Shown: positions 1-64,000 of the stretch, in pieces
How positions within the stretch are numbered: the first letter of the stretch is position 1
Layout of the letters: each line of letters starts with the position of its first letter
Assembly (NCBI GenBank): GCA_902790475.1
Contig: CADASG010000006.1
Location: 29,124-93,123, forward strand
From: an uncultured Ruminococcus sp.
GTDB taxonomy: Bacteria > Bacillota > Clostridia > Oscillospirales > Acutalibacteraceae
Length of the DNA stretch: 64,000 bases
Direction: 5' to 3'
Translations under genes and position numbers: made by a program
The notes under the pieces: model-generated
What the model saw: only the letters and a program-made list of their open reading frames with translations
Databases searched by the model: none
What the model was told of the DNA's origin: nothing

Positions 1-153
1 GGAATACTTTCCCTCCACGCACACGGACATCGGTATGCTGATATTCATATAATTAAAAAAATGAAACGCCAAAACGGTAAGGAAAATCATTAACGCTCCC
101 ATAATACTAAGGATCACGGCTGCGTATTTTTTTCCCTGTAAATTGTGCAGCAT
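1..153 (-). CDS. N-terminus of a membrane-anchored protein, cut by the window edge
   Basis: Only the first 51 codons are present and the frame is open to position 1. The ATG at 153 follows a GAGAGGA-type ribosome binding site. Residues 1-9 are polar and basic (MLHNLQGKK), followed by a hydrophobic segment at about residues 11-34 (AAVILSIMGALMIFLTVLAF). That could be an uncleaved signal anchor or the first of several membrane segments, with what follows (NISIPMSVCVEG) outside. The family is not recognised. It lies 67 bp downstream of the lipoprotein gene on the same strand, so co-expression is possible if the weak hairpin between them is read through. Confidence 0.6.
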   Translation of the reverse strand, partial: MLHNLQGKKYAAVILSIMGALMIFLTVLAFHFFNYMNISIPMSVCVEGKYS

Positions 154-182
154 ACTGTCACGTCCTCTCACATGCTGTTAAA

Positions 183-222
183 AGCAGCGGAACATAAGGG
201 AAACCGATAGTATTCCGCTTTA
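183..222 (-). terminator. Weak terminator hairpin after the Ser-rich lipoprotein gene
   Basis: On the minus strand AAAGCGGAA pairs with TTCCGC across a loop of about 20 nt, followed by a broken T-run. It overlaps the stop codon of the lipoprotein gene. The long loop and poor T-tract make it a weak candidate. Confidence 0.35.
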
Positions 223-798
223 ATCCTCGAAAATGATGGGCAGCTCGTACTCATCGGTCGGAAAAGGTACTTCCGCCGACGACTGTTTATTCTGTGAAGA
301 GGCGCTGCTCTGCTTAGACTGGCTGCTTTGCTTAGACTGGCTGCTTTGCTTGGATTGGCTGCTCTGCTTGGATTGACTGCTCTGCTTGGACTGACTGCTC
401 TGCTTGGACTGACTGCTCTGCTTGTAAGCTGAGCTCTTCTTATCGCTGTTGCCGGTCTGTGATTTTTCCTCCGTGTCGTGCGACTGATTTCCGCTGATTA
501 CTGAGGATGACGAGTTATTACTCTGTGTGCCGCTGTTTTGCGAGCTTTTATTTTTATCGGCAGCCGAAGATTTATTTTCGGTTTTGCTGTTTTTTTCAGA
601 TGACTGTGAAGATGTTTTTGCGGAGCCGCTGCTTTCGGTCGTTGTCTGTCCATCGGTCGGGCTTTCGGTGGACTGAACCGCCGCAGTCTGTGACGTCTTT
701 GACGCAGACGCGGAACTATTGTTGTCCTCGCCGCAGGAAGAAAACAGCGTCGCACCGACAGCAAGAACCGCGATCAAAATAAACGCTTTTTTATTCAT
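220..798 (-). CDS. Ser/Lys/Gln-rich repeat lipoprotein
   Basis: 192 residues. MNKK, then a hydrophobic stretch, then a lipobox (LFSSC, Cys22) indicate a lipoprotein anchored to the outer face of the membrane. The remainder is almost entirely Ser, Lys, Gln, Asn and Thr. Residues about 125-165 are a six-residue repeat (QSSQSK) encoded by an 18-bp DNA tandem repeat. The C-terminus is acidic (PFPTDEYELPIIFED). There is no catalytic domain. Such low-complexity regions usually act as flexible spacers through the cell wall, so the short acidic tail may be the only functional end. Its function is unknown. The repeat number is likely to vary between strains. Confidence 0.75.
   Translation of the reverse strand: MNKKAFILIAVLAVGATLFSSCGEDNNSSASASKTSQTAAVQSTESPTDGQTTTESSGSAKTSSQSSEKNSKTENKSSAADKNKSSQNSGTQSNNSSSSVISGNQSHDTEEKSQTGNSDKKSSAYKQSSQSKQSSQSKQSSQSKQSSQSKQSSQSKQSSQSKQSSASSQNKQSSAEVPFPTDEYELPIIFED
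307..424 (-). repeat. 18-bp tandem repeat inside the lipoprotein gene
   Basis: Six near-perfect 18-bp units run from 307 to 414, with a seventh partial copy. On the plus strand the unit reads GCTCTGCTTGGACTGACT with C/T and A/G changes between copies. The period is a multiple of three, so unit gain or loss keeps the frame and changes only spacer length. Confidence 0.9.
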
Positions 799-877
799 GA
801 TAATATCTCCCGAAATTTGCTGCTGTGAGCAAAAATATGTAAAGTTATTTTTTTATTTTTCAGCTTTCAGCCGATCA

Positions 878-1138
878 TTATTCATCGACAGCGCCGATTT
901 CCTTTAGTCTGGATACAACGTCGGCGACATCCTCTTCGATAACCGAGCGGTCACCGTCGTATTTTTCGCACAGAAAATCAACGATTTCCGTCTCGGACAT
1001 ATCCTTTTCAAGACAGCTTAAAATATCGTCTACTGTCTTATTTCCCTGAACTATACCGTGAAAATCCGCACCTGCGACCGGAACGACCAACGCCATACCG
1101 TCCATTGTATGCTTAATAAAATTAGGATTCAGTTTCAT
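878..1138 (-). CDS. PqqD-family small protein
   Basis: 86 residues from the ATG at 1138. An in-frame ATG at 1171 would add 11 residues, but MKLNPNF is the usual beginning of this family. The layout fits PqqD (PF05402): an N-terminal beta region (residues about 10-30, GMALVVPVAGADFHGIVQGNK), then helices ending in VVSRLKEIGAVDE. PqqD domains bind leader peptides in peptide-modifying systems, but single-domain PqqD proteins are also common in Clostridia beside genes of no known link to RiPPs. No radical SAM enzyme or obvious precursor is next to it here. The role is unassigned. Confidence 0.7.
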   Translation of the reverse strand: MKLNPNFIKHTMDGMALVVPVAGADFHGIVQGNKTVDDILSCLEKDMSETEIVDFLCEKYDGDRSVIEEDVADVVSRLKEIGAVDE

Positions 1139-1197
1139 TTTACCGCTTCTTTCTGTTTTATCACCTATCATTTTACCTTATTTCCCGTAATAGGTCA

Positions 1198-1245
1198 AGC
1201 AAAAAAACAAACCGACCCGAAACTAATTGTTCCGAGTCGGTCTGA
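1198..1245 (-). terminator. Rho-independent terminator after the 28-residue membrane peptide gene
   Basis: Minus-strand stem ACCGACTCGGAAC / GTTTCGGGTCGGT (with G-U pairs) followed by TTTGTTTTTTT. It ends transcription just after the small ORF at 1251-1337. Confidence 0.8.
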
Positions 1246-1250
1246 GAAAA

Positions 1251-1337
1251 TCAACTCCTGCTGTAATAAAGCAGACACATCAGGCTGACGCCAATAAAAG
1301 CGCCGATAAAAGTACCGATAATGATCCCAAGCCACAT
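1251..1337 (-). CDS. DUF3789-like 28-residue membrane peptide
   Basis: A short ORF with a near-perfect ribosome binding site (GGACGGAGG, 8 nt before the ATG) and its own terminator. It encodes one hydrophobic Gly-zipper helix (MWLGIIIGTFIGAFIGVSLM) followed by CLLYYSRS. This matches the pattern of DUF3789, a family of 25-30 residue single-helix proteins found in Firmicutes genomes and prophages. GxxxG spacing suggests helix-helix packing in the membrane. Its function is unknown. It diverges from spoIIGA, whose start is about 70 bp away. The family call rests on pattern recognition only. Confidence 0.7.
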   Translation of the reverse strand: MWLGIIIGTFIGAFIGVSLMCLLYYSRS

Positions 1338-1359
1338 AAAATTTTGCCTCCGTCCTTTT

Positions 1360-1392
1360 TTGACATTTATTATTACCACAATATGCCATAAT
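1360..1392 (+). promoter_or_regulatory. Candidate spoIIG promoter with a 21-bp spacer
   Basis: TTGACA at 1360-1365 and CATAAT at 1387-1392 are separated by 21 bp. The B. subtilis spoIIG promoter is known for an unusually long spacer of about 22 bp that needs Spo0A~P to activate it. A perfect 0A box (TGTCGAA) was not seen upstream. Confidence 0.5.
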
Positions 1393-1409
1393 AAAAGCGT
1401 GGTGATGAA

Positions 1410-2204
1410 ATGCGTACCGTTTATATTGACGTGCTGATTACCGTCAATCTGTTCATAGACTTCTTTTTATTATTATGCACCAAAACACTGCTTCATATTC
1501 ACACAAGCATTCGACGGCTGATAATCGGCGCTGCTTTCGGCGGATCGCTCAGCCTTATTGCCCTGCTTCCCGCGCTTCCCGCAGGAATAAACATCGCGGC
1601 AGATGTGGCGCTGTCCGTCCCAATTGTACTGATAGCGTTCGGACGGTGTGAACCAAAGCTCATTGTAAAGCGAACAGCGGCATACTTTTTATGCTCATTT
1701 GTTTTCTGCGGAGTAATGGTGCTGCTCTATACCTCGCTCAAGCCAAAAGGAATGGCTGTCTATAACAATGTGGTATATTTTAATATTTCCCCTATGTTAC
1801 TAATTATACTGACGCTGGCGGCTTATTATGTGATAAAGCTTACGGAAAAGCTCACCCGCGGAGAAATCGGCAAACGCGTTTGCGAGGTCAAAGTGTTTGA
1901 CAAAAGCGGCTGCGCGCAATTTCAGGCAATGGTCGATACCGGCTGTCATGTTCGCGAGCCGTTTTCGGGACGATATGTGATCATCGCCGAGCAGGAGCTT
2001 GTCCGTGAGCTTTCACTGTCGGAAAACACCCTGCGGGTGATCCCCTTCGGCAGTCTGAACGGAAGCGGAGTTATCAGGGGTTATTTGCCGTCGCGAGTGC
2101 TTATCGACGGCTCCCCAACCGAGGAACTGCCGTATATCGGCATCTGCGAAAACATCATGAAGGGCGAGGTGAGAGCTATTATTCCGCGCGAGCTTGCAGT
2201 CTGA
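1410..2204 (+). CDS. spoIIGA: SpoIIGA, sporulation sigma-E processing aspartic protease
   Basis: 264 residues. The N-terminal half has about five membrane segments, beginning with the family hallmark YIDVLITVNLFIDFFLL. The C-terminal cytoplasmic domain carries VDTGCHV (residues about 175-181), matching the aspartic protease D-T/S-G motif, then FGSLNGSG. SpoIIGA dimerises in the mother-cell side of the septal membrane and cleaves pro-sigma-E after a signal from the forespore protein SpoIIR. The start follows GGTGATGAA. The next gene is its substrate sigE, 70 bp downstream, so the operon matches the usual spoIIG arrangement except for a repeat element in the gap. Confidence 0.95.
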   Translation: MRTVYIDVLITVNLFIDFFLLLCTKTLLHIHTSIRRLIIGAAFGGSLSLIALLPALPAGINIAADVALSVPIVLIAFGRCEPKLIVKRTAAYFLCSFVFCGVMVLLYTSLKPKGMAVYNNVVYFNISPMLLIILTLAAYYVIKLTEKLTRGEIGKRVCEVKVFDKSGCAQFQAMVDTGCHVREPFSGRYVIIAEQELVRELSLSENTLRVIPFGSLNGSGVIRGYLPSRVLIDGSPTEELPYIGICENIMKGEVRAIIPRELAV

Positions 2205-2214
2205 TAAAACATCA

Positions 2215-2257
2215 TTAAGGCAACACCGCACACCTGAATTATGCGGTATTGCCTTAA
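2215..2257. repeat. Short copy of the TTAA-flanked palindromic element
   Basis: A 43-bp near-perfect palindrome: TTAAGGCAACACCGCA at one end and TGCGGTATTGCCTTAA at the other. It consists of the two ends of the longer copies at 3017-3146 and 46582-46749 with the middle missing. It lies between spoIIGA and sigE and ends about 18 bp before the sigE start, so it will form a stable hairpin in the operon mRNA. Confidence 0.8.
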
Positions 2258-2274
2258 AAAGAAAGGTGAGGTAA

Positions 2275-2970
2275 ATGTTAAATTTCTTATTTAGAATCAA
2301 AATGTTCTTTTCCGCTGATAACGAGGTGTTCTACATAAACGGAACGGACGCGCTTCCGCCGCCTCTTTCAAAAGCCGAGGAAGAAGCCGTGCTGCGCCGT
2401 ATCAGCGCAGGCGACGAGAACGCTCGCGAACCGCTGATAGTTCACAACCTGCGATTGGTGGTATATATCGCGAAAAAGTTTGAATCGCCCGGAGCAGGCA
2501 CGGAGGATCTGATATCTATAGGAACAATAGGACTCATCAAAGCAGTCAACACCTTTTCGCCCGAAAAAAACATCAAGCTTGCTACCTACGCCTCTCGCTG
2601 TATCGAAAACGAAATACTGATGTTTTTGCGCAAGTCCTCTCAGTTAAAAAACGAGGTCAGCATTGACGAGCCGCTCAACACAGACCGCGAAGGAAACGAG
2701 CTTCTCCTGTGTGATATTTTGGGAAGCGATCCCGACGAGATCAACAACGGACTCGAAAGTGAAATGGAGCGGCGGCTGGTGCTGCACGAGGTAAGCCGTC
2801 TGAGTCCCCGGGAATGCACTATAATGGAGCTGCGTTTCGGGCTAAACGGTAAAAAGGAGCACACACAAAAACAGGTCGCCGATGAGCTTGGAATTTCGCA
2901 GTCTTACATTTCCAGGCTCGAAAAGAAAATAATCGGTCAGCTCAAGGAAGAGCTGAAAAAAGCGGTATAA
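2275..2970 (+). CDS. sigE: RNA polymerase sporulation sigma factor SigE (pro-sigma-E)
   Basis: 231 residues, close to the usual 239. The N-terminal segment ([12 protein letters not shown], then [11 protein letters not shown]) corresponds to the pro-sequence cleaved by SpoIIGA. Region 2 contains [16 protein letters not shown] and the -10-binding, core-contacting stretch [20 protein letters not shown]. Region 4 contains an HTH ([20 protein letters not shown]). Sigma-E is the early mother-cell sporulation factor. The start follows GAAAGGTGAGGTAA. A U-tailed hairpin follows the gene at 2983. sigG, often adjacent in Bacillus and Clostridium, is not next here; a repeat element and a lipoprotein gene follow instead. 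Confidence 0.95.
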
Positions 2971-2982
2971 CAAAAATATTTA

Positions 2983-3016
2983 TGAAAAAGCGATGGGTAG
3001 TCCCACCGCTTTTTCT
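2983..3016 (+). terminator. Terminator of the spoIIGA-sigE operon
   Basis: AAAAAGCGATGGG pairs with CCCACCGCTTTTT around a TAGT loop, followed by CTTT. Confidence 0.85.
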
Positions 3017-3146
3017 TTAGGCAATACCGCATAATTCAGGTGTGCGGATTGCGCAGTAAGATTTTTCGTCAGGTTGTTCAAATAAATTGAGGTAAGGCTG
3101 TCGCCTTGCCGAGCCGTGCGCCTTGAATTGTGCGGTGTTGCCTTTA
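3017..3146. repeat. Long copy (about 130 bp) of the palindromic element
   Basis: It begins with the TTTAGGCAATACCGCATAAT end and closes with AATTGTGCGGTGTTGCCTTT, which are inverted relative to each other. The interior shares GGTGTGCGGATTGCGCAGTA, AAGATTTTTCGT and GCCGTGCGCCTTG with the copy at 46582-46749. There is no ORF, so it is a non-autonomous (MITE-like) element. Confidence 0.8.
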
Positions 3147-3167
3147 GGGATTATTCAGAGGTTCCCT
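3146..3167. repeat. Half-copy of a second repeat (TCAGAGGTTCCCT end)
   Basis: AGGGATTATTCAGAGGTTCCCT abuts the previous element and shares its end with the 49-bp inverted repeat at 52586-52634. Confidence 0.5.
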
Positions 3168-3476
3168 TTATTCACTCGTTTCGGATGTGACCTCTTCGGT
3201 CGCATCCTGCTCCGAAGCGCTTTCAGTGTCGTCGTTGTCGCCAATCACACCGTCGCTGTCGCTGACCTCTCCGTTATCGACGGCGGAAGTTATGGCGCTG
3301 TTCGAGTCGGAAACCGCCTGAGATGCGCCGTCGCCGATGTCGTCCACGACTCTGCCCGCGCCTGACACAGCGTCGGAGGCAACCTGAGAAGTAGTGGAAG
3401 CGGCGTTTTCACCGCAGCCTGTCAGCATTGCCGCCGCCATCATTCCGATCAGCGCAAGGGCTGTTATTCTTTTCAT
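3168..3476 (-). CDS. Small acidic lipoprotein
   Basis: 102 residues from the ATG at 3476, which has AAGGA at the right distance; the ATG at 3482 is too close to that site. MKRITALALIGMMAAAMLTGC is a lipoprotein signal with lipobox LTGC. The mature part is rich in Ser, Ala, Asp and Glu (for example SDSDGVIGDNDDTES) with no recognisable domain. It is probably an extracytoplasmic lipid-anchored protein of unknown role. It follows the mscS-like gene on the same strand, behind a terminator. Confidence 0.75.
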   Translation of the reverse strand: MKRITALALIGMMAAAMLTGCGENAASTTSQVASDAVSGAGRVVDDIGDGASQAVSDSNSAITSAVDNGEVSDSDGVIGDNDDTESASEQDATEEVTSETSE

Positions 3477-3490
3477 ATACATTCATCCTT

Positions 3491-3522
3491 AAAATAAAAT
3501 GACGTCGTAAACCGACGCCATT
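3491..3522 (-). terminator. Terminator after the MscS-type channel gene
   Basis: Minus-strand ATGGCGTCG / CGACGTCAT around GTTTA, followed by TTTATTTT. Confidence 0.75.
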
Positions 3523-3544
3523 AGTATATGATAGTTTTATTTGA

Positions 3545-4336
3545 TTATGTATTATTTTTTATTTCAAGATGAGGATAAGGAATTGTTATTCCGTTTTCAT
3601 CAAAAGCGAGCTTTACCTGTTCCTCCATTGAGAAAAGCACGGGAAAATAATCCGAAGGATCCGCCCAAACAAAAACCTTGATCTCCACTCCGCTGTCAAG
3701 GTGGTCGCTTATATACACCTTAGGCTCAGGCTCGGACAGAATCTTTTCATTTTTTGCGATAACATCATAGATAACGCTCTTGACCTGAGCGAGATTGTCA
3801 TCATAGCTGACAGAAAACACCAGAGGCACTCGGCGGTACTCGCCTTCGGAGCAATTGGTAACGTTATTGGCGGTCAGCCGTGAGTTTGGTATTTTCACGC
3901 TCTTATTGTTATAATCGGTGATAGTTGTGTAAAAGATACGGATACTCTGAACATAACCTTCAACACCCTCAAATTCTATCAGATCTCCTGCCGTGAACGG
4001 CTTGCTGAACAGGATTATCAATCCGCTCACAAGGTTTTTCAACGTGTCCTGCAGCGCAAAACCCGCTGTAAGCAGGGCAGCGCCGAAAGCAGTGATAATA
4101 GAATCAACATTCACGCCGACAGTTCCCAGCGCGGTAATGACCACAAAGGCGTAAAGCACTACGCGGATAACGGAAAACAAGAAGGTTTTGACGGTATGAT
4201 CGAGCTTTGTTTTGAGTATGAGCTTCCTGACAAAATGTGTGGTAAGCTTAACGATCAGCACACCGATGATGAGCACGGCGGCGAACAAAAGAAAGTTTTC
4301 TCCTATTTTAAGCATCATAGCACTGAAATTATCCAT
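3545..4336 (-). CDS. mscS: Small-conductance mechanosensitive channel (MscS family)
   Basis: 263 residues, starting at the ATG at 4336 behind GGGAG. Three N-terminal membrane helices are followed by the pore helix (VDSIITAFGAALLTAGFALQ) with the alternating Gly/Ala pattern of TM3. Then come the beta domain (FTAGDLIEFEGVEGYVQSI, IPNSRLTANNVTNCS) and the C-terminal alpha/beta domain. MscS channels open under membrane tension and release solutes during osmotic downshock. The gene starts 12 bp after the MORN-protein gene on the same strand, so the two are probably co-transcribed. Confidence 0.9.
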   Translation of the reverse strand: MDNFSAMMLKIGENFLLFAAVLIIGVLIVKLTTHFVRKLILKTKLDHTVKTFLFSVIRVVLYAFVVITALGTVGVNVDSIITAFGAALLTAGFALQDTLKNLVSGLIILFSKPFTAGDLIEFEGVEGYVQSIRIFYTTITDYNNKSVKIPNSRLTANNVTNCSEGEYRRVPLVFSVSYDDNLAQVKSVIYDVIAKNEKILSEPEPKVYISDHLDSGVEIKVFVWADPSDYFPVLFSMEEQVKLAFDENGITIPYPHLEIKNNT

Positions 4337-4347
4337 ATTTGCTCCCG

Positions 4348-5868
4348 TCAATCTACTATTATCTTCTCGGAAATCATTTCACCGTCAAGCCACACACGCA
4401 CAACAAGATTGCCGTCTTTATCAAAGGAAACGCTCTTTCCGCTGCGCTTGCCGTTGACATAGGTACACACATCCATAAAATTGCCGTTCTTGTCAAAACG
4501 TGCTCCGAAACCGTGAGGAGTGTTGCTGCTCCAGCTTCCAGCGTGCATTGTACCGTCGCTGAGACGATAGCCGACACCTGCGCCCTCTCTCGAGCCGTTA
4601 TCCCAGTTTCCGACATAATTAACGCTGCCGTCCTTGTAATAGCATACGCCAAAGCCGTGGCGCCTATCCTCTTCGTAGCCGCCCTCATATAGGGTAATGC
4701 CTTTGTCGGAAACTGTTCTGCCCTTTCCGGAGCGGCGTTTTTTGTCATCAAGGGCGCCGTAGTAGCGGTATTCACCGGATTTGGCATTTATTATACGATC
4801 CGGTTCGGATTCCTGCGCAGGAATGAAAGAGGTGTTCTCCGTATTATCAAACTGAGCGGACGGAAAAACGGAAGCCTCGGGATTTTGACCGAACGCCTCT
4901 ACCATTTCCAGTGCGGCTTCATCGGCGTCCTGCTCATTTTCGGATAACGAATCGCGATCGGTTTCCTCGGAAACAGGTTCTTCCTGCTGAGCTTCGGATG
5001 GGTTTTCACCTTTGGTCTGATTTACAAGCTCACCAAAGAGATTCTTGTTGGTTTTCTGCGCCTCAAACAGGATCCTCTCGATTTTGTCGTATGCCGAATA
5101 GGAATCGTTTTCCTCAAAGACAGGTTCCGTTTTTACTTCTTCATCCGCAGCTGCCGAATGAATATCTTTCTCGGTAAGATAAGGAGCTTCGTCGATAAGA
5201 CGCGATATCCCGGAAAAAATATCCGCGGAAAAATCCTCGTGCCGAAAATCAAAGCCTCCTTTGGCGACAGGCTTTTCCTCGCAGAAATCGTCCGGACGAA
5301 AAGACTCGTCATACCAAATCATACCCGAATTTGAATAAACAAGAGCTGCAGATTTATTTCGCGGCGCACTTGTTGAGGGAAACAAAAGACGCGTGGCTTT
5401 GGTTCCCTTATCGTCAAACTCTTTGTACTTAAGCAAAACAAGGCTGTTTTTAAACTTCGGAGACAGAACCGCGCGCAGGACGTTTCCCGTGTCCGCACTG
5501 TAATACTCTGTGCGAAGCCACAGGTGAAAAATATCATAATACTGCCGCTTGACCACTACGCCGTCGGCATTATAGGAAATGACGCAGTATACATCGCCGC
5601 TCTCACGCTTGACGGTCTGGTAGGGCTGGTTATTATAGATAGCCTTCCACGAAAGGGGTTCGCCGCCCTTCATTGAGTATGACAGACTCAGAGGTTTGCC
5701 GTCAATAGTCAGCTCGGTTTTTTCGGTCTGCGGAAGATTGTGAGAATTGAAGTAATTTGCGCGAACTCCTGCCAGCGCGTCGTTTTTAAAATCAAGCGGT
5801 TCAAACTCGGATACAAGCGCTGAATAAATCAGCAGATCCTTGGAAATCTTTTTTAAATCAGACAGCAT
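4348..5868 (-). CDS. MORN-repeat protein of unknown function
   Basis: 506 residues, start after AAAGGAATTATAAACC. The N-terminal ~210 residues form an unassigned globular region (begins MLSDLKKISKDLLIYSALVS). Residues about 215-355 are an acidic, low-complexity linker. Residues about 360-490 carry four to five MORN-type units (YEGGYEEDRRHGFGV, YVGNWDNGSREGAGV, HAGSWSSNTPHGFGA). MORN repeats form extended beta strips that bind lipids or proteins. There is no signal peptide or membrane helix, so it is likely cytoplasmic. Its position directly upstream of mscS hints at a membrane link, but this is inference only. Confidence 0.8.
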   Translation of the reverse strand: MLSDLKKISKDLLIYSALVSEFEPLDFKNDALAGVRANYFNSHNLPQTEKTELTIDGKPLSLSYSMKGGEPLSWKAIYNNQPYQTVKRESGDVYCVISYNADGVVVKRQYYDIFHLWLRTEYYSADTGNVLRAVLSPKFKNSLVLLKYKEFDDKGTKATRLLFPSTSAPRNKSAALVYSNSGMIWYDESFRPDDFCEEKPVAKGGFDFRHEDFSADIFSGISRLIDEAPYLTEKDIHSAAADEEVKTEPVFEENDSYSAYDKIERILFEAQKTNKNLFGELVNQTKGENPSEAQQEEPVSEETDRDSLSENEQDADEAALEMVEAFGQNPEASVFPSAQFDNTENTSFIPAQESEPDRIINAKSGEYRYYGALDDKKRRSGKGRTVSDKGITLYEGGYEEDRRHGFGVCYYKDGSVNYVGNWDNGSREGAGVGYRLSDGTMHAGSWSSNTPHGFGARFDKNGNFMDVCTYVNGKRSGKSVSFDKDGNLVVRVWLDGEMISEKIIVD

Positions 5869-5913
5869 GGTTTATAATTCCTTTCAGGAAATATAATGAT
5901 AAGGGTACAACGG

Positions 5914-5946
5914 TAAAAATCAAGGGCGAACACCGTCCGCCCTTAA
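5914..5946 (-). terminator. Terminator of pfkA
   Basis: Minus-strand AAGGGCG / CGCCCTT with loop GACGGTGTT, followed by GATTTTTAC. It overlaps the pfkA stop region. Confidence 0.75.
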
Positions 5947-5949
5947 GCA

Positions 5950-6990
5950 TCAAATGGAGATCGTCATAGCGATCTTATAAAGCTCTTTGTCAAAGACACG
6001 CTCCATATTCAGCGCCTCGGTGATATCAAGGTCTGTGATTTTGCCGTCACGCATTACGACAACACGGTTTCCGATACCCCTGTCAAGCAGGTCTACTGCG
6101 TGGTAGCCCATCTGACTGGCAACCACACGATCGCGCAGAGTGGGCGAACCGCCGCGCTGTACGTGACCCAAAATGGTAGCTCTGGCTTCGATGCCGAGTC
6201 TTTGCTCAATAAAATTCGCTATGTCTTCAACTCTGTTTTTCTTGCCGACACCCTCGGCAACAACGATAATAAAGTGCTTTTTACCCGTTTTCTGGGTCTT
6301 GATGATCCTGGGGATAACATCGCGCTCAAGGCTATATTCAACCTCGGGTACCAAAATAGCGGTAGCGCCTGTGGCTATACCGGTTTGCAGCGCTATATCG
6401 CCGCACTGTCTGCCCATTACCTCAACGATCGAGCAGCGGTCATGCGACTGCGCGGTGTCGCGGATACGGTCAACCATTTCAAGCGCGGTATTCATAGCGG
6501 TATCAAAGCCCACGGTATACTCGGAGCAGGCTATATCGTTGTCGATCGTACCGGGAACTCCGATACAGTTGATTCCGGCGTTGGTAAGCGCTCTTGCACC
6601 CTGGAATGAACCATCGCCGCCGATGACTACAACGCCGCAGATCCCTTTGCTGCGGCAAAATTCAGCCGCTCTGAGCTGAGCCTCTTTCTTTTTGAACTCT
6701 TCACTGCGGGCGGTGTACAGCATGGTGCCGCCGTTGCCGATGATCTCGGACACGCTGCGCAGATTCATCTCTTCGATGTCTCCGTTGAGCAAGCCGTTGT
6801 AACCGCGGTAAACACCGAAAACTCGCATTCCCTTATTGATTCCGGTACGGACAACAGCTCTGACAGCCGCGTTCATTCCGGGTGCGTCGCCGCCGCTGGT
6901 GAGCACCGCGATCGCTTTTTGCTGCTCGTCCTTTTTCGGTTCAACAGTTCTTGTTTCCTCGGTTAAGGTTTTTAAAAGTATATCTGACAT
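5950..6990 (-). CDS. pfkA: ATP-dependent 6-phosphofructokinase
   Basis: 346 residues. It phosphorylates fructose 6-phosphate to the 1,6-bisphosphate in glycolysis. Visible motifs are LTSGGDAPGMNAAVR, VVIGGDGSFQGA (Gly after GGD indicates ATP rather than pyrophosphate use), the catalytic PGTIDND, and EVMGRQCGDIA. GHVQRGGSPT is the allosteric/substrate region. It carries an extra N-terminal tail of about 25 residues (MSDILLKTLTEETRTVEPKK) relative to the common 320-residue enzyme. The start is supported by GGAGGATTAACT. A canonical promoter lies upstream and a terminator downstream, so it is a single-gene unit. Confidence 0.95.
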   Translation of the reverse strand: MSDILLKTLTEETRTVEPKKDEQQKAIAVLTSGGDAPGMNAAVRAVVRTGINKGMRVFGVYRGYNGLLNGDIEEMNLRSVSEIIGNGGTMLYTARSEEFKKKEAQLRAAEFCRSKGICGVVVIGGDGSFQGARALTNAGINCIGVPGTIDNDIACSEYTVGFDTAMNTALEMVDRIRDTAQSHDRCSIVEVMGRQCGDIALQTGIATGATAILVPEVEYSLERDVIPRIIKTQKTGKKHFIIVVAEGVGKKNRVEDIANFIEQRLGIEARATILGHVQRGGSPTLRDRVVASQMGYHAVDLLDRGIGNRVVVMRDGKITDLDITEALNMERVFDKELYKIAMTISI

Positions 6991-7025
6991 AGTTAATCCT
7001 CCGTTAATACAATTGTTTCTTATTC

Positions 7026-7054
7026 ATTATAATACATATACCTTTTATTTACAA
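7026..7054 (-). promoter_or_regulatory. pfkA promoter
   Basis: Minus-strand TTGTAA, 17-bp spacer, TATAAT, about 36 bp before the start codon. Confidence 0.7.
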
Positions 7055-7113
7055 GAGAATTTTGAAACTATTTCACTTTTCTTACAAAATTTTTGTATAT
7101 AACTAACTGTTTC

Positions 7114-7142
7114 TTGACAACGAGGTAATTTAGCGTTATTAT
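7114..7142 (+). promoter_or_regulatory. Promoter of the glycosyltransferase gene
   Basis: TTGACA, 17-bp spacer, TATTAT. The spacing and -35 match the vegetative consensus. Confidence 0.75.
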
Positions 7143-7184
7143 ATTAATACGAATAATTATTTATTTAATTCTCAGGAGATTATT

Positions 7185-8129
7185 ATGACGAAATTATATT
7201 TAGCGATCCCATGCTATAACGAGGAAGAGGTTCTCAGAGACTCCGCAGCGAAGCTCTCGAATAAATATAAAGCAATGATGTCTGAGGGAAAGATCACCTC
7301 AGACAGTAAAATCGTTTTTATCGACGACGGCTCCAAGGACAAAACCTGGGAGATCATAACTCAGCTCCACGCTGAAAATCCTGTTTTTCAGGGTATCAAG
7401 CTAAGCCGCAACAGGGGTCACCAAAACGCGCTGCTGTGCGGATTGATGACTCTGAAAAACAAGGCTGACGCAGTGATTTCAATTGACGCGGATCTTCAGG
7501 ACGATATCAATGTTTTTGACGAGATGGTGGAAAAGTACGAAGCCGGCTGCGACGTTGTATACGGCGTTCGTTCCAAGCGTGAGACCGATACCTTCTTTAA
7601 ACGCTTCACCGCTGAGGCATTCTACAAAATACTTGAGAAAATGGGCGCAAAGGTCATCTTTAACCACGCCGATTTCCGTCTGATGAGCAAAAGAGCGCTG
7701 GAAGCGTTCTCACATTATAAGGAAACCAATATTTTCCTGCGCGGAATGGTGCCGCTTATCGGCTACAAAAGCGACATAGTTACCTACGAGCGCAGCGAGC
7801 GTTTGGCAGGCGAAAGTAAGTATCCTCTCAAAAAAATGCTGGCGCTCGCCTGGGAGGGTATCACCTCGCTCAGTATTCAGCCGATACGCATCATTACATG
7901 GCTGGGTCTGATAATCTTTTTGATCAGCTTAGTGATGATAATTTACTCTATCGTTCGTTTCTTTATCGGTGCTACCGTAAGCGGCTGGGCAAGCACTCTG
8001 TGCTCCATTTGGGCACTCGGCGGTCTGCAGCTGCTGGCTATCGGAATCATCGGAGAGTATATCGGCAAGATATATATGGAAACAAAACGCCGTCCGCGTT
8101 TTATTGTCGAAACATTCCTCGAGGACTGA
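7185..8129 (+). CDS. Family 2 glycosyltransferase (polyprenyl-phosphate sugar transferase type)
   Basis: 314 residues, start behind AGGAGATTATT. The GT-A domain (residues 1-225) shows AIPCYNEEEVL, VFIDDGSKDKTW and SIDADLQDD (the DxD-type metal site). Two C-terminal membrane helices (residues about 235-300) end in YIGKIYMETKRRPRF. This layout is that of GtrB/DPM1-like enzymes, which transfer a sugar from a nucleotide donor to undecaprenyl phosphate on the inner face of the membrane. A terminator follows, and then the large acyltransferase/glycosyltransferase-like gene with its own promoter. The lipid-linked sugar made here could be the donor for that GT-C-like half (inference). Confidence 0.88.
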   Translation: MTKLYLAIPCYNEEEVLRDSAAKLSNKYKAMMSEGKITSDSKIVFIDDGSKDKTWEIITQLHAENPVFQGIKLSRNRGHQNALLCGLMTLKNKADAVISIDADLQDDINVFDEMVEKYEAGCDVVYGVRSKRETDTFFKRFTAEAFYKILEKMGAKVIFNHADFRLMSKRALEAFSHYKETNIFLRGMVPLIGYKSDIVTYERSERLAGESKYPLKKMLALAWEGITSLSIQPIRIITWLGLIIFLISLVMIIYSIVRFFIGATVSGWASTLCSIWALGGLQLLAIGIIGEYIGKIYMETKRRPRFIVETFLED

Positions 8130-8149
8130 TCCTAAGAGCAACAAATTTT

Positions 8150-8184
8150 ATGCTGACACACATTCCGTTGTGTCAGCATTTTTC
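8150..8184 (+). terminator. Terminator of the glycosyltransferase gene
   Basis: ATGCTGACACA / TGTGTCAGCAT with an 8-nt loop, followed by TTTT. Confidence 0.85.
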
Positions 8185-8203
8185 ATGTTTTTTGCAAAAG
8201 CAG

Positions 8204-8232
8204 TTGTATCACGGCGAAAATTGTGGTATGAT
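8204..8232 (+). promoter_or_regulatory. Promoter of the acyltransferase/glycosyltransferase-like gene
   Basis: TTGTAT, 17-bp spacer, TATGAT, 51 bp before the start codon. Confidence 0.6.
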
Positions 8233-8282
8233 TACAGTAATCATAAAAAACATAAGTGAAAAACAGTGTAAGGAGAATTCTT

Positions 8283-11267
8283 ATGAATTTATCAAAACTG
8301 GAACGGCGCAACAGCTCAATGGATCTGATCCGTGTTGTTGCGGTATTCACGGTGCTGTCGGTACACTTTTTCCTTCACAACGGCTTTTACAATGAGCCTG
8401 TTGAGGGAATGTCCCCTATCGGCGGACTTATCGACTATTTCACCACTCATAACGCCGCGTCGCTGCACGGCCCGATCATGTTTGTCATGGTTACCATGCG
8501 AACGTTGTTTTCGATCTGCGTACCGCTGTTTTTGATTTTGACAGGCTATCTGATGAGTCATAAGCAGCTGAGCAGAGGGTATTACAAGGGTATAAGAAAA
8601 ACCCTTATCATCTATGCCATTGCTTCCGTGCTTTGCATGGTGTTCAAAGCGATACATGAAAACCCCGGTGCAAAAACAGCGTTCTACAACTTTGACTTCA
8701 GCGCGATGTTCAGCGCTATCGAACGAACCAATCAATACAGGCCTCAGGACTTTTTGCTGAATCTTTTTGACTTCTCCGGCGCTAACTACTCGTGGTATGT
8801 CGAGATGTATATCGGTCTGTTCCTGATCGCACCTTTCCTTAATTTGGCATATCATAAGCTCGGCACCAAACGCCGCAAGCAGGTTTTGGTAGCGACTTTC
8901 GTCTTTATCACGGCGCTGCCTACGCTGTTTAACATCTTCTATTTTGAATCCGCCGATTGGTGGCTGACTCCGACTCTCAGCGACAATTTTAAAAAGCTTT
9001 TGCCTGCATACTGGCTTTCCGTATACCCGATAACCTTCTACTTTACGGGCTGCTATATCCGTGAATACGGCATCAAGCTCAGGACACGTTCAATGATCGC
9101 AGTGCTCGCGGTTTCGCTGCTGCTGTTTTCCGCGTTCAACTGGTTTAGAAGCTACGGAAAAGGCTTTGATTCGGGAATGTGGGTCTACTGGTACGGATTT
9201 GAGCCTTATGTACTGTCTACACTTGTCTTTACCCTGCTGAGCCGCGTGAAAGCCAACAACTGGCACCCGGCAGTGCGGTTTTCTTTGTGGCAGCTGTCCG
9301 ATCTGGCGCTCGGAATATATTTGATGTCGTTTGTTTTCGACAAGCTGATTTACGAAGAGCTGACAGCGAATGTCCCGGTTATGGTTGACCGTCTCCCCTA
9401 TTACTTCGTCACCGTACCGCTGTCCTTCATTTTCGCTGCCATTACTTCATGGCTCATGAACAGACTGGAAACGCTGATTATTTTTCTTTTTGAGAAAATT
9501 AAAGAAATCGTCAAGCAGCAAAAGGCTCGCTCCAACGGTCGTATTTGGCAGGACTATCTGTTTTTTGCTCTGCTGTTAGGCGGCTTTGTATTCTCGCTTT
9601 GGAAAACCCAATACGGTTTCGGCGGCTCCGACGAAGCATTCTATTTGACTATCCCTCACCGACTGCTCAAGGGTGACGCGCTGTTTGTTGACGAATGGCA
9701 TCTTTCACAGCTTTCGGGCGTTTTACAGCTGCCGTTCGTTTGGGCGTACACCACTTTTACTGGCTCAACCGAAGGTATTATTCTTGCGGCAAGAGTGTTC
9801 TATGTATTTGTTCACACAGCCGCCGCGTTTTTGATTTACTGGAAGATCAGAAAATACGGATTAGTCAGCGTTTTCGCATCCTTCTTCTACCTTATCTACA
9901 CTCCCTACAACATTATGGCTCTCAGCTACGATTCCATGGGAGTTGAGCTTGTCACTCTGGGAGGAGTCCTGCTGGCAACAGCGAATTATGATAAGAAATT
10001 ACAGCTGATTTTCAGCGGCTTGTGTCTTGCCGGCGCAGTGCTTTGCAATCCGTATCTGGCAGTGATTTATTTGCTGTTCGCGATCGGCATGGTCGCGCAT
10101 ATCCTGTTAAAGAAAAAGAACATCAACTGCGCAATCACAACAAAAATGTTTGCGCCTAAAACCTTCCTCTTCTTCTCGATAGGCGTTTTTGCAGCTGCAG
10201 CAGTGTTCTTGATTTTTGTTCTTACAAGAGCAGGAATAGCTGATATAATGCAAAACATTCCCTATATGCTCGAAGACCCGGAGCACCCCTCGATCCCGAT
10301 GATGACGAAGATCGGCAATTACTTTAAAGCGCTGTTCAATTTGCATGAGCACTTCCGTTACGGTCTGCTTGCCTACGCGGTCATGCTTGTTGTAATGATA
10401 TTTGACAAAAAAAGAAGGCTGCACCGCTCGGTGTACCTTATCACGACCACAGGCGTAGTTATCTTTACACAGCTCCTGCTGCTACCCAAGCTCGGCGAAA
10501 GCTCATATAACGCAATCATGCTTCCCATGCTGTTTATCGGCATCACCTCGTATATCCTTTGCAGGAAGAAACCGATGACGTTCTTTGCAGGATTGTTTAT
10601 CCCGGGCATTATCTATTCATTCTGTATTCACTGCACGTCTAACCAGTCGATCTATGTTATCGCCATGGCAATGACCGCCGCCAATATAGCGAGTTACGTT
10701 TTCCTTGCGAGACTTATCAAAGAAATGCGCGAAACTCCCGACAACATCACCTATGCGGTTTGGATCAAGCGCTTTAGCTTCTGCTTTGCAGCGCTTATGC
10801 TTACCTTACAGGGAACGTTTGAAATCGGCTCCAAGGCGCGTCACGTGTTCTGGGAATCAGAGCCCTCTACCCTGACAGCGGAGATCGAACACGGAGCTGC
10901 TAAGGGCATTTTTACCAACGAAACACGCAAATCAACCTATGAGAACTACTACACCGACATGCAGTTATACAAGGATATGCGTCCGGGCAATATTCTGTTC
11001 ATGACAGTGAACACCTGGCTGTATTTGGATACGGAGGATTTCGATTACGGCACCTACTCCGCATGGCTGTCAGGAGAAACTCCCTCAACGATAGAGCGTC
11101 TTAATACATTTTATCAGCTTAATCCAGACAAACAGCCCGAGTATGTTTATGTTCCCTATGACTCAGAGTGGAATATTGATTCTCTGAAAGCACTTGCTAC
11201 TCAAAACGGATATTCTATTCAAACCGCCCAGTTCGGCTTGAGGTTTGAAAAAGCGATTGCAAAATAA
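8283..11267 (+). CDS. Two-part membrane protein: acyltransferase family 3 fused to a GT-C-like region
   Basis: 994 residues, start at the ATG at 8283 behind AAGGAGAATTCTT. Residues about 1-395 match acyltransferase family 3 (OafA/WecH type): SSMDLIRVVAVFTVLSVHFF carries the conserved early R and H, and about ten membrane helices follow. After a basic linker (KEIVKQQKARSNGR) residues about 420-870 form a second polytopic region. It opens with a helix and then an acidic external loop (GFGGSDEAFYL), as in GT-C glycosyltransferases. The last ~120 residues look extracytoplasmic. It may decorate a cell-surface glycan with an acyl group and a lipid-carried sugar. The second assignment is inference. 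Family members are usually about 350 residues, so the fusion is unusual. Confidence 0.75.
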   Translation: MNLSKLERRNSSMDLIRVVAVFTVLSVHFFLHNGFYNEPVEGMSPIGGLIDYFTTHNAASLHGPIMFVMVTMRTLFSICVPLFLILTGYLMSHKQLSRGYYKGIRKTLIIYAIASVLCMVFKAIHENPGAKTAFYNFDFSAMFSAIERTNQYRPQDFLLNLFDFSGANYSWYVEMYIGLFLIAPFLNLAYHKLGTKRRKQVLVATFVFITALPTLFNIFYFESADWWLTPTLSDNFKKLLPAYWLSVYPITFYFTGCYIREYGIKLRTRSMIAVLAVSLLLFSAFNWFRSYGKGFDSGMWVYWYGFEPYVLSTLVFTLLSRVKANNWHPAVRFSLWQLSDLALGIYLMSFVFDKLIYEELTANVPVMVDRLPYYFVTVPLSFIFAAITSWLMNRLETLIIFLFEKIKEIVKQQKARSNGRIWQDYLFFALLLGGFVFSLWKTQYGFGGSDEAFYLTIPHRLLKGDALFVDEWHLSQLSGVLQLPFVWAYTTFTGSTEGIILAARVFYVFVHTAAAFLIYWKIRKYGLVSVFASFFYLIYTPYNIMALSYDSMGVELVTLGGVLLATANYDKKLQLIFSGLCLAGAVLCNPYLAVIYLLFAIGMVAHILLKKKNINCAITTKMFAPKTFLFFSIGVFAAAAVFLIFVLTRAGIADIMQNIPYMLEDPEHPSIPMMTKIGNYFKALFNLHEHFRYGLLAYAVMLVVMIFDKKRRLHRSVYLITTTGVVIFTQLLLLPKLGESSYNAIMLPMLFIGITSYILCRKKPMTFFAGLFIPGIIYSFCIHCTSNQSIYVIAMAMTAANIASYVFLARLIKEMRETPDNITYAVWIKRFSFCFAALMLTLQGTFEIGSKARHVFWESEPSTLTAEIEHGAAKGIFTNETRKSTYENYYTDMQLYKDMRPGNILFMTVNTWLYLDTEDFDYGTYSAWLSGETPSTIERLNTFYQLNPDKQPEYVYVPYDSEWNIDSLKALATQNGYSIQTAQFGLRFEKAIAK

Positions 11268-11277
11268 AAATCACAGA

Positions 11278-11325
11278 AAAACGGCGAAAAGTATGATGTA
11301 GATATTGTATTTTTCGCCGTTTTAT
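11278..11325. terminator. Terminator after the acyltransferase fusion gene
   Basis: AAAACGGCGAAAA and TTTTTCGCCGTTTT pair across a 19-nt loop. The stem is A- and T-flanked on both sides, so it could work in both directions. Confidence 0.75.
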
Positions 11326-11392
11326 GATATATTAGTACTTGGATAGGTGTTTATACTACAATTTTCTACTATTAATTAATGAGGTGAAACGA

Positions 11393-13114
11393 ATGGATAC
11401 AATGAAGCTTTACAAAGACTGGTGCGAAAAAGCTGTTGACGACGCGGATTTAGTCAGTGAGCTTGCGGCGATTCAGGAGGATCAAAAGGAGATTTACGAA
11501 CGCTTCTACACTGCGCTGAAATTCGGCACGGCAGGACTCAGAGGCATTATCGGAGCAGGTACCAACCGCATGAACATCTATGTTGTGCGTCAGGCTACCC
11601 AGGGTCTGGCAAACTACGTGCTGAAAAAATACGGCAAGGGCGCAGTGGCTATTTCACACGACAGCCGCATCAAAGCCGATTTATTTATGATTGAGGCAGC
11701 AAAAGTCTTGGCGGCAAACGGAATAAAGGCATATATAACTTCCGAGCTGCAGCCGACTCCCGTTTTGTCCTATCTGGTACGCTATTTCCATTGCCAGGCA
11801 GGTATTATGGTTACGGCAAGCCACAATGAAGCAAAGTATAACGGCTACAAGGCATACGGCGAGGACGGTTGTCAGATGACCGACAACGCCGCAAACGCCG
11901 TATATGACGAGATCACTTCTCTTGATATATTTGACGATGTAAAGACCATGGACTTTGACGAAGCGGTCAAAGCAGGTCTGATCGAATACGTTGATGACAG
12001 CGTTTATGACAGCTATCTTGAAAAGGTGCTTGAACAGCAGGTAAACCCCGGTATTTGCAAAGAAACCAACTTAAAGGTAGTATACACACCCCTCAACGGC
12101 TGCGGAAACAAGCTCGTCAGAAAGGTGCTTGAAAAAATCGGCGTAACCGAAACCGTGATAGTCAAGGAGCAGGAGCTGCCCGACGGCAACTTCCCCACCT
12201 GTCCGTATCCCAATCCTGAAACACGCGAAGCATTGCAGCGCGGCTTGGATCTGTGCGAGACCGAGCAGCCCGATCTGCTGCTTGCCACCGATCCCGACTC
12301 CGACAGAGTGGGCATTGCCGTAAAGGATTACGACGGCAGCTACCGTTTGATAACGGGCAACGAAAACGGCGTGATGCTGACCAACTACATTCTTTCCTGC
12401 AAAAAGGAAAACGGCACTCTGCCCGAAAAGCCCGTGGTGGTTAAGACAATTGTCAGCACTCCGCTTATCGACAAGCTGTGCGACGACTACGGCTGCGAGC
12501 TGAAAAACGTTTTGACAGGCTTTAAATACATCGGCGAAGTGATTCTTAATTTAGAGAAGGATCACGAGGAAAACCGCTATATGTTCGGCTTTGAGGAAAG
12601 CTACGGTTATTTGGCAGGCACCTATGTGCGCGACAAGGACGCTGTTGTCGCTTCCATGCTGATTTGCGAAATGGCAGCGTATTACAAAAAACAGGATAAG
12701 GATACTCTTGCAAGCGTAATCGACGGACTGTATAAGAAATACGGTTACTATCTGAACAAAACCTTCTCGTTTAAATATGAAGGCGCTGAGGGTATGCAGA
12801 AAATGGCTGATATCATGAGCGGCATTCGCGGTAATCTGCCCGAGAGCATAGCCGGCTTCAAGGTTTTGAAGGTCAGCGACTACCAGCTTAAAACCGAAAC
12901 CGACATGACAACAGGAGAAGAAACCAAGCTCACCCTCCCCACCTCCAACGTCATCGCGCTCCATCTTGAGGGCAACAATTGTGTGATCGTCCGTCCCAGC
13001 GGCACGGAGCCGAAAATCAAGCTCTACATCACCGCTGTTGAAGAAAGCAAAGAAAAAGCGACCGAAATATGCAACAAGCTTCTTGAATCTTCCGAGGAAG
13101 TTTTGGGACTGTAA
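11393..13114 (+). CDS. pgcA: Phosphoglucomutase/phosphomannomutase family protein
   Basis: 573 residues, start at the ATG at 11393 behind GAGGTGAAACGA (an upstream in-frame start at 11339 has no such site). The motifs of alpha-D-phosphohexomutases are present: FGTAGLRGIIGAG near the N-terminus, the phosphoserine loop MVTASHNEAKYNGYK, the metal site TDPDSDRVG, the sugar-recognition loop GFEESYGYL and the phosphate-binding RPSGTEPKIK. It converts glucose 6-phosphate to glucose 1-phosphate, which supplies UDP-glucose for glycans. The family member of this length in Firmicutes is PgcA. Its place beside glycosyltransferase genes fits a supply role. Confidence 0.92.
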   Translation: MDTMKLYKDWCEKAVDDADLVSELAAIQEDQKEIYERFYTALKFGTAGLRGIIGAGTNRMNIYVVRQATQGLANYVLKKYGKGAVAISHDSRIKADLFMIEAAKVLAANGIKAYITSELQPTPVLSYLVRYFHCQAGIMVTASHNEAKYNGYKAYGEDGCQMTDNAANAVYDEITSLDIFDDVKTMDFDEAVKAGLIEYVDDSVYDSYLEKVLEQQVNPGICKETNLKVVYTPLNGCGNKLVRKVLEKIGVTETVIVKEQELPDGNFPTCPYPNPETREALQRGLDLCETEQPDLLLATDPDSDRVGIAVKDYDGSYRLITGNENGVMLTNYILSCKKENGTLPEKPVVVKTIVSTPLIDKLCDDYGCELKNVLTGFKYIGEVILNLEKDHEENRYMFGFEESYGYLAGTYVRDKDAVVASMLICEMAAYYKKQDKDTLASVIDGLYKKYGYYLNKTFSFKYEGAEGMQKMADIMSGIRGNLPESIAGFKVLKVSDYQLKTETDMTTGEETKLTLPTSNVIALHLEGNNCVIVRPSGTEPKIKLYITAVEESKEKATEICNKLLESSEEVLGL

Positions 13115-13154
13115 ATTTTCGGAATGATTTTTCGTTCTGTAAATCTATATAAAT

Positions 13155-13203
13155 AATCTCCGACGGAGTTTTCAAAACGAAAGCTCCGTCGGTTTTTCTT
13201 TTT
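13155..13203 (+). terminator. Terminator of pgcA
   Basis: CCGACGGAG / CTCCGTCGG with a 13-nt loop, followed by TTTTTCTTTTTT. Confidence 0.85.
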
Positions 13204-13307
13204 TAAAACAGCAGCCGGATGTTCTGTTTTTCTAACATGCACAGACTTTTGTAAGTTTGTCAGTATTACGATAACGATTCCGATGAACGAAGTTAGCAAC
13301 CGATTTT

Positions 13308-13335
13308 GCGGACGACAAAAGAGGCGGCAAACGCT
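13308..13335 (-). terminator. Terminator of the 13.3-13.94 kb minus-strand transcript
   Basis: Minus-strand AAGAGGCGGCA / TGCCGCCTCTT, a perfect 11-bp stem with a 5-nt loop, followed by TTTG. No minus-strand ORF ends just before it. It closes the transcript that starts near 13937. Confidence 0.75.
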
Positions 13336-13370
13336 GCCGCCTCTTGAAATCCTTCAAAAAATTAACTGAA

Positions 13371-13570
13371 CTTGGGACTCAACTCCGAAAATAGATTTTG
13401 TTTTGGATTGAAAAATGAGTATTACATTGGACTAATCTCCGTTCGTCAAAATACCAAGAAAAAGATTAAACATACATGGGACTAATCTCCTATCAATCGA
13501 AAAACAATTATCTTACTGAAATCCGTCGATATATATATCGAAAAAGTTATACTCTCATTGGACTATCCTC
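13371..13570 (-). repeat. Four spaced copies of a 16-bp motif
   Basis: Plus-strand copies end at 13386 (CTTGGGACTCAACTCC), 13440 (CATTGGACTAATCTCC), 13490 (CATGGGACTAATCTCC) and 13570 (CATTGGACTATCCTC). A fifth, longer variant lies at 13843-13860 inside the 32-codon ORF. The spacings are 54, 50, 80 and about 290 bp. On the minus strand each copy reads as a GGAG followed 8 nt later by ATG (absent in the first copy) and then, within 0-2 codons, a stop and a T-run. Confidence 0.75.
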
Positions 13571-13807
13571 AGTGTTAAAATTCTTAGAAGACTTTTTAAT
13601 ATTAAATTGTAAGTAAGTCCGAAACCCGACCGCTTACTTGTAAGGCTGAGCCGATTATTGGGATAAGCGCTTCCTATATATCAACATCTATGAAAGTATG
13701 GAGGGCTATTCGACGGAAGCTGCCTATCATATGAATGCAAATCACGAAAAATAATAATTAATATGTTTTATAACATTGAAAATCTATGTTGCTTCAACTC
13801 AATAAGC

Positions 13808-13906
13808 TTAATCAGCGGTACCCGTAAACTCCGGGCGTGTTACATTGGGGGGTAATCTCCGCAGATAGTCTTTAATCTGTGGTCTGTAAGAAAACTTTAC
13901 TTTCAT
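13808..13906 (-). CDS. 32-residue basic small protein at the head of the candidate RNA
   Basis: ATG at 13906 with a perfect AGGAGG 8 nt upstream. The product (MKVKFSYRPQIKDYLRRLPP, then NVTRPEFTGTAD) is basic and Pro-rich with no membrane segment. Ribosome binding site quality and the promoter 38 bp upstream argue that it is translated. Codons 16-23 overlap one copy of the locus's 16-bp motif, so either the ORF seeded the repeats or the motif has an RNA-level role that happens to be translated. No family is recognised. Confidence 0.5.
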   Translation of the reverse strand: MKVKFSYRPQIKDYLRRLPPNVTRPEFTGTAD

Positions 13907-13943
13907 ATTAAAGACCTCCTTGTCATCTCTTTGATTTGTCTAT

Positions 13944-13972
13944 ATTATATATCATATTCTCAACAATGTCAA
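13944..13972 (-). promoter_or_regulatory. Strong promoter of the candidate RNA
   Basis: Minus-strand TTGACA, 17-bp spacer, TATAAT: a perfect consensus match, among the strongest promoter-like sequences in the window. Confidence 0.8.
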
Positions 13973-14016
13973 TACTTTTTATAAAAATATTTATTTTTTT
14001 ATTTTTCCAAATAGTA

Positions 14017-14045
14017 TTGCGAAGCTATAAAAATTGTGGTATAAT
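14017..14045 (+). promoter_or_regulatory. Divergent promoter pointing at a terminator only
   Basis: TTGCGA, 17-bp spacer, TATAAT. It faces away from the promoter at 13944-13972, 45 bp distant. Only a hairpin lies downstream before the convergent ydcF-like gene. Confidence 0.55.
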
Positions 14046-14051
14046 GTATAT

Positions 14052-14104
14052 TGTGAGAGTGCAGAAAAAGCAGAGCCGAACGTTAAAACGGCTCTGCTTT
14101 TTTA
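14052..14104 (+). ncRNA. Possible ~50-nt small RNA
   Basis: This is the interval from the predicted start of the promoter at 14017 to the end of the terminator. The transcript would be little more than a 13-nt head and the hairpin. It may be an sRNA or just promoter noise against a terminator. Confidence 0.25.
14065..14104. terminator. Bidirectional terminator after the ydcF-like gene
   Basis: AAAAAGCAGAGCCG / CGGCTCTGCTTTTTT with a 10-nt loop. It works for the minus-strand gene at 14124 and for the plus-strand promoter at 14017. Confidence 0.85.
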
Positions 14105-14123
14105 TTCAGAACAACAGAAAAAA

Positions 14124-15629
14124 TTACATCATAATAAACGCCAAGACAGCGAAGCTCAGCGCCGTGATCCCCGCATAAAACAGATGGCGCCACCTTTCTT
14201 CAAACAGCAGTCCGATGAACTCTCTGACAAAAGCGTTGGGATAATAATAGAGCTTTGTTTTTGCCGAAAGACCCCGTGCCTTCAAGCCGTTTTTTTTGGC
14301 TAATATGTAACCGCGAAACACATGGTAGTTGGTGGTCGAAAAAGCGACGGCAGGCTCTTCCCCTTCATTCGTATTTTCATTGATTATCCTTTTGGAGTAT
14401 TCCATATTCTGTCGGGTGTTTACGCTTTTATCTTCCTTTAGTATCCGTTCCTCGGGAACACCCAGCGTTAATAAACAGCGCTTCATGCTCTCAGCCTCCG
14501 AGATTATCTCATCACTCCCCCTGCCTCCTGAGGGTATAAAACAAGCGTGCTTGCCTGTTGCCTGAAACTGTGCCTGCTCATATTCAAAGGCTCGGTCGAT
14601 TCTGCTGCGGAGTATCGGCGTGGGAGTTCCGTCACTGCGGATAGCGCAGCCTAAAATGATGATATAATCCATTGAATAAGGCACTTTGTAACGCGTCGCC
14701 ATAACCGCGCAAACAATGGTCGAGAACAGCATACATTCCAAATAGCAAAACGCATATTGCAGCGCTGAGTCAATAGCGCTGTACACCTTGTACTCAAACG
14801 GATCGCTTAAAAAACGAGAGGAAGAAAACACAATAATAAAGGCAAAAGCTGCGATGATCGTAAAGCCAAATATCATTCCCAGCAGATTAACGGGATGAAC
14901 TCCCTCGTGTCGGATCAGCCAAAGGTTACTTAGCGAAACAGCCACGGCTAAAATAAGCAGGATCGGAAATGTAATTATCGCAAACATTATCCCACCGTAA
15001 ACAAGCAGACTGCACAATTCATTAAATGATGAAATACCAAAGCTTCTGTCATTTCCGCTGGTGATTGCCCAATATAGGATCAAATTCAACAGTATACCGA
15101 TCGAATAGAGCCAAGCTCCGCCTAATGCGACCATAGAATATGAAAACTCACCCTTGGTTTGTTTTTCAATAAAAGACCTGCCGAAAAAGACCGCTACCAA
15201 AAAAATCGACAGTAATAAAGACGGAAACAAAACAAAATATCCGTTGAATTCATGAGCTGTAGAATTGAAAACAAAACCGCCGGGCAAGACCAAAACACGA
15301 AAGTCACGTTTCAAATTTACCTTTCCGTCTTGATTTTGATAAATGCTGACGGTGGTTTCGCCGGAGCTGCGGCCTTCAAAAGTAAAGTTAGGCAAATCAA
15401 ATGAACCGTAAGGTTTCGTATTTTTAACAGATTTTAAGGCTACAATGTCGGGATTATCTATTTTTACGGAATAATCGGAAACAGAGCTAAAAAATTCACC
15501 CGGGTAAAGCCTTTCGGTATAAACCTGTGAGTTAAAATAAACAGCAACTGCCGAAACTGCAAAAATCACCGCCAAAATTATGATCAGAACAAAATATCGT
15601 TTTTTAAATTCACGTTCTTGCTTTTTCAT
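14124..15629 (-). CDS. Polytopic membrane protein with a YdcF/ElyC-type (DUF218) domain
   Basis: 501 residues. After an N-terminal helix (residues about 10-30) comes an extracytoplasmic part (residues about 32-110, beta-rich, ends DFRVLVLPGG). About six membrane helices follow (115-320), then a DUF218 domain at about 325-480. The domain shows IILGCAIRSDGTPTPIL, SGGRGSDE with SEAESM, and NTRQNMEYSK, which match YdcF/SanA/ElyC proteins implicated in envelope metabolism. A last helix ends the protein. The family member alone is about 200-260 residues, so the N-terminal 320 residues are an addition. It has its own promoter and terminator. Confidence 0.8.
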   Translation of the reverse strand: MKKQEREFKKRYFVLIIILAVIFAVSAVAVYFNSQVYTERLYPGEFFSSVSDYSVKIDNPDIVALKSVKNTKPYGSFDLPNFTFEGRSSGETTVSIYQNQDGKVNLKRDFRVLVLPGGFVFNSTAHEFNGYFVLFPSLLLSIFLVAVFFGRSFIEKQTKGEFSYSMVALGGAWLYSIGILLNLILYWAITSGNDRSFGISSFNELCSLLVYGGIMFAIITFPILLILAVAVSLSNLWLIRHEGVHPVNLLGMIFGFTIIAAFAFIIVFSSSRFLSDPFEYKVYSAIDSALQYAFCYLECMLFSTIVCAVMATRYKVPYSMDYIIILGCAIRSDGTPTPILRSRIDRAFEYEQAQFQATGKHACFIPSGGRGSDEIISEAESMKRCLLTLGVPEERILKEDKSVNTRQNMEYSKRIINENTNEGEEPAVAFSTTNYHVFRGYILAKKNGLKARGLSAKTKLYYYPNAFVREFIGLLFEERWRHLFYAGITALSFAVLAFIMM

Positions 15630-15660
15630 AAGTATTCACCAACCGCAAAAGAATATGATT

Positions 15661-15689
15661 ATTATACATTATTTTCCGAAAAAACACAA
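15661..15689 (-). promoter_or_regulatory. Promoter of the YdcF-like gene
   Basis: Minus-strand TTGTGT, 17-bp spacer, TATAAT, about 32 bp before the start codon. Confidence 0.65.
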
Positions 15690-15690
15690 G

Positions 15691-15716
15691 AAAAAAGAGA
15701 GCTGTAACAGCTCTCT
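15691..15716 (-). terminator. Terminator of the XRE regulator gene
   Basis: Minus-strand AGAGAGCTG TTA CAGCTCTCT followed by TTTTTC. Confidence 0.85.
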
Positions 15717-15722
15717 GAATTC

Positions 15723-15784
15723 TTAAAGCAAAACCGCATAAATAAGGTGTGCGGTGCGTCTTAAATTGTGCGGTGTTGCCTTAA
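15723..15784. repeat. Medium copy (about 62 bp) of the palindromic element
   Basis: It runs from TTAAAGCAAAACCGCATAAA to AATTGTGCGGTGTTGCCTTA with GGTGTGCGG near the left end. The left end is diverged from the other copies. It lies between the XRE gene and its terminator. Confidence 0.7.
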
Positions 15785-15793
15785 GGATACTCT

Positions 15794-16042
15794 TCATTTT
15801 TCCCTGCCGAGAAGGTAGTCTACGGAAACCTCAAGAATATCAGCCAGTGCAACCAGCTCTACGTCGGTGACAAAGCGAATCTGTCCCTCCAGCTTTGAAA
15901 GCCCCGACGCGTTCATATCTACGCCGTTAACCTGAAGCTGGGCAAGCAGTTCTTTTTGTTTCATACCTTTTTGCTTTCTGACCAACTCAACACGGTTGCC
16001 CACCAAATTTCTGTCTCCCAATTCCTGTTTGCGTAATCTCAT
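15794..16042 (-). CDS. XRE-family transcriptional regulator
   Basis: 82 residues from the ATG at 16042, behind TTGGAGAG; the TTG at 16057 lies within that ribosome binding site and is not a plausible start. A single HTH (VGNRVELVRKQKGMKQKELL, then GLSKLEGQIRFVTD) and ADILEVSVDYLLGREK complete a minimal XRE fold with no effector domain. Such proteins usually bind as dimers to repeats near their own promoter. Here four to five direct repeats lie between the predicted transcription start and the gene. Confidence 0.85.
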   Translation of the reverse strand: MRLRKQELGDRNLVGNRVELVRKQKGMKQKELLAQLQVNGVDMNASGLSKLEGQIRFVTDVELVALADILEVSVDYLLGREK

Positions 16043-16079
16043 TTTTATTCTCTCCAATTAGTTTTAATTCCTTTTTGAA

Positions 16080-16142
16080 ATTCTTAATAAATATTCTTCA
16101 AAAATATTCCTTTAAAATATTCTTCAAAAATATTCTTAAAAA
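16080..16142 (-). repeat. Iterated AT-rich operator-like repeat upstream of the XRE gene
   Basis: Minus-strand units GAATATTTTTGAA, GAATATTTTAAAG, GAATATTTTTGAA and GAATATTTATTAA follow one another at 13-15 bp, preceded by AAGAATA. They occupy the untranslated leader between the promoter (16156-16184) and the start codon. Confidence 0.7.
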
Positions 16143-16155
16143 TCATTATGTGACT

Positions 16156-16184
16156 ATTATAATACGTTTTAAGAAAAAAAGCAA
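16156..16184 (-). promoter_or_regulatory. Promoter of the XRE regulator gene
   Basis: Minus-strand TTGCTT, 17-bp spacer, TATAAT. Confidence 0.7.
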
Positions 16185-16451
16185 GACATTTTTGTAAGAA
16201 AATTTAAAAAAATGAAATTTTTTCACGAAATTTATTACAAACAGAAATTTGTTCGTTGTTTTATATAGTTTTATTAATTCAATAAATGAGTTGATAGGCT
16301 ATTATTTACAATAGCCATGTTGTTGTGGAGAGTTGTTAACTCTGTTGAAAACCGTTTTTTCAAATGTTAATAGTTGTCAAACATGTTGATATGTCATTTT
16401 TTGCAGATTTAGCGGTAAAAATATTACAAAATAATTACACGCGCATGATAC
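16185..16451. other. AT-rich gap without a recognisable gene
   Basis: About 270 bp separating the XRE promoter from the rpiB terminator. It contains a 7-bp hairpin GGCTATT ATTTAC AATAGCC at 16298-16317 and GT-rich near-repeats (GTTGTTGTGG, AGTTGTTAACTCTGTTG). No ORF has a ribosome binding site. Nothing else was recognised. Confidence 0.5.
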
Positions 16452-16480
16452 AAAAAAGGACGCCGCTGCGGACGTCCCTT
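16452..16480 (-). terminator. Terminator of the fhs-tsaE-tsaB-rpiB operon
   Basis: Minus-strand GGACGTCCGC / GCGGCGTCC closing with an A loop, then TTTTTTG. Confidence 0.8.
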
Positions 16481-16488
16481 ATAAATAA

Positions 16489-16938
16489 TTATTCGGAAAA
16501 AGTGCCGTTTTCAATTTGCTCTATCATAGCAACGCGCTTGTCATGTCTGCCGCCTTCTTCGGGGGTATTCAGGAAAATATCGGTATACTTTACCGCTTCC
16601 TCCTCGCTTGTGACCCTTCCGCCCATACAAAGAATATTGGCGTGGTTGTGGCGGCGCGTCATTTCCGCGCCGAAGGCATTGCCCACTACCGCAGCGCGAA
16701 TACCCTTGATCTTGTTCGCAGCCATGGATATGCCGATTCCTGTACCGCAGCACAGAATCCCCATCTCACATTCGCCTGAGGTGACCGCCTTGGCGACCTT
16801 GTAGGCGTATACGGGATAATCGACGCTGTCCTCGCTAAAGGTTCCGAATTCCTTATAGGCGATATTGCGTTCGTCCAGATATTTTTTTACGGCGCAAATC
16901 AAATTATATCCGCCGTGGTCACATCCTAAAGCTATCAT
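16489..16938 (-). CDS. rpiB: Ribose-5-phosphate isomerase B
   Basis: 149 residues, the usual length. It interconverts ribose 5-phosphate and ribulose 5-phosphate in the pentose phosphate pathway. The LacAB/RpiB family signatures are present: GCDHGGYNL at the N-terminus, the catalytic ILCCGTGIGISMAANK (Cys base) and RRHNHANILCMGGR. The start ATG overlaps the tsaB stop (ATGA), so it is translationally coupled as the last gene of the fhs-tsaE-tsaB-rpiB operon. Confidence 0.93.
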   Translation of the reverse strand: MIALGCDHGGYNLICAVKKYLDERNIAYKEFGTFSEDSVDYPVYAYKVAKAVTSGECEMGILCCGTGIGISMAANKIKGIRAAVVGNAFGAEMTRRHNHANILCMGGRVTSEEEAVKYTDIFLNTPEEGGRHDKRVAMIEQIENGTFSE

Positions 16939-17645
16939 TTTGTAACACCCATCCTTTTGTTTAATTCTCTTTGAGCCTGTGGTAACCTAAGATAGACAGG
17001 CATAAGTTGTTCATCTGTAAGCATTTTCCCTTCTCTAATGCGCTCAAACGCCGCAAGAGCCGTTGAAGAAGCTCTTTGGATACGAATATTGCATGGCGCC
17101 AAAACTACGTTAGGAAGCGAATCTCGCAGATAATCGTATGTGATTTCCGCACCGTCGCCGATCAGAATAAATCTTTCACCTTCACGGCGTGACAAATCGC
17201 TCTGCAAATCACCGAGCTCCAGAGCCCTGTCCTCACACAAGCGCTCAACCGTTCCGTTACAGACCCGAAACAAGGCGTTGTAAACCTGCGAGCGTCGGGC
17301 ATCCATTACAGCGCAGACTACTCCGTCCGCACCGAGAGCATTATACGCCATGCTTTCCAGCGTGGATACCGAGATACAAGGCAAATCATGGGCAAATGCC
17401 AAGCCCTTTGCCGCCGCTACGCCGATCCTGACGCCGGTAAAGGAACCCGGACCTGCGTTGACTGCGATCGCGTCAAGCTCTTCAAGCGAGACCTGCGCGT
17501 TTTTGGCAAGCTGCTCTATCATGGGAATAAGCGTCTGACTGTGCGTCAGCGATGTATCAATAAAAAACTCGCCTATGATTTTATCCTCTTGTGCAAGGCA
17601 CGCCGACGCCGCCTTTGCAGAGGTATCAATTGCCAGTATAGTCAC
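16935..17645 (-). CDS. tsaB: TsaB, tRNA t6A biosynthesis protein
   Basis: 236 residues with a GTG start that overlaps the tsaE stop codon. ILAIDTSAKAASACLAQ and AVNAGPGSFTGVRIGVAAAKGLAF are typical of the ASKHA-fold TsaB. TsaB dimerises with TsaD and works with TsaE and TsaC to make N6-threonylcarbamoyladenosine at position 37 of ANN-decoding tRNAs. tsaE is immediately upstream; tsaD and rimI, often in the same operon, are not here. Confidence 0.92.
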   Translation of the reverse strand: MTILAIDTSAKAASACLAQEDKIIGEFFIDTSLTHSQTLIPMIEQLAKNAQVSLEELDAIAVNAGPGSFTGVRIGVAAAKGLAFAHDLPCISVSTLESMAYNALGADGVVCAVMDARRSQVYNALFRVCNGTVERLCEDRALELGDLQSDLSRREGERFILIGDGAEITYDYLRDSLPNVVLAPCNIRIQRASSTALAAFERIREGKMLTDEQLMPVYLRLPQAQRELNKRMGVTK

Positions 17646-18067
17646 CGAATATCAAGACCTTCCGTTTCAATGATTCTTTGCTGTTCGTTTTCTCCGGGAG
17701 ATATCGTAATTCTGACGCAATCCTCCGGAAGCGCGCCTTCGATATTCTCGCTCCACTCAATTACCAGTACACCATTGTCAAGATAATCGAAAAAGCCCGT
17801 GGAGTACAGATCCTCCCAAGTTGTAACACGGTACATATCAAAGTGATATACATTGAATTTGCCGCGGTACTCATTGACGAGGGAGAACGTGGGACTGGAC
17901 ACGCCGTCTGAGATCCCGAGACCTTTTGCGAGTCCGCGCGTAAATGCGGTTTTTCCCATTCCGAGTCCGCCGAACAGAGCTATGACCTCTGTGCCCTTTA
18001 GCGCGGCTGCAACTCTCTCCCCTATTTTCTCGGTTTCCTCAGGGCTGTAGGATATCAGCTTTGTCAT
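17642..18067 (-). CDS. tsaE: TsaE, ATPase of tRNA t6A biosynthesis
   Basis: 141 residues, the normal size. The P-loop is ALFGGLGMGKTAFTRGLAKG. VSSPTFSLVNEYRG and YHFDMYRV follow, with VLVIEWSENI later, all characteristic of TsaE/YjeE. It hydrolyses ATP to reset the TsaBD complex. Start and stop codons overlap those of fhs (TGATG) and tsaB, which indicates tight coupling. Confidence 0.93.
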   Translation of the reverse strand: MTKLISYSPEETEKIGERVAAALKGTEVIALFGGLGMGKTAFTRGLAKGLGISDGVSSPTFSLVNEYRGKFNVYHFDMYRVTTWEDLYSTGFFDYLDNGVLVIEWSENIEGALPEDCVRITISPGENEQQRIIETEGLDIR

Positions 18068-19734
18068 CAGAACAGCCCCGTGATATTGCCTTCGGCATTT
18101 ACATCAATATTGTGCGCGGCAGGAGCCTTGGGCAGTCCCGGCATCGTCATGATATCGCCCGTATATACGACCACAAAGCCTGCGCCGTTTGAAAGTGAAA
18201 CATTCTTTACCGTGATGTTAAAATCCTTTGGCGCGCCTAAAAGTGTGGGATCGTCGGACAGTGAATACTGTGTTTTCGCTATACAAACGGGAAGCTTGTC
18301 GCCGCCCAGCGCAGTTACTTCCGCTATGGCTTTTTCCGCTGCGGCAGTATAGTTTACACCGGAAGCTCCGTAGATATTCCCGGCGATTTTTTCTATTTTT
18401 TCTTTTACGGTCAAATCAAGGCTGTAGATCGGAGCGAAGTCGGAGGGCTTTTCGCAGGCTTCAACTACCTTTTTCGCAAGCTCGGTGCCTCCGTCGCCAC
18501 CCTTGCCAAACACTTCGGAGAGAGCGAAATCCGCGCCGTTTGCCTTGCAGTAATCTTCAATAAACTGCAGCTCCGCGTCGGTATCTGCGCCGAAGCGGTT
18601 GATAGCGACCACTACAGGAACATTGTACTTACGCATGTTAGCAATATGTACTCCAAGATTTGCGATACCTTTTTTCAGTGCTTCGAGGTTTTCTTCGCCG
18701 ACCTCGGTTTTCGGAACTCCGCCGTTGTACTTTAACGCGCGGCAGGTTGCCACCAAAACAATAGCGTTCGGCTTTAAGCCTGCATAGCGGCACTTGATGT
18801 CCAAAAACTTCTCCGCGCCCAAATCCGAACCGAAGCCTGCCTCGGTGATGCAGTAATCTCCCAGCTTCAAAGCAAGCTTGGTTGCGCGAACGCTGTTGCA
18901 GCCGTGCGCGATATTTGCAAAGGGTCCTCCGTGCATAACAGCCGGAGTACCTTCGAGAGTCTGCACCAGATTAGGCTTTATAGCGTCCTTTAGCAGAGCG
19001 GTCATCGCGCCGTCCGCCTGCAAATCACGGGCGTAAACGGGCTCGCCGCCATAGGTATAAGCAACAAGAATATTGCCGAGGCGACGCTTTAGATCTTCTG
19101 TATCTGACGCAAGACAAAGGATCGCCATAACTTCGGAGGCTACGGTGATTATGAAATGATCCTCACGCGGCACTCCGTTGACCTTGCCGCCGAGACCGAT
19201 GATAATATTTCTCAATGCCCTGTCGTTCATATCAAGACAGCGCTTTATAAGGATCCTTCTTTGGTCGATGCCGAGCGTGTTGCCCTGCTGGATATGGTTG
19301 TCGAGCATGGCGCAGCACAGATTATTCGCCGAGGTAATGGCGTGCATATCTCCGGTGAAATGAAGGTTGATATCCTCCATAGGCAGTACCTGCGCGTATC
19401 CTCCGCCTGCAGCGCCGCCCTTGATTCCGAATACCGGACCGAGAGAGGGCTCGCGCAAAGCGATCACTGCTTTTTTGCCGATTTTAGCCATCGCCTGACC
19501 CAAGCCGGCTGTAGTAGTTGTTTTACCCTCACCCGCAGGTGTGGGATTAATGGCGGTAACAAGGATCAGTTTGCCGTCGGGTCTGTCTTTCAGACGCTCA
19601 CTGAGCGCGTCGGACAGCTTCGCCTTATATTTTCCGTAAAACTCAAGTTCATCCTCGGAAACGCCGATCTGTGATGCGACGTCTTTTATAGGCAACAGCT
19701 TTGCCTGCTGCGCTATCTCAATATCTGTAAGCAT
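18067..19734 (-). CDS. fhs: Formate-tetrahydrofolate ligase
   Basis: 555 residues, the usual length. It makes 10-formyl-THF from formate, THF and ATP, feeding purine synthesis and, in acetogens, the methyl branch of the Wood-Ljungdahl pathway. Visible motifs are [20 protein letters not shown] (nucleotide loop), [20 protein letters not shown] and the C-terminal [15 protein letters not shown]. The start has GGAGG upstream. It heads the fhs-tsaE-tsaB-rpiB operon. No other one-carbon gene lies in the window, so acetogenesis cannot be inferred. Confidence 0.95.
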
Positions 19735-19833
19735 TTAAAAACCTCCGTATACTGTGTTTTCCCATTAATGGATCCGATAGTTTTTTAGTAACGCTATTAT
19801 TATAACAAATTATAATTATTTAATTATTCTCTA

Positions 19834-19862
19834 TTGATATTATGAAAAGAATTTACTATAAT
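19834..19862 (+). promoter_or_regulatory. Promoter of the SEDS gene
   Basis: TTGATA, 17-bp spacer, TATAAT, 32 bp before the start codon. Confidence 0.65.
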
Positions 19863-19893
19863 AAATGTGAATAAACCTAAATGAGGCGTTATC

Positions 19894-21063
19894 TTGGGTA
19901 ACAATTTAGTGACCGATTTTTTTAAAAAGACCGATAAGCTGCTTTGGCTGCTGACAGTTTCGGCGGTGATATACAGCTTTTTGCTGATCTCCAGTATGCA
20001 GCGGTCGGGCGATTACAATTATCTGCGGCCGCAGATCGCCGCTGTGGTACTGGGTGCTGCCGCCGCGCTGCTTATAGCCAACGCCGATTACCGCTTTTTG
20101 CTGAAAAAATGGTATATCGCTGCATTGATAGGAATAACACTGGCGGTGCTGGTGTTTTTCTTCGGAATAAATGTCAGCGGTACAGACGACACAGCGTGGC
20201 TCATGCTGCCCGGAGGCTTCACGATACAGCCGTCCGAATTTATAAAAATCTGCTTTATTATCACGTTTACAAAGCATTTATCCTTTCTCAATGAAAAGAA
20301 GCTTATCCAAAGCCCGTTGGGAGTTGCTACGCTGACGATACACGCGCTGATCCCTATGGTAATGATACACTTTCAGGGCGACGACGGGACAGTGCTGATC
20401 TTCGGACTGATATTTCTTTTTATGTCATATATCGCAGGAGTTCAGCTGCGATATTTTGCCGCGTTGGGTATCATGCTGCTGGTGGGTATCCCGGTTATTT
20501 GGAGCTTTGTTCTAAACGACGAGCACCGAAACCGTTTTTTGGCGCTGTTTGACTTAGACGGCAACGCGACGACCAATTACGGCTGGCAGCAGTTCCAAGG
20601 GAAGATCAGCATGGCAGGCGGCGGCTTGACTGGCAGCGGTCTGTATGAAGGGTCGCGTGTGGAATACGGTATCGTACCTGAACAGGAAAATGATTTTATC
20701 TTTACCGTTGCCGGCGAGGAGTTAGGCTTTATCGGTTGTATGATACTGATGGCTATTCTGTTCGGTATCATTATCCGCGTTATCATTGACGCGCGAAAAG
20801 CAAATGAAAACGACGGGCGCTTCCTGTGTACGGGAGTGTTCGCGACCATAGCTTCCCAGACGATAATCAATCTTGGAATGGTGCTGGGCTTCCTTCCCGT
20901 TATCGGAATAACCCTGCCGCTGTTCAGCGCAGGAGGAACCTCGGCGCTGAGCACGCTGATATGTATAGGCTTGGTTCAAAGCGTGTGCAACCACAACGAG
21001 GACGATATGGACACCGCAAGGATCAACCGCAAAAACCGAAGCAGAACGAGAATCAGATTATAA
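19894..21063 (+). CDS. SEDS-family glycosyltransferase (FtsW/RodA/SpoVE type)
   Basis: 389 residues with a TTG start behind GAGGCG. Ten membrane helices are predicted by eye. Family motifs are GTDDTAWLMLPGGFTIQPSEFIK, the long external loop GWQQFQGKISMAGGGLTGSG and PEQENDFIFTVAGEELGF, and the C-terminal PLFSAGGTSALSTLICIGLV. SEDS proteins polymerise peptidoglycan glycan strands together with a class B PBP. The sequence resembles RodA more than FtsW, but the subfamily is uncertain. No partner PBP gene is adjacent, and it appears to be a single-gene unit. Confidence 0.88.
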   Translation: MGNNLVTDFFKKTDKLLWLLTVSAVIYSFLLISSMQRSGDYNYLRPQIAAVVLGAAAALLIANADYRFLLKKWYIAALIGITLAVLVFFFGINVSGTDDTAWLMLPGGFTIQPSEFIKICFIITFTKHLSFLNEKKLIQSPLGVATLTIHALIPMVMIHFQGDDGTVLIFGLIFLFMSYIAGVQLRYFAALGIMLLVGIPVIWSFVLNDEHRNRFLALFDLDGNATTNYGWQQFQGKISMAGGGLTGSGLYEGSRVEYGIVPEQENDFIFTVAGEELGFIGCMILMAILFGIIIRVIIDARKANENDGRFLCTGVFATIASQTIINLGMVLGFLPVIGITLPLFSAGGTSALSTLICIGLVQSVCNHNEDDMDTARINRKNRSRTRIRL

Positions 21064-21076
21064 TAGAAGAAACCTC

Positions 21077-21115
21077 TAAAAAAGCTGCCACGCATGAAGC
21101 ATGGCAGCTTTTTAA
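21077..21115. terminator. Terminator of the SEDS gene
   Basis: AAAAAGCTGCCACGC / GCATGGCAGCTTTTT around ATGAA. It is U-tailed in both directions and so also serves the minus-strand remnant at 21123. Confidence 0.85.
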
Positions 21116-21122
21116 TCAAATA

Positions 21123-21350
21123 TTATTCCGATATTTTATGACGATAGTAGCCAAACAGGCAAACAGCAGTAAGCAATGTCAGCAGCATAACGGAGAGCCA
21201 TGAATCACCTGTTTGAACAGCGCCGTTGCCAACGCCGCCGCTCTTTCCTGCGTTTACGCCGCTGTAGCCGCCTGACTTGCCGCTGTCAGATGAAGCCGGG
21301 CTGTCTCTATTGACGCGGATTTACCCGGAGCGGTTGTCGTTTGAATATAT
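21123..21350 (-). pseudogene. Decayed C-terminus of a surface-anchored protein
   Basis: Reading backwards from the TAA at 21123-21125, the minus strand encodes a Gly/Ser-rich linker and then NGAVQTGDSW, a hydrophobic helix (LSVMLLTLLTAVCLFGYY) and RHKISE. That is the layout of a cell-wall sorting or membrane-anchor tail (xTGD-type signal, helix, basic tail). The frame meets a stop about 60 codons up. A second frame carries the continuing linker (TTTAPGKSA) for about 16 codons before another stop, so the remnant is frameshifted, with no start codon or upstream gene body. Confidence 0.65.
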
Positions 21351-21397
21351 GAGAATATTGTTAAAAAATTTTATATTTTTTCACATTTTTGTAAAAC

Positions 21398-21430
21398 AAA
21401 AGCCGCCATACAAACGTATGACAGCTTTCT
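21398..21430 (-). terminator. Terminator of cdaA-cdaR
   Basis: Minus-strand AAAGCTGTCATAC / GTATGGCGGCTTT around GTTT, then TGTTTT. Confidence 0.85.
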
Positions 21431-21449
21431 AAATTTCTTTATCGGAATT

Positions 21450-22709
21450 TTATTTTGATTCAACTACTACGCTTGCCAAATGGGAACCGTACGCCCAGCA
21501 GGTGTCGTTATCACCTAAATCAAAGGAAACGGGCAGCTCCTGCGCTGCGGCGTTTCCGCCTGAGTCGGAAGCGTCGATCTTTGCAGTGATTTTTGAAGCG
21601 GAAAGCTTATCCAGATCCGCTTTCGGTCCGTAGAAGGTGACCTTTAGGTTATTGGTAGTGACATTGGCTTTAAAATTCTTGGCAAGGTTTTCGACTTTAA
21701 ACTTGTCGATCGTCAGCGTCTTGGAAGAAAAGCCGCTAAGATCCAAATTGACTTTGATAACCGAAGTCGTATCGATCAGCTTGTATCCGTCGGGAACAGT
21801 AAGGTTAAGAGAGTCTATATTGTACTTTTGATTTTTCAGTGTCGAAAAGTCGATCGCGTCAAGCTTGACCTTAAAGAGTCGGTCAAGATCCTCCTCCGAA
21901 CCGGCGATACTTACCTTTTCGGGATCGATCGCAAGAATACTGTCGTCGATCTTGAGCGCGGGCGGCTTATTCAAAAACTCCGCCTCTACCGGAACGGTTT
22001 TTTGAGGAGTGATTTTTACCGTACCCTTAACGGTTTCCGCTGAAAGCGTAAGATAGGTTTTAGGCAAGACCTGATTGTTTTCATCATACAGCACTATATC
22101 GGCAGTGAAATCTTTGGAAGCATCCAGGTTCTCCATATCACCTGTTACCGCGCCTACCTTGCTGATCGCTCGAATGGACTCACCCGGTCCGGTCACGGTG
22201 ATCGTATCATTGTTGTAGGTTACGGAAGCATACAAGCCGTCTTTGGCTCCGTACTTGAATTTTGATACGATTTTGAAGTCCTTTTTTGACTCCGTATCAA
22301 CCATTACCTCGATTTTTGAGGGAGAACAGTTGGTTATCTGAAAATTATTGATTGATGATTTTTTATCGGCTGAGACCGCGAGCTCATATTTTCCGCGGTT
22401 ATCAACGGTGCTGGCATTCGCGGTGACGATAAAATCATCTTCGGCAATGGAGCCGAGCAGCTTGCGGTTGCCTGTTACCGTGACAGAAGCGTAGGCGGTA
22501 TCGTTATCCGAAAAATACGTGTTGTACCCTCCGCTTTTCATTTCATCGGACAAGTCGATCTGGATAGGAACTTTTGAAACAGTAACGACCGTGTCATTGC
22601 TGGAGCCGGTGCTCATGTATACCCAGATAGCCAGAGAAATCAACACCGCAAGGAAAAACAAAACCTGATTATTTCCGAGGATCCTTTGTGAGAGAGAGCG
22701 TTTTTTCAC
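21450..22709 (-). CDS. cdaR: CdaR, YbbR-domain regulator of the diadenylate cyclase
   Basis: 419 residues. One N-terminal membrane helix (VLFFLAVLISLAIWVYMST) precedes four extracytoplasmic YbbR repeats, each with the VPV(E/Q)hxhxxxP / VxVxGP pattern (for example PQKTVPVEAEFLNKPP, ITVTGPGESI). CdaR interacts with CdaA across the membrane and tunes c-di-AMP synthesis. The start overlaps the cdaA stop by 4 bp. glmM, the usual third gene, is absent downstream; the decayed surface-protein remnant lies there instead. Confidence 0.92.
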   Translation of the reverse strand: MKKRSLSQRILGNNQVLFFLAVLISLAIWVYMSTGSSNDTVVTVSKVPIQIDLSDEMKSGGYNTYFSDNDTAYASVTVTGNRKLLGSIAEDDFIVTANASTVDNRGKYELAVSADKKSSINNFQITNCSPSKIEVMVDTESKKDFKIVSKFKYGAKDGLYASVTYNNDTITVTGPGESIRAISKVGAVTGDMENLDASKDFTADIVLYDENNQVLPKTYLTLSAETVKGTVKITPQKTVPVEAEFLNKPPALKIDDSILAIDPEKVSIAGSEEDLDRLFKVKLDAIDFSTLKNQKYNIDSLNLTVPDGYKLIDTTSVIKVNLDLSGFSSKTLTIDKFKVENLAKNFKANVTTNNLKVTFYGPKADLDKLSASKITAKIDASDSGGNAAAQELPVSFDLGDNDTCWAYGSHLASVVVESK

Positions 22710-23566
22710 TGTTTGTCCCTCCCTCTTCGGAATTTTCGGGTCTTCTCTTCTTCGTCGGTTTCGTCAAGAAGCAGCTGATTGAGCTTTTTTATCAGCTTTT
22801 CGCGTTTTAGATTGCGAATCAAAGACCCTCCGATAGCAAGGGAAACAACTCCTGTTTCCTCGCTGACGATCAGAACAACGGCGTCGCTGATCTCACTGAT
22901 ACCGAGCGCCGCTCTGTGTCGTGTTCCGAGGTTTATATCGACATTTGGGTTGTCGGTAAGCGGTAGAATACAGCCTGCGGCGTGGAGCTTACCGCCGCGT
23001 ATTATGCTCGCTCCGTCATGAAGCGGAGCTTTATTATAGAAAATATTGCCGAACAGCGCCACGGAAGTATCGGCGTTGATAACCGTGCCTGTTGCAGCGA
23101 TATCGGAAAGCATGGTCTGGCGCTCAAACACGATCAGTGCGCCTGTGCGTGAGCGTGAGAAAATAACCGAGGTGTCAGCCGCGTCAACGATGGATTTTTT
23201 TACTGCCAACGTCAAGTCGTCGTTTTGCCTCGGCTTGGTAATAGCTGAGACCGCTCTTCTCCATGTGTTATTTCGTCCCATCTGTTCAAGCGCCTTGCGG
23301 ATCTCAGGCTGAAAGATTATTGCTATGATAATAACCGACGCCTCGAAAAATACCCTCAGCAGAGACGACAGCATTACCAATTCAAATACCGACGAAATAA
23401 AATAAATAAGCAGAAGCAGCAGGATCCCTTTGAGAAGCTGGATCGCGCGGGTTTCCCTGATCAGGCGGAACAATCCGAAGATTATCAAAGCAATGGCAAT
23501 AATATCAATAACATCGCGCACCTGAATGGTTTTTAGAATCGAAAAAAGATTCTGGAATACTTCCAC
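22706..23566 (-). CDS. cdaA: CdaA, membrane diadenylate cyclase
   Basis: 286 residues. Three N-terminal membrane helices (residues about 10-75) are followed by a DisA_N/DAC catalytic domain with the motifs PLHDGASIIRGGKL (DGA) and NLGTRHRAALGISE (RHR). It joins two ATP into cyclic di-AMP, which controls potassium and osmolyte transport and cell-wall homeostasis. It is the first gene of cdaA-cdaR, with a promoter 40 bp upstream that overlaps the end of the desulfurase gene. Confidence 0.95.
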   Translation of the reverse strand: MEVFQNLFSILKTIQVRDVIDIIAIALIIFGLFRLIRETRAIQLLKGILLLLLIYFISSVFELVMLSSLLRVFFEASVIIIAIIFQPEIRKALEQMGRNNTWRRAVSAITKPRQNDDLTLAVKKSIVDAADTSVIFSRSRTGALIVFERQTMLSDIAATGTVINADTSVALFGNIFYNKAPLHDGASIIRGGKLHAAGCILPLTDNPNVDINLGTRHRAALGISEISDAVVLIVSEETGVVSLAIGGSLIRNLKREKLIKKLNQLLLDETDEEEKTRKFRRGRDKQ

Positions 23567-23605
23567 GTCCTCAGCTCCTTTCTTTTTTGCATAGCTTTCT
23601 TTTTT

Positions 23606-23635
23606 ATTTTACCACAAAACACTTTCCAATTGCAA
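23606..23635 (-). promoter_or_regulatory. Promoter of cdaA-cdaR
   Basis: Minus-strand TTGCAA, 18-bp spacer, TAAAAT. Confidence 0.55.
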
Positions 23636-23636
23636 C

Positions 23637-24791
23637 CTATTTTCTTGCCTTTTTAGAAATTTTATTGATCGCGCTCAAACAGGCTTGGATCTGAGAGTGA
23701 TTCGTAAACGCGGAAGCCACTACGCGAACCGTTCCGTTTTCCTCGGTACCGTAGTGCTCATGCGCCAACGGAGCGCAGTGAAGACCCGCGCGAACGGCGA
23801 TATCATAATTCTCACTGAGCAGGGCGGCGACCTCCTCGCTGTCCCGATTTTTGAGATTGAATGACAGAACGGGAACGTGACTGTCCGCTTTAGGCGGCTC
23901 TGTGTACAACACTACTTCGCTGATATCGGCAAGCCCCTCATAAAGGAGGCTTATCAGGCGAAGCTCACGCGCGCGGAGGTTTTCCGCTCCGTTTTGCCGC
24001 ACAAAACGTATACCCTCGCTCAGACCTGCTATGCCGGGCAGATTCGGAGTACCGCTTTCGTAGCGATCCGGGAGAATAGAGGGCTGACGGCGATCTGAGG
24101 ACAGGCTGCCCGTGCCCCCCTGAATAAGACTTTCGGGAATACGGTCGCTGTTGATAAGCAGCAGCCCTGTTCCCATAGGACCGTACAACCCTTTATGCCC
24201 GGGAGCGCAAAGGTAATCAATGCAGGAATTTTGCAGCGAAATCGGCACAATTCCTGCGCTTTGCGCAGCGTCTAAGCAAAAAGGGATATTGTAGATCCGA
24301 CACAACGCCGCGATACGCTCGGCTGGAAGCTTAACGCCGAACACATTGGAAGCGTGTGTGCATACGACCAAAGCCGTGTTTTCCCGAAGCGCCGAGCGAA
24401 AGTTGGAAATGGTTTTTTCATCGTCGCCCTCAACGACCTCGGCGACCGTATAGCTTATACCCTCGTCCTTTAGGGCTTCAACGGGGCGCAGGACCGCGTT
24501 ATGCTCCAGTGAGGAAATAACAACATGGTCTCCCTTTTTGAGCAGACCGTGGATAACGGTATTTAGCGCCGTTGTGCAGTTCTGTGTGAAAATAACATTT
24601 TCGGGCTTGTCAAGTCCAAAAAACTCCGCCGCCTGTTCACGACACCGAAAAAGGATTTCAGAGGCGCGAATCGACAGTCGGTGTCCGCTGCGTCCGGGAT
24701 TCGCTCCGAACCGCATCAGCGTATTGCAGACCGCTCCGACGACCGCGCGCGGCTTGGGAAAGGTCGTAGCGCCGTTGTCAAGATAAATCAA
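23637..24791 (-). CDS. Cysteine desulfurase family PLP enzyme
   Basis: 384 residues. It is a class V aminotransferase fold: YLDNGATTFPKP at the N-terminus, FTQNCTTALN, SSLEHNAVLRP, the PLP-lysine region CAPGHKGLYGPMGTGLL and the catalytic-loop cysteine in RAGLHCAPLAH. It most resembles the subgroup annotated TIGR01977 (cysteine desulfurase family protein), related to SufS/CsdA. It should release sulfur or selenium from (seleno)cysteine as a persulfide. Its start overlaps the DUF3343 gene by 4 bp, and that product is a plausible acceptor of the sulfur or selenium. Confidence 0.88.
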   Translation of the reverse strand: MIYLDNGATTFPKPRAVVGAVCNTLMRFGANPGRSGHRLSIRASEILFRCREQAAEFFGLDKPENVIFTQNCTTALNTVIHGLLKKGDHVVISSLEHNAVLRPVEALKDEGISYTVAEVVEGDDEKTISNFRSALRENTALVVCTHASNVFGVKLPAERIAALCRIYNIPFCLDAAQSAGIVPISLQNSCIDYLCAPGHKGLYGPMGTGLLLINSDRIPESLIQGGTGSLSSDRRQPSILPDRYESGTPNLPGIAGLSEGIRFVRQNGAENLRARELRLISLLYEGLADISEVVLYTEPPKADSHVPVLSFNLKNRDSEEVAALLSENYDIAVRAGLHCAPLAHEHYGTEENGTVRVVASAFTNHSQIQACLSAINKISKKARK

Positions 24792-25015
24792 GGAGAATCA
24801 GCGGCGGCTGTGCCCGCCGTCTGAACACCCGCGTTGTGAATGATATCAAGCGCCTCGTTTATATCTGTACGCACCTGAAGGCTGTAGCCGCAGGAACGGC
24901 GGCGCAGAGCGGCAGGCGTTCTGATAACACGCGAGAAGATACCCCGGCGGCGCAGAGCCTCTCTGCCCTTTAGCACGGCAGTCATGGAATAAAAAAGTAT
25001 TAAATTTGGATTCAT
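24788..25015 (-). CDS. DUF3343 protein, putative Se/S carrier
   Basis: 75 residues, ATG at 25015 behind AAAGGTGAAACC. The DUF3343 layout is visible: a beta strand (LILFYSMTAVLKGREALR), then RVIRTPAALRRRSCGYSLQV with the conserved cysteine (CGYSLQV), then an alpha/beta end. Members are described as putative Se/S carrier-like proteins and often sit beside class V desulfurases or YedE-type transporters. The 4-bp overlap with the desulfurase gene supports a functional pair (inference). Confidence 0.8.
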   Translation of the reverse strand: MNPNLILFYSMTAVLKGREALRRRGIFSRVIRTPAALRRRSCGYSLQVRTDINEALDIIHNAGVQTAGTAAADSP

Positions 25016-25089
25016 GGTTTCACCTTTTTCTTTATACTGGAGATTCCTTGTTAATATAATATGTAAAAATCCAAAAAGGTGAACCTGTC

Positions 25090-25123
25090 AAAAAAACAAC
25101 AGGGCTCGGAAAAACCAAGCCCT
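25090..25123 (-). terminator. Terminator of the asd-dapA-dapB operon
   Basis: Minus-strand AGGGCTTGG / CCGAGCCCT around TTTTT, then GTTGTTTTTTT. Confidence 0.8.
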
Positions 25124-25147
25124 TAAACGGATGATTATAATTCTAAT

Positions 25148-25909
25148 TTAGAACTTTGAAGAAAGAAGATCGCCCATGTTATACATGCCTGCAGGCTGTG
25201 AAGCAAGAAACACGGCGGCGTTGACCGAACCGACGGCGAACACTTCCTTTGACTGCGCCTGATGCGTCAGTGTAACGACCTCGTCATGACCGGCAAAAAT
25301 CACCTCGTGCTCGCCCACAATGGTACCGCCTCTGACCGCATGGATACCGATTTCATTCTTAGAGCGCTTTTTGCGGTAGGCGTGACGATCGTACACATAC
25401 TGCGGTTCCTCGGGGAGCGCCTCTGAAATAGCGTCCGCAAGCATCAGCGCCGTACCGCTGGGCGCATCGACCTTTAGGTTATGATGCTTTTCAACTATTT
25501 CAATATCAAAGCCCTGTCCTAAAACCTTCGCCGCCTGCTTGGAAAGCTCAATAAGCAAATTGATCCCCAGCGACATGTTTCCGGAATAAAAAATCGCAAC
25601 TTTCTTTGAAGCTTCCTTTATCTGCTCAATTTGCGCGGCGGAATAACCGGTGGTACAGATAACGCAGGGAACTCCGTTGTCGGTCGCGTAAGACAGCATA
25701 TCGTCGAGGTTTGAAGGATGAGAAAAATCTATGATCACGTCAGGCTTGTCCTGCGCTTCCTTAAAGCTTTTTAATACCGGAAACTCATTTTTATTAGTAC
25801 CGAACGCGTCAACACCAAACAAAATCTCCGCTCCGCTGTGCTCGCTGACTGCCTGCGACACAAAGCCGCCCATTTTTCCGTTACAGCCCAAAATCGCTGT
25901 CTTAATCAT
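25148..25909 (-). CDS. dapB: 4-hydroxy-tetrahydrodipicolinate reductase
   Basis: 253 residues. It reduces hydroxy-tetrahydrodipicolinate with NAD(P)H in the lysine/diaminopimelate pathway. The N-terminal Rossmann motif is ILGCNGKMGGFVSQAV; IDFSHPS and CTTGYS follow, and the catalytic and substrate loop is VEKHHNLKVDAPSGTALML. The C-terminal domain has GGTIVGEHEVIF. The start lies behind GGGGGAAG. It is the third gene of asd-dapA-dapB; meso-DAP serves peptidoglycan. Confidence 0.95.
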   Translation of the reverse strand: MIKTAILGCNGKMGGFVSQAVSEHSGAEILFGVDAFGTNKNEFPVLKSFKEAQDKPDVIIDFSHPSNLDDMLSYATDNGVPCVICTTGYSAAQIEQIKEASKKVAIFYSGNMSLGINLLIELSKQAAKVLGQGFDIEIVEKHHNLKVDAPSGTALMLADAISEALPEEPQYVYDRHAYRKKRSKNEIGIHAVRGGTIVGEHEVIFAGHDEVVTLTHQAQSKEVFAVGSVNAAVFLASQPAGMYNMGDLLSSKF

Positions 25910-25934
25910 TTTTTTACTTCCCCCTTATAATGAT

Positions 25935-25962
25935 GCAGGGAGTGACGCTCGTCGCTCCCTGT
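25935..25962 (-). other. Intercistronic hairpin between dapA and dapB
   Basis: Minus-strand CAGGGAGCGAC / GTCACTCCCTG with a 4-5 nt loop and no T-run after it. It is probably a processing or stability element rather than a terminator. Confidence 0.6.
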
Positions 25963-25969
25963 GAATGCT

Positions 25970-26866
25970 TTATATTTTGTTAAGAAGATCGTACTTCGCC
26001 ATGCAATCTTTGAGATCGTGATAGCCTGCAACGCTCATAGGAACAAGCGGCAGTCTGCACTCCCCTACGTCAAAGCCGTAAAGGTTCATAGCGGTTTTGA
26101 CGGGAATGGGATTGACGTCGCTGAACATAATATTCATCAGCTCCAAATAATGGAAGTGGAGCTTCTGCGCTTCCGCGAAGTTATTGTCAAGGCAAAGCTG
26201 AGTTATTTGGTGCATTTCGGAAGGACAAATATTGGCAAATACCGAAATAACGCCCAAAGCACCAAGCGACATGAAGGGAACGGTTTGATCGTCGTTGCCC
26301 GAATAGATTTCGAGGTCATCGCCGCAGAGCGAACGGATCAAAGCAACCTGAGAAATATTTCCGCTGGCTTCCTTAATAGCCTTGATATTGGGATGCTTGC
26401 TCAGCTCCTGACAGGTTTTCGGCTGAATATTACAGCCTGTGCGCGAGGGGACATTGTACAGTATAACGGGAACGTCAATGGAATCAGCGATAACGTTAAA
26501 GTGCTTAACAAGTCCTGCCTGAGATGTTTTGTTATAATAGGGTGTGACCGAAAGCACAGCGTCCACGCCGAACTTCTGCGCTTCCTTGGACAGCATTACT
26601 GCGGTGGAAGTGTCGTTGCTGCCTGTTCCTGCGATGACAGGGATCCTGCCGTCGATAGTCTTTGCGACGAACTCCAGTACCTCGCAATGCTCTTTTTCCG
26701 ATAGCGTCGCTGCTTCACCTGTAGTTCCGCACGCAATGATAGCGTCGGTACCGTTTTCAACATGGAATGCAAGCAGCTGCCCGAGCACGTCGTAATTAAC
26801 GGTCCCGTCCGAATTCATCGGTGTTATCAGCGCAACACCCGAACCCGTAAAAATGTGGTTAGCCAT
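25970..26866 (-). CDS. dapA: 4-hydroxy-tetrahydrodipicolinate synthase
   Basis: 298 residues. It condenses pyruvate with aspartate semialdehyde. Family motifs are ALITPMNSDGTVNYDVL, ACGTTGEAATLSEKEH (pyruvate site), VTPYYNKTSQAGLVKHF (with the catalytic Tyr), ILYNVPSRTGCNI and the Schiff-base lysine in IKEASGNISQ. The gene lies between asd, its substrate supplier, and dapB, which takes its product. Confidence 0.95.
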   Translation of the reverse strand: MANHIFTGSGVALITPMNSDGTVNYDVLGQLLAFHVENGTDAIIACGTTGEAATLSEKEHCEVLEFVAKTIDGRIPVIAGTGSNDTSTAVMLSKEAQKFGVDAVLSVTPYYNKTSQAGLVKHFNVIADSIDVPVILYNVPSRTGCNIQPKTCQELSKHPNIKAIKEASGNISQVALIRSLCGDDLEIYSGNDDQTVPFMSLGALGVISVFANICPSEMHQITQLCLDNNFAEAQKLHFHYLELMNIMFSDVNPIPVKTAMNLYGFDVGECRLPLVPMSVAGYHDLKDCMAKYDLLNKI

Positions 26867-26885
26867 AATCTGCCTCCGTAATATC

Positions 26886-27971
26886 TTAATCCATATAGCC
26901 TTCGGCGCAGAGCAGCTCGGCGAGCAATACAGCGCCGCCTGCAGCGCCTCTTAATGTATTATGCGACATGCAAACGAATTTGTAGTCGTACTGAGTGTCT
27001 TCTCTGAGTCTGCCTACCGAAACCGCCATTCCGTTCTCAAGGTTACGCTCCGATTTGATCTGAGGACGGTCGGGCTCGGTGAAGTAATGCAGAAAATTCT
27101 TGGGTGCGCTGGGAAGCTCCAACTCCTGCGCTCTTCCCTTATAATTCTGCCAAATGTCGATGATCTCCTCTACAGAGGGCTTTTTCACGCCTTCCTTAAA
27201 GGACATAAACACAGCAGCGGTATGACCGTCGGACACGGGAACGCGGATGCACTGAGAAGTGATCGAGATATCGTCGGTCTTAACGATCTTATCGCCCTCG
27301 ATTTTACCCCAGATCTTCAGCGGCTCCTGCTCGGATTTTTCTTCTTCTCCGCCGATGTAAGGGATAACGTTGTCGATCATCTCAGGCCATGTTTTAAATG
27401 TTTTACCTGCACCGGAAATCGCCTGATAGGTGCAGGCAAGCACCTTGTCAACGCCAAGCTCCTTGAGAGGATTCACAGCAGGCACGTAGCTTTGCAGCGA
27501 GCAGTTGGACTTAACAGCCACAAAACCTCTTTTTGTTCCGAGACGTTTCCTCTGAGCATCAATGATTTTTATATGATCGGCGTTGATTTCGGGGATAACC
27601 ATCGGAACGTCGGGAGTAAAGCGGTGAGCAGAGTTATTGGATACAATGGGGCATTCCGCCTTTGCGTAACTCTCCTCAAGAGCCTTGATCTCATCTTTTT
27701 TCATATTGACGGCACAGAAACAAAAATCGACCTTGGAGGCAACCTCCTCCACGTTTTCCGCGTCAAGAACGATCATTTCTTTATACTTTTCGGGCAGCTC
27801 CTGTGCCATGTGCCATCTGCCCTCTACGCAGTCGGCGTATTTTTTTCCGGCGCTTCTTCCGCTGGCGGCTAAAGCCGTTACCTCAAACCAGGGATGATTT
27901 TCAAGCAGCAGCGCAAAACGCTGTCCGACCATTCCGGTCGCGCCGATTATACCTACCTTGTACGTTTTCAT
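26886..27971 (-). CDS. asd: Aspartate-semialdehyde dehydrogenase
   Basis: 361 residues from the ATG at 27971, which has GGAGGAATTATCA before it; a longer in-frame start at 28028 lacks one. It reduces aspartyl phosphate to the semialdehyde. GIIGATGMVGQRFALLLENH binds NADP, and VKSNCSLQSYVPA holds the catalytic cysteine. The sequence belongs to the fungal/archaeal-like ASADH subgroup (SISVPV-like segment CIRVPVSDGHTAAVF) rather than the short E. coli type. It heads the operon and has a leader of about 200 nt. Confidence 0.93.
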   Translation of the reverse strand: MKTYKVGIIGATGMVGQRFALLLENHPWFEVTALAASGRSAGKKYADCVEGRWHMAQELPEKYKEMIVLDAENVEEVASKVDFCFCAVNMKKDEIKALEESYAKAECPIVSNNSAHRFTPDVPMVIPEINADHIKIIDAQRKRLGTKRGFVAVKSNCSLQSYVPAVNPLKELGVDKVLACTYQAISGAGKTFKTWPEMIDNVIPYIGGEEEKSEQEPLKIWGKIEGDKIVKTDDISITSQCIRVPVSDGHTAAVFMSFKEGVKKPSVEEIIDIWQNYKGRAQELELPSAPKNFLHYFTEPDRPQIKSERNLENGMAVSVGRLREDTQYDYKFVCMSHNTLRGAAGGAVLLAELLCAEGYMD

Positions 27972-28084
27972 TGATAATTCCTCCGATTTCCCAAAAAATT
28001 TAAAAAAGGAGTTGCCATATTCGCTCAAATATTATATTATAGAAATAATGTGTTACTACGCAGCAACTTCTCTTAAGCAGTATT

Positions 28085-28155
28085 CTCATACCAATCTCAA
28101 ATCAAACACGTTTCATAGCTAAATTACAGACTGATTTAAGTTGAGATTGATACAA
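28085..28155 (-). promoter_or_regulatory. Leader hairpin of the asd-dapA-dapB operon
   Basis: In the transcript from the promoter at 28176, ATCAATCTCAA pairs with TTGAGATTGGTAT across about 40 nt. No terminator hairpin or known lysine riboswitch core was seen. The stem may be regulatory or only structural. Confidence 0.35.
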
Positions 28156-28175
28156 GACACATCCACTTACTATAT

Positions 28176-28204
28176 AATATATCATTTTACACGGATATTG
28201 TCAA
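28176..28204 (-). promoter_or_regulatory. Promoter of asd-dapA-dapB
   Basis: Minus-strand TTGACA, 17-bp spacer, TATATT, about 205 bp before the asd start. Confidence 0.7.
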
Positions 28205-28256
28205 TTATTTCAGCTTTGCTTTTTTAGAAAAATTACTTTGACTGTGAGGAATCCCC

Positions 28257-29282
28257 ATGAAAACAAGCGACTTTTATTATGACCTTCCCAAGGAACTGAT
28301 AGCGCAAACGCCCGTGGAGCCGCGCGACAGTTCGCGGATGCTCGTGCTGAACCGCGCCGACGGTACTGTAAAACACAGGCATTTTTATGATATCATTGAT
28401 TATCTGAATGAAGGTGATCTGATCGTCGCCAACGATTCCCGCGTTTTGCCTGCCAGGATCTACGGGGTAAAAAACGGAACAGGAGCGCGTGTAGAATTTC
28501 TGTTGCTGCGGCAAATCAGCGGCAACCGCTGGGAAACACTGTGCAAACCCGGCAGAAAAGCTCGTGAAGGCGCGTGCTTTTCTTTCGGAGACGGGATCCT
28601 GACAGCCACGGTTGCAGAGGTCAGGGACGACGGAAACAGAGTCGTGGACTTTGACTGTGATGAAAACTTTTTCGCCGCTTTGGACAAGATCGGCAAAATG
28701 CCTCTTCCTCCCTATATCACGGAAGAGCTGAAGGATCAGGAACGCTATCAGACGGTCTACAGTCACGAGTTAGGCTCCGCCGCAGCCCCGACTGCAGGAC
28801 TTCACTTCACCGAAGAACTGATGGATAGAATCAAAGCAAAAGGCGTGAAGATCGCATATGTCACCCTGCATGTCGGCTTAGGGACCTTCAGACCCGTTAA
28901 GGTTGACGACGTTACCAAGCACAAAATGCACAGTGAGCACTATGAGATACCCGAAGAAACCGCGCGATTGATCAACGAGACCAAGAAAAACGGAGGACGT
29001 ATCATCTCCATAGGGACTACCTCCTGCCGCACGCTTGAAAGCGTTGCGACTCAGTACGGCGAGATTAAGCCATGTGAGGGCTTCACCGATATTTTCATAT
29101 ATCCGGGCTACAAATTTAAAGTTCTCGACGGATTAGTTACCAACTTCCACCTTCCCGAAAGTACGCTGATCATGCTGGTTTCGGCTTTTGCAGGCTACGA
29201 TAATGTTATGAACGCCTATAAAACCGCAGTCGAGGAACGTTACAGATTCTTTTCTTTCGGGGACGCCTGTTTCATTTATTAA
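28257..29282 (+). CDS. queA: QueA, S-adenosylmethionine:tRNA ribosyltransferase-isomerase
   Basis: 341 residues. It moves the ribosyl part of SAM onto preQ1-tRNA to form epoxyqueuosine. Motifs: [53 protein letters not shown] and FPESTL-like [17 protein letters not shown]. The start follows TGAGGAATCCCC. tgt, the preceding enzyme of the pathway, lies 0.8 kb downstream on the same strand, with a toxin-antitoxin unit inserted between them. Confidence 0.95.
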
Positions 29283-29301
29283 CCGAACGGAGGATTATTT
29301 T

Positions 29302-29421
29302 ATGAGTGAAAGAGATTACGCTAAAAGTATTGTTGATATTATTCCCGAGGAACACCTAAGTCAATATGACTTTCAGATTTTATGCGCAATTTATAACTTA
29401 TTTATGCGCATAACAGGTTGA
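29302..29421 (+). CDS. 39-residue small protein upstream of the toxin-antitoxin pair
   Basis: ATG at 29302 with a good GGAGG 8 nt before it. The product (MSERDYAKSIVDIIPEEHLS, then QYDFQILCAIYNLFMRITG) is predicted helical, acidic at the front and hydrophobic at the end. Similar short 'aKsiidxhPexxL' peptides occur beside RelBE-type modules in related genomes, to my recollection. The stop codon overlaps the -35 box of the antitoxin promoter. It may be a third member of the module or the trimmed start of a once longer gene. Confidence 0.55.
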   Translation: MSERDYAKSIVDIIPEEHLSQYDFQILCAIYNLFMRITG

Positions 29422-29446
29422 CAATCCTTGGTATCAGGTGTAAAAT
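29418..29446 (+). promoter_or_regulatory. Promoter of the dinJ-yafQ unit
   Basis: TTGACA, 17-bp spacer, TAAAAT, 31 bp before the antitoxin start. The -35 box contains the TGA stop of the 39-residue ORF. Confidence 0.75.
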
Positions 29447-29476
29447 AGAAATATCAAGAATAAAGGAGTTGTTCTT

Positions 29477-29750
29477 ATGGCTAAGGTCAGCACAAATATC
29501 AGCATAGACGCGGATATCAAAAAGCAGGCGCAGGAGTTGTTTGCAGAGCTCGGAATGGATTTGTCAACAGCTATCAATATTTTTATCAGACAAGCGCTCA
29601 GACAGCATTCGATTCCGTTTGAAATCACTACCGAAGTGCCGAATAAAGATACATTGGATGCGGTGAACGAATACTACGAAATGTTAGAACACCCCGAAAA
29701 ATATAAGCGGTACTCCTCCTTCAAAGAGGCTATGAGTGAGGTTCTTGAAG

Positions 29751-29758
<8 letters not shown>
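29477..29758 (+). CDS. DinJ/RelB-family antitoxin
   Basis: 93 residues, start behind AAAGGAGTTGTTCTT. The N-terminal ribbon-helix-helix region (STNISIDADIKKQAQELFAEL, then GMDLSTAINIFIRQALRQHS) is typical of DinJ. The C-terminal half (NKDTLDAVNEYYEMLEHPEK) would wrap the toxin. It represses its own promoter together with the toxin in known systems. The last 8 bp overlap the toxin start (ATGCTTGA). Confidence 0.9.
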
Positions 29759-31198
<1,440 letters not shown>

Positions 31199-31210
31199 TC
31201 AAAAAAACAC

Positions 31211-31239
31211 TTGCATTACCGCACCAAAACTGTTATAAT
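31211..31239 (+). promoter_or_regulatory. Promoter of yajC
   Basis: TTGCAT, 17-bp spacer, TATAAT, 33 bp before the start codon. Confidence 0.7.
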
Positions 31240-31271
31240 CATAATAATTGTTTGAAAGGAATGACGGAAAA

Positions 31272-31679
31272 ATGTTCAATAATTTACCGATTTTGGCGCA
31301 GGCAGGCGCTAACAACGAACCGGGCGGATTTGGTATGTGGGGTATGATCCTCATTTACGGCGTTATCATCGCCGCAGTATATTTCTTCCTGCTCAGACCC
31401 AACTCCAAGAAGAAGAAGGAAGAAGCCGAGATGAGAAATTCGCTGGAGATCGGCGATGAGATCACCACTATCGGCGGTATCATGGGCAGAGTTGTTGCGA
31501 TCAAGGATGAAGAGGACGCGCTGATCATCGAGACAGGCTCCGACAGAGTAAAGATGAAATTTAAAAAGTGGTGCATTTCCTCGGTTGACACTCAAAAAGA
31601 GACCTCTCAGACAGCTGCTCCCGAAAAGAAGAGCTTTTTCGGAAAGTTCATGAAGAATAAAGACGAGAACGCCGAATAA
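31272..31679 (+). CDS. yajC: YajC, preprotein translocase accessory subunit
   Basis: 135 residues, ATG at 31272 about 11 nt after AAGGA. A single membrane helix (MWGMILIYGVIIAAVYFFLL) is followed by RPNSKKKKEEAEMRNSLEIG and the conserved GDEITTIGGIMGRVVAIKD. YajC joins SecDF around SecYEG. Its place directly after queA/tgt is a widely conserved gene order. The Lys-rich tail is longer than in E. coli. Confidence 0.93.
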   Translation: MFNNLPILAQAGANNEPGGFGMWGMILIYGVIIAAVYFFLLRPNSKKKKEEAEMRNSLEIGDEITTIGGIMGRVVAIKDEEDALIIETGSDRVKMKFKKWCISSVDTQKETSQTAAPEKKSFFGKFMKNKDENAE

Positions 31680-31715
31680 GAAACTCAACACATCAATAAA
31701 GTATGAATCACTATT

Positions 31716-31756
31716 CTCCTGAATATAATTTAGCAAGATTATATTCAGGGGGATTT
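31716..31756 (+). promoter_or_regulatory. Hairpin that hides the ribosome binding site of the TIGR04086 gene
   Basis: A perfect 12-bp stem CCTGAATATAAT / ATTATATTCAGG with an 8-nt loop, extended by wobble pairs. The AGGGGGA ribosome binding site lies in its 3' arm and a T-run (ATTTTTT) follows, ending at the ATG. It could act as a terminator for yajC or as a translational gate. Confidence 0.65.
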
Positions 31757-31759
31757 TTT

Positions 31760-32158
31760 ATGTCTGACAAAAAGAAACTCGCGAAAGCTGCAGCGGTGGG
31801 ATGCATATGCGGAATACTCGGCAGCGCAGCGCTGACGGGAATATTCGCCGCAATAATACTGGGAACGGGCTTGCTCCCCAACGAACTTACCGACTGTATT
31901 ATGGCAGGGATTTTAGGCGCCGGGGCTGTTATAGGGGGAATCATCGCTGCGAAAATCAACGGAGGCGCGGGGATCCCCGTCGGCGGTATCACAGGTCTGG
32001 CTATCTTCTTCGTTACGGCTGTTGCTTCTCTGTCACGCAGCGGAGCAGGCGTTACCTCTCTGACTGTCATCAAGCTGTGCGCATCGGCTATCGGAGGGAT
32101 CGCAGGCGGAATACTCGGACTTAAAGAAAAAAGAATGTCTAAATATAAACGATTTTAA
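31760..32158 (+). CDS. TIGR04086-family membrane protein
   Basis: 132 residues. Four hydrophobic, Gly-rich helices (residues about 10-35, 43-65, 70-92, 100-122) are linked by short loops, and a basic tail ends the protein. The family is common in Clostridia directly after yajC and has no known function. The start lies behind AGGGGGA within a strong hairpin. Confidence 0.75.
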   Translation: MSDKKKLAKAAAVGCICGILGSAALTGIFAAIILGTGLLPNELTDCIMAGILGAGAVIGGIIAAKINGGAGIPVGGITGLAIFFVTAVASLSRSGAGVTSLTVIKLCASAIGGIAGGILGLKEKRMSKYKRF

Positions 32159-32316
32159 CAATAAGGACTGAAAAAGCCTTTTTACGACAAAATAATAATT
32201 TAAAAATTTTGTGAAAACAGTGGAAAAAGCCGTTATAATGTGCTATAATAATATGACGTATGAAAAGAGAGATTTGAGAATCAGGATATTTTGTTGTGAG
32301 TAAAGGAGACGTTTAA

Positions 32317-34362
32317 ATGGCAAGATTTAAATTACCCGAACCTTTAAAAGCGTGGAAGGTAGCGTCATCCTTGCCTGAGAAGAACGGCTATCCGCAGTAT
32401 GCGATAACACGAAAGGAAGCTGACGGAAGCATAACTCAGGCGGTTTTGACGCATATAGCTTTTAATGACGACAAGTACAACAGCGACAACGTTCAGTTTG
32501 TCAATGAAGAAGCAGCGTTTATCAAAAACGTTATGCGATGCGGAGTGAGCAATTATATAGCTGCCGAGATCATGGACAGACCGCCGAAGCAGCGTATCGC
32601 TCTGTTTATCATTACAGAGCGCTTATCGACACTGTCCGAGAAGCTCAGTGAAAAAAGCTTTAGCGAAGATGAAATAATTGATTTTGGACTGCAGATGAGC
32701 GATTTGCTCGCAAAGCTTGAAAAAAATAACATTTTCCACGGAAATCTGAATCCGGATAATATCTGCGTAACTGACGACGGGCATTATAAGCTCAGCGGTT
32801 TCACTGATTTTGAGAGCAGCATCAAGGATCTGTCCTTCATTGCTCCCGAGATCGCCAACGATAAAACGCCCGACTATACGACCGATCTGTACTCTCTGGG
32901 TCTGATGATGTACGCCATGAGCAGCGGCGGCACTATTCCCTTTGAAGGCGAAAACGTAACACGTGAAAAAGCGATCGAAAAACGTTTTGCAGGCGAAAGC
33001 ATCACAGCACCCAAATACGGTTCCGAAAAGCTTAAAAGCGTTATCGTCATAGCCTGTCAGCCGGACAACCGCAACCGCTGGAAAAACGCGGGCAATCTGA
33101 AAAACGCGCTTGCCTCTATCAATTCGGATGCAGAGCCGCAAAAGCAGGAAAAGGAAGAAATCATAGCTCCCAAGGGCACGGATTTTAACGGTAACGTGTT
33201 TGAAGAATCCGCGTTTACCGAAGAAAAGCCAAGCGAAACACCTGACGATCAAGCAGGCAATAACGATAAAGCGGCGAAAGCCGCAGCAGCAGCCATCGCA
33301 GGCGGCGCTGCCGCTGTAGCAGCAGGAGCTGCAAAAGACAAAAAACAGCAAGCGGACAAAAACCTTGATAAAATCAAGGACGCGATACAGCAGAAGAACG
33401 GCAAGAGCGCCGAGAGCAAAACACTGCCCGAGAGCGACGCCGCGACCGTGCAGGTTCCGATATCCGACATCAAAACAGCCAAACAGTCAGAGGACAAAAG
33501 CTCAGCAAAAACGGACAAGCCTGCACAGGGCAACGAGATAGACAACCGGGTTTTTGACGACTATCAGCTGCAAACCAAGGTGTTCAGTCTAAAGGACGCA
33601 GCAAAGGACAACAAGGATTACGGCGAGTTCTTTGAGGACGAGCCTGAGGTCGAAGCTGCTCCCGACCCCGAAGAAAAGGTCGATACGGAGTTCGGTCAGA
33701 ACGGCTTTTATGAGGATAACTCCTTTTATGCCGAACAAAAAGAAGAAGAAAAACGCAACCGCAAGGGAATTATCGCCTTGATCATTTCTGTAGTCGCGGT
33801 CATAGCGCTTGCCTCGGTATTTTGCGTAATCGCATTTTCAAACGACTGGTTCAGCGACAAAGGAAAGCCTGCAGAACAGGTGGCGACTGTGCAGCCCTTT
33901 ACGGAGAACACAACAGCTCCGCTCGTCACTACTGCTCCTGCAACGACGGTAGCTCCTACTACCCAACCGGCAGATGAGGTTTATCCTCCCAACGTACTGG
34001 GCGCCTACTATGACTATGCTAAGAGTGTTTTGGAGGAAGAAGGCTTCAAGGTCGTCAGAGGCGAGGATGCCGAGAGCCAATACTACGAGGAAGGCTTGGT
34101 AATGTCTATGGAGCCTACCTCGGAAGATCTTGTCAAGCCGGGCAGCACCATTACACTGTATGTTTCCTCAGGGTTGATCGACGACTCCGATAACGGTGAA
34201 GACGAATACATCGAAGACGACTACGACGAGTATGATGACGAGTACGACGGCGAATACGATTATGAATATGAGGATGAAGACGAGAACGCAGAAGATGAAG
34301 ATAACGGCGACGAAGAAAACAACGACAATGACAATAACGACCGTCCCTCAAGACGCAATTAA
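32317..34362 (+). CDS. PASTA-domain membrane pseudokinase
   Basis: 681 residues. Residues about 20-265 form a Ser/Thr kinase fold, but key residues are altered. The catalytic loop is FHGNLNPDNICV (HRDLKPxN expected, so Asp and Lys are both replaced by Asn). The DFG site reads SGFTDFE. No Gly-rich loop or VAIK lysine is visible (TQAVLTHIAF). An Ala/Lys-rich linker follows, then a membrane helix at about 483-505. A Thr/Pro stalk follows that, then one PASTA domain (about 558-622, PPNVLGAYYDYAKSVLEEEG) and a strongly acidic tail. PASTA domains bind muropeptides or beta-lactams. It is probably a sensor or scaffold without phosphotransfer activity. Confidence 0.8.
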   Translation: MARFKLPEPLKAWKVASSLPEKNGYPQYAITRKEADGSITQAVLTHIAFNDDKYNSDNVQFVNEEAAFIKNVMRCGVSNYIAAEIMDRPPKQRIALFIITERLSTLSEKLSEKSFSEDEIIDFGLQMSDLLAKLEKNNIFHGNLNPDNICVTDDGHYKLSGFTDFESSIKDLSFIAPEIANDKTPDYTTDLYSLGLMMYAMSSGGTIPFEGENVTREKAIEKRFAGESITAPKYGSEKLKSVIVIACQPDNRNRWKNAGNLKNALASINSDAEPQKQEKEEIIAPKGTDFNGNVFEESAFTEEKPSETPDDQAGNNDKAAKAAAAAIAGGAAAVAAGAAKDKKQQADKNLDKIKDAIQQKNGKSAESKTLPESDAATVQVPISDIKTAKQSEDKSSAKTDKPAQGNEIDNRVFDDYQLQTKVFSLKDAAKDNKDYGEFFEDEPEVEAAPDPEEKVDTEFGQNGFYEDNSFYAEQKEEEKRNRKGIIALIISVVAVIALASVFCVIAFSNDWFSDKGKPAEQVATVQPFTENTTAPLVTTAPATTVAPTTQPADEVYPPNVLGAYYDYAKSVLEEEGFKVVRGEDAESQYYEEGLVMSMEPTSEDLVKPGSTITLYVSSGLIDDSDNGEDEYIEDDYDEYDDEYDGEYDYEYEDEDENAEDEDNGDEENNDNDNNDRPSRRN

Positions 34363-34486
34363 AGCTGCGCCGCAAATTTGCGGTCTTGACAGCACTATGT
34401 AGCTTTAGCAGCCGGTCAATCACGATTCATTTCAAAACACTCCGGCGCAACAGGTCATTATCATTATACAGCTTAGGATCATTGCC

Positions 34487-36211
34487 ATGAAGGATTTAAT
34501 TCTCAAAATTGTAAAAAGCAAGCTGCTTCTTGCAGTCCTGCTTAACATGGTGTTTGCCGCAGCGGTGATAATATTCACCTCATTCTCCTACCTTGACAGC
34601 GGCGATTATAACAACTCCATGCTGATTTGCAAGAACCATTTTTATTACAACAGCAATATAAATTATATTCTCGCTGTGATCATCGGTACGGTTCAGTATT
34701 CGCTTTCCGATTTCAACTGTTTTGTACTGTTTATGACCTTGGCGTCCTACGCCGCCTTTGTATCCATCACCTTTGTATTCGCGGATAAATACAACACGCG
34801 CAAAGCGGTCATCTTTACAGCCGTTCTAAACATCATTTACGCGCTGAACCACTATTCACAGGTCAGCAGCAACAGCACTGCTGCGCTGCTCCTGCTGGGC
34901 GGCTTCATGCTTGTGCTGAACGCTATTTATCATAAGCGCTACAGTATTTCCTGCTGGATAGGAGTAACCGAGATCTTGTTCGGTTCTTTCTTAAACTTCA
35001 ATTACTTCTTTGTAGCGCTTGGATTCGGCGTAGCGTTTTTCCTGGGCGATATGATCGCCAAAAAAAAATACCGCCTACAGTTTCAAAAATTCTTCTGGTA
35101 TTCGCGTCCGTTTTTTCTGATGTTTCTCTTAATAACACTTCTGGTGCTGGGAATGGGCAGATTCTCGTATTCCGTCAACCACGCCACGGAGGAAGCGGAA
35201 AACTACTATAATTATTCCAACGCTGTCGCTTCTGTTGACGCACTGCCGTTTCCCGATTTCAAAACGCACGAAGAAGCGTTCAAAAAAGCGGGCATTGACA
35301 CGGAAACAAAGTATGACGTTTTCAGACAGGGCTATTATGACCCTGCAAAGGGCATGGATACCGCCGCTATCGAAGCTGTCCATAAGATTCAGCTTGAGGA
35401 CATCAAAAGCAAACCGGGATACTCTTTCAATGCCATGATGCGTGATTTTGTCAGTCATTTTCAAAATCCTGACACAACGTTCAGCGCAATGATCGTTTAT
35501 GTGTGTTTGTCACTGATTTTTATAATTTATCACAAAAACCGTTTTTCCTTTTTCCCGCTGTTTTACTTTTTGGGAGGAGCGATCACCTGCATCGTACTGC
35601 GGCTGATTTTCTTCATAAACGACGCGGTACTGTACGGCGTGCTAATGTTTATGCTGACGCTGCTGATGGAATCCTTTAATTTTGAGCTTCAGCGCAGCGA
35701 AAAACCCTCCTCAAAATGGCGTATGAGCAACGGCTATTTGATCGCTTCAACACTTGCCGTTGTGCTCGCGGCAGTCGCTAACACCTTTGTGTTTTTCAGC
35801 AGCGCTCCCACGGTCAACTATAACAACATGCCCGAAAGCCTGATTTCCGACATCAACCGCAACCCCGACTGCTATTATGTCATAGACGCGGCGACTGAAA
35901 AGGAATTCGAGCAGTATACCGAAAATTATCTTCACCCCATGTGGGGCTTCCGCAGCGAATATCTGGAAAATCTGGACGGCTTCGGCTATTTTCACCATGA
36001 CGAAACGCTGAGGCGGCGATATTTGCCCGAAAATATCTATGAGGCGATTTTGACCAACCGCAAAATTTATGTGATTGATAAAAATATTGTGTATAAAAAA
36101 GAAAACTACCTCACGGAAAACTACTGCGAAAAAACACAGTACGCTTTATATGAGCAGGTCAACGAATTTGAAAGCTACAAGATTTATGAAGTAAAATTGA
36201 AAGATTATTAG
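34487..36211 (+). CDS. Polytopic membrane protein of unknown function
   Basis: 574 residues with about nine to eleven membrane helices. The first external loop is acidic (YLDSGDYNNSML), a feature shared by GT-C glycosyltransferases. A soluble insert lies at about 220-325, and an extracytoplasmic C-terminal region follows the last helix (about 425 onwards, PTVNYNNMPESLISDINRN). The ribosome binding site is modest (AGGAT). A GT-C-like or polymer-assembly role is possible but unproven. It follows the pseudokinase gene on the same strand, 125 bp away. Confidence 0.6.
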   Translation: MKDLILKIVKSKLLLAVLLNMVFAAAVIIFTSFSYLDSGDYNNSMLICKNHFYYNSNINYILAVIIGTVQYSLSDFNCFVLFMTLASYAAFVSITFVFADKYNTRKAVIFTAVLNIIYALNHYSQVSSNSTAALLLLGGFMLVLNAIYHKRYSISCWIGVTEILFGSFLNFNYFFVALGFGVAFFLGDMIAKKKYRLQFQKFFWYSRPFFLMFLLITLLVLGMGRFSYSVNHATEEAENYYNYSNAVASVDALPFPDFKTHEEAFKKAGIDTETKYDVFRQGYYDPAKGMDTAAIEAVHKIQLEDIKSKPGYSFNAMMRDFVSHFQNPDTTFSAMIVYVCLSLIFIIYHKNRFSFFPLFYFLGGAITCIVLRLIFFINDAVLYGVLMFMLTLLMESFNFELQRSEKPSSKWRMSNGYLIASTLAVVLAAVANTFVFFSSAPTVNYNNMPESLISDINRNPDCYYVIDAATEKEFEQYTENYLHPMWGFRSEYLENLDGFGYFHHDETLRRRYLPENIYEAILTNRKIYVIDKNIVYKKENYLTENYCEKTQYALYEQVNEFESYKIYEVKLKDY

Positions 36212-36212
36212 A

Positions 36213-36253
36213 TAATAAATCAGGGACTGACCGACGTCAGTCCCTGAATTTAT
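36213..36253. terminator. Bidirectional terminator between convergent genes
   Basis: CAGGGACTGAC / GTCAGTCCCTG around CGAC, flanked by AATAAAT and AATTTATT. It covers the last codons of the minus-strand pseudouridine synthase gene. Confidence 0.75.
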
Positions 36254-37112
36254 TGATAACGGTCAGCATATCCTGCGGTAAGGGCGCGGATACGCTGATC
36301 GTTTTTTGGGATAGAGGGTGTGTAAAAGACATCTCCGCGCAGTGCAGCGCCTGGCGGTTTATCAGATCGCGCTGTCCTCCGTATAAATCATCTCCGAGCA
36401 GCGGATGTCCGAGAGAAGCCATATGGCAGCGAATCTGATGGGTTTTGCCTGTCTCCAGCCACAGACGAAGAAACGAGCAGTCTTTATTGGAAAAGATAAC
36501 CTCATAATGCGTAACTGCAGGCGTGCCCTCCGAAAGCACATGACGGACGATTTTGGAGTCCTCATGCAATCCGATCGGCGCTTTGATAACGCCTCCTTCC
36601 GTAACAGCTCCGTGAACCAGCGCATAATAAACCTTGCTCACATTGTGTTTCAAAAGATTGGCGGTGTAAAGATCCTTTGCAACCAGCACTGTTCCTGAGG
36701 TGTCGCGGTCAAGCCGATTGAGCGCTCGGAAAACATACTCTCTCCCCTGTTCTGCGCAGTGAGCAGCCACACGGTTGGCGAGGGTATCGGTTTGATGCTG
36801 CTTAACGGGATGCACAGGCATGAACGTCGGCTTGTTCAGTATCAGCAGAGCATCATCCTCATAAAGAATATCGAGTTCACCACTGACCGGCTCTATCTGC
36901 ATTTTCTCGCGCGGAAGGTTGATAACGATTATCGCGCCTGCTTCAACAGGGTCTATACTGCGCAAAATTTTTCCGTTCATCAAAATACCGTTTTTTTCAC
37001 GCTTTAGCTGTGTTATCATTGCAGTAGATATTCCGCAGTGTCCCTTGAGGTACCACTTCGCCTTCATTCCGCCACAGTCCTGCGGAACAGTGAAAACCAA
37101 CTGCTCAGCCAT
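36237..37112 (-). CDS. RluA-family pseudouridine synthase
   Basis: 291 residues. An S4-like N-terminal region (residues about 15-75, ITQLKREKNGILMNGKI) precedes the catalytic domain with the catalytic Asp in ALNRLDRDTSGTVLVAKD and the RluA signature HQIRCHMASLGHPLLGDDLYGG. It isomerises uridines in rRNA or tRNA. The substrate cannot be read from sequence, although RluD-like enzymes are the nearest type. It overlaps the DUF1294 gene by 8 bp. Confidence 0.88.
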   Translation of the reverse strand: MAEQLVFTVPQDCGGMKAKWYLKGHCGISTAMITQLKREKNGILMNGKILRSIDPVEAGAIIVINLPREKMQIEPVSGELDILYEDDALLILNKPTFMPVHPVKQHQTDTLANRVAAHCAEQGREYVFRALNRLDRDTSGTVLVAKDLYTANLLKHNVSKVYYALVHGAVTEGGVIKAPIGLHEDSKIVRHVLSEGTPAVTHYEVIFSNKDCSFLRLWLETGKTHQIRCHMASLGHPLLGDDLYGGQRDLINRQALHCAEMSFTHPLSQKTISVSAPLPQDMLTVINKFRD

Positions 37113-37377
37113 TAAACGCCCTCCATATCAAAAACACAGCCGCAGCCTGTGCAAGCATCATTGCAGGGAGCCCGAGCATGAATTTAACACGACGCGTTTT
37201 GTGACGGATCAGCAGCATGGTGAGAAACATGGCAGCACTTCCGCCCAATGCGCCAACCAAAAGCAGCCTGCTCTCTCTTATTCTCCAACGATGCCTGACA
37301 GCTCTTCGCTTATCAGAAACCGTTATTATCACCGCAATCAAACTGATCGCGGCAAGATAGATCAATAAAATTTGCAT
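37105..37377 (-). CDS. DUF1294 membrane protein
   Basis: 90 residues, ATG at 37377 behind GGAG. Hydrophobic helices at about 3-20, 38-60 and 68-86 surround the family's basic segment (DKRRAVRHRWRIRESRLL) and the GGSAAMF motif. Its function is unknown. It is translationally coupled to the pseudouridine synthase gene and diverges from the GHL10 gene, whose start is only 25 bp away. Confidence 0.8.
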   Translation of the reverse strand: MQILLIYLAAISLIAVIITVSDKRRAVRHRWRIRESRLLLVGALGGSAAMFLTMLLIRHKTRRVKFMLGLPAMMLAQAAAVFLIWRAFNG

Positions 37378-37401
37378 ATAAAAATCTCCGAGGTTGAATT
37401 T

Positions 37402-38619
37402 ATGAAGTTGAAACAGATACTGCCCACAGCGATAACAGGCGTTTTGTTATGCGCCACCTTTGCGGTATGCGCATTTTACGGTTATGACGTACAACCTGCA
37501 ATGAACGCCACCGCCGACGAACCGCAGAAAAAAAGCGCTTCTTTTTCCGCAGCGGAAGCAGCAGAAAACATGAAAGGAGTGTGGGTGACAGCCTCCGATT
37601 TGAGTATGGCAAACGAACCGAAAAAAGACAAATCGGCATTTGAAGCAAAATTCAGCCGCATTTTAAAAGACTGCGCCTCATACGGGGCAAACGCCGTGAT
37701 CGTACAGGTGCGCCCGTTTTGCGATTCTCTATATCCGTCGCACTATTTTCCGTATTCACATGTGCTTACCGGAGTTCAGGGAAAGGATCCCGGCTACGAT
37801 CCGCTTGAAGTGATGTGCCGACTTTGCCGCAAGGAGCAAATGGCGATACACGCGTGGCTGAATCCGTACCGAGTCACCCTCAACGGTGTTCCCGAAGAAT
37901 TTTCCGACGACAACCCGGCACTGAACGGGAGTGCGGTTACACTTCAAACAGACAGCACGCTGATACTCGATCCATCCGAAGAAAAAAACCGAAAGCTGAT
38001 AGCGGACGGCGTTAAAGAAATACTGGAACGCTATCCGGTGGACGGTATCCAGTTTGACGACTACTTTTATCCCGAGGACATATCCGACGAGGACGAAGCG
38101 CAGTATGAACGGTACAGCGAACAAAACGGGAATAACTCGATGAGCCTGCTGCGTTGGCGAACCGCGAACGTAAATATGCTGATGGCAAAGGTATTTCAAA
38201 CCGTACACAGCTGCAGCGACAAAGCGGTTTTCGGGATATCGCCGCAGGGTCATCTCGCTAATAACGAAAAACTATGCGCTGATGTTGTGAGCTGGTGCTC
38301 CGTTCAGGGATACGCTGATTATGTATGCCCTCAGCTGTATTTCAGCCCGGAAAACCCCGCGCTGAGCTTTGAGGACGCGCTGAACGACTGGACAGAGCTG
38401 AACCTTGCGCCTCACATCAAGCTGTATGCAGGACTTGCAGCGTACAAGGCAGGTACAGACGCGGACGAGGGTACATGGGAAGATCAAAACGACATTCTAA
38501 AAACAGAAGTTGATATTCTGAACAAGAATAAAAAAATCAGCGGCTGGATGCTGTTCAGCTACGCGGATCTAAATCGTGAGGACGCAAAAACGGAACTTGA
38601 TAATCTGAGGAAGCCATAA
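37402..38619 (+). CDS. Family 10-like glycoside hydrolase (GHL10, YngK type)
   Basis: 405 residues from the ATG at 37402 behind GAGGTTGAATTT. A signal-like N-terminal helix (ITGVLLCATFAVCAFYGY) is followed by the GHL10/DUF187 domain (residues about 65-400): MKGVWVTASDLSM, ANAVIVQVRPFCDSLYPSHY, IHAWLNPYRV, YPVDGIQFDDYFYP and VCPQLYFS. The FDDYFYP motif is the likely catalytic acid region. The family is extracytoplasmic and thought to act on glycans of the cell envelope. The signal has no lipobox Cys, so it is either secreted or N-terminally anchored. Confidence 0.85.
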   Translation: MKLKQILPTAITGVLLCATFAVCAFYGYDVQPAMNATADEPQKKSASFSAAEAAENMKGVWVTASDLSMANEPKKDKSAFEAKFSRILKDCASYGANAVIVQVRPFCDSLYPSHYFPYSHVLTGVQGKDPGYDPLEVMCRLCRKEQMAIHAWLNPYRVTLNGVPEEFSDDNPALNGSAVTLQTDSTLILDPSEEKNRKLIADGVKEILERYPVDGIQFDDYFYPEDISDEDEAQYERYSEQNGNNSMSLLRWRTANVNMLMAKVFQTVHSCSDKAVFGISPQGHLANNEKLCADVVSWCSVQGYADYVCPQLYFSPENPALSFEDALNDWTELNLAPHIKLYAGLAAYKAGTDADEGTWEDQNDILKTEVDILNKNKKISGWMLFSYADLNREDAKTELDNLRKP

Positions 38620-38623
38620 CGGA

Positions 38624-39916
38624 TCAAGCCAATTCGCCGACACAGATTTCATCCTCGGCGGCAATCAGCCTGACGCGGCAGATCTGACCGCATAGAGAAT
38701 TATCCTCACTGAACACGTGAACAGGTGTATAATTCTTTGTGTAGCCCTCAAGATAACCGCGGCGCAGGCGCTCAAAGAGCACTTCTTCAACGCGGCCAAC
38801 CTGCGAACGCAGGAATTCTCGGCGTGATTCGTCGGTCAGCGCCGTCATGCGCGCGGCGCGTTCTTCTTTAACAGCAGGAGGAAGCTGCCCCGGCGCGTCT
38901 GCCGCTTTTGTACCCTTGCGCTGAGAGTACGGAAAAACATGAACTTTTGCAAATCCGACAGACTTTACAAAAGAAAGAGACTCCTGAAAATCCTCCTCGG
39001 TCTCCCCTGCAAAGCCAACCATCACGTCGGTCGTTAGGGCAGCGTTATCAAAATACCGGCGCAGACGTTCGGCAATAGCGAGGTACTCCTCGGATGTATA
39101 GTGACGGTTCATATCGCGAAGAGTTTTGTCACATCCGCTTTGCAGAGAAAGATGAAACTGCGGACAAAGCTTAGGCAATGCAGCCAGCCGACGCACGGTG
39201 TCCTCGTCCATGCGCTCGGGCTCAAGCGAGCCGAGCCGAACGCGCTCAATACCTTCCACGGCACAGGCAGCTTCCACCGCGTCGGCAAGGGTGATCCCCT
39301 CGTCCTGACCGTAAGCGGAAAGATTGATACCCACCAAAACGACCTCCTTGTAGCCGTTATGCGCAACTTGGATCAGCTCTTGTTTAAGCTCTTCAAGCGG
39401 TTTGGAGCGTACCCGTCCCCTTGCGTAAGGGATAATGCAGTATGAGCAAAAGCGGTTGCAGCCGTCCTCGATCTTTATAAACGCGCGGGTGTGCTCTCCA
39501 AAGGAGGTGACGCTTATTTTTTCATAGATAAACCCTTGATTTTGATGTGCGGCTATGTCCGAAAAAGGCGTCCTGTTTTCCAGAAAACGCTCAATGGAAG
39601 GAATCAGCTTGGCGCGTTCCTTGTTGCCGAGAATGATATCGCAGTCTGTCAGGCTTTTGCTCTCCTCGGGGAACGCCTGTGGCATACAGCCCGTCAGCAC
39701 TATAACGGCGGCGGGATTATTGCGGCGTATACGGCGCAGAAGCTTGCGGTTTTTCGCGTCGCTTACCGAAGTTACGGTGCAGGTGTTGATAATAAATAAA
39801 TCGGCAAAATCCTTGTTTTGCGACAAAGAATAGCCGTGCTTCAGCAAATCCTCACGCATTGCCTGAGACTCATATTGATTCACCTTACAGCCGAGCGTAA
39901 CTATATTAAAATCCAT
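38624..39916 (-). CDS. mtaB: MtaB, tRNA t6A methylthiotransferase
   Basis: 430 residues. It converts t6A37 to ms2t6A in tRNA-Lys. The N-terminal UPF0004 domain holds three cluster cysteines (TLGCKVN, INTCTV, LTGCMPQ). The radical SAM cluster is EDGCNRFCSYCIIPYARG. A TRAM-like end (residues about 365-430) closes the protein. Its substrate modification, t6A, is made by TsaB/TsaE encoded at 17-18 kb. Confidence 0.92.
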   Translation of the reverse strand: MDFNIVTLGCKVNQYESQAMREDLLKHGYSLSQNKDFADLFIINTCTVTSVSDAKNRKLLRRIRRNNPAAVIVLTGCMPQAFPEESKSLTDCDIILGNKERAKLIPSIERFLENRTPFSDIAAHQNQGFIYEKISVTSFGEHTRAFIKIEDGCNRFCSYCIIPYARGRVRSKPLEELKQELIQVAHNGYKEVVLVGINLSAYGQDEGITLADAVEAACAVEGIERVRLGSLEPERMDEDTVRRLAALPKLCPQFHLSLQSGCDKTLRDMNRHYTSEEYLAIAERLRRYFDNAALTTDVMVGFAGETEEDFQESLSFVKSVGFAKVHVFPYSQRKGTKAADAPGQLPPAVKEERAARMTALTDESRREFLRSQVGRVEEVLFERLRRGYLEGYTKNYTPVHVFSEDNSLCGQICRVRLIAAEDEICVGELA

Positions 39917-39974
39917 TATGATGTTCTTCCTTTTTATTGAAAACGTTGAATTTGTTTTATTTTGTCATTTTTGA

Positions 39975-40003
39975 TTGATAATTAATTGAATTAATGATAT
40001 TAT
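39975..40003 (+). promoter_or_regulatory. Promoter of the HPr-like gene
   Basis: TTGATA, 17-bp spacer, TATTAT. Confidence 0.6.
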
Positions 40004-40056
40004 AGTACTGTTAAAAAATGATTTGGTTTTCCAATAGGTATCTTGGGGTGATATTT

Positions 40057-40299
40057 TTGTACAGTTTACCGATTTCAGCAGTCAATAAAAACGGACTTAT
40101 CGAAATTTTTGAAACACTTTCGCACTTTCCGAATGTGATGATGATAAAAAGCGGCGACTACACAGTTGACGCGCATTCGCTGATAGGCGTTTTGACGCTG
40201 GATATCAACAAACCCATGGAACTGATACTCGAAGAAGAACCCGACTTTGACCTGAAAAGCGCTGTTTCAAAGTTCGTTCCTACAAAACAGGCTTCATAA
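40057..40299 (+). CDS. HPr-like protein lacking the active-site histidine
   Basis: 80 residues with a TTG start that has GGGGTGA 5 nt upstream; the in-frame ATG at 40018 has no ribosome binding site. The fold order follows HPr: first strand (YSLPISAV), a helix where GLHARPA should be but reading NGLIEIFETLSHF, then TVDAHSLIGVLTLDINKP, which matches the Ser46 loop (KSLIGVLSL). There is no histidine at the EI phosphorylation site, so it cannot be a PTS phosphocarrier. It may have a regulatory or structural role. Confidence 0.75.
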   Translation: MYSLPISAVNKNGLIEIFETLSHFPNVMMIKSGDYTVDAHSLIGVLTLDINKPMELILEEEPDFDLKSAVSKFVPTKQAS

Positions 40300-40326
40300 A
40301 TTCAGCTTATGAATTTTCTTACATAT

Positions 40327-40366
40327 TACAGACCGGCTCACAAATCGGAGCCGGTCTTTTTTATGA
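40327..40366. terminator. Bidirectional terminator between the HPr-like gene and the his operon
   Basis: GACCGGCTC / GAGCCGGTC (8-9 bp) followed by TTTTTT on the plus strand. The reverse side is weaker. Confidence 0.8.
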
Positions 40367-40693
40367 GTTTTTATCTACCACATGAAAGGTTTTGAGATTG
40401 CCTGTCTTTTCGCTTCTCTTGTCAAGCTCGGCAAGCACGTCTTCAAGCGGTATGCCCTGCTGAACCATCATAACGGTGAGATGATAAATCAGATCCGCGA
40501 TCTCATAGACCGTTTCACCGTTGTCGCCGTTTTTGGCGGCGATAATGGTTTCGCTGCATTCCTCCCCCACTTTTTTCAGGATCTTGTCAAGACCCTTGTC
40601 CAAAAGATAGCAGGTATAGGAGCCTTCCTTGGGATTATCCCTTCTGTTTTCTACGGTTGCGTATAAACCCGCAAGCACTTCTCTGTCGTTCAT
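40361..40693 (-). CDS. hisE: Phosphoribosyl-ATP diphosphatase
   Basis: 110 residues from the ATG at 40693, behind AGAAGGGATTTT. It performs the second step of histidine synthesis, removing pyrophosphate from PR-ATP. The MazG-like fold is visible: GSYTCYLLDKGLDKILKKVGEE, CSETIIAAKNGD and EIADLIYHLTVMM, with acidic metal ligands E and D. It is the last gene of the his operon and is separate from hisI, unlike the HisIE fusion of many bacteria. Confidence 0.93.
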   Translation of the reverse strand: MNDREVLAGLYATVENRRDNPKEGSYTCYLLDKGLDKILKKVGEECSETIIAAKNGDNGETVYEIADLIYHLTVMMVQQGIPLEDVLAELDKRSEKTGNLKTFHVVDKNS

Positions 40694-40704
40694 AAAATCC
40701 CTTC

Positions 40705-41019
40705 TCACTTTAGTTTTTTGAAAAAGCAGCTGTGGCTGCCCGTATGACATGCCGCGCCCGTCTGCTCAACGGTAATGAGCAGCGTGTCGTCGTCGCAGTC
40801 GGCGTAAATGTCTATCACCTTTTGAAAATGACCCGACGTCGCGCCCTTGTTCCACAGCTCTTTTCGGCTGCGCGACCAAAACCAGGTGTACCCCGTTTCA
40901 ATGGTTTTTTGCATACTTTCGCGGTTCATGTAGGCGAGCATAAGCACCTCGCCCGTAGATTTTTCCTGTATCACGACCGGGATAAGCTCTGATTTGATAA
41001 AATATTGATCTAAATTCAT
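40705..41019 (-). CDS. hisI: Phosphoribosyl-AMP cyclohydrolase
   Basis: 104 residues. It opens the purine ring in the third step of histidine synthesis. Motifs: [38 protein letters not shown] and [23 protein letters not shown], holding the cysteines and aspartates that bind zinc and magnesium. It sits 11 bp before hisE. Confidence 0.94.
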
Positions 41020-41027
41020 AACAGTAC

Positions 41028-41747
41028 CTATTTTTTTGCGGCTGCTTCGATCGCCTGTTTAAGATCGAGCGTACCGCTGTATATTGATTTTCCGCAGATA
41101 GCGCCGTAAACGTTTAATTCGGTCAGGTCGATAATATCCTTGAGCACAGCTACGCCGCCGCTGGCTATGATATTGCAGCCTACCTCATGCGTAAGGTCGC
41201 CAAGCTGCTTTAGATTCGGACCCGCCAGCGTTCCGTCCTGATCTATATCGGTGAATACGATGGTCTTTACGCCGACATCCTCTATGCGCTTTGCAAGCTC
41301 TATGTAGTTGATATCGGAATTATCAAGCCAGCCCTCCGCACGAACCATTCCGTCTTTTGCGTCAATGCCGACTGTTATACGGTCGCCGAAGCTTTTGACC
41401 GCGTCAACAACGAGCTGACGGTTTTTGACCGCCGCAGAACCTAAGATAACGCGGTTGATCCCGTGTGAAAGATAGTATTCGACCGCTTCCATGCTGCGGA
41501 TACCGCCGCCAACCTCTACGGATAATCCCGAAGAGCCTGCGACGTCGGCTATCAACTCAGCGTTTACGAGCTTAGCGTCCTTGGCGCCGTCTAAATCTAC
41601 CATATGCATCCACGTCGCGCCTGCCTGCGCAAACTGCTCAGCCGCCTTGTAGGGCGATTCGCAAACCTGATGCGCAGTGGAGTAGTCGCCCTTTACCAGA
41701 CGAACGCAGTTGCCGTCCTTTATGTCGATTGCAGGTAAAATAATCAT
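41028..41747 (-). CDS. hisA: ProFAR isomerase
   Basis: 239 residues, a TIM barrel. It isomerises ProFAR to PRFAR. Half-barrel phosphate sites are [17 protein letters not shown] and [16 protein letters not shown]. The N-terminus has [20 protein letters not shown] with the first catalytic Asp, and the second catalytic Asp is in [12 protein letters not shown]. In most operons hisH lies before it and hisF after it, but here hisB and hisI are its neighbours. Confidence 0.95.
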
Positions 41748-41748
41748 A

Positions 41749-42327
41749 TCAGAGCACTCCTTTTGTTGACAGCGGTTTTCCGCTGTTGTTTTCCTTTACG
41801 GCAAGGCGCAGCGCATGTGCCGCCGCCTTGTAGAGCGCTTCGGTGATGTGGTGAGAATTGTCGCCGTAAAGAGCTTTCAGGTGAAGTGTTATCCCCGCGT
41901 TAAACGCCAGCGCCCGCATGAACTCAACTGTCATCGAGCAGTCATAGCCGCCGCAGCGCTCCTGCGGAAACTCGGCGTCAAAGACTAAAAACGGTCTTCC
42001 GCTCACATCAACCGAGGCAAATGCAAGAGCCTCGTCCATTGGCACATAGAATGAGCCGAAGCGGTCGATAGAGCTTTTATCTCCCAGTGCGCGTGCGAAC
42101 GCTGTTCCCAGCACAATGCCGGTATCTTCAACGGTATGGTGCTCGTCAACGTTCAAATCACCCTTGACGGTCAGCTGAATGCCAAAGCCGCCGTGGGTGG
42201 CAAAGGAATTGAGCATATGGTCAAAAAAGCCGACACCGGTATCTATGCTTACCTCGCCGCCGTCAAGACAGAGAGTCAGAGAAATATCGGTTTCCTTTGT
42301 GGTTCTGTTCACCTGAGCCGTTCTCAT
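41749..42327 (-). CDS. hisB: Imidazoleglycerol-phosphate dehydratase
   Basis: 192 residues from the ATG at 42327 behind GAGGTGAC; it overlaps the hisC stop. It dehydrates IGP. The two manganese-binding motifs are FFDHMLNSFATHGGF / DEHHTVEDTGI and the C-terminal GDNSHHITEALYKA. It is the single-function form, with no phosphatase domain, so histidinol phosphatase must be encoded elsewhere. Confidence 0.95.
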   Translation of the reverse strand: MRTAQVNRTTKETDISLTLCLDGGEVSIDTGVGFFDHMLNSFATHGGFGIQLTVKGDLNVDEHHTVEDTGIVLGTAFARALGDKSSIDRFGSFYVPMDEALAFASVDVSGRPFLVFDAEFPQERCGGYDCSMTVEFMRALAFNAGITLHLKALYGDNSHHITEALYKAAAHALRLAVKENNSGKPLSTKGVL

Positions 42328-43385
42328 GCTGTCACCTCGGAAAAATACTGTTTTATCGCTTCTGTCACCCGTGCGTTTTCGTCTTCGGTTCCTGCTGTGA
42401 TACGCAGGTATTCTCCCATAAGCCGAACGACAATGGATCTGTCTCTGAGATAATCCCATATGTCCTGAGCCGCGTCGGTTTTAACAAACACAAAATTAGC
42501 CACAGTGGGATAAACCGTAAAATCAGGCTGCGTCCGGGCAACAGACGACAATTCATTATACAGCTTTTCGCGGTTATTTACAATAGTTATTATTCTTTTT
42601 TGCAAATATTCTTTGTTTTTATATAGGACTTCGCCGATTGCCTGAGAAATACTGTTCACATTGTACGGCGATTTTACCGAGCGTATCGCGCGTGTAATAA
42701 CGGGATTTGCCACTGCAAAGCCCAGTCGCAGCGCTGCCGCGCCGACTGCCTTGGATGCGGTGCGAAAAATAATGAGGTTATCATATTTTTCCGTCTCTTC
42801 AAGCAGGCTTTGATCCCAGAAGTCCATGTAAGCCTCGTCTAATATCACGAGTGCATCGGTTCCGCTGACTAAACGACGCGCTTCCGCAGCGGTTATGCCT
42901 GCGCCTGTGGGATTGCAAGGGTTTGAAAACAGCAGCAGCTTGATGTTCTCGCTGTTGATTTTTTGAATCAGCGCGTCTACATCAATATCAAAGGAGTCAT
43001 CCTTATAGAAGGTATCGCACTCAACCTCACAGATCGAGGAATAAAAACGGTACATGGAAAAATCCGGAGACACCACCAGCATCTTGTCTCCCTTTTCCAA
43101 AAAGGCTGATTCTATAAGGAAGATCAGTTCATCCGATCCGTTGCCTGCGGTAACAAGCGCAGGATCGATACTGTAAAATTCCGAAAAAGAATTAACAAGT
43201 TTTGTTGCCAACGGGTCGGGATAGCGGTTGTAAGCAACGGATCTCATCGCTTCTGCGATCTGCTCCTGTATCTGAAGCGGCAGATCAAAGGGACATTCGT
43301 TCGCGTCCAGCCGCACCTCATATTCTCCGCTGATGGGCTCATAAGGAACCAGTCCGCGGATTTTTTTATTTAATGTATAACTCAT
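42324..43385 (-). CDS. hisC: Histidinol-phosphate aminotransferase
   Basis: 353 residues. A class I/II PLP enzyme converting imidazole acetol phosphate to histidinol phosphate. LDANECPFDLP at the N-terminus, NGSDELIFLI, SNPCNPTGAGIT, ILDEAYMDFWD and the PLP lysine in IIFRTASKAVGAAALRLGF are visible. In the lysine motif the usual S-K-A reads SKAVGAAA. It is coupled to hisB through an ATGA overlap. Confidence 0.93.
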   Translation of the reverse strand: MSYTLNKKIRGLVPYEPISGEYEVRLDANECPFDLPLQIQEQIAEAMRSVAYNRYPDPLATKLVNSFSEFYSIDPALVTAGNGSDELIFLIESAFLEKGDKMLVVSPDFSMYRFYSSICEVECDTFYKDDSFDIDVDALIQKINSENIKLLLFSNPCNPTGAGITAAEARRLVSGTDALVILDEAYMDFWDQSLLEETEKYDNLIIFRTASKAVGAAALRLGFAVANPVITRAIRSVKSPYNVNSISQAIGEVLYKNKEYLQKRIITIVNNREKLYNELSSVARTQPDFTVYPTVANFVFVKTDAAQDIWDYLRDRSIVVRLMGEYLRITAGTEDENARVTEAIKQYFSEVTA

Positions 43386-43394
43386 AGAAACCTC

Positions 43395-44687
43395 TCAGTC
43401 AAGGTCAAAGCGCACCTTGATGGAATTGGCGTGAGCTGTCAAGCCCTCGGTATCTGCAAAGCGGATAACATCTTCCGCGTCGGCTCTGAGCGCATCCTCG
43501 GTATAGTAAATAAAGCTTGATTTCTTAATAAAACTGTCAACGGAAAGCGGCGAAAAAAAGCGCGCTGTTCCGCTTGTTGGCAAGACGTGGTTGGGACCTG
43601 CAAAGTAGTCGCCGAGCGGTTCGGGGCTGTAGTTGCCGAGAAATACCGAACCGGCATTGTCCAGCTTGCCGACGTATTCCATGGGGTTTTCACAACAAAC
43701 CTCAAGGTGCTCGGGGGCAAGCTCATTGGCAAAATCCACAGCCTGAGCCATATCGCTGCACACGATGATCGCGCCGAAGTTATCAAGCGAAGCCTCGATG
43801 ATCTCTCTGCGGCTGAGCTTTTCCATTTGAAGCTGAAGCTCATTCTTTGTAAGCTCCGCTATCTCCTGAGAATCGGTGAGCAGAATCGAGGAAGCCAGCC
43901 TGTCATGCTCCGCCTGGCTCATCAGATCGGCTGCAAGGAACTTGGGATCGGCAGTCTTGTCTGCGACGATCAAAATCTCGCTGGGACCGGCGATCATGTC
44001 GATATCCACTGTGCCGTACAGCAGCTTCTTTGCGGTCGCGACAAAGATATTTCCCGGACCGACTATTTTATCTACCTTCGGTACTGTTTCTGTTCCGTAT
44101 GCGAGAGCGGCAACCGCCTGAGCTCCGCCCATTAAAAACACGCGGTCAACTCCAGCGATTTTCGCGGCAGCTACAATATTCGGATTCGGTGTGCCGTCCT
44201 TTTGAGGAGGAGTGACCATGATAAGCTCCTCAACGCCTGCGATCTTGGCAGGAACAGCGTTCATAAGTACAGATGACGGATACGCCGCCGTACCTCCGGG
44301 AACGTAAAGACCTACTCGTTTCAAACCACGTACCCTCTGCCCCATTATAACGCCGTTCGCCTTGGTGGTGAGCCAGCTCTGCTGAAGCTGTCTTTGGTGA
44401 AAATCAGCGATATTTGCCGCTGCTTTTTTGACCGTCGCGATATAATCGGGGTCGCATTGCTTTATCAGAGCTTCGATCTCGTCTGCAGTGATCTCGGTTT
44501 TCTCAGGCGCTTTGCCGTCGAATTTGACAGTGTACTCCTCAACCGCCTTATCGCCGTTTTCGCGCACGTTGTCGATGATCTCCTGCACGGTCGGGATCAC
44601 GTTTTTATCTGAATTCTGCGCTCTTTGCTTTAAAAGCGCAATAAAATCATATTCTTTTTTGCCGTCCGCTGTTACTGTAGTGATCAT
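43395..44687 (-). CDS. hisD: Histidinol dehydrogenase
   Basis: 430 residues from the ATG at 44687, which overlaps the hisG stop (ATGA) and has GGAGG 9 nt upstream. It carries out the last two oxidations to histidine. Motifs: [76 protein letters not shown] and [12 protein letters not shown]-like [14 protein letters not shown], with the zinc ligands (Q, H, D, H) and catalytic residues in place. Confidence 0.95.
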
Positions 44688-45313
44688 TGTGTCACAGCCT
44701 CCAGTTTCTTTTGTAATGCTTCTATTTCCTTTTTGCGGAGCTTTAAGCTCGCGGTGTTGGCGATCAGTCTGGCGGAAATGTCGGTTACCCACTCGATAAC
44801 CTCCAAACCGTTCGCCTTTAGCGTAGAACCGGTTTCCACGATATCGACGATACCGTCGGAAAGACCTACAAGCGGAGCAAGCTCCACGGAGCCTTCTATT
44901 TTGATGATCCGAACGTCCATGTTTTTATCATCAAAAAACGCGCGGGTCACGTTTGGATATTTTGTAGCGATCGTCTTTGTGTTGTAGCCGCCGTAAAAAT
45001 CGCTGCCTTTTTTTGTGGCAAGCGCAAAGCGGCATTTGCCAAAGCCTAAATCCAGAAGCTCATAGAATGAAGTTCCGTTTTCGAGGATAGTGTCCTTGCC
45101 CACCACGCCTAAGTCGCACACGCCGTGCTCGACATAGGTGATAACATCAGCCGCCTTAGCGAGAACCACCTCAAAATCATTATCTCCAACGGGCAGTATC
45201 AAACGTCTGCCCTTGTTTTTTACTTCGTCACAGTTGTAGCCGATTTTTTCAAAAAGCTCAACCGTTGTTTTTTCAAGTCTGCCTTTGGTCAAGGCAATGC
45301 GTATCGGTTTCAT
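44684..45313 (-). CDS. hisG: ATP phosphoribosyltransferase, short form
   Basis: 209 residues, the catalytic subunit of the short HisG(S) type that needs HisZ. It joins PRPP with ATP to start histidine synthesis. IALTKGRLEKTTVELFEKIG, YVEHGVCDLGVVGKDTI, IKIEGSVELAPLVGLSDGIV and the PRPP loop ETGSTLKANGLEVI are present. It lacks the C-terminal regulatory domain; feedback goes through HisZ, encoded directly upstream. Confidence 0.95.
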   Translation of the reverse strand: MKPIRIALTKGRLEKTTVELFEKIGYNCDEVKNKGRRLILPVGDNDFEVVLAKAADVITYVEHGVCDLGVVGKDTILENGTSFYELLDLGFGKCRFALATKKGSDFYGGYNTKTIATKYPNVTRAFFDDKNMDVRIIKIEGSVELAPLVGLSDGIVDIVETGSTLKANGLEVIEWVTDISARLIANTASLKLRKKEIEALQKKLEAVTQ

Positions 45314-45324
45314 ATGCCGCCCCC

Positions 45325-46491
45325 CTATACTTCGCGAACCTCGGCAATGCCGCGTTCGTCTGCAAACGCCTTTGTCGCTTCAAGGGTCGGCAGAACGCTG
45401 AACTGCGCCTTGACCCCGTCTTTGTTAAGCTCGTCAACCATTGCGATCGCACGCATCTCATTGCCGTCTTTTGCGAATACCAGCACGTCGGGATTGTCGG
45501 AATAGCTGATCGCACCTTCGCTCAGTATCTTCATTGTGACCGCATCGGTGTCGATCGCAAAACCTGCGGCGCCCATGGGTAAATCAAACTCGCCCAACAG
45601 CTCGTCGTATCGTCCGCCCGAAAGCACCGCATCGCCGATACCGCTGATATAACCCGAAAAGACTATTCCAGTGTAGTAATCGTTGCGCTGAACCAGTCCC
45701 AGATCAACGATAAGCTTTTCGCCGAGATCAAGCGGAAGCAGGCTTTTATACAGAGTATGTAAGTATTCAAGCGCTTCTACAGCCTTTGTACCCTTGCAAA
45801 CGTCCAGCGCTTTTTCAAATACCTCTTCCCCTCCGAACAGAGACGGGAGACTTCTGATAGCGCTTACCGCCTTGCAGGGAGCAAGCTTGTCGAGCAGATT
45901 ATTCAAAGCAGAGTAGTTTTTGCCCTCGATGGAAACGCGGATCTTTTCCTTATACGCTTCGTCGATCGACAGATTATCAGACAGAGCATCAAACACTCCG
46001 GCGTGACCCAATTCGATTCGGAAATCGGACGCAACAGCAGACACTGCGCTTACGGCGGTAGTGAGCACCTCTAAGTCAGCCCTTATTCCCTGAACTCCCA
46101 ACAGCTCCACGCCCATTTGCATGTTCTCACTGGTTCTGCCCGTAAGCGTAGGATGACTGCGGTAAACCGCCTGCTTGTAGTACAGTCTGACCGGAAGCAG
46201 GCTGTTTTTCAGGCGTGTGGAAACCATGCGCGCGATCGGCAGGGTCGAATCAGGACGCAATACAAGCAGTCTTCCCTTATTATCGGTAGTTTTGTACATT
46301 GCCTCCTGCTCGATGCCGCTGCACGGAAGCGAAAAAACGTCGTAGAACTCAACGGCAGGCGTGATCACCTTTTTGAAGCCGCGCGTCGTAAACACAGCTT
46401 CGATTTTGCCGCAAACATCGTCCATAGCCGAACACTCGGCAAACAAAAAATCCTTTGTACCCTCAGGGGTGATTTTCGTAAACTTTTTCAT
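45325..46491 (-). CDS. hisZ: ATP phosphoribosyltransferase regulatory subunit
   Basis: 388 residues from the ATG at 46491, behind GAGAGGTATT. It is a paralogue of histidyl-tRNA synthetase without the anticodon domain of the full enzyme. PEGTKDFLFAECSAMDDVC, VITPAVEFYDVFS, LRPDSTLPIARMVSTRL and the late YYTGIVFSGYISGIGDAVLSGGRYDELLGEF are the class II-type motifs. It makes the hetero-octameric complex with HisG(S) and is the first gene of the operon. Confidence 0.93.
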   Translation of the reverse strand: MKKFTKITPEGTKDFLFAECSAMDDVCGKIEAVFTTRGFKKVITPAVEFYDVFSLPCSGIEQEAMYKTTDNKGRLLVLRPDSTLPIARMVSTRLKNSLLPVRLYYKQAVYRSHPTLTGRTSENMQMGVELLGVQGIRADLEVLTTAVSAVSAVASDFRIELGHAGVFDALSDNLSIDEAYKEKIRVSIEGKNYSALNNLLDKLAPCKAVSAIRSLPSLFGGEEVFEKALDVCKGTKAVEALEYLHTLYKSLLPLDLGEKLIVDLGLVQRNDYYTGIVFSGYISGIGDAVLSGGRYDELLGEFDLPMGAAGFAIDTDAVTMKILSEGAISYSDNPDVLVFAKDGNEMRAIAMVDELNKDGVKAQFSVLPTLEATKAFADERGIAEVREV

Positions 46492-46509
46492 AATACCTCT
46501 CAAATTACT

Positions 46510-46521
46510 TTAGCGTGCTAA
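46510..46521. promoter_or_regulatory. Palindromic operator candidate at the his transcription start
   Basis: TTAGC GT GCTAA, a perfect 5-bp dyad on a 2-bp centre, covers the predicted start of transcription. A TrpR-like histidine regulator is a possible binder (inference). Confidence 0.4.
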
Positions 46522-46522
46522 T

Positions 46523-46551
46523 ATATTAACATAATAAATTGTTTCTGTCAA
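46523..46551 (-). promoter_or_regulatory. Promoter of hisZGDCBAIE
   Basis: Minus-strand TTGACA, 17-bp spacer, TAATAT, with the start of transcription about 25 bp from the ATG. No T-box leader or riboswitch was seen. Confidence 0.75.
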
Positions 46552-46581
46552 GGCGAAACCGCGCATTAGATACCGAAAAAT

Positions 46582-46749
46582 TTAAGGCAATACCGCATAA
46601 TTCAGGTGTGCGGATTGCGCAGTAGCTTTGCATGGATTATGTTACCCAAATCGAAGATTTGGACATAATCTCAAGATTTTTCGTTGGGCAAGCTGACGGA
46701 ACAATATTCAAGCAAGCCGTGCGCCTTGAATTGTGCGGTGTTGCCTTAA
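46582..46749. repeat. Longest copy (168 bp) of the TTAA-flanked palindromic element
   Basis: TTAAGGCAATACCGCATAAT at the left and AATTGTGCGGTGTTGCCTTA at the right. It shares all blocks of the 3017-3146 copy plus about 48 bp (GCTTTGCATGGATTATG to GGACATAATCTC). There is no ORF. It lies between the his promoter and the end of the convergent-side permease gene. Confidence 0.85.
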
Positions 46750-46775
46750 GCGTCCGTGCGCGGTGGTTTTGACCT

Positions 46776-48182
46776 TTACTTTTTGTTTTCGCCGGTGATT
46801 TCGGCAAAACTCTTTTCAGAGTCTTTCTCCTGCGTGTTTTTCTCGTCTTCATCCTTTTCGGAATCATTGTCATTATGGTTGAAATGGATGAGTTTTTTGA
46901 GCATATTTCGCTGCTCCTGCTCCTTTTCCTCGCGGAGCTTCTTTTGCTCGGCGGCAATTTCCGCATATCTGAGCACCTGGAAATCAAGAGCCTCCTGACC
47001 GAGCTTTCCTTTTTCCTCCAAATTGTTGCGGACACGCTTGCCTACCAGCGTATAGATAACAGCGTAGATCGGCGTACCGAGAATGAATCCAATGATGTTA
47101 AACAGTGCGCCTCCGACCAAAACGCTGAACAGTACCCAGAAGCTGGAAAGTCCGACATGATTTCCGATAACCTTGGGACGAATGATATTAGCGTCGATCT
47201 GCTGTAAAACGAATACGATTATAACAAAGGTTATCAGCGCCTGCGGACTGATAAGCGCTAAGATAAAGCCGCTCGGTATGCTTCCGAGCCACGGACCGAA
47301 AAACGGGATGATGTTGCACACGCCGCAGATCACGGCAATCAAAGGCGCGTAAGGTACGCCGAAAATCGCCAAAAATACAAATAATACGATTCCGAACAGC
47401 GCAGATACAAGGATGTCTCCGACCAGATAACGACCGCATTTGGTATCGGTGATATCCACGATCTCGTACACCTTCGGTAAGAATTTGATGGGGATGAACG
47501 CAACCGCCAGTTTCTTTATCTGACCGCACAGACTGTCCTTGAACGCCAGGAAATATACCGATATAACAACGCCCATTATGAAATTGTAGATCCCTGTGGT
47601 TGCTGATGACAAAAATCCGAAGAAGTTGTCAAAGATAGTCGGCAGGCTGTCAAAAATTGTTTTTGAAATATCAGCCGCGTTCAGGCTTTCCTTGCCGGTA
47701 AAGAACTTAAATACGTTGGCTATCATTTCTTCCTGAGTAAAGCTGATCGGTATGGCAGTGTTGAAGGTGCTGTTCATCCAATTTACAACGTCACGGTAGT
47801 AGCCGTAAAAGGTTTCTCCGTATTTCGGAGCGTTTTTAACTAAAACAGTAAGGTTTAAAGCAAGCTGAGGGACGACCGCGATGATCAACGCAGCCAATAC
47901 AGCCGCAGCGCCTACATAAGTGATAATGATCGCAAGCGGTTTTTTAAGCCCTAAAAGGAATTTATGCTTGGTGCCCATTTTTTTTAACGCTCTGTCGTGA
48001 AGCATTTTGTATGGGAAATTAAGGATATAGGCAAACAGAAAACCGACGAAAAACGGCGTCAATATTGACACGACCGCGCCTAATATCACAAAAAACACGT
48101 TAAGGTTATCCTTGATCAAAAGCAACAGCACAGTAAACGCGATCGCTAAAAGGATATTTTTCATCGTCAGCAGATTTTTCAA
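46776..48182 (-). CDS. AI-2E/PerM-family permease
   Basis: 468 residues with about eight membrane helices in the PerM/YtvI pattern: a hydrophobic pair at the start, a large external segment (PKYGETFYGYYRDVVNW to LPTIFDNFFG), then helices including PFFGPWLGSIPSGFILALIS and the C-terminal GGALFNIIGFILGTPIYAVIY. The last 90 residues are charged and cytoplasmic (AEIAAEQKKLREEKEQEQ). Family members export autoinducer-2 or exchange sodium for protons; the substrate here is unknown. It follows polC by 12 bp. Confidence 0.85.
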   Translation of the reverse strand: MKNLLTMKNILLAIAFTVLLLLIKDNLNVFFVILGAVVSILTPFFVGFLFAYILNFPYKMLHDRALKKMGTKHKFLLGLKKPLAIIITYVGAAAVLAALIIAVVPQLALNLTVLVKNAPKYGETFYGYYRDVVNWMNSTFNTAIPISFTQEEMIANVFKFFTGKESLNAADISKTIFDSLPTIFDNFFGFLSSATTGIYNFIMGVVISVYFLAFKDSLCGQIKKLAVAFIPIKFLPKVYEIVDITDTKCGRYLVGDILVSALFGIVLFVFLAIFGVPYAPLIAVICGVCNIIPFFGPWLGSIPSGFILALISPQALITFVIIVFVLQQIDANIIRPKVIGNHVGLSSFWVLFSVLVGGALFNIIGFILGTPIYAVIYTLVGKRVRNNLEEKGKLGQEALDFQVLRYAEIAAEQKKLREEKEQEQRNMLKKLIHFNHNDNDSEKDEDEKNTQEKDSEKSFAEITGENKK

Positions 48183-48194
48183 AAAACTACCTCC

Positions 48195-51100
48195 TTAGAA
48201 TAAAGATAATTGTGAGGTTTCGGGCATTCCCTGCAAAACTCCTACGGAAGCAAGAGTTTCCACGACTGCTTTGGTAACCTTGGTTTTGACCTGCATATCC
48301 TCGATAGACAGGTACTCGCCCTTTTTGCCTTCGTTTGCAAGGGATATTGCCGCAGCCTCTCCCACGCCGGGCAGAGAAGAAAACGGCAAACGGATCTTTC
48401 CGTCCTCGACCACAAACATCTTTGCGTCTGATTTATAAATATCAACAGGCAGAATCTGAACTCCTCGCGCCAGCATTTCGTTGACGATCTGAAGCGTCTG
48501 ATAATCCTTGTCGTCCTTGTCGGTGGATTCGTGATTCTGCTGCATCTGCTTGATTTGATTCATTCTCGCCTTAACGGCGGTGTGACCCTGCATCAGCAGC
48601 GCACCGTCAAGGTTTTCACTTCGCACGGTAAAGTACGCGGCGTAATACTCCGTTGGGGTATGGACCTTGTACCAGCCCAGGCGCAGCGCTGCGATCATAT
48701 AGGCGGCGGCATGAGCCTTCGGGAACATATATTTTATCTTCATGCAGGAGTCAATGTACCACTCGGGAACATTGTGCTCTCGCATCGCCTTGAAATGATC
48801 CTCGGTAAGCAGCTTGGTTGACTTGCCCTTTCGCACGATCTCCATGATCTTAAACGCCATGGAATCGTCGAGCCCCTTGTGCATCAGATAGGTCATGATG
48901 GAGTCACGCGTTCCGATGACCTCGGATATAGTGCAGGTGCCGTTGTTGATAAGCTCCTGAGCGTTGCCCAGCCATACGTCGGTTCCGTGTGACAGACCGG
49001 ATATTTGCAAAAGGTCTGTAAAGGTCTTTGGCTGTGATTCAAGCAGCATTCCGCGCACAAAGCTTGTGCCGCATTCGGGAATGCTGAACGTTCCGGTTTT
49101 TGAGTCGATTTCCTCCTCGGTCACTCCCAGCGCCTTGGTGGAGGTAAACAGCGACATAACATCCGGGTCGCTCATGGATACCTTCATAACAGGTATGCCC
49201 GTGAACATTTCAAGGTAGTGGTAAATGGTGGGAACATCGTGACCGAGCTCATCAAGCTTGGTGATGGTGTCGTGGATGGAATGGAAATCGAAGTGAGTGG
49301 TGATGTTGTCGGAGGTCATGTCGTTGGCAGGATGCTGAACGGGACAGAAGTCATAGACCTCGTTGGTGCGCGGAACGACAACCATTCCGCCTGGGTGCTG
49401 ACCCGTAGTGCGCTTAACGCCGGTGCAGCCCTTTGCAAGGCGTTTCAGCTCAGCCTTGTTTGCAACTAAGCCGCGCTCCTCCAAATATTTTTTTGCAAAA
49501 CCGATGGCGGTTTTTTCCGCAACAGTAGAAATCGTACCTGCCTTGAACACGTTGTTCTTTCCGAACAGTTCCTCGGTGTAGCGGTGAGATTTTGACTGAT
49601 ACTCGCCGCTGAAATTAAGGTCGATATCGGGAACCTTGTCGCCCTTGAAGCCCAAAAAGGTTTCAAAGGGGATCTCGTGACCGTCCCTGTCCATCGGCGT
49701 ACCGCAGGAAGGACAATCCTTCGGCGGCAAGTCAAAACCGGAGCCGTAGCTGCCGTCGGTAATGAATTCGCTGTGCTTGCAGTTTGGACATACATAATGC
49801 GGACACAGCGGATTGACCTCGGAAATACCCGACATCGTAGCCACAAAAGAGGAGCCGACCGAACCACGCGAGCCGACAAGATATCCGTGTGCCTCGCTGT
49901 CCGCCACAAGCTTCTGAGCGGTCATATAGAGCACCGAAAAGCCGTAGGTCGTGATAGAATTCAGCTCTTTGTCCAAACGCTTTTTAACGATATCGGGAAG
50001 CGGATCGCCGTATTTATCCTTTGCTCGCTTCCATGTGATATCAATTAATTGCTCCTGAGCGCCTTCGATGTTCGGAGGGAAGGTACCCTCGGGAATCGGG
50101 CGGATATTCTCACACATATCGGCGATCTTGTTGGGATTTGTCACAACGACCTCATACGCCTTTTCCTTGCCGAGCCACTCAAATTCCTTCAGCATCTCGG
50201 CGGTCGTGCGAAAATAAAGCGGAGCTTGGTTATCCGCATCCTTAAACTTCAGCGCTGCCTGCAAGATTTTGCGGTAGTCGGCGCAGTGAGGGTCGATGAA
50301 GTGAACGTCGCAGGTCGCGCAAACGGGCTTGTTCAGCTCTTTGCCCAGCTTGATGATGGTTTTGTCTATTTCGCGAAGCTCCTCCACGGTTTTGAAGGTG
50401 CCGTTGCGAATAAGAAACGCGTTGTTTCCCGAGGGCTGGATCTCCAGATAATCGTAGAAGGAGGCGATGCTTTTCAGCTCACCCCACGGAGCGCCTTTGA
50501 GGATGGCTTTGTAAAGCTGTCCCTCGCAGCAGGCTGAACCGATGATCAGACCCTCACGCAGCTCAACGAGCTTGCTTTTGGGAATTCGCGGTTTTTTGTA
50601 GAAAGTATTCAGATGGCTGTATGAAATCAGCTTATACAGGTTTTTAAGCCCTGTTTTATTCTTTGCAAGAATTATCTGATGATACGTCGGCAGTTTTTTA
50701 AAATCTCCGCCTGCTATCTTTGTATTGATATCTCCTGAGTTTACAATGGAGTAGTCGTCCTTTAATCTTGTGCAAAGGCTGATAAAAATCTTAGCCAGTA
50801 TTTCCGCGTCATCTGTGGCGCGGTGGTGGTTAAACTTGCCCAAACGCAGATAATTTGCCACGGTATCAAGCTTGACGTTCTTGATATCGGGCAAAATAGC
50901 GCGGGCAATGGCAACGGTATCTATCGAAGTATAGGTATATTCTCTGCCCATGTTCTCACAGGCACGTCGGATGAAGGATGTGTCGAACGGCGCGTTGTGA
51001 GCGACTAAAACATTTCCGTCTGCGAACTCCAGAAAGGCGGAAACCGCTTCGCTCTGCGAGGGCGCGTCCTTCACCATGTCGTCGGTAATACCGGTTAGTT

Positions 51101-52553
51101 GTGTGATTTTCTGAGGGATTGGCATTTCCGGATCTGCAAAGGTGGAAAACGTGTCAATTATTTCACCGTTTTGAACCTTGACAGCGCCGATCTCGGTGAT
51201 TTTATCCTTTAAGGGTGATAAACCCGTAGTTTCAATGTCAAAGCAGATAAAGGTACCGTCCAAGCTCTCCGCGGCGTCGCCCGTTACGGACTCAACAAGA
51301 TCGTCCATGAAATAGGCTTCGGTACCGTACAGAACCTTGATCTCACCGCCCGAACCTGCTATATCGTCGGCGGCGTGCATAGCGTCGGGAAACGCCTGCG
51401 CCACACCGTGGTCGGTTATTGCTATAGCCTTGTGTCCCCACTGATAAGCGCGTTTTACCAGCTCTCCCGCAGGAGTCAGCGCGTCCATTTGGGACATATT
51501 GGTATGCAGGTGCAGTTCAACTCGCTTTTCCTCGGCGTTGTCAACAACCTTTACTTTTTTTGCAGTACCGATTGCATTGGCGCTGATAACTACCTCTTTG
51601 ATAAAGTCGTCATACTGCACCTTGCCCGTTACTACTATCGTCGCACCGGCTTTTAAGCCCTCAACAGGCTTGGATGCTGCGATGCTGTCGAATACCTTTA
51701 CGGTGACGGAGCCCGTGTAATCGGTGATATCTATGGTGATGATATTATTTTTTCCGTTTTTGGTAACGCGCTTTTCTATCTCTATAACGTCGCCCCAAAC
51801 CACCGCGTTTCCGTTATCTCCGAGCGACTGTATCGGGACTATCGCGCCGCGGATGCTGCGGCCGTAAAGAGGACGAACAGAGCTTTCCGCAATCTGCGGA
51901 GTGGCAAACTTACCCTCGCGGATCTCTGTTTCCACAGCGGAGTCCTCGACCTGACGTTCGCGAATTTGTTCGGTGATTTCTGCGTCGGCGCGGAAAAAGT
52001 CAGCTTCCTTGAGCTGCTGCTCCCTTGCCTGCTGCTTTTGTGCGCTCTGCATCACCTGACGGTATTCTTCTCCGCTTTCGCTGACCTCAAAGGTACCTGT
52101 ATAGCGGATTTTAAGATTCAAGTCAAACTCCTCGCGGATGTAGCGAAGGAGTATTTCATCAAAATGCTTTGCGTCCAGCAGTGCTTTACCGCCGTTTTGC
52201 AGAGTAATAACGAGCACGTCGTCGCTGAACTGCGCTTCGGCGTTGTTGAGAGTGCCGTTAATGCTGGGCATCTCACGTTTTACCGCCGCGTATAACTGGG
52301 GAAAATAATCTGAGGAAAACAGCGCCGCACCAAAATGCGGCTTGATTACTATTGAGGCGTTCAGCGCCTGTGAGTAAAGCTTTTCTGCGGCGATAAGCTC
52401 GCTGCGATCGATCAGCGACGAAAAATTGACCCAAAGCGTGATCAGTCTGTATTCATTTTGTATGTTGACCTTTGTGACCTCTCCTGACGTCAGCGCAGGA
52501 TCAAGCTGCGCGTCGGCGGTAAATGAGGCAAAAAGCTCACGGAGCGTTTTCAT
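48195..52553 (-). CDS. polC: DNA polymerase III subunit alpha, PolC type
   Basis: 1452 residues, the normal length. In order: N-terminal and OB-fold regions (about 1-330), the PHP part carrying LHTNMSQMDALTPA, and a DnaQ-type 3'-5' proofreading exonuclease inserted at about 430-600 (FICFDIETTGLSPLKDK, VAHNAPFDTSFI, HRATDDAEILAKI). The palm follows with the metal-binding PDIDLNFSGEYQ, then the fingers and C-terminal domain. It is the main leading-strand replicase of low-GC Firmicutes. It belongs to the pyrH-frr-uppS-cdsA-dxr-rseP-ispG-polC run, as in Bacillus. Confidence 0.96.
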   Translation of the reverse strand: MKTLRELFASFTADAQLDPALTSGEVTKVNIQNEYRLITLWVNFSSLIDRSELIAAEKLYSQALNASIVIKPHFGAALFSSDYFPQLYAAVKREMPSINGTLNNAEAQFSDDVLVITLQNGGKALLDAKHFDEILLRYIREEFDLNLKIRYTGTFEVSESGEEYRQVMQSAQKQQAREQQLKEADFFRADAEITEQIRERQVEDSAVETEIREGKFATPQIAESSVRPLYGRSIRGAIVPIQSLGDNGNAVVWGDVIEIEKRVTKNGKNNIITIDITDYTGSVTVKVFDSIAASKPVEGLKAGATIVVTGKVQYDDFIKEVVISANAIGTAKKVKVVDNAEEKRVELHLHTNMSQMDALTPAGELVKRAYQWGHKAIAITDHGVAQAFPDAMHAADDIAGSGGEIKVLYGTEAYFMDDLVESVTGDAAESLDGTFICFDIETTGLSPLKDKITEIGAVKVQNGEIIDTFSTFADPEMPIPQKITQLTGITDDMVKDAPSQSEAVSAFLEFADGNVLVAHNAPFDTSFIRRACENMGREYTYTSIDTVAIARAILPDIKNVKLDTVANYLRLGKFNHHRATDDAEILAKIFISLCTRLKDDYSIVNSGDINTKIAGGDFKKLPTYHQIILAKNKTGLKNLYKLISYSHLNTFYKKPRIPKSKLVELREGLIIGSACCEGQLYKAILKGAPWGELKSIASFYDYLEIQPSGNNAFLIRNGTFKTVEELREIDKTIIKLGKELNKPVCATCDVHFIDPHCADYRKILQAALKFKDADNQAPLYFRTTAEMLKEFEWLGKEKAYEVVVTNPNKIADMCENIRPIPEGTFPPNIEGAQEQLIDITWKRAKDKYGDPLPDIVKKRLDKELNSITTYGFSVLYMTAQKLVADSEAHGYLVGSRGSVGSSFVATMSGISEVNPLCPHYVCPNCKHSEFITDGSYGSGFDLPPKDCPSCGTPMDRDGHEIPFETFLGFKGDKVPDIDLNFSGEYQSKSHRYTEELFGKNNVFKAGTISTVAEKTAIGFAKKYLEERGLVANKAELKRLAKGCTGVKRTTGQHPGGMVVVPRTNEVYDFCPVQHPANDMTSDNITTHFDFHSIHDTITKLDELGHDVPTIYHYLEMFTGIPVMKVSMSDPDVMSLFTSTKALGVTEEEIDSKTGTFSIPECGTSFVRGMLLESQPKTFTDLLQISGLSHGTDVWLGNAQELINNGTCTISEVIGTRDSIMTYLMHKGLDDSMAFKIMEIVRKGKSTKLLTEDHFKAMREHNVPEWYIDSCMKIKYMFPKAHAAAYMIAALRLGWYKVHTPTEYYAAYFTVRSENLDGALLMQGHTAVKARMNQIKQMQQNHESTDKDDKDYQTLQIVNEMLARGVQILPVDIYKSDAKMFVVEDGKIRLPFSSLPGVGEAAAISLANEGKKGEYLSIEDMQVKTKVTKAVVETLASVGVLQGMPETSQLSLF

Positions 52554-52585
52554 ATATTACCTTCTAACCAAATCAGTGCAAAATC

Positions 52586-52634
52586 AGGGAGCCTCTAATT
52601 TTATGTGCAGATGGGAATTGTCAGAGGTTCCCTA
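52586..52634. repeat. 49-bp inverted repeat between ispG and polC
   Basis: AGGGAGCCTCTAA at the left and TCAGAGGTTCCCT at the right are inverted repeats with one mismatch. The right end recurs at 3146-3167. It is probably a small dispersed hairpin element. Confidence 0.6.
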
Positions 52635-52637
52635 TGA

Positions 52638-53681
52638 TCAGAGTTTTTCGATTTCGTCAATTAAAGCGTCTACAAGCTTATCCTCATCGACCTTGTAGAG
52701 AACCTCGCCTTTTTTGAACACCAAGCCGCAGCCGTCGCCGCCCGCGATACCGATGTCGGCTTCTCTCGCCTCTCCGGGACCGTTTACAACGCAGCCCATG
52801 ACAGCGACCTTTATGTTCTTTTGACAGCCGCGCAGCCGCTCTTCGACCTCGTTGGCAATTTTCACTAAGTCTATCCGGGTCCTGCCGCAGGTGGGACAGG
52901 AAACAAACTGCACGCCGTCGCGCTTGATATCAAGCGCCTTTAGGATATCAAAAGCGGCGTACACTTCTCGAACGGGATCGGCGGTGAGTGATACGCGGAT
53001 TGTGTCGCCGATACCGTGAAGCAGCAGCGAGCCTATTCCTGCAGAGGATTTGATGATACCCATGCGCTCTGTTCCTGCCTCGGTGACTCCGAGGTGAAGC
53101 GGATAACCGCACCTCTGTGCGGCAAGCTCATAAGCTTCGATCATAGTGGAGACCGTAGAGCTTTTCATTGAGAGCACGATATCGGTAAAGTCAAATTTTT
53201 CAAGTAAAGACGCGTGATAGAGCGCACTGTCACACAGCGCCTGAGGCGTGGGATGACCGTATTTCGCCAAGATCTCCTTTTCCAGCGAACCGGAATTCAC
53301 GCCTATGCGAATGGGTATACCGCGATTTCGGCACGCGTCTGCCACCGCTTTTACCCTGTCGTCCGAGCCTATATTGCCCGGGTTGATGCGAATCTTGTCA
53401 ACGCCTGCGGCGCATGCCTCAAGCGCGAGTTTATAATTAAAATGTATATCCGCAACTATCGGCACTCCGACTGCTTCCTTAAGCGCAGGGATAAGCCTGA
53501 CCGCGTCCATATCGGGGATCGCAGCGCGGATGATTTGACAGCCTGCCTCCTCAAGCTGTTTAGCCTGAGCGACAGAGCCTTCTATGTCGGTGGAAGGAAC
53601 GTTGAGCATCGACTGAACGGATACCGAAGCTCCGCCGCCTATGCGGACGCTGCCTGCCGTGACCTGTATCTTACTTGCCAT
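52638..53681 (-). CDS. ispG: HMBPP synthase
   Basis: 347 residues. It performs the reductive ring-opening of MEcPP in the MEP isoprenoid pathway. The TIM barrel begins VRIGGGASVSVQSMLNVPS; MPISADIHF-like VPIVADIHFNYKLAL and IRINPGNIG follow. The three [4Fe-4S] ligands are in VSCPTCGRTRIDL and VMGCVVNGPGEA. With dxr in the same operon it shows that isoprenoids are made by the MEP route. Confidence 0.95.
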   Translation of the reverse strand: MASKIQVTAGSVRIGGGASVSVQSMLNVPSTDIEGSVAQAKQLEEAGCQIIRAAIPDMDAVRLIPALKEAVGVPIVADIHFNYKLALEACAAGVDKIRINPGNIGSDDRVKAVADACRNRGIPIRIGVNSGSLEKEILAKYGHPTPQALCDSALYHASLLEKFDFTDIVLSMKSSTVSTMIEAYELAAQRCGYPLHLGVTEAGTERMGIIKSSAGIGSLLLHGIGDTIRVSLTADPVREVYAAFDILKALDIKRDGVQFVSCPTCGRTRIDLVKIANEVEERLRGCQKNIKVAVMGCVVNGPGEAREADIGIAGGDGCGLVFKKGEVLYKVDEDKLVDALIDEIEKL

Positions 53682-53690
53682 AACTGCCTC

Positions 53691-55082
53691 CTACATTGTG
53701 GGGAAGGTTCCCGTTATCAGCTGAATGATATCCTTGACGGATACGACGACGATAAATCCCAGAAGGAGCACCAAACCCACGCCGTTGACTATATACTCAA
53801 CCTTGCGCGGAACAGGCTTGCGGAAGATCGCCTCTATCAGCAGGAACACAAATCTGCCGCCGTCGAGCGCCGGGAACGGGAGAAGATTGACTATGCCGAG
53901 GTTGATCGTGATAAGCGCCATTATGTTAAGAATATTGAGTACTGCCATTCCGAAACCGCCGTTCTGCATACCGTCGGACGCAACGGTTTCCACTGCTTTG
54001 GTGATACCGACAGGACCCGAAAGCTCGTTGAACGAAAAGCGTCCCTGAACGAGCATCACCAGTGATTTCCACACGGAACGCGCCATTGTAAGCGTGCCTG
54101 TAAAGGTTTCCTCGATAACGGTGCCTGCGTTCTTCTCCTTGGGCAAAACATAGAAATCCATGGCAACTGAGTATTTGCCGCGTTTTTTTGACGCTTCATC
54201 TTTGAAATAGGTAAAGAACTGAACATCCTTTAGCGTTGTTTCTTTACCGTCACGAATCACATTCACATCGCCGACGTAACGTACACGCTCTTTGCGTGTT
54301 TCAATCGTGGGATACTTAAAGTTTTTGGGCTTTTCGATTTTAGATGCGGTATAAAGCGCGTCGATCCCCTGCTTCATAATAGAATACGCCTCGTTTTTAT
54401 CCTTGGCTTCACTGATTTTCCCGGCGAACGGCATCAGCGTATCCATGTAAAGCTTTTCGCTGACCTCATCGGAAAGCTTATTGTCGGAGACAAGCGAGGA
54501 ATAAACAGTGGTCATTTCCTGCTCGCAGTCCTGACGATAAATCAGAATCGAACCGGGATCGACTTTTTTGTAATTCAGAGTTTGGATAGCGAATTGCAGA
54601 TCCTTGACATTTAGAATCCGGTAGCCGTCTACGGAAGTGATTTGGTCGTTTTGCTGCAAGCCTGTGCAGGAAGAAGCGGCGTTAGGCATAAACTGCGAAA
54701 CCGTCGCGGAACCAAACTGAGGCGTACACAGTGTTAGGATAAAAACAAAAATCAATCCGACCAAAAAGTTATTGAACGCTCCGGCGACAATGATGATCAT
54801 TCTTTTCCAGATTTTGGCGTTTACAAAGGCACGGGGATTATCGCTGTCCTGATCCTCTCCCTCCATCGAACAGTAGCCGCCTACGGGAAAGAGTCGCAGC
54901 GAATAACGTGTTTCTCCTCTTACAAAGCTGAACAGCTTCGGACCCATGCCCAGCGCAAACTCGTTGACCTGTACTCCTGATTTCTTAGCTGTGATAAAAT
55001 GTCCGAACTCGTGGGCGAAGATTATAAATTCAAACAGCAAAACTCCTATAATAACGAGTGCGATCGTGATTAGTATCTGCAT
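53691..55082 (-). CDS. rseP: RseP-type site-2 protease (M50)
   Basis: 463 residues from the ATG at 55082 behind GGAGATGAATCA. FIIFAHEFGHFITAKKSGV has the HExxH zinc site in the first helix, FPVGGYCSMEGED is the membrane re-entrant loop, and LLPFPALDGGRF supplies the third ligand Asp. The PDZ region (about 125-175) is followed by an insert of about 130 residues (to about 330) that is not present in E. coli RseP. It cleaves anti-sigma factors and signal-peptide remnants within the membrane. Confidence 0.92.
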   Translation of the reverse strand: MQILITIALVIIGVLLFEFIIFAHEFGHFITAKKSGVQVNEFALGMGPKLFSFVRGETRYSLRLFPVGGYCSMEGEDQDSDNPRAFVNAKIWKRMIIIVAGAFNNFLVGLIFVFILTLCTPQFGSATVSQFMPNAASSCTGLQQNDQITSVDGYRILNVKDLQFAIQTLNYKKVDPGSILIYRQDCEQEMTTVYSSLVSDNKLSDEVSEKLYMDTLMPFAGKISEAKDKNEAYSIMKQGIDALYTASKIEKPKNFKYPTIETRKERVRYVGDVNVIRDGKETTLKDVQFFTYFKDEASKKRGKYSVAMDFYVLPKEKNAGTVIEETFTGTLTMARSVWKSLVMLVQGRFSFNELSGPVGITKAVETVASDGMQNGGFGMAVLNILNIMALITINLGIVNLLPFPALDGGRFVFLLIEAIFRKPVPRKVEYIVNGVGLVLLLGFIVVVSVKDIIQLITGTFPTM

Positions 55083-55111
55083 TGATTCATCTCCAAAAAG
55101 AAAATTCCGCA

Positions 55112-55143
55112 AATATTTTGCACCCCTAAGCCTCCTGTTGTTT
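55112..55143 (-). other. Intercistronic hairpin between dxr and rseP
   Basis: Minus-strand GCACCTCTAA / TTAGGGGTGC with a 12-nt loop that contains AGGAGG. There is no T-run. Confidence 0.5.
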
Positions 55144-55158
55144 AGAGGTGCGCTGTTG

Positions 55159-56304
55159 TTATACTCTGTCCCTGACGTATTCTCTCGCCTGCTTGTCGGC
55201 AAGAATAACGTCGTCTACAGACTTAGGAATGAAGTTTTCGATATTGTTGACTGCGCCCGTTACCAGTTCGCCGATTTCAAGGAACTTGATCCTGCCCTGA
55301 CGGAACAGAGCGTTTGCTTCCTCGTTGGCGCCGTTGGCTATCGCAGTCGCAGCACCGCCCATACGGAACGCTTTTTTGCACGCGTTAAGGCACAGGAAGG
55401 TGTCGTAGTCGGGCTCATAAAAGCTGAGGTTTCCGATTTGCGCAAGGTTCAGCTCACCTACCGGAGATTCCGTGCGCGACGGATAGGTTATGGCGTACTG
55501 GATCGGGATGCGCATATCGGGCAAGCCGAGCTGAGCCAAAACGGAGTTGTCGGTGAATTCCACGAGCGAATGTATTATACTCTCTCGGTGAACGACCACA
55601 TCTATATGGTCGCAGTCCATTTCAAACAGCCTGCCTGCCTCGATGATCTCCAAGCCCTTGTTCATCATGGTAGCCGAGTCGATCGTGATTTTTGCGCCCA
55701 TACTCCAGTTTGGGTGCTTGAGCGCCTGCCCAACTGTAGTCTCGCGCAATTCTTCGCGCGTCTTTCCGAAAAAAGGACCGCCCGAAGCTGTTAAAATAAG
55801 CTTCTTGATCGCTTTATGGCTCGGACAACCCTGAATACACTGGAAAATAGCCGAGTGTTCGCTGTCCACCGGCAAAAGCTTTACTCCGTTTTCCTTCACG
55901 GCGTCCGTAACAAGACTGCCGCCTGCCACCAGTGTCTCTTTGTTGGCAAGCGCTATATCTTTTTTTGCACGAGCCGCGGCAATGGTAGGAAGAAGTCCAA
56001 CCATTCCGACAACGGAATTAAGCACCAGCTCAGCCTCGGGAATACTCGCGGCTTCGATCAAGCCGTCCATTCCGCACTCGATACGGGTGTCTGTATCGCT
56101 GACGCTGAGCCGAAGCTGTTTTGCCCTGTCCTCGTTGTAAACAACGGCAAGGGCAGGTTTATATTTTCTGATTTGTCGCTCCAACAGGTCTATATTATTG
56201 GCGGCAGTCAGCGCACATACTCTGAGTCCGAGCTTATCCGCCACATCGAGCGATTGAGTGCCGATGGAACCTGTTGAGCCTAAAATACTGATATTTTTGA
56301 TCAT
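55159..56304 (-). CDS. dxr: 1-deoxy-D-xylulose 5-phosphate reductoisomerase
   Basis: 381 residues. It makes MEP from DXP. ILGSTGSIGTQSLDVAD binds NADPH; ALANKETLVAGG, PVDSEHSAIFQC (metal ligands) and MNKGLEIIEAGRLFEMD are characteristic. The flexible loop GLPDMRIPIQYAITYP is intact. It follows cdsA by 3 bp, in the conserved order. Confidence 0.95.
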   Translation of the reverse strand: MIKNISILGSTGSIGTQSLDVADKLGLRVCALTAANNIDLLERQIRKYKPALAVVYNEDRAKQLRLSVSDTDTRIECGMDGLIEAASIPEAELVLNSVVGMVGLLPTIAAARAKKDIALANKETLVAGGSLVTDAVKENGVKLLPVDSEHSAIFQCIQGCPSHKAIKKLILTASGGPFFGKTREELRETTVGQALKHPNWSMGAKITIDSATMMNKGLEIIEAGRLFEMDCDHIDVVVHRESIIHSLVEFTDNSVLAQLGLPDMRIPIQYAITYPSRTESPVGELNLAQIGNLSFYEPDYDTFLCLNACKKAFRMGGAATAIANGANEEANALFRQGRIKFLEIGELVTGAVNNIENFIPKSVDDVILADKQAREYVRDRV

Positions 56305-56307
56305 AAC

Positions 56308-57138
56308 TCACACCGCAGTAAAAAATGGGATCACACTATGAATCGCAAGCACCAAGGGAGCGGAAAAAATTATGCTGTCAAACCGGTCGAGCACTCCCCC
56401 GTGCCCCGGAAAAACAGTGCCGTAATCCTTGATATTCAGCTGGCGTTTTATCAGTGAGAAAGTGACGTCGCCCAGCACGGAGGACGCCGAAACGAGCAAA
56501 GCTGTCAGCACAAGCACAAAGAAGTTGACCTTGTGTTCACGGAATACGACCAACTGGAACACCAGACCCATCACAAGTGCGGAGATAAGGCAGAATACAA
56601 AGCCGCCTATCACACCTTCAACGGTCTTTTTGGGGCTGATGTCGGGGCACAGCTTATGCTTTCCGAGCGACGAACCGATGAAGTATCCGCCTCCGTCCGC
56701 CATCCACGGCAGCAGAAGCAGCATAACAAAGAAAAATGAAGGGCTGACAGAATTATCAACAACTATCGGAAAGGCGCACATACCAAAGGTAATCAGCACT
56801 GTTCCGCTGAACGCGTAAGTAAAAGCGGCAAGGTTGAGCTTTTTATGCAGTTTTACAAGCACAACCGCCGACGCGATAATCAACAGAGTAGCGGCAAGAT
56901 ACCAATACGGGGTAAGGATCAGCACGGGAACGAGCAGCGCGAACGCCGCGCATACCGCCGTCAGCGGAATGCAGCTTGTCAGCCGACGCGCACTGAGATA
57001 CTCCATGATCATCACCGCATTGATAATGCCGACTATTATGGCTGCCAGAGGATGCCAAAGCTCCGTCAGCAGCATAAAAACCAAAGCGGCGGGGATCCCG
57101 ACTGCTGCTGTGAGCAATCTCGGTTTCAATGAATTCAT
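56308..57138 (-). CDS. cdsA: Phosphatidate cytidylyltransferase
   Basis: 276 residues with about eight membrane helices. It makes CDP-diacylglycerol from phosphatidate and CTP. The signature lies at the C-terminus: SVLGDVTFSLIKRQLNIKDYG, then FPGHGGVLDRFDSIIFSAP (conserved GHGGxxDRxDS). The earlier GGGYFIGSSLGKHKL is also family-typical. Confidence 0.95.
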   Translation of the reverse strand: MNSLKPRLLTAAVGIPAALVFMLLTELWHPLAAIIVGIINAVMIMEYLSARRLTSCIPLTAVCAAFALLVPVLILTPYWYLAATLLIIASAVVLVKLHKKLNLAAFTYAFSGTVLITFGMCAFPIVVDNSVSPSFFFVMLLLLPWMADGGGYFIGSSLGKHKLCPDISPKKTVEGVIGGFVFCLISALVMGLVFQLVVFREHKVNFFVLVLTALLVSASSVLGDVTFSLIKRQLNIKDYGTVFPGHGGVLDRFDSIIFSAPLVLAIHSVIPFFTAV

Positions 57139-57187
57139 TTATAATCTCCTCCAGAACAAAGGAATAAAAACAAAACGGCAGACGATA

Positions 57188-57937
57188 TCATACTCCGCCG
57201 TACCTGCGGTTGCGCTGAGCAAAGAGCCGCAGCGCCTCATCCATATCTTCGGTGGTAAAATCAGGCCACAGCTTGTTCATGATAACAAACTCCGTGTAAG
57301 CCGCCTGCCAAAGCATAAAATTGGAAATCCGATATTCTCCGCTGGGACGGATTATCAAATCGGGGTCTGGCTGTCCTGCCGTATACAAATAACCGGAAAA
57401 CAGGCTCTCGTCGATCTGCCCCTCGTCAAGCCCGCCGTTTTTCACGTCGCGGCAAATATTCCTGACCGCGCGTATGATCTCGTCACGGCTGCCGTAATTC
57501 ATGGCAATATTGAGCACCATGCCCTTGCGCTCGGCTGAGCATTCCTCGTTCTCTGTCATCAGCGCCTGCAGCTCGGGACTGAATCCGCTTTTGTCGCCTA
57601 TAAAGCGAACAACAATGTCATCATCCTTGAAATCGGCAAGAGCTTCTTCAAGGTAGGACTTAAAAAGCTTCATCAAAGAGCCAACCTCGTCCTCCGGGCG
57701 CTTCCAGTTTTCGGTGGAAAACGCGTATACTGTCAAATACCGTATACCGATATCTGAGCAGTAGCGAGTGATGGTGCGAAAGGTTTTAGCGCCCTCGCGG
57801 TGACCCACCTTGCGCGGCAAACCGCGTTTTTTTGCCCATCTGCCGTTGCCGTCCATAATGATTCCGACATGCGCAGGGAGCGGAATTTGAGAAATATCCG
57901 CTCCTTCGTCTTTTTTGTTTTTTGAGAAGAGTGCCAT
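57188..57937 (-). CDS. uppS: Undecaprenyl diphosphate synthase
   Basis: 249 residues. It elongates farnesyl diphosphate with eight isoprenes in cis to make the C55 carrier of peptidoglycan and glycan synthesis. HVGIIMDGNGRWAKKRGLPR holds the catalytic Asp. GHREGAKTFRTI, YAFSTENWKRP and DLIIRPSGEYRISNFMLWQ complete the family motifs. The product is the likely acceptor lipid for the family 2 glycosyltransferase at 7.2 kb. Confidence 0.95.
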   Translation of the reverse strand: MALFSKNKKDEGADISQIPLPAHVGIIMDGNGRWAKKRGLPRKVGHREGAKTFRTITRYCSDIGIRYLTVYAFSTENWKRPEDEVGSLMKLFKSYLEEALADFKDDDIVVRFIGDKSGFSPELQALMTENEECSAERKGMVLNIAMNYGSRDEIIRAVRNICRDVKNGGLDEGQIDESLFSGYLYTAGQPDPDLIIRPSGEYRISNFMLWQAAYTEFVIMNKLWPDFTTEDMDEALRLFAQRNRRYGGV

Positions 57938-57938
57938 A

Positions 57939-58493
57939 TTACAGCTCCAGGATCTCCTTCTGCTTATCAGCAGAGATCTTTTCTGTTTTCTTGATGTACT
58001 TATCGGTCAGATCCTGCGTTTTCTTCTCACCGAGCTTTAAATCATCCTCGGTAAGCTCGCCTTTTTTCTTCATCGCCTTCAGCTTTTCGATCGTATCGCG
58101 GCGAACGTTGCGGATCTGAACCTTTGTGTCCTCGGCTATATGCTGTACATCCTTTACGATCTCCTTACGTCTGTCCTCGGTAAGCGGAGGAAATACAAGT
58201 CTGATGAGCTTGCCGTCGTTCATTGGATTGATGCCGATATCGGATTTTTGGATCGCCTTCTCAATGGGCTTGAGAACAGACATATCCCACGGCTGGATGG
58301 TCAGTGTTCTCGCCTCGGTAACAGACACTGCCGCAAGCTGATTGACGGGTGTGGGAGCGCCGTAGTAATCGACCTTGACCTTATCAAGTACTGCGGGGTT
58401 CGCTCTGCCGGCTCTGATTTCCGAATACTCGGTACAAAGATGGTCGATTCGTCTGCCCATTCTTTCCTCTGCTTTTTTTAATTGTTCGTTCAT
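57939..58493 (-). CDS. frr: Ribosome recycling factor
   Basis: 184 residues. It splits post-termination ribosomes with EF-G. EIRAGRANPAVLDKVKVDYYG, PIEKAIQKSDIGINPMNDGKLI, RLVFPPLTEDRRKEIVK and RNVRRDTIEKLKAMKKKGELTEDD are typical. It lies between pyrH and uppS as in many Firmicutes. Confidence 0.96.
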   Translation of the reverse strand: MNEQLKKAEERMGRRIDHLCTEYSEIRAGRANPAVLDKVKVDYYGAPTPVNQLAAVSVTEARTLTIQPWDMSVLKPIEKAIQKSDIGINPMNDGKLIRLVFPPLTEDRRKEIVKDVQHIAEDTKVQIRNVRRDTIEKLKAMKKKGELTEDDLKLGEKKTQDLTDKYIKKTEKISADKQKEILEL

Positions 58494-58529
58494 TTGGATG
58501 CCTCCTGTATTGTAAGATTATCAAAAAAA

Positions 58530-59240
58530 TTATTCCGTAGTTACAACGGTACCGATGTTTTCTCCGCATACCGCTCTGTATATATTTTCGGGATCCTCTA
58601 TGCTGAACACCAAAATCGGCAGATCGTTGTCCTTGCACAGAGCCGAAGCAGTGCTGTCCATAACTGCCAGATTGCGGGTGAGCACATCATGATATGTAAT
58701 GGAATCGAATTTTTTGGCATTGGGATTGGTTTTGGGATCGCTGTCATATACGCCGTCAACCATGGTTGCTTTCATGATAACGTCAGCCTCTATTTCAACC
58801 GCGCGCAAAGCAGCGGCGGTGTCGGTGCTGAAAAAGGGATTGCCTGTACCGCAGCCGAAAATAACCACTCTGCCCTTGTTGAGATGGCTCATTGCTTTTT
58901 GGCGGATATACGGTTCGGCAAACTGTCTCATGGAAATAGCAGTCTGAACGCGCACGTCAACGTCAAGGGATTCAAGAGCGTCGGCTACTCCCAGCGCGTT
59001 GATAGTTGTTGCGAGCATACCCATATGGTCTGCGCGGGTCCTGTCCATATCGCCGGAGCTTCTGCCGCGCCAAAAATTGCCGCCGCCTACGACGATACCG
59101 ACCTGAACGCCGGATTCAACGCATTTTTTTATCGGTTTGCAAATTTTCACAACCGTGTCAAAGTCAATACCGTGCTTGGCTTTACCTGCCAGACTTTCAC
59201 CCGAAAGCTTCAAAAGAATTCTTTTGTATTTTGGTTGCAT
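58530..59240 (-). CDS. pyrH: UMP kinase
   Basis: 236 residues from the ATG at 59240, behind GGAGTG. It phosphorylates UMP to UDP. The amino-acid kinase fold is visible: [75 protein letters not shown]. It heads the long operon running to the AI-2E-type permease. Confidence 0.96.
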
Positions 59241-59274
59241 AATATAACACTCCATGTTTTTATAGTTATTATTA

Positions 59275-59303
59275 ATTTTACTATATATTGTTAATTTTGT
59301 AAA
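59275..59303 (-). promoter_or_regulatory. Promoter of the pyrH operon
   Basis: Minus-strand TTTACA, 17-bp spacer, TAAAAT. Confidence 0.6.
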
Positions 59304-59345
59304 GTCTTTTATCTCTCGTTCTTACAGACGACGCGAAAAATATTT

Positions 59346-59362
59346 TGTCGCAGTTTGTCGAA
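59346..59362 (+). promoter_or_regulatory. Two Spo0A-box-like sites upstream of pyrH
   Basis: TGTCGCA and TGTCGAA (a perfect 0A box) start exactly 10 bp apart, about 43 bp upstream of the pyrH -35 box. Confidence 0.4.
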
Positions 59363-59416
59363 AATCCGCTGATTTCGTAAAGCAGCCGCAAATTTCTTAA
59401 ACTTGATTCTTTTGCA

Positions 59417-59450
59417 GAAAAAAGACCGCATGCATTATTGCCGGCGGTCT
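59417..59450 (-). terminator. Terminator of the amino-acid ABC transporter operon
   Basis: Minus-strand AGACCGC / GCGGTCT with a 15-nt loop, followed by TTTTTTC. Confidence 0.75.
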
Positions 59451-59477
59451 GATTATTTTCAATTAAAACGTGGCTTA

Positions 59478-60218
59478 TTAAAGTACTTTGGATAAAAAGT
59501 CCTTAAGTCTGGGATTTTTTGGATTGCCGAAAAACTCGCCCGGCTCTCCCTGCTCCACGATAACTCCTTCATCAACAAAGACGATATTGGTGCCTACCTC
59601 GCGTGCAAAACCCATTTCGTGAGTTACGACAACCATGGTCATACCCTCGCGTGCGAGCTGCTTCATTACCTCAAGCACCTCTCCTACCATTTCGGGATCA
59701 AGCGCGGAGGTCGGTTCGTCAAACAGCATAACGTCGGGATTCATAGCCAATGCGCGAACAATAGCTACGCGCTGCTTCTGGCCTCCCGAGAGCTGGTTGG
59801 GATAAGCGTTAGCCTTTTCGGCAAGCCCGATCCGTTCCAAAAGCCGCATGGCGTTTTTCTCAGCTTCCACTTTGCTTTGACCAAGCAGCTTAACCGGTCC
59901 GAGAGTGAGGTTGTTCAGCACAGTCATATGCGGAAAAAGGTTGAACTGCTGAAATACCATTCCCATTTTCTGACGGTGCTTGTTGATGTCTACGGAATCG
60001 TCGGTGATATCCACGCCCTCAAAGGTTATGGTTCCTCCGGAGGGCTCCTCCAAAAGGTTAAGGCAGCGCAAAAAGGTGGACTTGCCCGAACCGGACGCAC
60101 CTATTACCACCATTACGTCTCCCCTGTCGATTTCAGCGTTAATGCCGCGAAGCACATGCAGATCGCCAAAGGACTTTGTCAGATTATCGACCTTGATCAA
60201 TACGTTATCAGTGATCAC
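59478..60218 (-). CDS. Polar amino-acid ABC transporter, ATPase subunit
   Basis: 246 residues. Walker A is [13 protein letters not shown], the Q-loop is [18 protein letters not shown], the ABC signature is [15 protein letters not shown], Walker B is [13 protein letters not shown] and the H-loop is [12 protein letters not shown]. It belongs to the GlnQ/PAAT subgroup, so the substrate is probably a polar amino acid such as glutamine, but the specificity cannot be read. It overlaps the permease gene by 11 bp. Confidence 0.93.
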
Positions 60219-60939
60219 TGTTGTGCAGCCTCCTCTCCAAAAGCTTCAGCAAATAGCTGATTACCAAAACAACTACCAAATAAATAGCAGCTACCGCGAT
60301 CAGTGAGGTAAAGATATCAAAGGTTCTGGAAGCAATCATGTTGCCCGTAAAGGTAAGCTCCTGAACAGACACATAGCACGCCACAGAGGTTTCCTTCAAC
60401 AGCACTATAAACTCATTACCCAGCGCCGGAAGGATATTTTTTATCGCCTGCGGCAAGATGATATAAATCATTGTACGCTTGTAGTCAAAGCCGATGGAAC
60501 GGCTCGCCTCAAACTGTCCTTTGTCAATCGACATGATTCCCGAACGCATGATCTCTGCAACATAAGCGCCCGAATTGATTCCAAATGTTAAGATAGCCGG
60601 AAAAACTCCGTCCTGAGCCGTGGCAAACACTACGAAAAACATGATCATGATCTGCACCATGACAGGCGTTCCTCGAATCACCGTAACATAAATCCTTGCG
60701 ACCACATCCAGGGCCTTGAGTAAATAATCCGAAAATTTCCTGCATTTTTTGCCCTTGAGCTGAAGGTCGTAGGTTGAACGGACAATACCTACCAAAAAGC
60801 CCAGAACCGTGCCCAGGATCGTTGAGATCAACGCGATAAAAAGTGTGATCCCCAAGCCCTCGAGAAGCATTTCCCAACGGTTTTCAACAATTAATAATTT
60901 ATATAAGCTGTCGCCGATTCCCGAAAAAAATTCCTGCAT
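60208..60939 (-). CDS. Polar amino-acid ABC transporter, permease subunit
   Basis: 243 residues from the ATG at 60939, behind GAGGTATACT. About five membrane helices; the HisMQ family loop is [14 protein letters not shown], and the ATPase-contacting EAA segment is [26 protein letters not shown] with [25 protein letters not shown] after it. A single permease gene implies a homodimeric channel. Confidence 0.92.
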
Positions 60940-60965
60940 AGTATACCTCGCGGTTAAGATAAGAT

Positions 60966-61006
60966 TGCAATAAATTGCAACCGCCGTTAATGACGGTTGC
61001 AATCGC
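60966..61006 (-). other. Hairpin between substrate-binding and permease genes
   Basis: Minus-strand GATTGCAACCG / CGGTTGCAAT with a loop of about 9 nt, followed by a weak T-rich stretch. Such stems often trim 3' ends so that the binding-protein mRNA is more abundant than the downstream genes' mRNA. Confidence 0.55.
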
Positions 61007-61016
61007 TGCGAAATCG

Positions 61017-61808
61017 TTAGTCTGTGATGTACGCTTTCACGATTTTATCAACGGTTCCGTCGTCCTTGAGCTCTTTGAGCGCTCCGTTGATCTCCTCGGT
61101 CAGCTTGCTGCCCTTCTTTACGCAGATAGCGTACTGCTCCTCAACAAAGGGATCGCTTAAAATGGTGAGTCCGCCCTTTGCTTTTACAAATTCCTTGGCA
61201 GGCTCGCTGTCAATAACTACTGCATCGACCTTGCCGGTTGACAGCGCCTCAACAGCCTCGGCACCCTTGCCGAAGCGCTGGATCTTAGCATCCTTGAAAT
61301 CGGATACAAAGATATCGCCGGTCGTACCCATCTGAACTCCGATGGAAGCTTTTTCCAGATCATCTGCATTCTTGACCTTGTCGGAGCCTTCTTTTACAAT
61401 GATGACCTGAGTTGTTTTGGCGTAAGTGTCGGTAAAGTCTACCTCTTTCTTTCTTTCCTCGGTCACGGTCATTCCCGCCATACCGAAGTCAGCCTTGCCG
61501 GAGGTTACCGCCGCGATGATCGCGTCAAACTTCATGTTGTCAATAACTAAGGTGTAGCCGAGCTTGTCACAGATTGCGTGAGCGATGTCGGCGTCGATTC
61601 CGATAATTTTTTTGTTCTCCATATACTCATACGGAGGGAATTCGGCATTGGTCGCCATGTGCAGCTCACCTTTGGATGCGGAATTGCCTGAATTATCCGC
61701 ATTGCCTGAGTCACCCTTGCCGGCGTTTGAACCGCCGCAGCCCGCAAGCATCATTGCGGAAGTGCATACGACCGCAGCCGCTAAAATCACCGCTAAAATC
61801 TTTTTCAT
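61017..61808 (-). CDS. Polar amino-acid ABC transporter, substrate-binding lipoprotein
   Basis: 263 residues from the ATG at 61808, behind GGGAGATG. MKKILAVILAAAVVCTSAMM is a signal and LAGC the lipobox. A short Gly/Ser/Asn linker precedes the SBP_bac_3 domain (residues about 45-263): TNAEFPPYEYMENKKIIGID, FDAIIAAVTSGKADFGMAGM, VDFTDTYAKTTQVIIVKEG, GVQMGTTGDIF, ALSTGKVDAVVIDSEPAKEF. It lies outside the membrane and delivers the ligand to the permease. Its own promoter is just upstream. Confidence 0.93.
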   Translation of the reverse strand: MKKILAVILAAAVVCTSAMMLAGCGGSNAGKGDSGNADNSGNSASKGELHMATNAEFPPYEYMENKKIIGIDADIAHAICDKLGYTLVIDNMKFDAIIAAVTSGKADFGMAGMTVTEERKKEVDFTDTYAKTTQVIIVKEGSDKVKNADDLEKASIGVQMGTTGDIFVSDFKDAKIQRFGKGAEAVEALSTGKVDAVVIDSEPAKEFVKAKGGLTILSDPFVEEQYAICVKKGSKLTEEINGALKELKDDGTVDKIVKAYITD

Positions 61809-61842
61809 AAAAAACATCTCCCTAAATAATTTATCACTACTA

Positions 61843-61871
61843 AATATAGCAGAATTACAGTAAAAAATCAA
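61843..61871 (-). promoter_or_regulatory. Promoter of the amino-acid ABC transporter operon
   Basis: Minus-strand TTGATT, 17-bp spacer, TATATT, 34 bp before the start codon. Confidence 0.6.
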
Positions 61872-61972
61872 GAACTATTACGATTTTTTTGCAATTTTAC
61901 GCAGATTCAACCGATATTTTCAGCTTATTGACGACGATCAAACAAAAAAATTAAAAAAAGCAAAATAAGGGC

Positions 61973-62001
61973 TTGATTTTTCCAAAGTTATTTGTTATAA
62001 T
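61973..62001 (+). promoter_or_regulatory. Promoter of the tRNA-Ser gene
   Basis: TTGATT, 17-bp spacer, TATAAT, 14 bp before the tRNA. Confidence 0.7.
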
Positions 62002-62015
62002 AACAGACGGTCGAT

Positions 62016-62108
62016 GGAGAGATGTCCGAGCTGGCCGAAGGAGCATGATTGGAAATCATGTGTACGGTAATCACCGTACCAGGGGTTCGAATCCCCTTCT
62101 CTCCGCCA
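62016..62108 (+). tRNA. tRNA-Ser (anticodon GGA)
   Basis: 93 nt with a 7-bp acceptor stem (GGAGAGA / TCTCTCC), discriminator G and encoded CCA. The anticodon arm CATGATTGGAAATCATG gives GGA, for serine UCC/UCU. The long variable arm TGTACGGTAATCACCGTAC is class II, as expected for serine. The T-arm is GGGGTTCGAATCCCC. A U-tailed terminator follows. Confidence 0.97.
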
Positions 62109-62110
62109 AA

Positions 62111-62160
62111 ACAAAACCGCATGGTTAAGTCTTTAGTGACAATAACCGTGCGGTTTTTTA
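62111..62160 (+). terminator. Terminator of the tRNA-Ser gene
   Basis: AACCGCATGGTT / AACCGTGCGGTT with a 17-nt loop, then TTTT. Confidence 0.8.
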
Positions 62161-62188
62161 TTTCTATTTTTATTTCTATAAACATTAT

Positions 62189-62557
62189 CTACATAAAATA
62201 ATTTGTCTTTATATGATCATATATTTCGTCCCAATCCTCCGGTGTAAGCTCATGTTCTTTTGAAGCACGCAGAAGCACGCGAAGCTTTGGGATTTGTAGT
62301 ATGTATTCGTTCAAATCATCAGCGAGTGACAGAGTTTTTTTGCTTTCCGCTGCGAGATCATACAGCTTATAACGATCCTCATTGTTTAAATTCAAAGCGT
62401 CCGCGATTTTTTGCTGTAATTCAAACGACGGAGGGAAACGGACACCGTTTTCTATGCTTGAAAGATAGCTTGAAGAAATCCCGATACTATCTGCCAATTC
62501 TGTTAGTTTGAGTTTGTTTTTCTTTCTTTTTATTCTGACGAATCTGCCAAAACTCAT
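62189..62557 (-). CDS. XRE-family transcriptional regulator
   Basis: 122 residues, start behind AAAGGAGGGG. The N-terminal HTH_3 (GRFVRIKRKKNKLKLTELAD, then SIGISSSYLSSIENGVRFPP) is followed by QQKIADALNLNNEDRYKLYD and a C-terminal helical extension of about 45 residues (LPxW-type ...ELTPEDWDEIYDHIK) not found in the shortest XRE proteins. It diverges from the Spo0A-like gene with about 160 bp between them, so it may regulate that gene or itself. Confidence 0.85.
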   Translation of the reverse strand: MSFGRFVRIKRKKNKLKLTELADSIGISSSYLSSIENGVRFPPSFELQQKIADALNLNNEDRYKLYDLAAESKKTLSLADDLNEYILQIPKLRVLLRASKEHELTPEDWDEIYDHIKTNYFM

Positions 62558-62660
62558 GTAAACCCCTCCTTTTATCTGATTATTTATTCATGTTTTATAC
62601 TATTAATTATAGTCTATCTTTTGATTACCACCGAAAGAATTGAAATAAATAATTTAAAAA

Positions 62661-62694
62661 TGTTGGAAAATGTAGAAATATGTAGTATTATAAT
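62661..62694 (+). promoter_or_regulatory. Promoter region with three 10-bp phased Spo0A-box-like repeats
   Basis: TGTTGGA (62661), TGTAGAA (62671) and TGTAGTA (62681) repeat at exactly 10 bp and run into a TATAAT at 62689-62694. Each differs from the 0A box TGTCGAA by one to three bases. No good -35 is present, as in activator-dependent promoters. Confidence 0.45.
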
Positions 62695-62720
62695 GTATAA
62701 TGTGAGTAGGAGGGGTGATT

Positions 62721-63515
62721 ATGCAAAAGAAAATCAACCTTTTGGTTGTCGAAGACGATGAAGCAACCTGTATGGCATATACTGAAATATGCAAAAACTA
62801 CGACGATGTGTTTTTGATCGGAACATCGGCGCATTCAAATGAAGCGCTTAGTCTCACCGAGGAATTCAAGCCCAACGCTGTTGTTCTTGATTTGGAGCTG
62901 CAAAAGGGAACCGGCAGCGGTTTGGATTACCTTTTGAAGATAGATGATTTGATGTTAGAGACAAAACCATATATATTGGTTGTTACAAATAACGTCAGCC
63001 CCGTCACACAGGCAGCTGTCAGGAACTTCGGCGCGGATTATATCATAGTAAAATCTCAGTCTGACTACAGCGTCGATATGGTGGTCAACATGCTGAGGAG
63101 CATTATTTCAAAGGTTCCCGATTTGATCCCTCATGCTCCGACTGAATGCAATGTTATCAAAAAACGGATTGAGGACGATTATAAGCAACGACTGACAAAG
63201 AATATCACCAAGGAGCTTGATATAATCGGAATCAATCCGCGCTTCAAGGGAAGAAATTATCTTCGGGACGCAATCGAAATGATTTGTCACAAGGAACAGA
63301 CGTATATTTGCAATGAAGTAGCCAAAAAATATCAAAAAACTTCGGCAAGCGTAGAGCGTGCGATGCAGAACGCCATTGACCACGCGTGGAAAACGACTGA
63401 CATTGCGACCCTTGAGGAGCATTACAACGCGTACATCAACCCCCGAAAAGGCGTTCCGACCATTACCGAATTTATATATTATTACGCCGATAAGGTCAAG
63501 AACAACATAGATTGA
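62721..63515 (+). CDS. Spo0A-like response regulator
   Basis: 264 residues from the ATG at 62721 behind GGAGG (7 nt). The receiver domain (residues 1-120) shows LLVVEDDEATCMAY, phospho-Asp in VVLDLELQKGTGSGLDYL, the switch Thr in ILVVTNNVS and the Lys in ADYIIVKSQ. The C-terminal half (about 150-264) follows the Spo0A DNA-binding domain: ITKELDIIGINPRFKGRNYL, VAKKYQKTSASVERAMQNAI, NPRKGVPTITEFIYYYADK. It differs enough from true Spo0A (no ILDIIMPHLDG) to be a paralogue. A sporulation-related or other developmental role is inferred. No sensor kinase gene is adjacent. Confidence 0.8.
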   Translation: MQKKINLLVVEDDEATCMAYTEICKNYDDVFLIGTSAHSNEALSLTEEFKPNAVVLDLELQKGTGSGLDYLLKIDDLMLETKPYILVVTNNVSPVTQAAVRNFGADYIIVKSQSDYSVDMVVNMLRSIISKVPDLIPHAPTECNVIKKRIEDDYKQRLTKNITKELDIIGINPRFKGRNYLRDAIEMICHKEQTYICNEVAKKYQKTSASVERAMQNAIDHAWKTTDIATLEEHYNAYINPRKGVPTITEFIYYYADKVKNNID

Positions 63516-63527
63516 GTCAGAGTAAAC

Positions 63528-63567
63528 CCAACACAGAATAAGTTAATCCAACACAAAACAAGTATTA
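63528..63567 (+). repeat. Pair of 20-bp direct repeats after the Spo0A-like gene
   Basis: CCAACACAGAATAAGTTAAT and CCAACACAAAACAAGTATTA start exactly 20 bp apart, between the stop codon and the terminator. Their role is unknown. Confidence 0.5.
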
Positions 63568-63598
63568 AAAGCCGTCCGTATTTCGGGCGGTTTTTATT
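63567..63598 (+). terminator. Terminator of the Spo0A-like gene
   Basis: AAAAGCCGTCCG / CGGGCGGTTTTT around TATTT, then ATTTT. Confidence 0.85.
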
Positions 63599-63692
63599 TT
63601 TGCTTTGCACTCCAAAAATATTAAAAAAATCAACGACTAGCAAGGCAAAACAACCACTTCTTTAAATCCGTTTTTTCTCGAAATCCTGTTAT

Positions 63693-63719
63693 CTTTGTAT
63701 TGAAAAATCCAATACAAAG
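63693..63719 (+). other. Perfect 10-bp hairpin next to the micropeptide start
   Basis: CTTTGTATTG / CAATACAAAG around AAAAATC; the 3' arm merges into the AGGAGGG ribosome binding site of the micro-ORF. Confidence 0.7.
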
Positions 63720-63730
63720 GAGGGATTTCC

Positions 63731-63778
63731 GTGAGCTGGTGGGATTTCTGGAGATGGATTTTCGGCGGAGGCAACTGA
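63731..63778 (+). CDS. 15-residue Trp-rich micropeptide
   Basis: GTG start with AAAGGAGGG about 5-6 nt upstream. The peptide is MSWWDFWRWIFGGGN: four Trp, two Phe, one Asp, one Arg and a Gly3-Asn end. No signal peptide is present. It is too short for comparison by family. Trp-pair peptides of similar size (ComS/XIP) act as intercellular signals in streptococci, but that link is only a resemblance. It lies 215 bp after the Spo0A-like regulator and directly before an IS element. The good ribosome binding site and hairpin leader support translation. No clear promoter was seen. Confidence 0.45.
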   Translation: MSWWDFWRWIFGGGN

Positions 63779-63809
63779 TATAAAAAGTTTCTAAAAAGAC
63801 TGACCTTAA

Positions 63810-64000
63810 TGAACCGCACCCCGAAATAATTAAAAGAATATTTACAATGTAATAATTAAGAAGTGCCGCAAATTTTGGCTGGACAAGGGAATTGTCCTTC
63901 TGAGGTTTGCGGTAATTTTATGCCGCTTTGTAGAGGCAATGTTTCTGCATAGGCGTCAGGACGCCGAGGTTGCGTTGCAAGCGATTGAAGTTGTAGTAGC
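63810..64000. mobile_element. End of an IS3-family-like insertion sequence (cut by the window)
   Basis: An IS3-type terminal repeat (TGAACCGCACCCCGAAAT) starts at 63810. The minus-strand ORF at 63921-64000 is a transposase C-terminus. A non-coding tail of about 110 bp carries a long inverted repeat (TGCCGCAAA / TTTGCGGTA with GGACAA / TTGTCC inside), probably the transposase terminator. The other end is outside the window. Confidence 0.65.
63921..64000 (-). CDS. C-terminus of an IS3-family transposase (partial)
   Basis: The last 25-26 codons on the minus strand read YYNFNRLQRNLGVLTPMQKH and end CLYKAA. YYN...R(x)Q..LG.LTP is the usual C-terminus of IS3-family OrfB (DDE) transposases. The rest is outside the window. 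Confidence 0.75.

Follow-up and report, generated by a model that had tools for sequence, protein, structure and literature searches.

An RNA family of the Ruminococcus bromii group with a conserved leader peptide and an array of translation starts that stop early

What does a bacterial transcription unit specify when strong signals bracket about 620 nt and no ordinary gene lies between them? The question arises at positions 13,308 through 13,972 of a 64,000-nucleotide stretch of DNA from an uncultured Ruminococcus sp. (GenBank assembly GCA_902790475.1, contig CADASG010000006.1, positions 29,124 through 93,123; herein the window). The feature is on the minus strand, a point that a preliminary description of the sequence had left unstated. 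As that description had it, a TTGACA-17-TATAAT promoter matches the consensus at 12 of 12 positions (13944..13972), and an intrinsic terminator with a perfect 11-bp stem (AAGAGGCGGCA-GCGTT-TGCCGCCTCTT, then TTG; 13319..13345) can be read from the sequence; an automated terminator scan of the window returned merely a 5-pair core of this stem. With the start of transcription assumed at ∼13937, 7 nt past TATAAT, the 5′ end taken from the promoter and the 3′ end from the terminator, the predicted transcript spans ∼620 nt (13317..13937), and a like unit is present in relatives. Judged by its promoter sequence, the RNA would be strongly expressed and is probably abundant. The 32-residue open reading frame (ORF) at its 5′ end (MKVKFSYRPQIKDYLRRLPPNVTRPEFTGTAD; 13808..13906, minus strand), preceded at a distance of 9 nt by the Shine-Dalgarno (SD) sequence AAGGAGG (13915..13921), is the only ORF of the region with a strong SD. 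This leader ORF matches no Pfam family, and a scan of three more small ORFs from the region gave nothing beyond one weak Pfam match (E 0.3).

The preliminary description could not assign the RNA to a known class, and our searches leave it outside all of them. With Rfam, the whole window gave a tRNA at 62016-62105 only; the region itself, at E values up to 5, gave seven matches, all far below gathering scores; and 14 homologous loci gave tRNAs only. ROOL, GOLLD, OLE, raiA, and the other Rfam classes are rejected, as none matches at gathering score. A literature search, with subscription papers and supplements outside its scope, found no published description of the RNA, which is a new class and an unrecorded family. 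It resembles OLE, ROOL, GOLLD, and raiA in its length of hundreds of nucleotides, its own transcription unit, and its extensive conserved structure; it differs from them in being chromosomal, in carrying a selected leader peptide and an array of start-stop sites, and in having no Rfam match.

We searched for relatives at several taxonomic depths. A first BLAST matched 13 of 60 related genomes, the window's own included, and a pattern of SD, ATG, and RSLPPN codons found 56 stretches among 84,980 species genomes. Named hosts are R. bromii YE282, 5AMG, and ATCC 27255, Ruminococcus sp. FMBCY1, and Ruminococcaceae bacterium P7; the others are titled Ruminococcus, Ruminococcaceae, Clostridia, or Clostridiales, and once just bacterium. 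Within the genus, whose label we take to be Ruminococcus_E, the leader pattern is present in 76 of 162 genomes (39 of the 82 of good quality) and has no match in the other 86; it misses the window's own genome, through a Ser-to-Arg change, as well as copies with another SD, and four of the genus matches look like chance in genomes that also hold a true copy. In the family sample it is present in 3 of 398 genomes, all among six members of the same genus, and absent from the 392 genomes of other genera. Of 394 genomes in the order sample, 3 matched: two belong to this genus, and the third match looks like an unrelated ORF. The Model R1 search matched 51 of 162 genus genomes and 1 of 394 in the order sample (the window's own), a weak result for the order since the model misses divergent members (G033 and G158 in that sample, both with the leader ORF); for family and order the leader pattern is the stronger evidence. 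A BLAST figure of 83 of 162 genus genomes takes in promoter-only matches and is unusable as a copy count. On these searches the RNA is, as far as sampled, confined to one genus, the R. bromii group.

The window genome holds one full copy, and one other genome (G102) holds two different copies at separate loci, L161 and L063, the latter with CGGAGG as its SD and so outside the leader pattern. Two near-identical matches on separate contigs of a further genome (G114) may be one copy assembled twice. Viral contigs, phages, and plasmids gave 0 matches in searches that strongly diverged copies would escape, and on this result an origin from phage or plasmid is rejected.

The transcription unit itself is conserved. 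Among 59 distinct homologous loci, both TTGACA and TATAAT are perfect in all 59, with a spacing of 16 or 17 nt; the pattern that collected them admitted only a small set of other hexamers, and the −10 does deviate in some loci read subsequently. By our rule a terminator follows in 53 of the 59; five of the remaining six reach the end of their sequence, and one (L040) has none by the rule. A further 20 loci comprise 19 with a terminator and one that is cut off. Terminator ends for 52 loci were entered by hand, and that of L021, where the rule chose a later hairpin, was set by eye. The stem sequence varies among lineages, and the distance from promoter to terminator ranges from ∼360 to ∼1,310 nt. 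By this comparison the RNA is free-standing, with its own promoter and terminator. Two possible objections named beforehand fall away, since different species share the RNA and the region is not covered by any protein family.

Is the leader translated? Across 59 ORFs the conserved part of the peptide reads M-...-I-K-D-[FY]-x-R-S-[LF]-P-P-N, the residues before RS being somewhat variable. The core is RRLPPN in the window against RS[LF]PPN in the family, hence the Ser-to-Arg change mentioned above. PPN is present in 58 of the 59, the remaining ORF being interrupted by a contig end, and begins at residue 19 in 52 and at residue 18 in 6. The stretch behind it is variable in length and sequence, and total length in the family is 20 to 35 residues. 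In 136 close pairs, substitutions at codon positions 1, 2, and 3 number 190, 145, and 588 (588 of 923 at position 3), and single-base codon changes comprise 428 synonymous and 171 nonsynonymous ones. This pattern indicates that the 5′ ORF is a real peptide under coding selection; together with the diproline motif discussed below, it upholds the earlier suggestion of a leader-peptide-like regulatory RNA. A decayed longer protein gene is rejected as the source, since relatives share the same short ORF of at most 35 residues.

An mRNA for a small protein would account for the strong purifying selection on the peptide and for the strong SD and promoter. The 20- to 35-residue peptide would then be the product, and the rest of the RNA a long regulatory or stabilizing 3′ UTR on which ribosomes at the micro-ORFs described below act against decay. 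We consider this unlikely, however: the residues after PPN vary in both length and sequence, and the 3′ part exceeds the needs of a UTR in length, structure, and regularity. Staphylococcal RNAIII and SgrS are dual-function RNAs that join a small peptide to a long structured regulatory RNA. The present RNA likewise has one small peptide and a long structured part but differs from them in its array of micro-ORFs, its restriction to one genus, and its lack of an Rfam match.

The leader is also marked at the RNA level. A GGAG element inside the ORF (13857..13861, minus strand), related to an iterated motif farther downstream, falls on the Arg-Ser codons of relatives and on Arg-Arg here. The first ORF pattern had demanded GGAG, and invariance was therefore retested without that condition: the element is kept in 50 of 50 ORFs so collected. 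For comparison, CGG and AGG together make up 85 of the 528 Arg codons in long ORFs of the window. Since GGAG is fixed in a stretch under coding selection, this part of the leader is constrained both as peptide and as RNA.

By sequence, the leader qualifies as a diproline pause peptide, carrying a Pro-Pro-X of the pausing type (PPN). PPN is described as a diproline motif that causes arrest, an effect that EF-P relieves in Escherichia coli (PMC11611912, PMC6544042). Ribosomes translating the leader may accordingly be expected to pause at Pro-Pro-Asn. Leaders of the arrest-peptide kind (SecM, ApdP, RAPP-type) are similar in their short ORF, their core of Arg plus Pro-Pro, and the structure right behind it; the present leader differs in its RS[LF]PPN core, its own terminator, and the absence of a cis gene downstream in the loci that adjoin a phosphoglucomutase gene. 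The RAPP motif is given as the mark of known arrest peptides in PMC12992588, and a RAPP-type arrest peptide is rejected here, the core being RS[LF]PPN rather than RAPP, RGPP, RAGP, or RxPP.

Behind the leader, the fold of the window RNA taken alone is of unremarkable stability (z −1.23; equaled by 3 of 20 shuffles). Structure was assessed in a main-class alignment of 27 sequences, a chosen part of the family with rows picked for ending near a conserved linker. The RIBOSUM consensus energy of this alignment is −32.9, compared with −13.5 (sd 3.4) in 60 column shuffles, all of which lie higher. Three helices have 85.0% of their cells paired against at most 48.1% when slid, a control that favors them because they derive from the same alignment; 25 of their 29 consensus pairs have changed on both sides, and 0 of 500 shuffles reach any of five measures taken on these helices. 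The consensus fold at default settings is weak (16 pairs, −3.48 kcal/mol; 12 pairs changed on both sides). A tree-based covariation test of our own writing, applied to 40 full-length rows (43 minus three near-duplicates; the 43 have a mean identity of ∼56%), left a single pair with E < 0.05 and a terminator pair at 0.15, with the others above 1. The large structured RNA proposed at the outset is supported by covariation in the alignment of 27. Its domain includes P2 (13653..13807; 13807-13798 with 13662-13653), in which 10 of 10 pairs changed on both sides, and P3 (13732..13796; 13796-13783 with 13749-13732), with 12 of 14; it ends at the conserved linker ACAATTTAATAT (13599..13610), where 11 of 12 columns are identical in the 27 rows and the twelfth is at least 90% so. 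All three elements are read on the minus strand.

The window forms 22 of the 29 consensus pairs. This shortfall, the low coding density, and the Ser-to-Arg change in the peptide motif would suit a decayed gene or a set of chance signals, but promoter, ORF, structure, array, and terminator are all conserved in dozens of species, which refutes that explanation for the family, and we give it next to no credence.

The third helix points to a switch. P1 is a local hairpin (13822..13836; arms 13836-13832 and 13826-13822, minus strand) directly 3′ of the PPN codons, and its 5′ arm can pair alternatively with a distal strand (13625..13629) ∼200 nt away to form a long-range helix. For the local hairpin, native pairing beats crossed pairing in 25 of 27 sequences (mean −9.7 versus −6.7 kcal/mol); for the long-range helix, the native duplex beats the crossed one, again in 25 of 27 (mean −12.0 versus −8.9 kcal/mol). 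In the window, two of the five aligned P1 pairs are standard. By this comparison the structured domain of the main class carries two mutually exclusive, covarying helices right behind the ORF. A ribosome paused at PPN would sit against the 5′ strand of P1, and the pause would then set the choice between local hairpin and long-range helix. Short-class members consist of the leader ORF, a small hairpin, the array, and a terminator, without the large domain. The domain is therefore apparently dispensable for the core function, and the comparison indicates that those four elements are the common core of the family.

What, then, is the array? The preliminary description had noticed an iterated motif, which we find in four copies in addition to the related GGAG in the ORF; it did not recognize them as an array of sites at which translation would start and soon meet an in-frame stop. 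The motif consists of an SD (GGAG), a small GGA..UCC hairpin, an AUG, and an early in-frame stop. On the minus strand of the window, copy 1 reads GAGGATAGTCCA-ATG AGA GTA TAA (13547..13570, start at 13558), copy 2 GGAGATTAGTCCC-ATG TAT GTT TAA (13466..13490, start at 13477), and copy 3 GGAGATTAGTCCA-ATG TAA, a plain start-stop (13422..13440, start at 13427). In the fourth and last, AAG at 13373 replaces the start (GGAGTTGAGTCCC-AAG; 13371..13386).

The same arrangement recurs throughout the family. In 72 full-length RNAs we counted 281 copies, with ATG, GTG, TTG, and AAG alone admitted at the start position: 227 have ATG, 7 GTG, and 47 AAG. Among the seven GTG copies, one (L028) looks like chance and five are a single homologous site in close relatives. 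At least three ATG/GTG starts are present in 56 of the 72 RNAs, two in 15, and one in 1. In a count free of conditions on the start, 215 sites of the form GG[AT]G-n-[TA]CC are followed, after one base, by ATG in 162 cases, AAG in 34, GTG in 6, and another triplet in 13. AAG stands in the last copy of 39 of 52 loci and in 2 of 144 other copies in an earlier set, whose motif model we had seeded. A match to CC[ACG]A[AT]G was demanded there, which kept 196 of 207 hits and left ATG and AAG as the only countable triplets. The distance to the AUG is 8 or 9 nt in 60 of 63 copies scored as GGAG.

Stops follow these starts at close range. A stop falls within three codons in 171 of 234 ATG/GTG copies and within eleven in 233; for the 395 ATGs elsewhere in these RNAs the figures are 101 and 286. 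In 63 of the 234 copies the stop comes later than codon 3. Homologous array copies are not independent, which clustering by downstream similarity merely lessens; after it, a stop within three codons remains in 56 of 73 copies, where 2,000 shuffles average 16.8 (sd 3.7, maximum 31) and the other two frames give 19 and 4. The stops are TAA in 155 copies, TAG in 55, and TGA in 23. No sense codon at all separates start and stop in 52 of the 234, and AGA is the commonest first codon after the start (53 copies). Strictly conserved micropeptides are rejected, as the sense codons vary and the stop positions shift. Copies are spaced at a median of 55 nt, with 137 of 209 intervals at 50 to 59 nt; 1 of the 209 is shorter than 40 nt, compared with 78 (sd 5) under random placement between the outer copies. 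Such regular spacing could come from duplication of a unit alone. Three members of the short class (L156, L164, and L167) have six or seven copies, many of them AUG-NNN-UAG, and by sequence are cases of array expansion without the structured domain.

Very short ORFs with good start signals are found in the bar minigenes of phage lambda, and bar RNA is the model for drop-off of peptidyl-tRNA from minigenes. By analogy, the array might drain tRNA as peptidyl-tRNA released from ORFs of one to three codons, and the zero to two sense codons after AUG in 171 of 234 copies and the frequency of AGA would agree with this. Yet the sense codons differ widely, and 52 copies have none at all; we hold a tRNA drain to be very unlikely. 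The present RNA also departs from bar in having several such sites in an array, in its unconstrained sense codons, and in not having been found in phages.

The closest rival to a reading of the array as ribosome sites is a protein-binding scaffold with silencing stops. The RNA would work as OLE does, with GGA-loop-UCC-AAUG as a repeated binding site for a protein, maybe a ribosomal or initiation protein, and early stops would be selected solely because an accidental SD-AUG must not launch long translation. In its favor are the existence of the structured domain, the last copy, which mostly lacks AUG yet retains GGAG..UCC, and the mini-hairpin, which partly covaries (its third pair forms in 132 of 155 copies, 112 being expected, a modest support). 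OLE is itself proposed to sequester RpsU (PMC12286853), which adds to the case. Against a scaffold, the start triplet is ATG in 162 of the 215 sites and GTG in 6, with few others beyond the AAG of the last copy, as expected of a start codon, and the distance from SD to AUG matches that of real starts. We regard a scaffold as possible but somewhat improbable. The MS2 translational operator likewise places an SD in a small hairpin just before AUG; the present element differs from it in being repeated in an array without a long ORF behind.

The same layout is found at ordinary starts. GGAG-n-UCC-VATG has 16 matches in the window genome, two of them inside the RNA, compared with 4 for the reversed pattern. 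Twelve places that we chose from 78 matches over five genomes comprise four starts of EF-Tu, one of pyruvate phosphate dikinase, one of an acyl carrier protein (presumptive identities, from the protein sequences), and six other frames, namely a lipoprotein-like ORF, a transposase-like ORF, and four short frames. The EF-Tu starts (L176-L179; genomes G063, G032, G106, and G000) read GGAGGAAA(A/U)UUCCAAUG, with the SD within a small hairpin directly before the start; the layout is similar at the acyl carrier protein (L187) and pyruvate phosphate dikinase (L182) starts. The fifth genome, G137, contributed one place, with EF-Tu outside the scope. As the layout is common to EF-Tu-type starts, the array copies resemble the starts of genes that are usually highly expressed.

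This likeness would suit a sponge for an antisense RNA or a translational repressor that normally acts on EF-Tu-like starts with SD-hairpin-CCAATG, the layout being common to EF-Tu starts in four genomes and to the acyl carrier protein and dikinase starts. But it may simply be a common strong start, and the window genome yielded no CsrA, the protein best known for binding GGA hairpins (PF02599; the genome is 94% complete, so a gap is possible; a control search was positive in 3 of 14 genomes). A sponge of this general kind seems improbable to us, and a CsrA sponge is rejected on the last result. The sponges CsrB and RsmZ have iterated GGA-containing hairpins, as the present RNA does, but here AUG and in-frame stops are conserved and CsrA was not found in the host genome.

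We are highly confident in the existence and anatomy of the RNA family: comparison supports the unit, the coding leader, the structure with both of its alternatives, and the start-stop array. For function, our tentative preference, held with well short of even confidence, is a ribosome-engaging regulatory RNA in which the pausing leader would set the fold and the array would dock initiating ribosomes in trans. The array would hold initiating ribosomes at ∼55-nt intervals while next to no protein is made, and the RNA would act in trans by titrating ribosomes or initiation components, as a translational brake or store whose capacity tracks translation of the leader peptide. The full proposal, a new RNA class in which a pausing leader, acting by way of a two-state RNA switch, gates a ribosome-docking start-stop array, is speculative, and we rate it as doubtful. 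If it held, a cell could store or withhold translation capacity by means of an RNA instead of a hibernation protein, and binding of ribosomes by the array would be a new route to global control of translation. The family in any case straddles the sorting of RNAs into coding and noncoding, as it looks selected for multiple ribosome entry with almost no product. R. bromii is a well-known starch degrader of gut and rumen; conservation and the presence in named strains of this species make the family directly testable.

Genomic surroundings bear on whether action would be in cis or in trans. The predicted RNA is followed in the window by a convergent phosphoglucomutase gene (11339-13114, plus strand), and upstream lie a gene for a DUF218 protein (14124-15629, minus strand) and one for a small helix-turn-helix-like protein (15794-16057, minus strand) that falls below all Pfam cutoffs (best HTH_31, E 0.00066). 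A gene of the latter kind is the commonest upstream neighbor (28 of 59 loci), in the window with the DUF218 gene in between, and convergent phosphoglucomutase lies downstream in 21 of 59; both counts are lower bounds, many loci being too short for both sides. Other loci sit in different surroundings. That the form of the RNA stays constant while its neighbors change favors action in trans. A short ORF under coding selection with mutually exclusive helices behind it, as seen in 25 of 27 sequences of the main class, is the arrangement of an attenuator, and the convergent gene makes cis control of a downstream gene unlikely in those 21 loci. A cis attenuator is rejected given the RNA's own terminator and the convergent phosphoglucomutase in the window and the 21 loci, to which the gene-by-gene check was confined. 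A type III toxin-antitoxin system is rejected in the window, where the downstream gene is the convergent phosphoglucomutase and upstream are DUF218 and the weak helix-turn-helix match. Between the RNA and the DUF218 gene, a GC-rich inverted repeat flanked by A/T runs (14072-14104) is perhaps the terminator of the latter, and just before it a promoter-like TTGCGA-17-TATAAT with TG is found on the plus strand (14017-14045).
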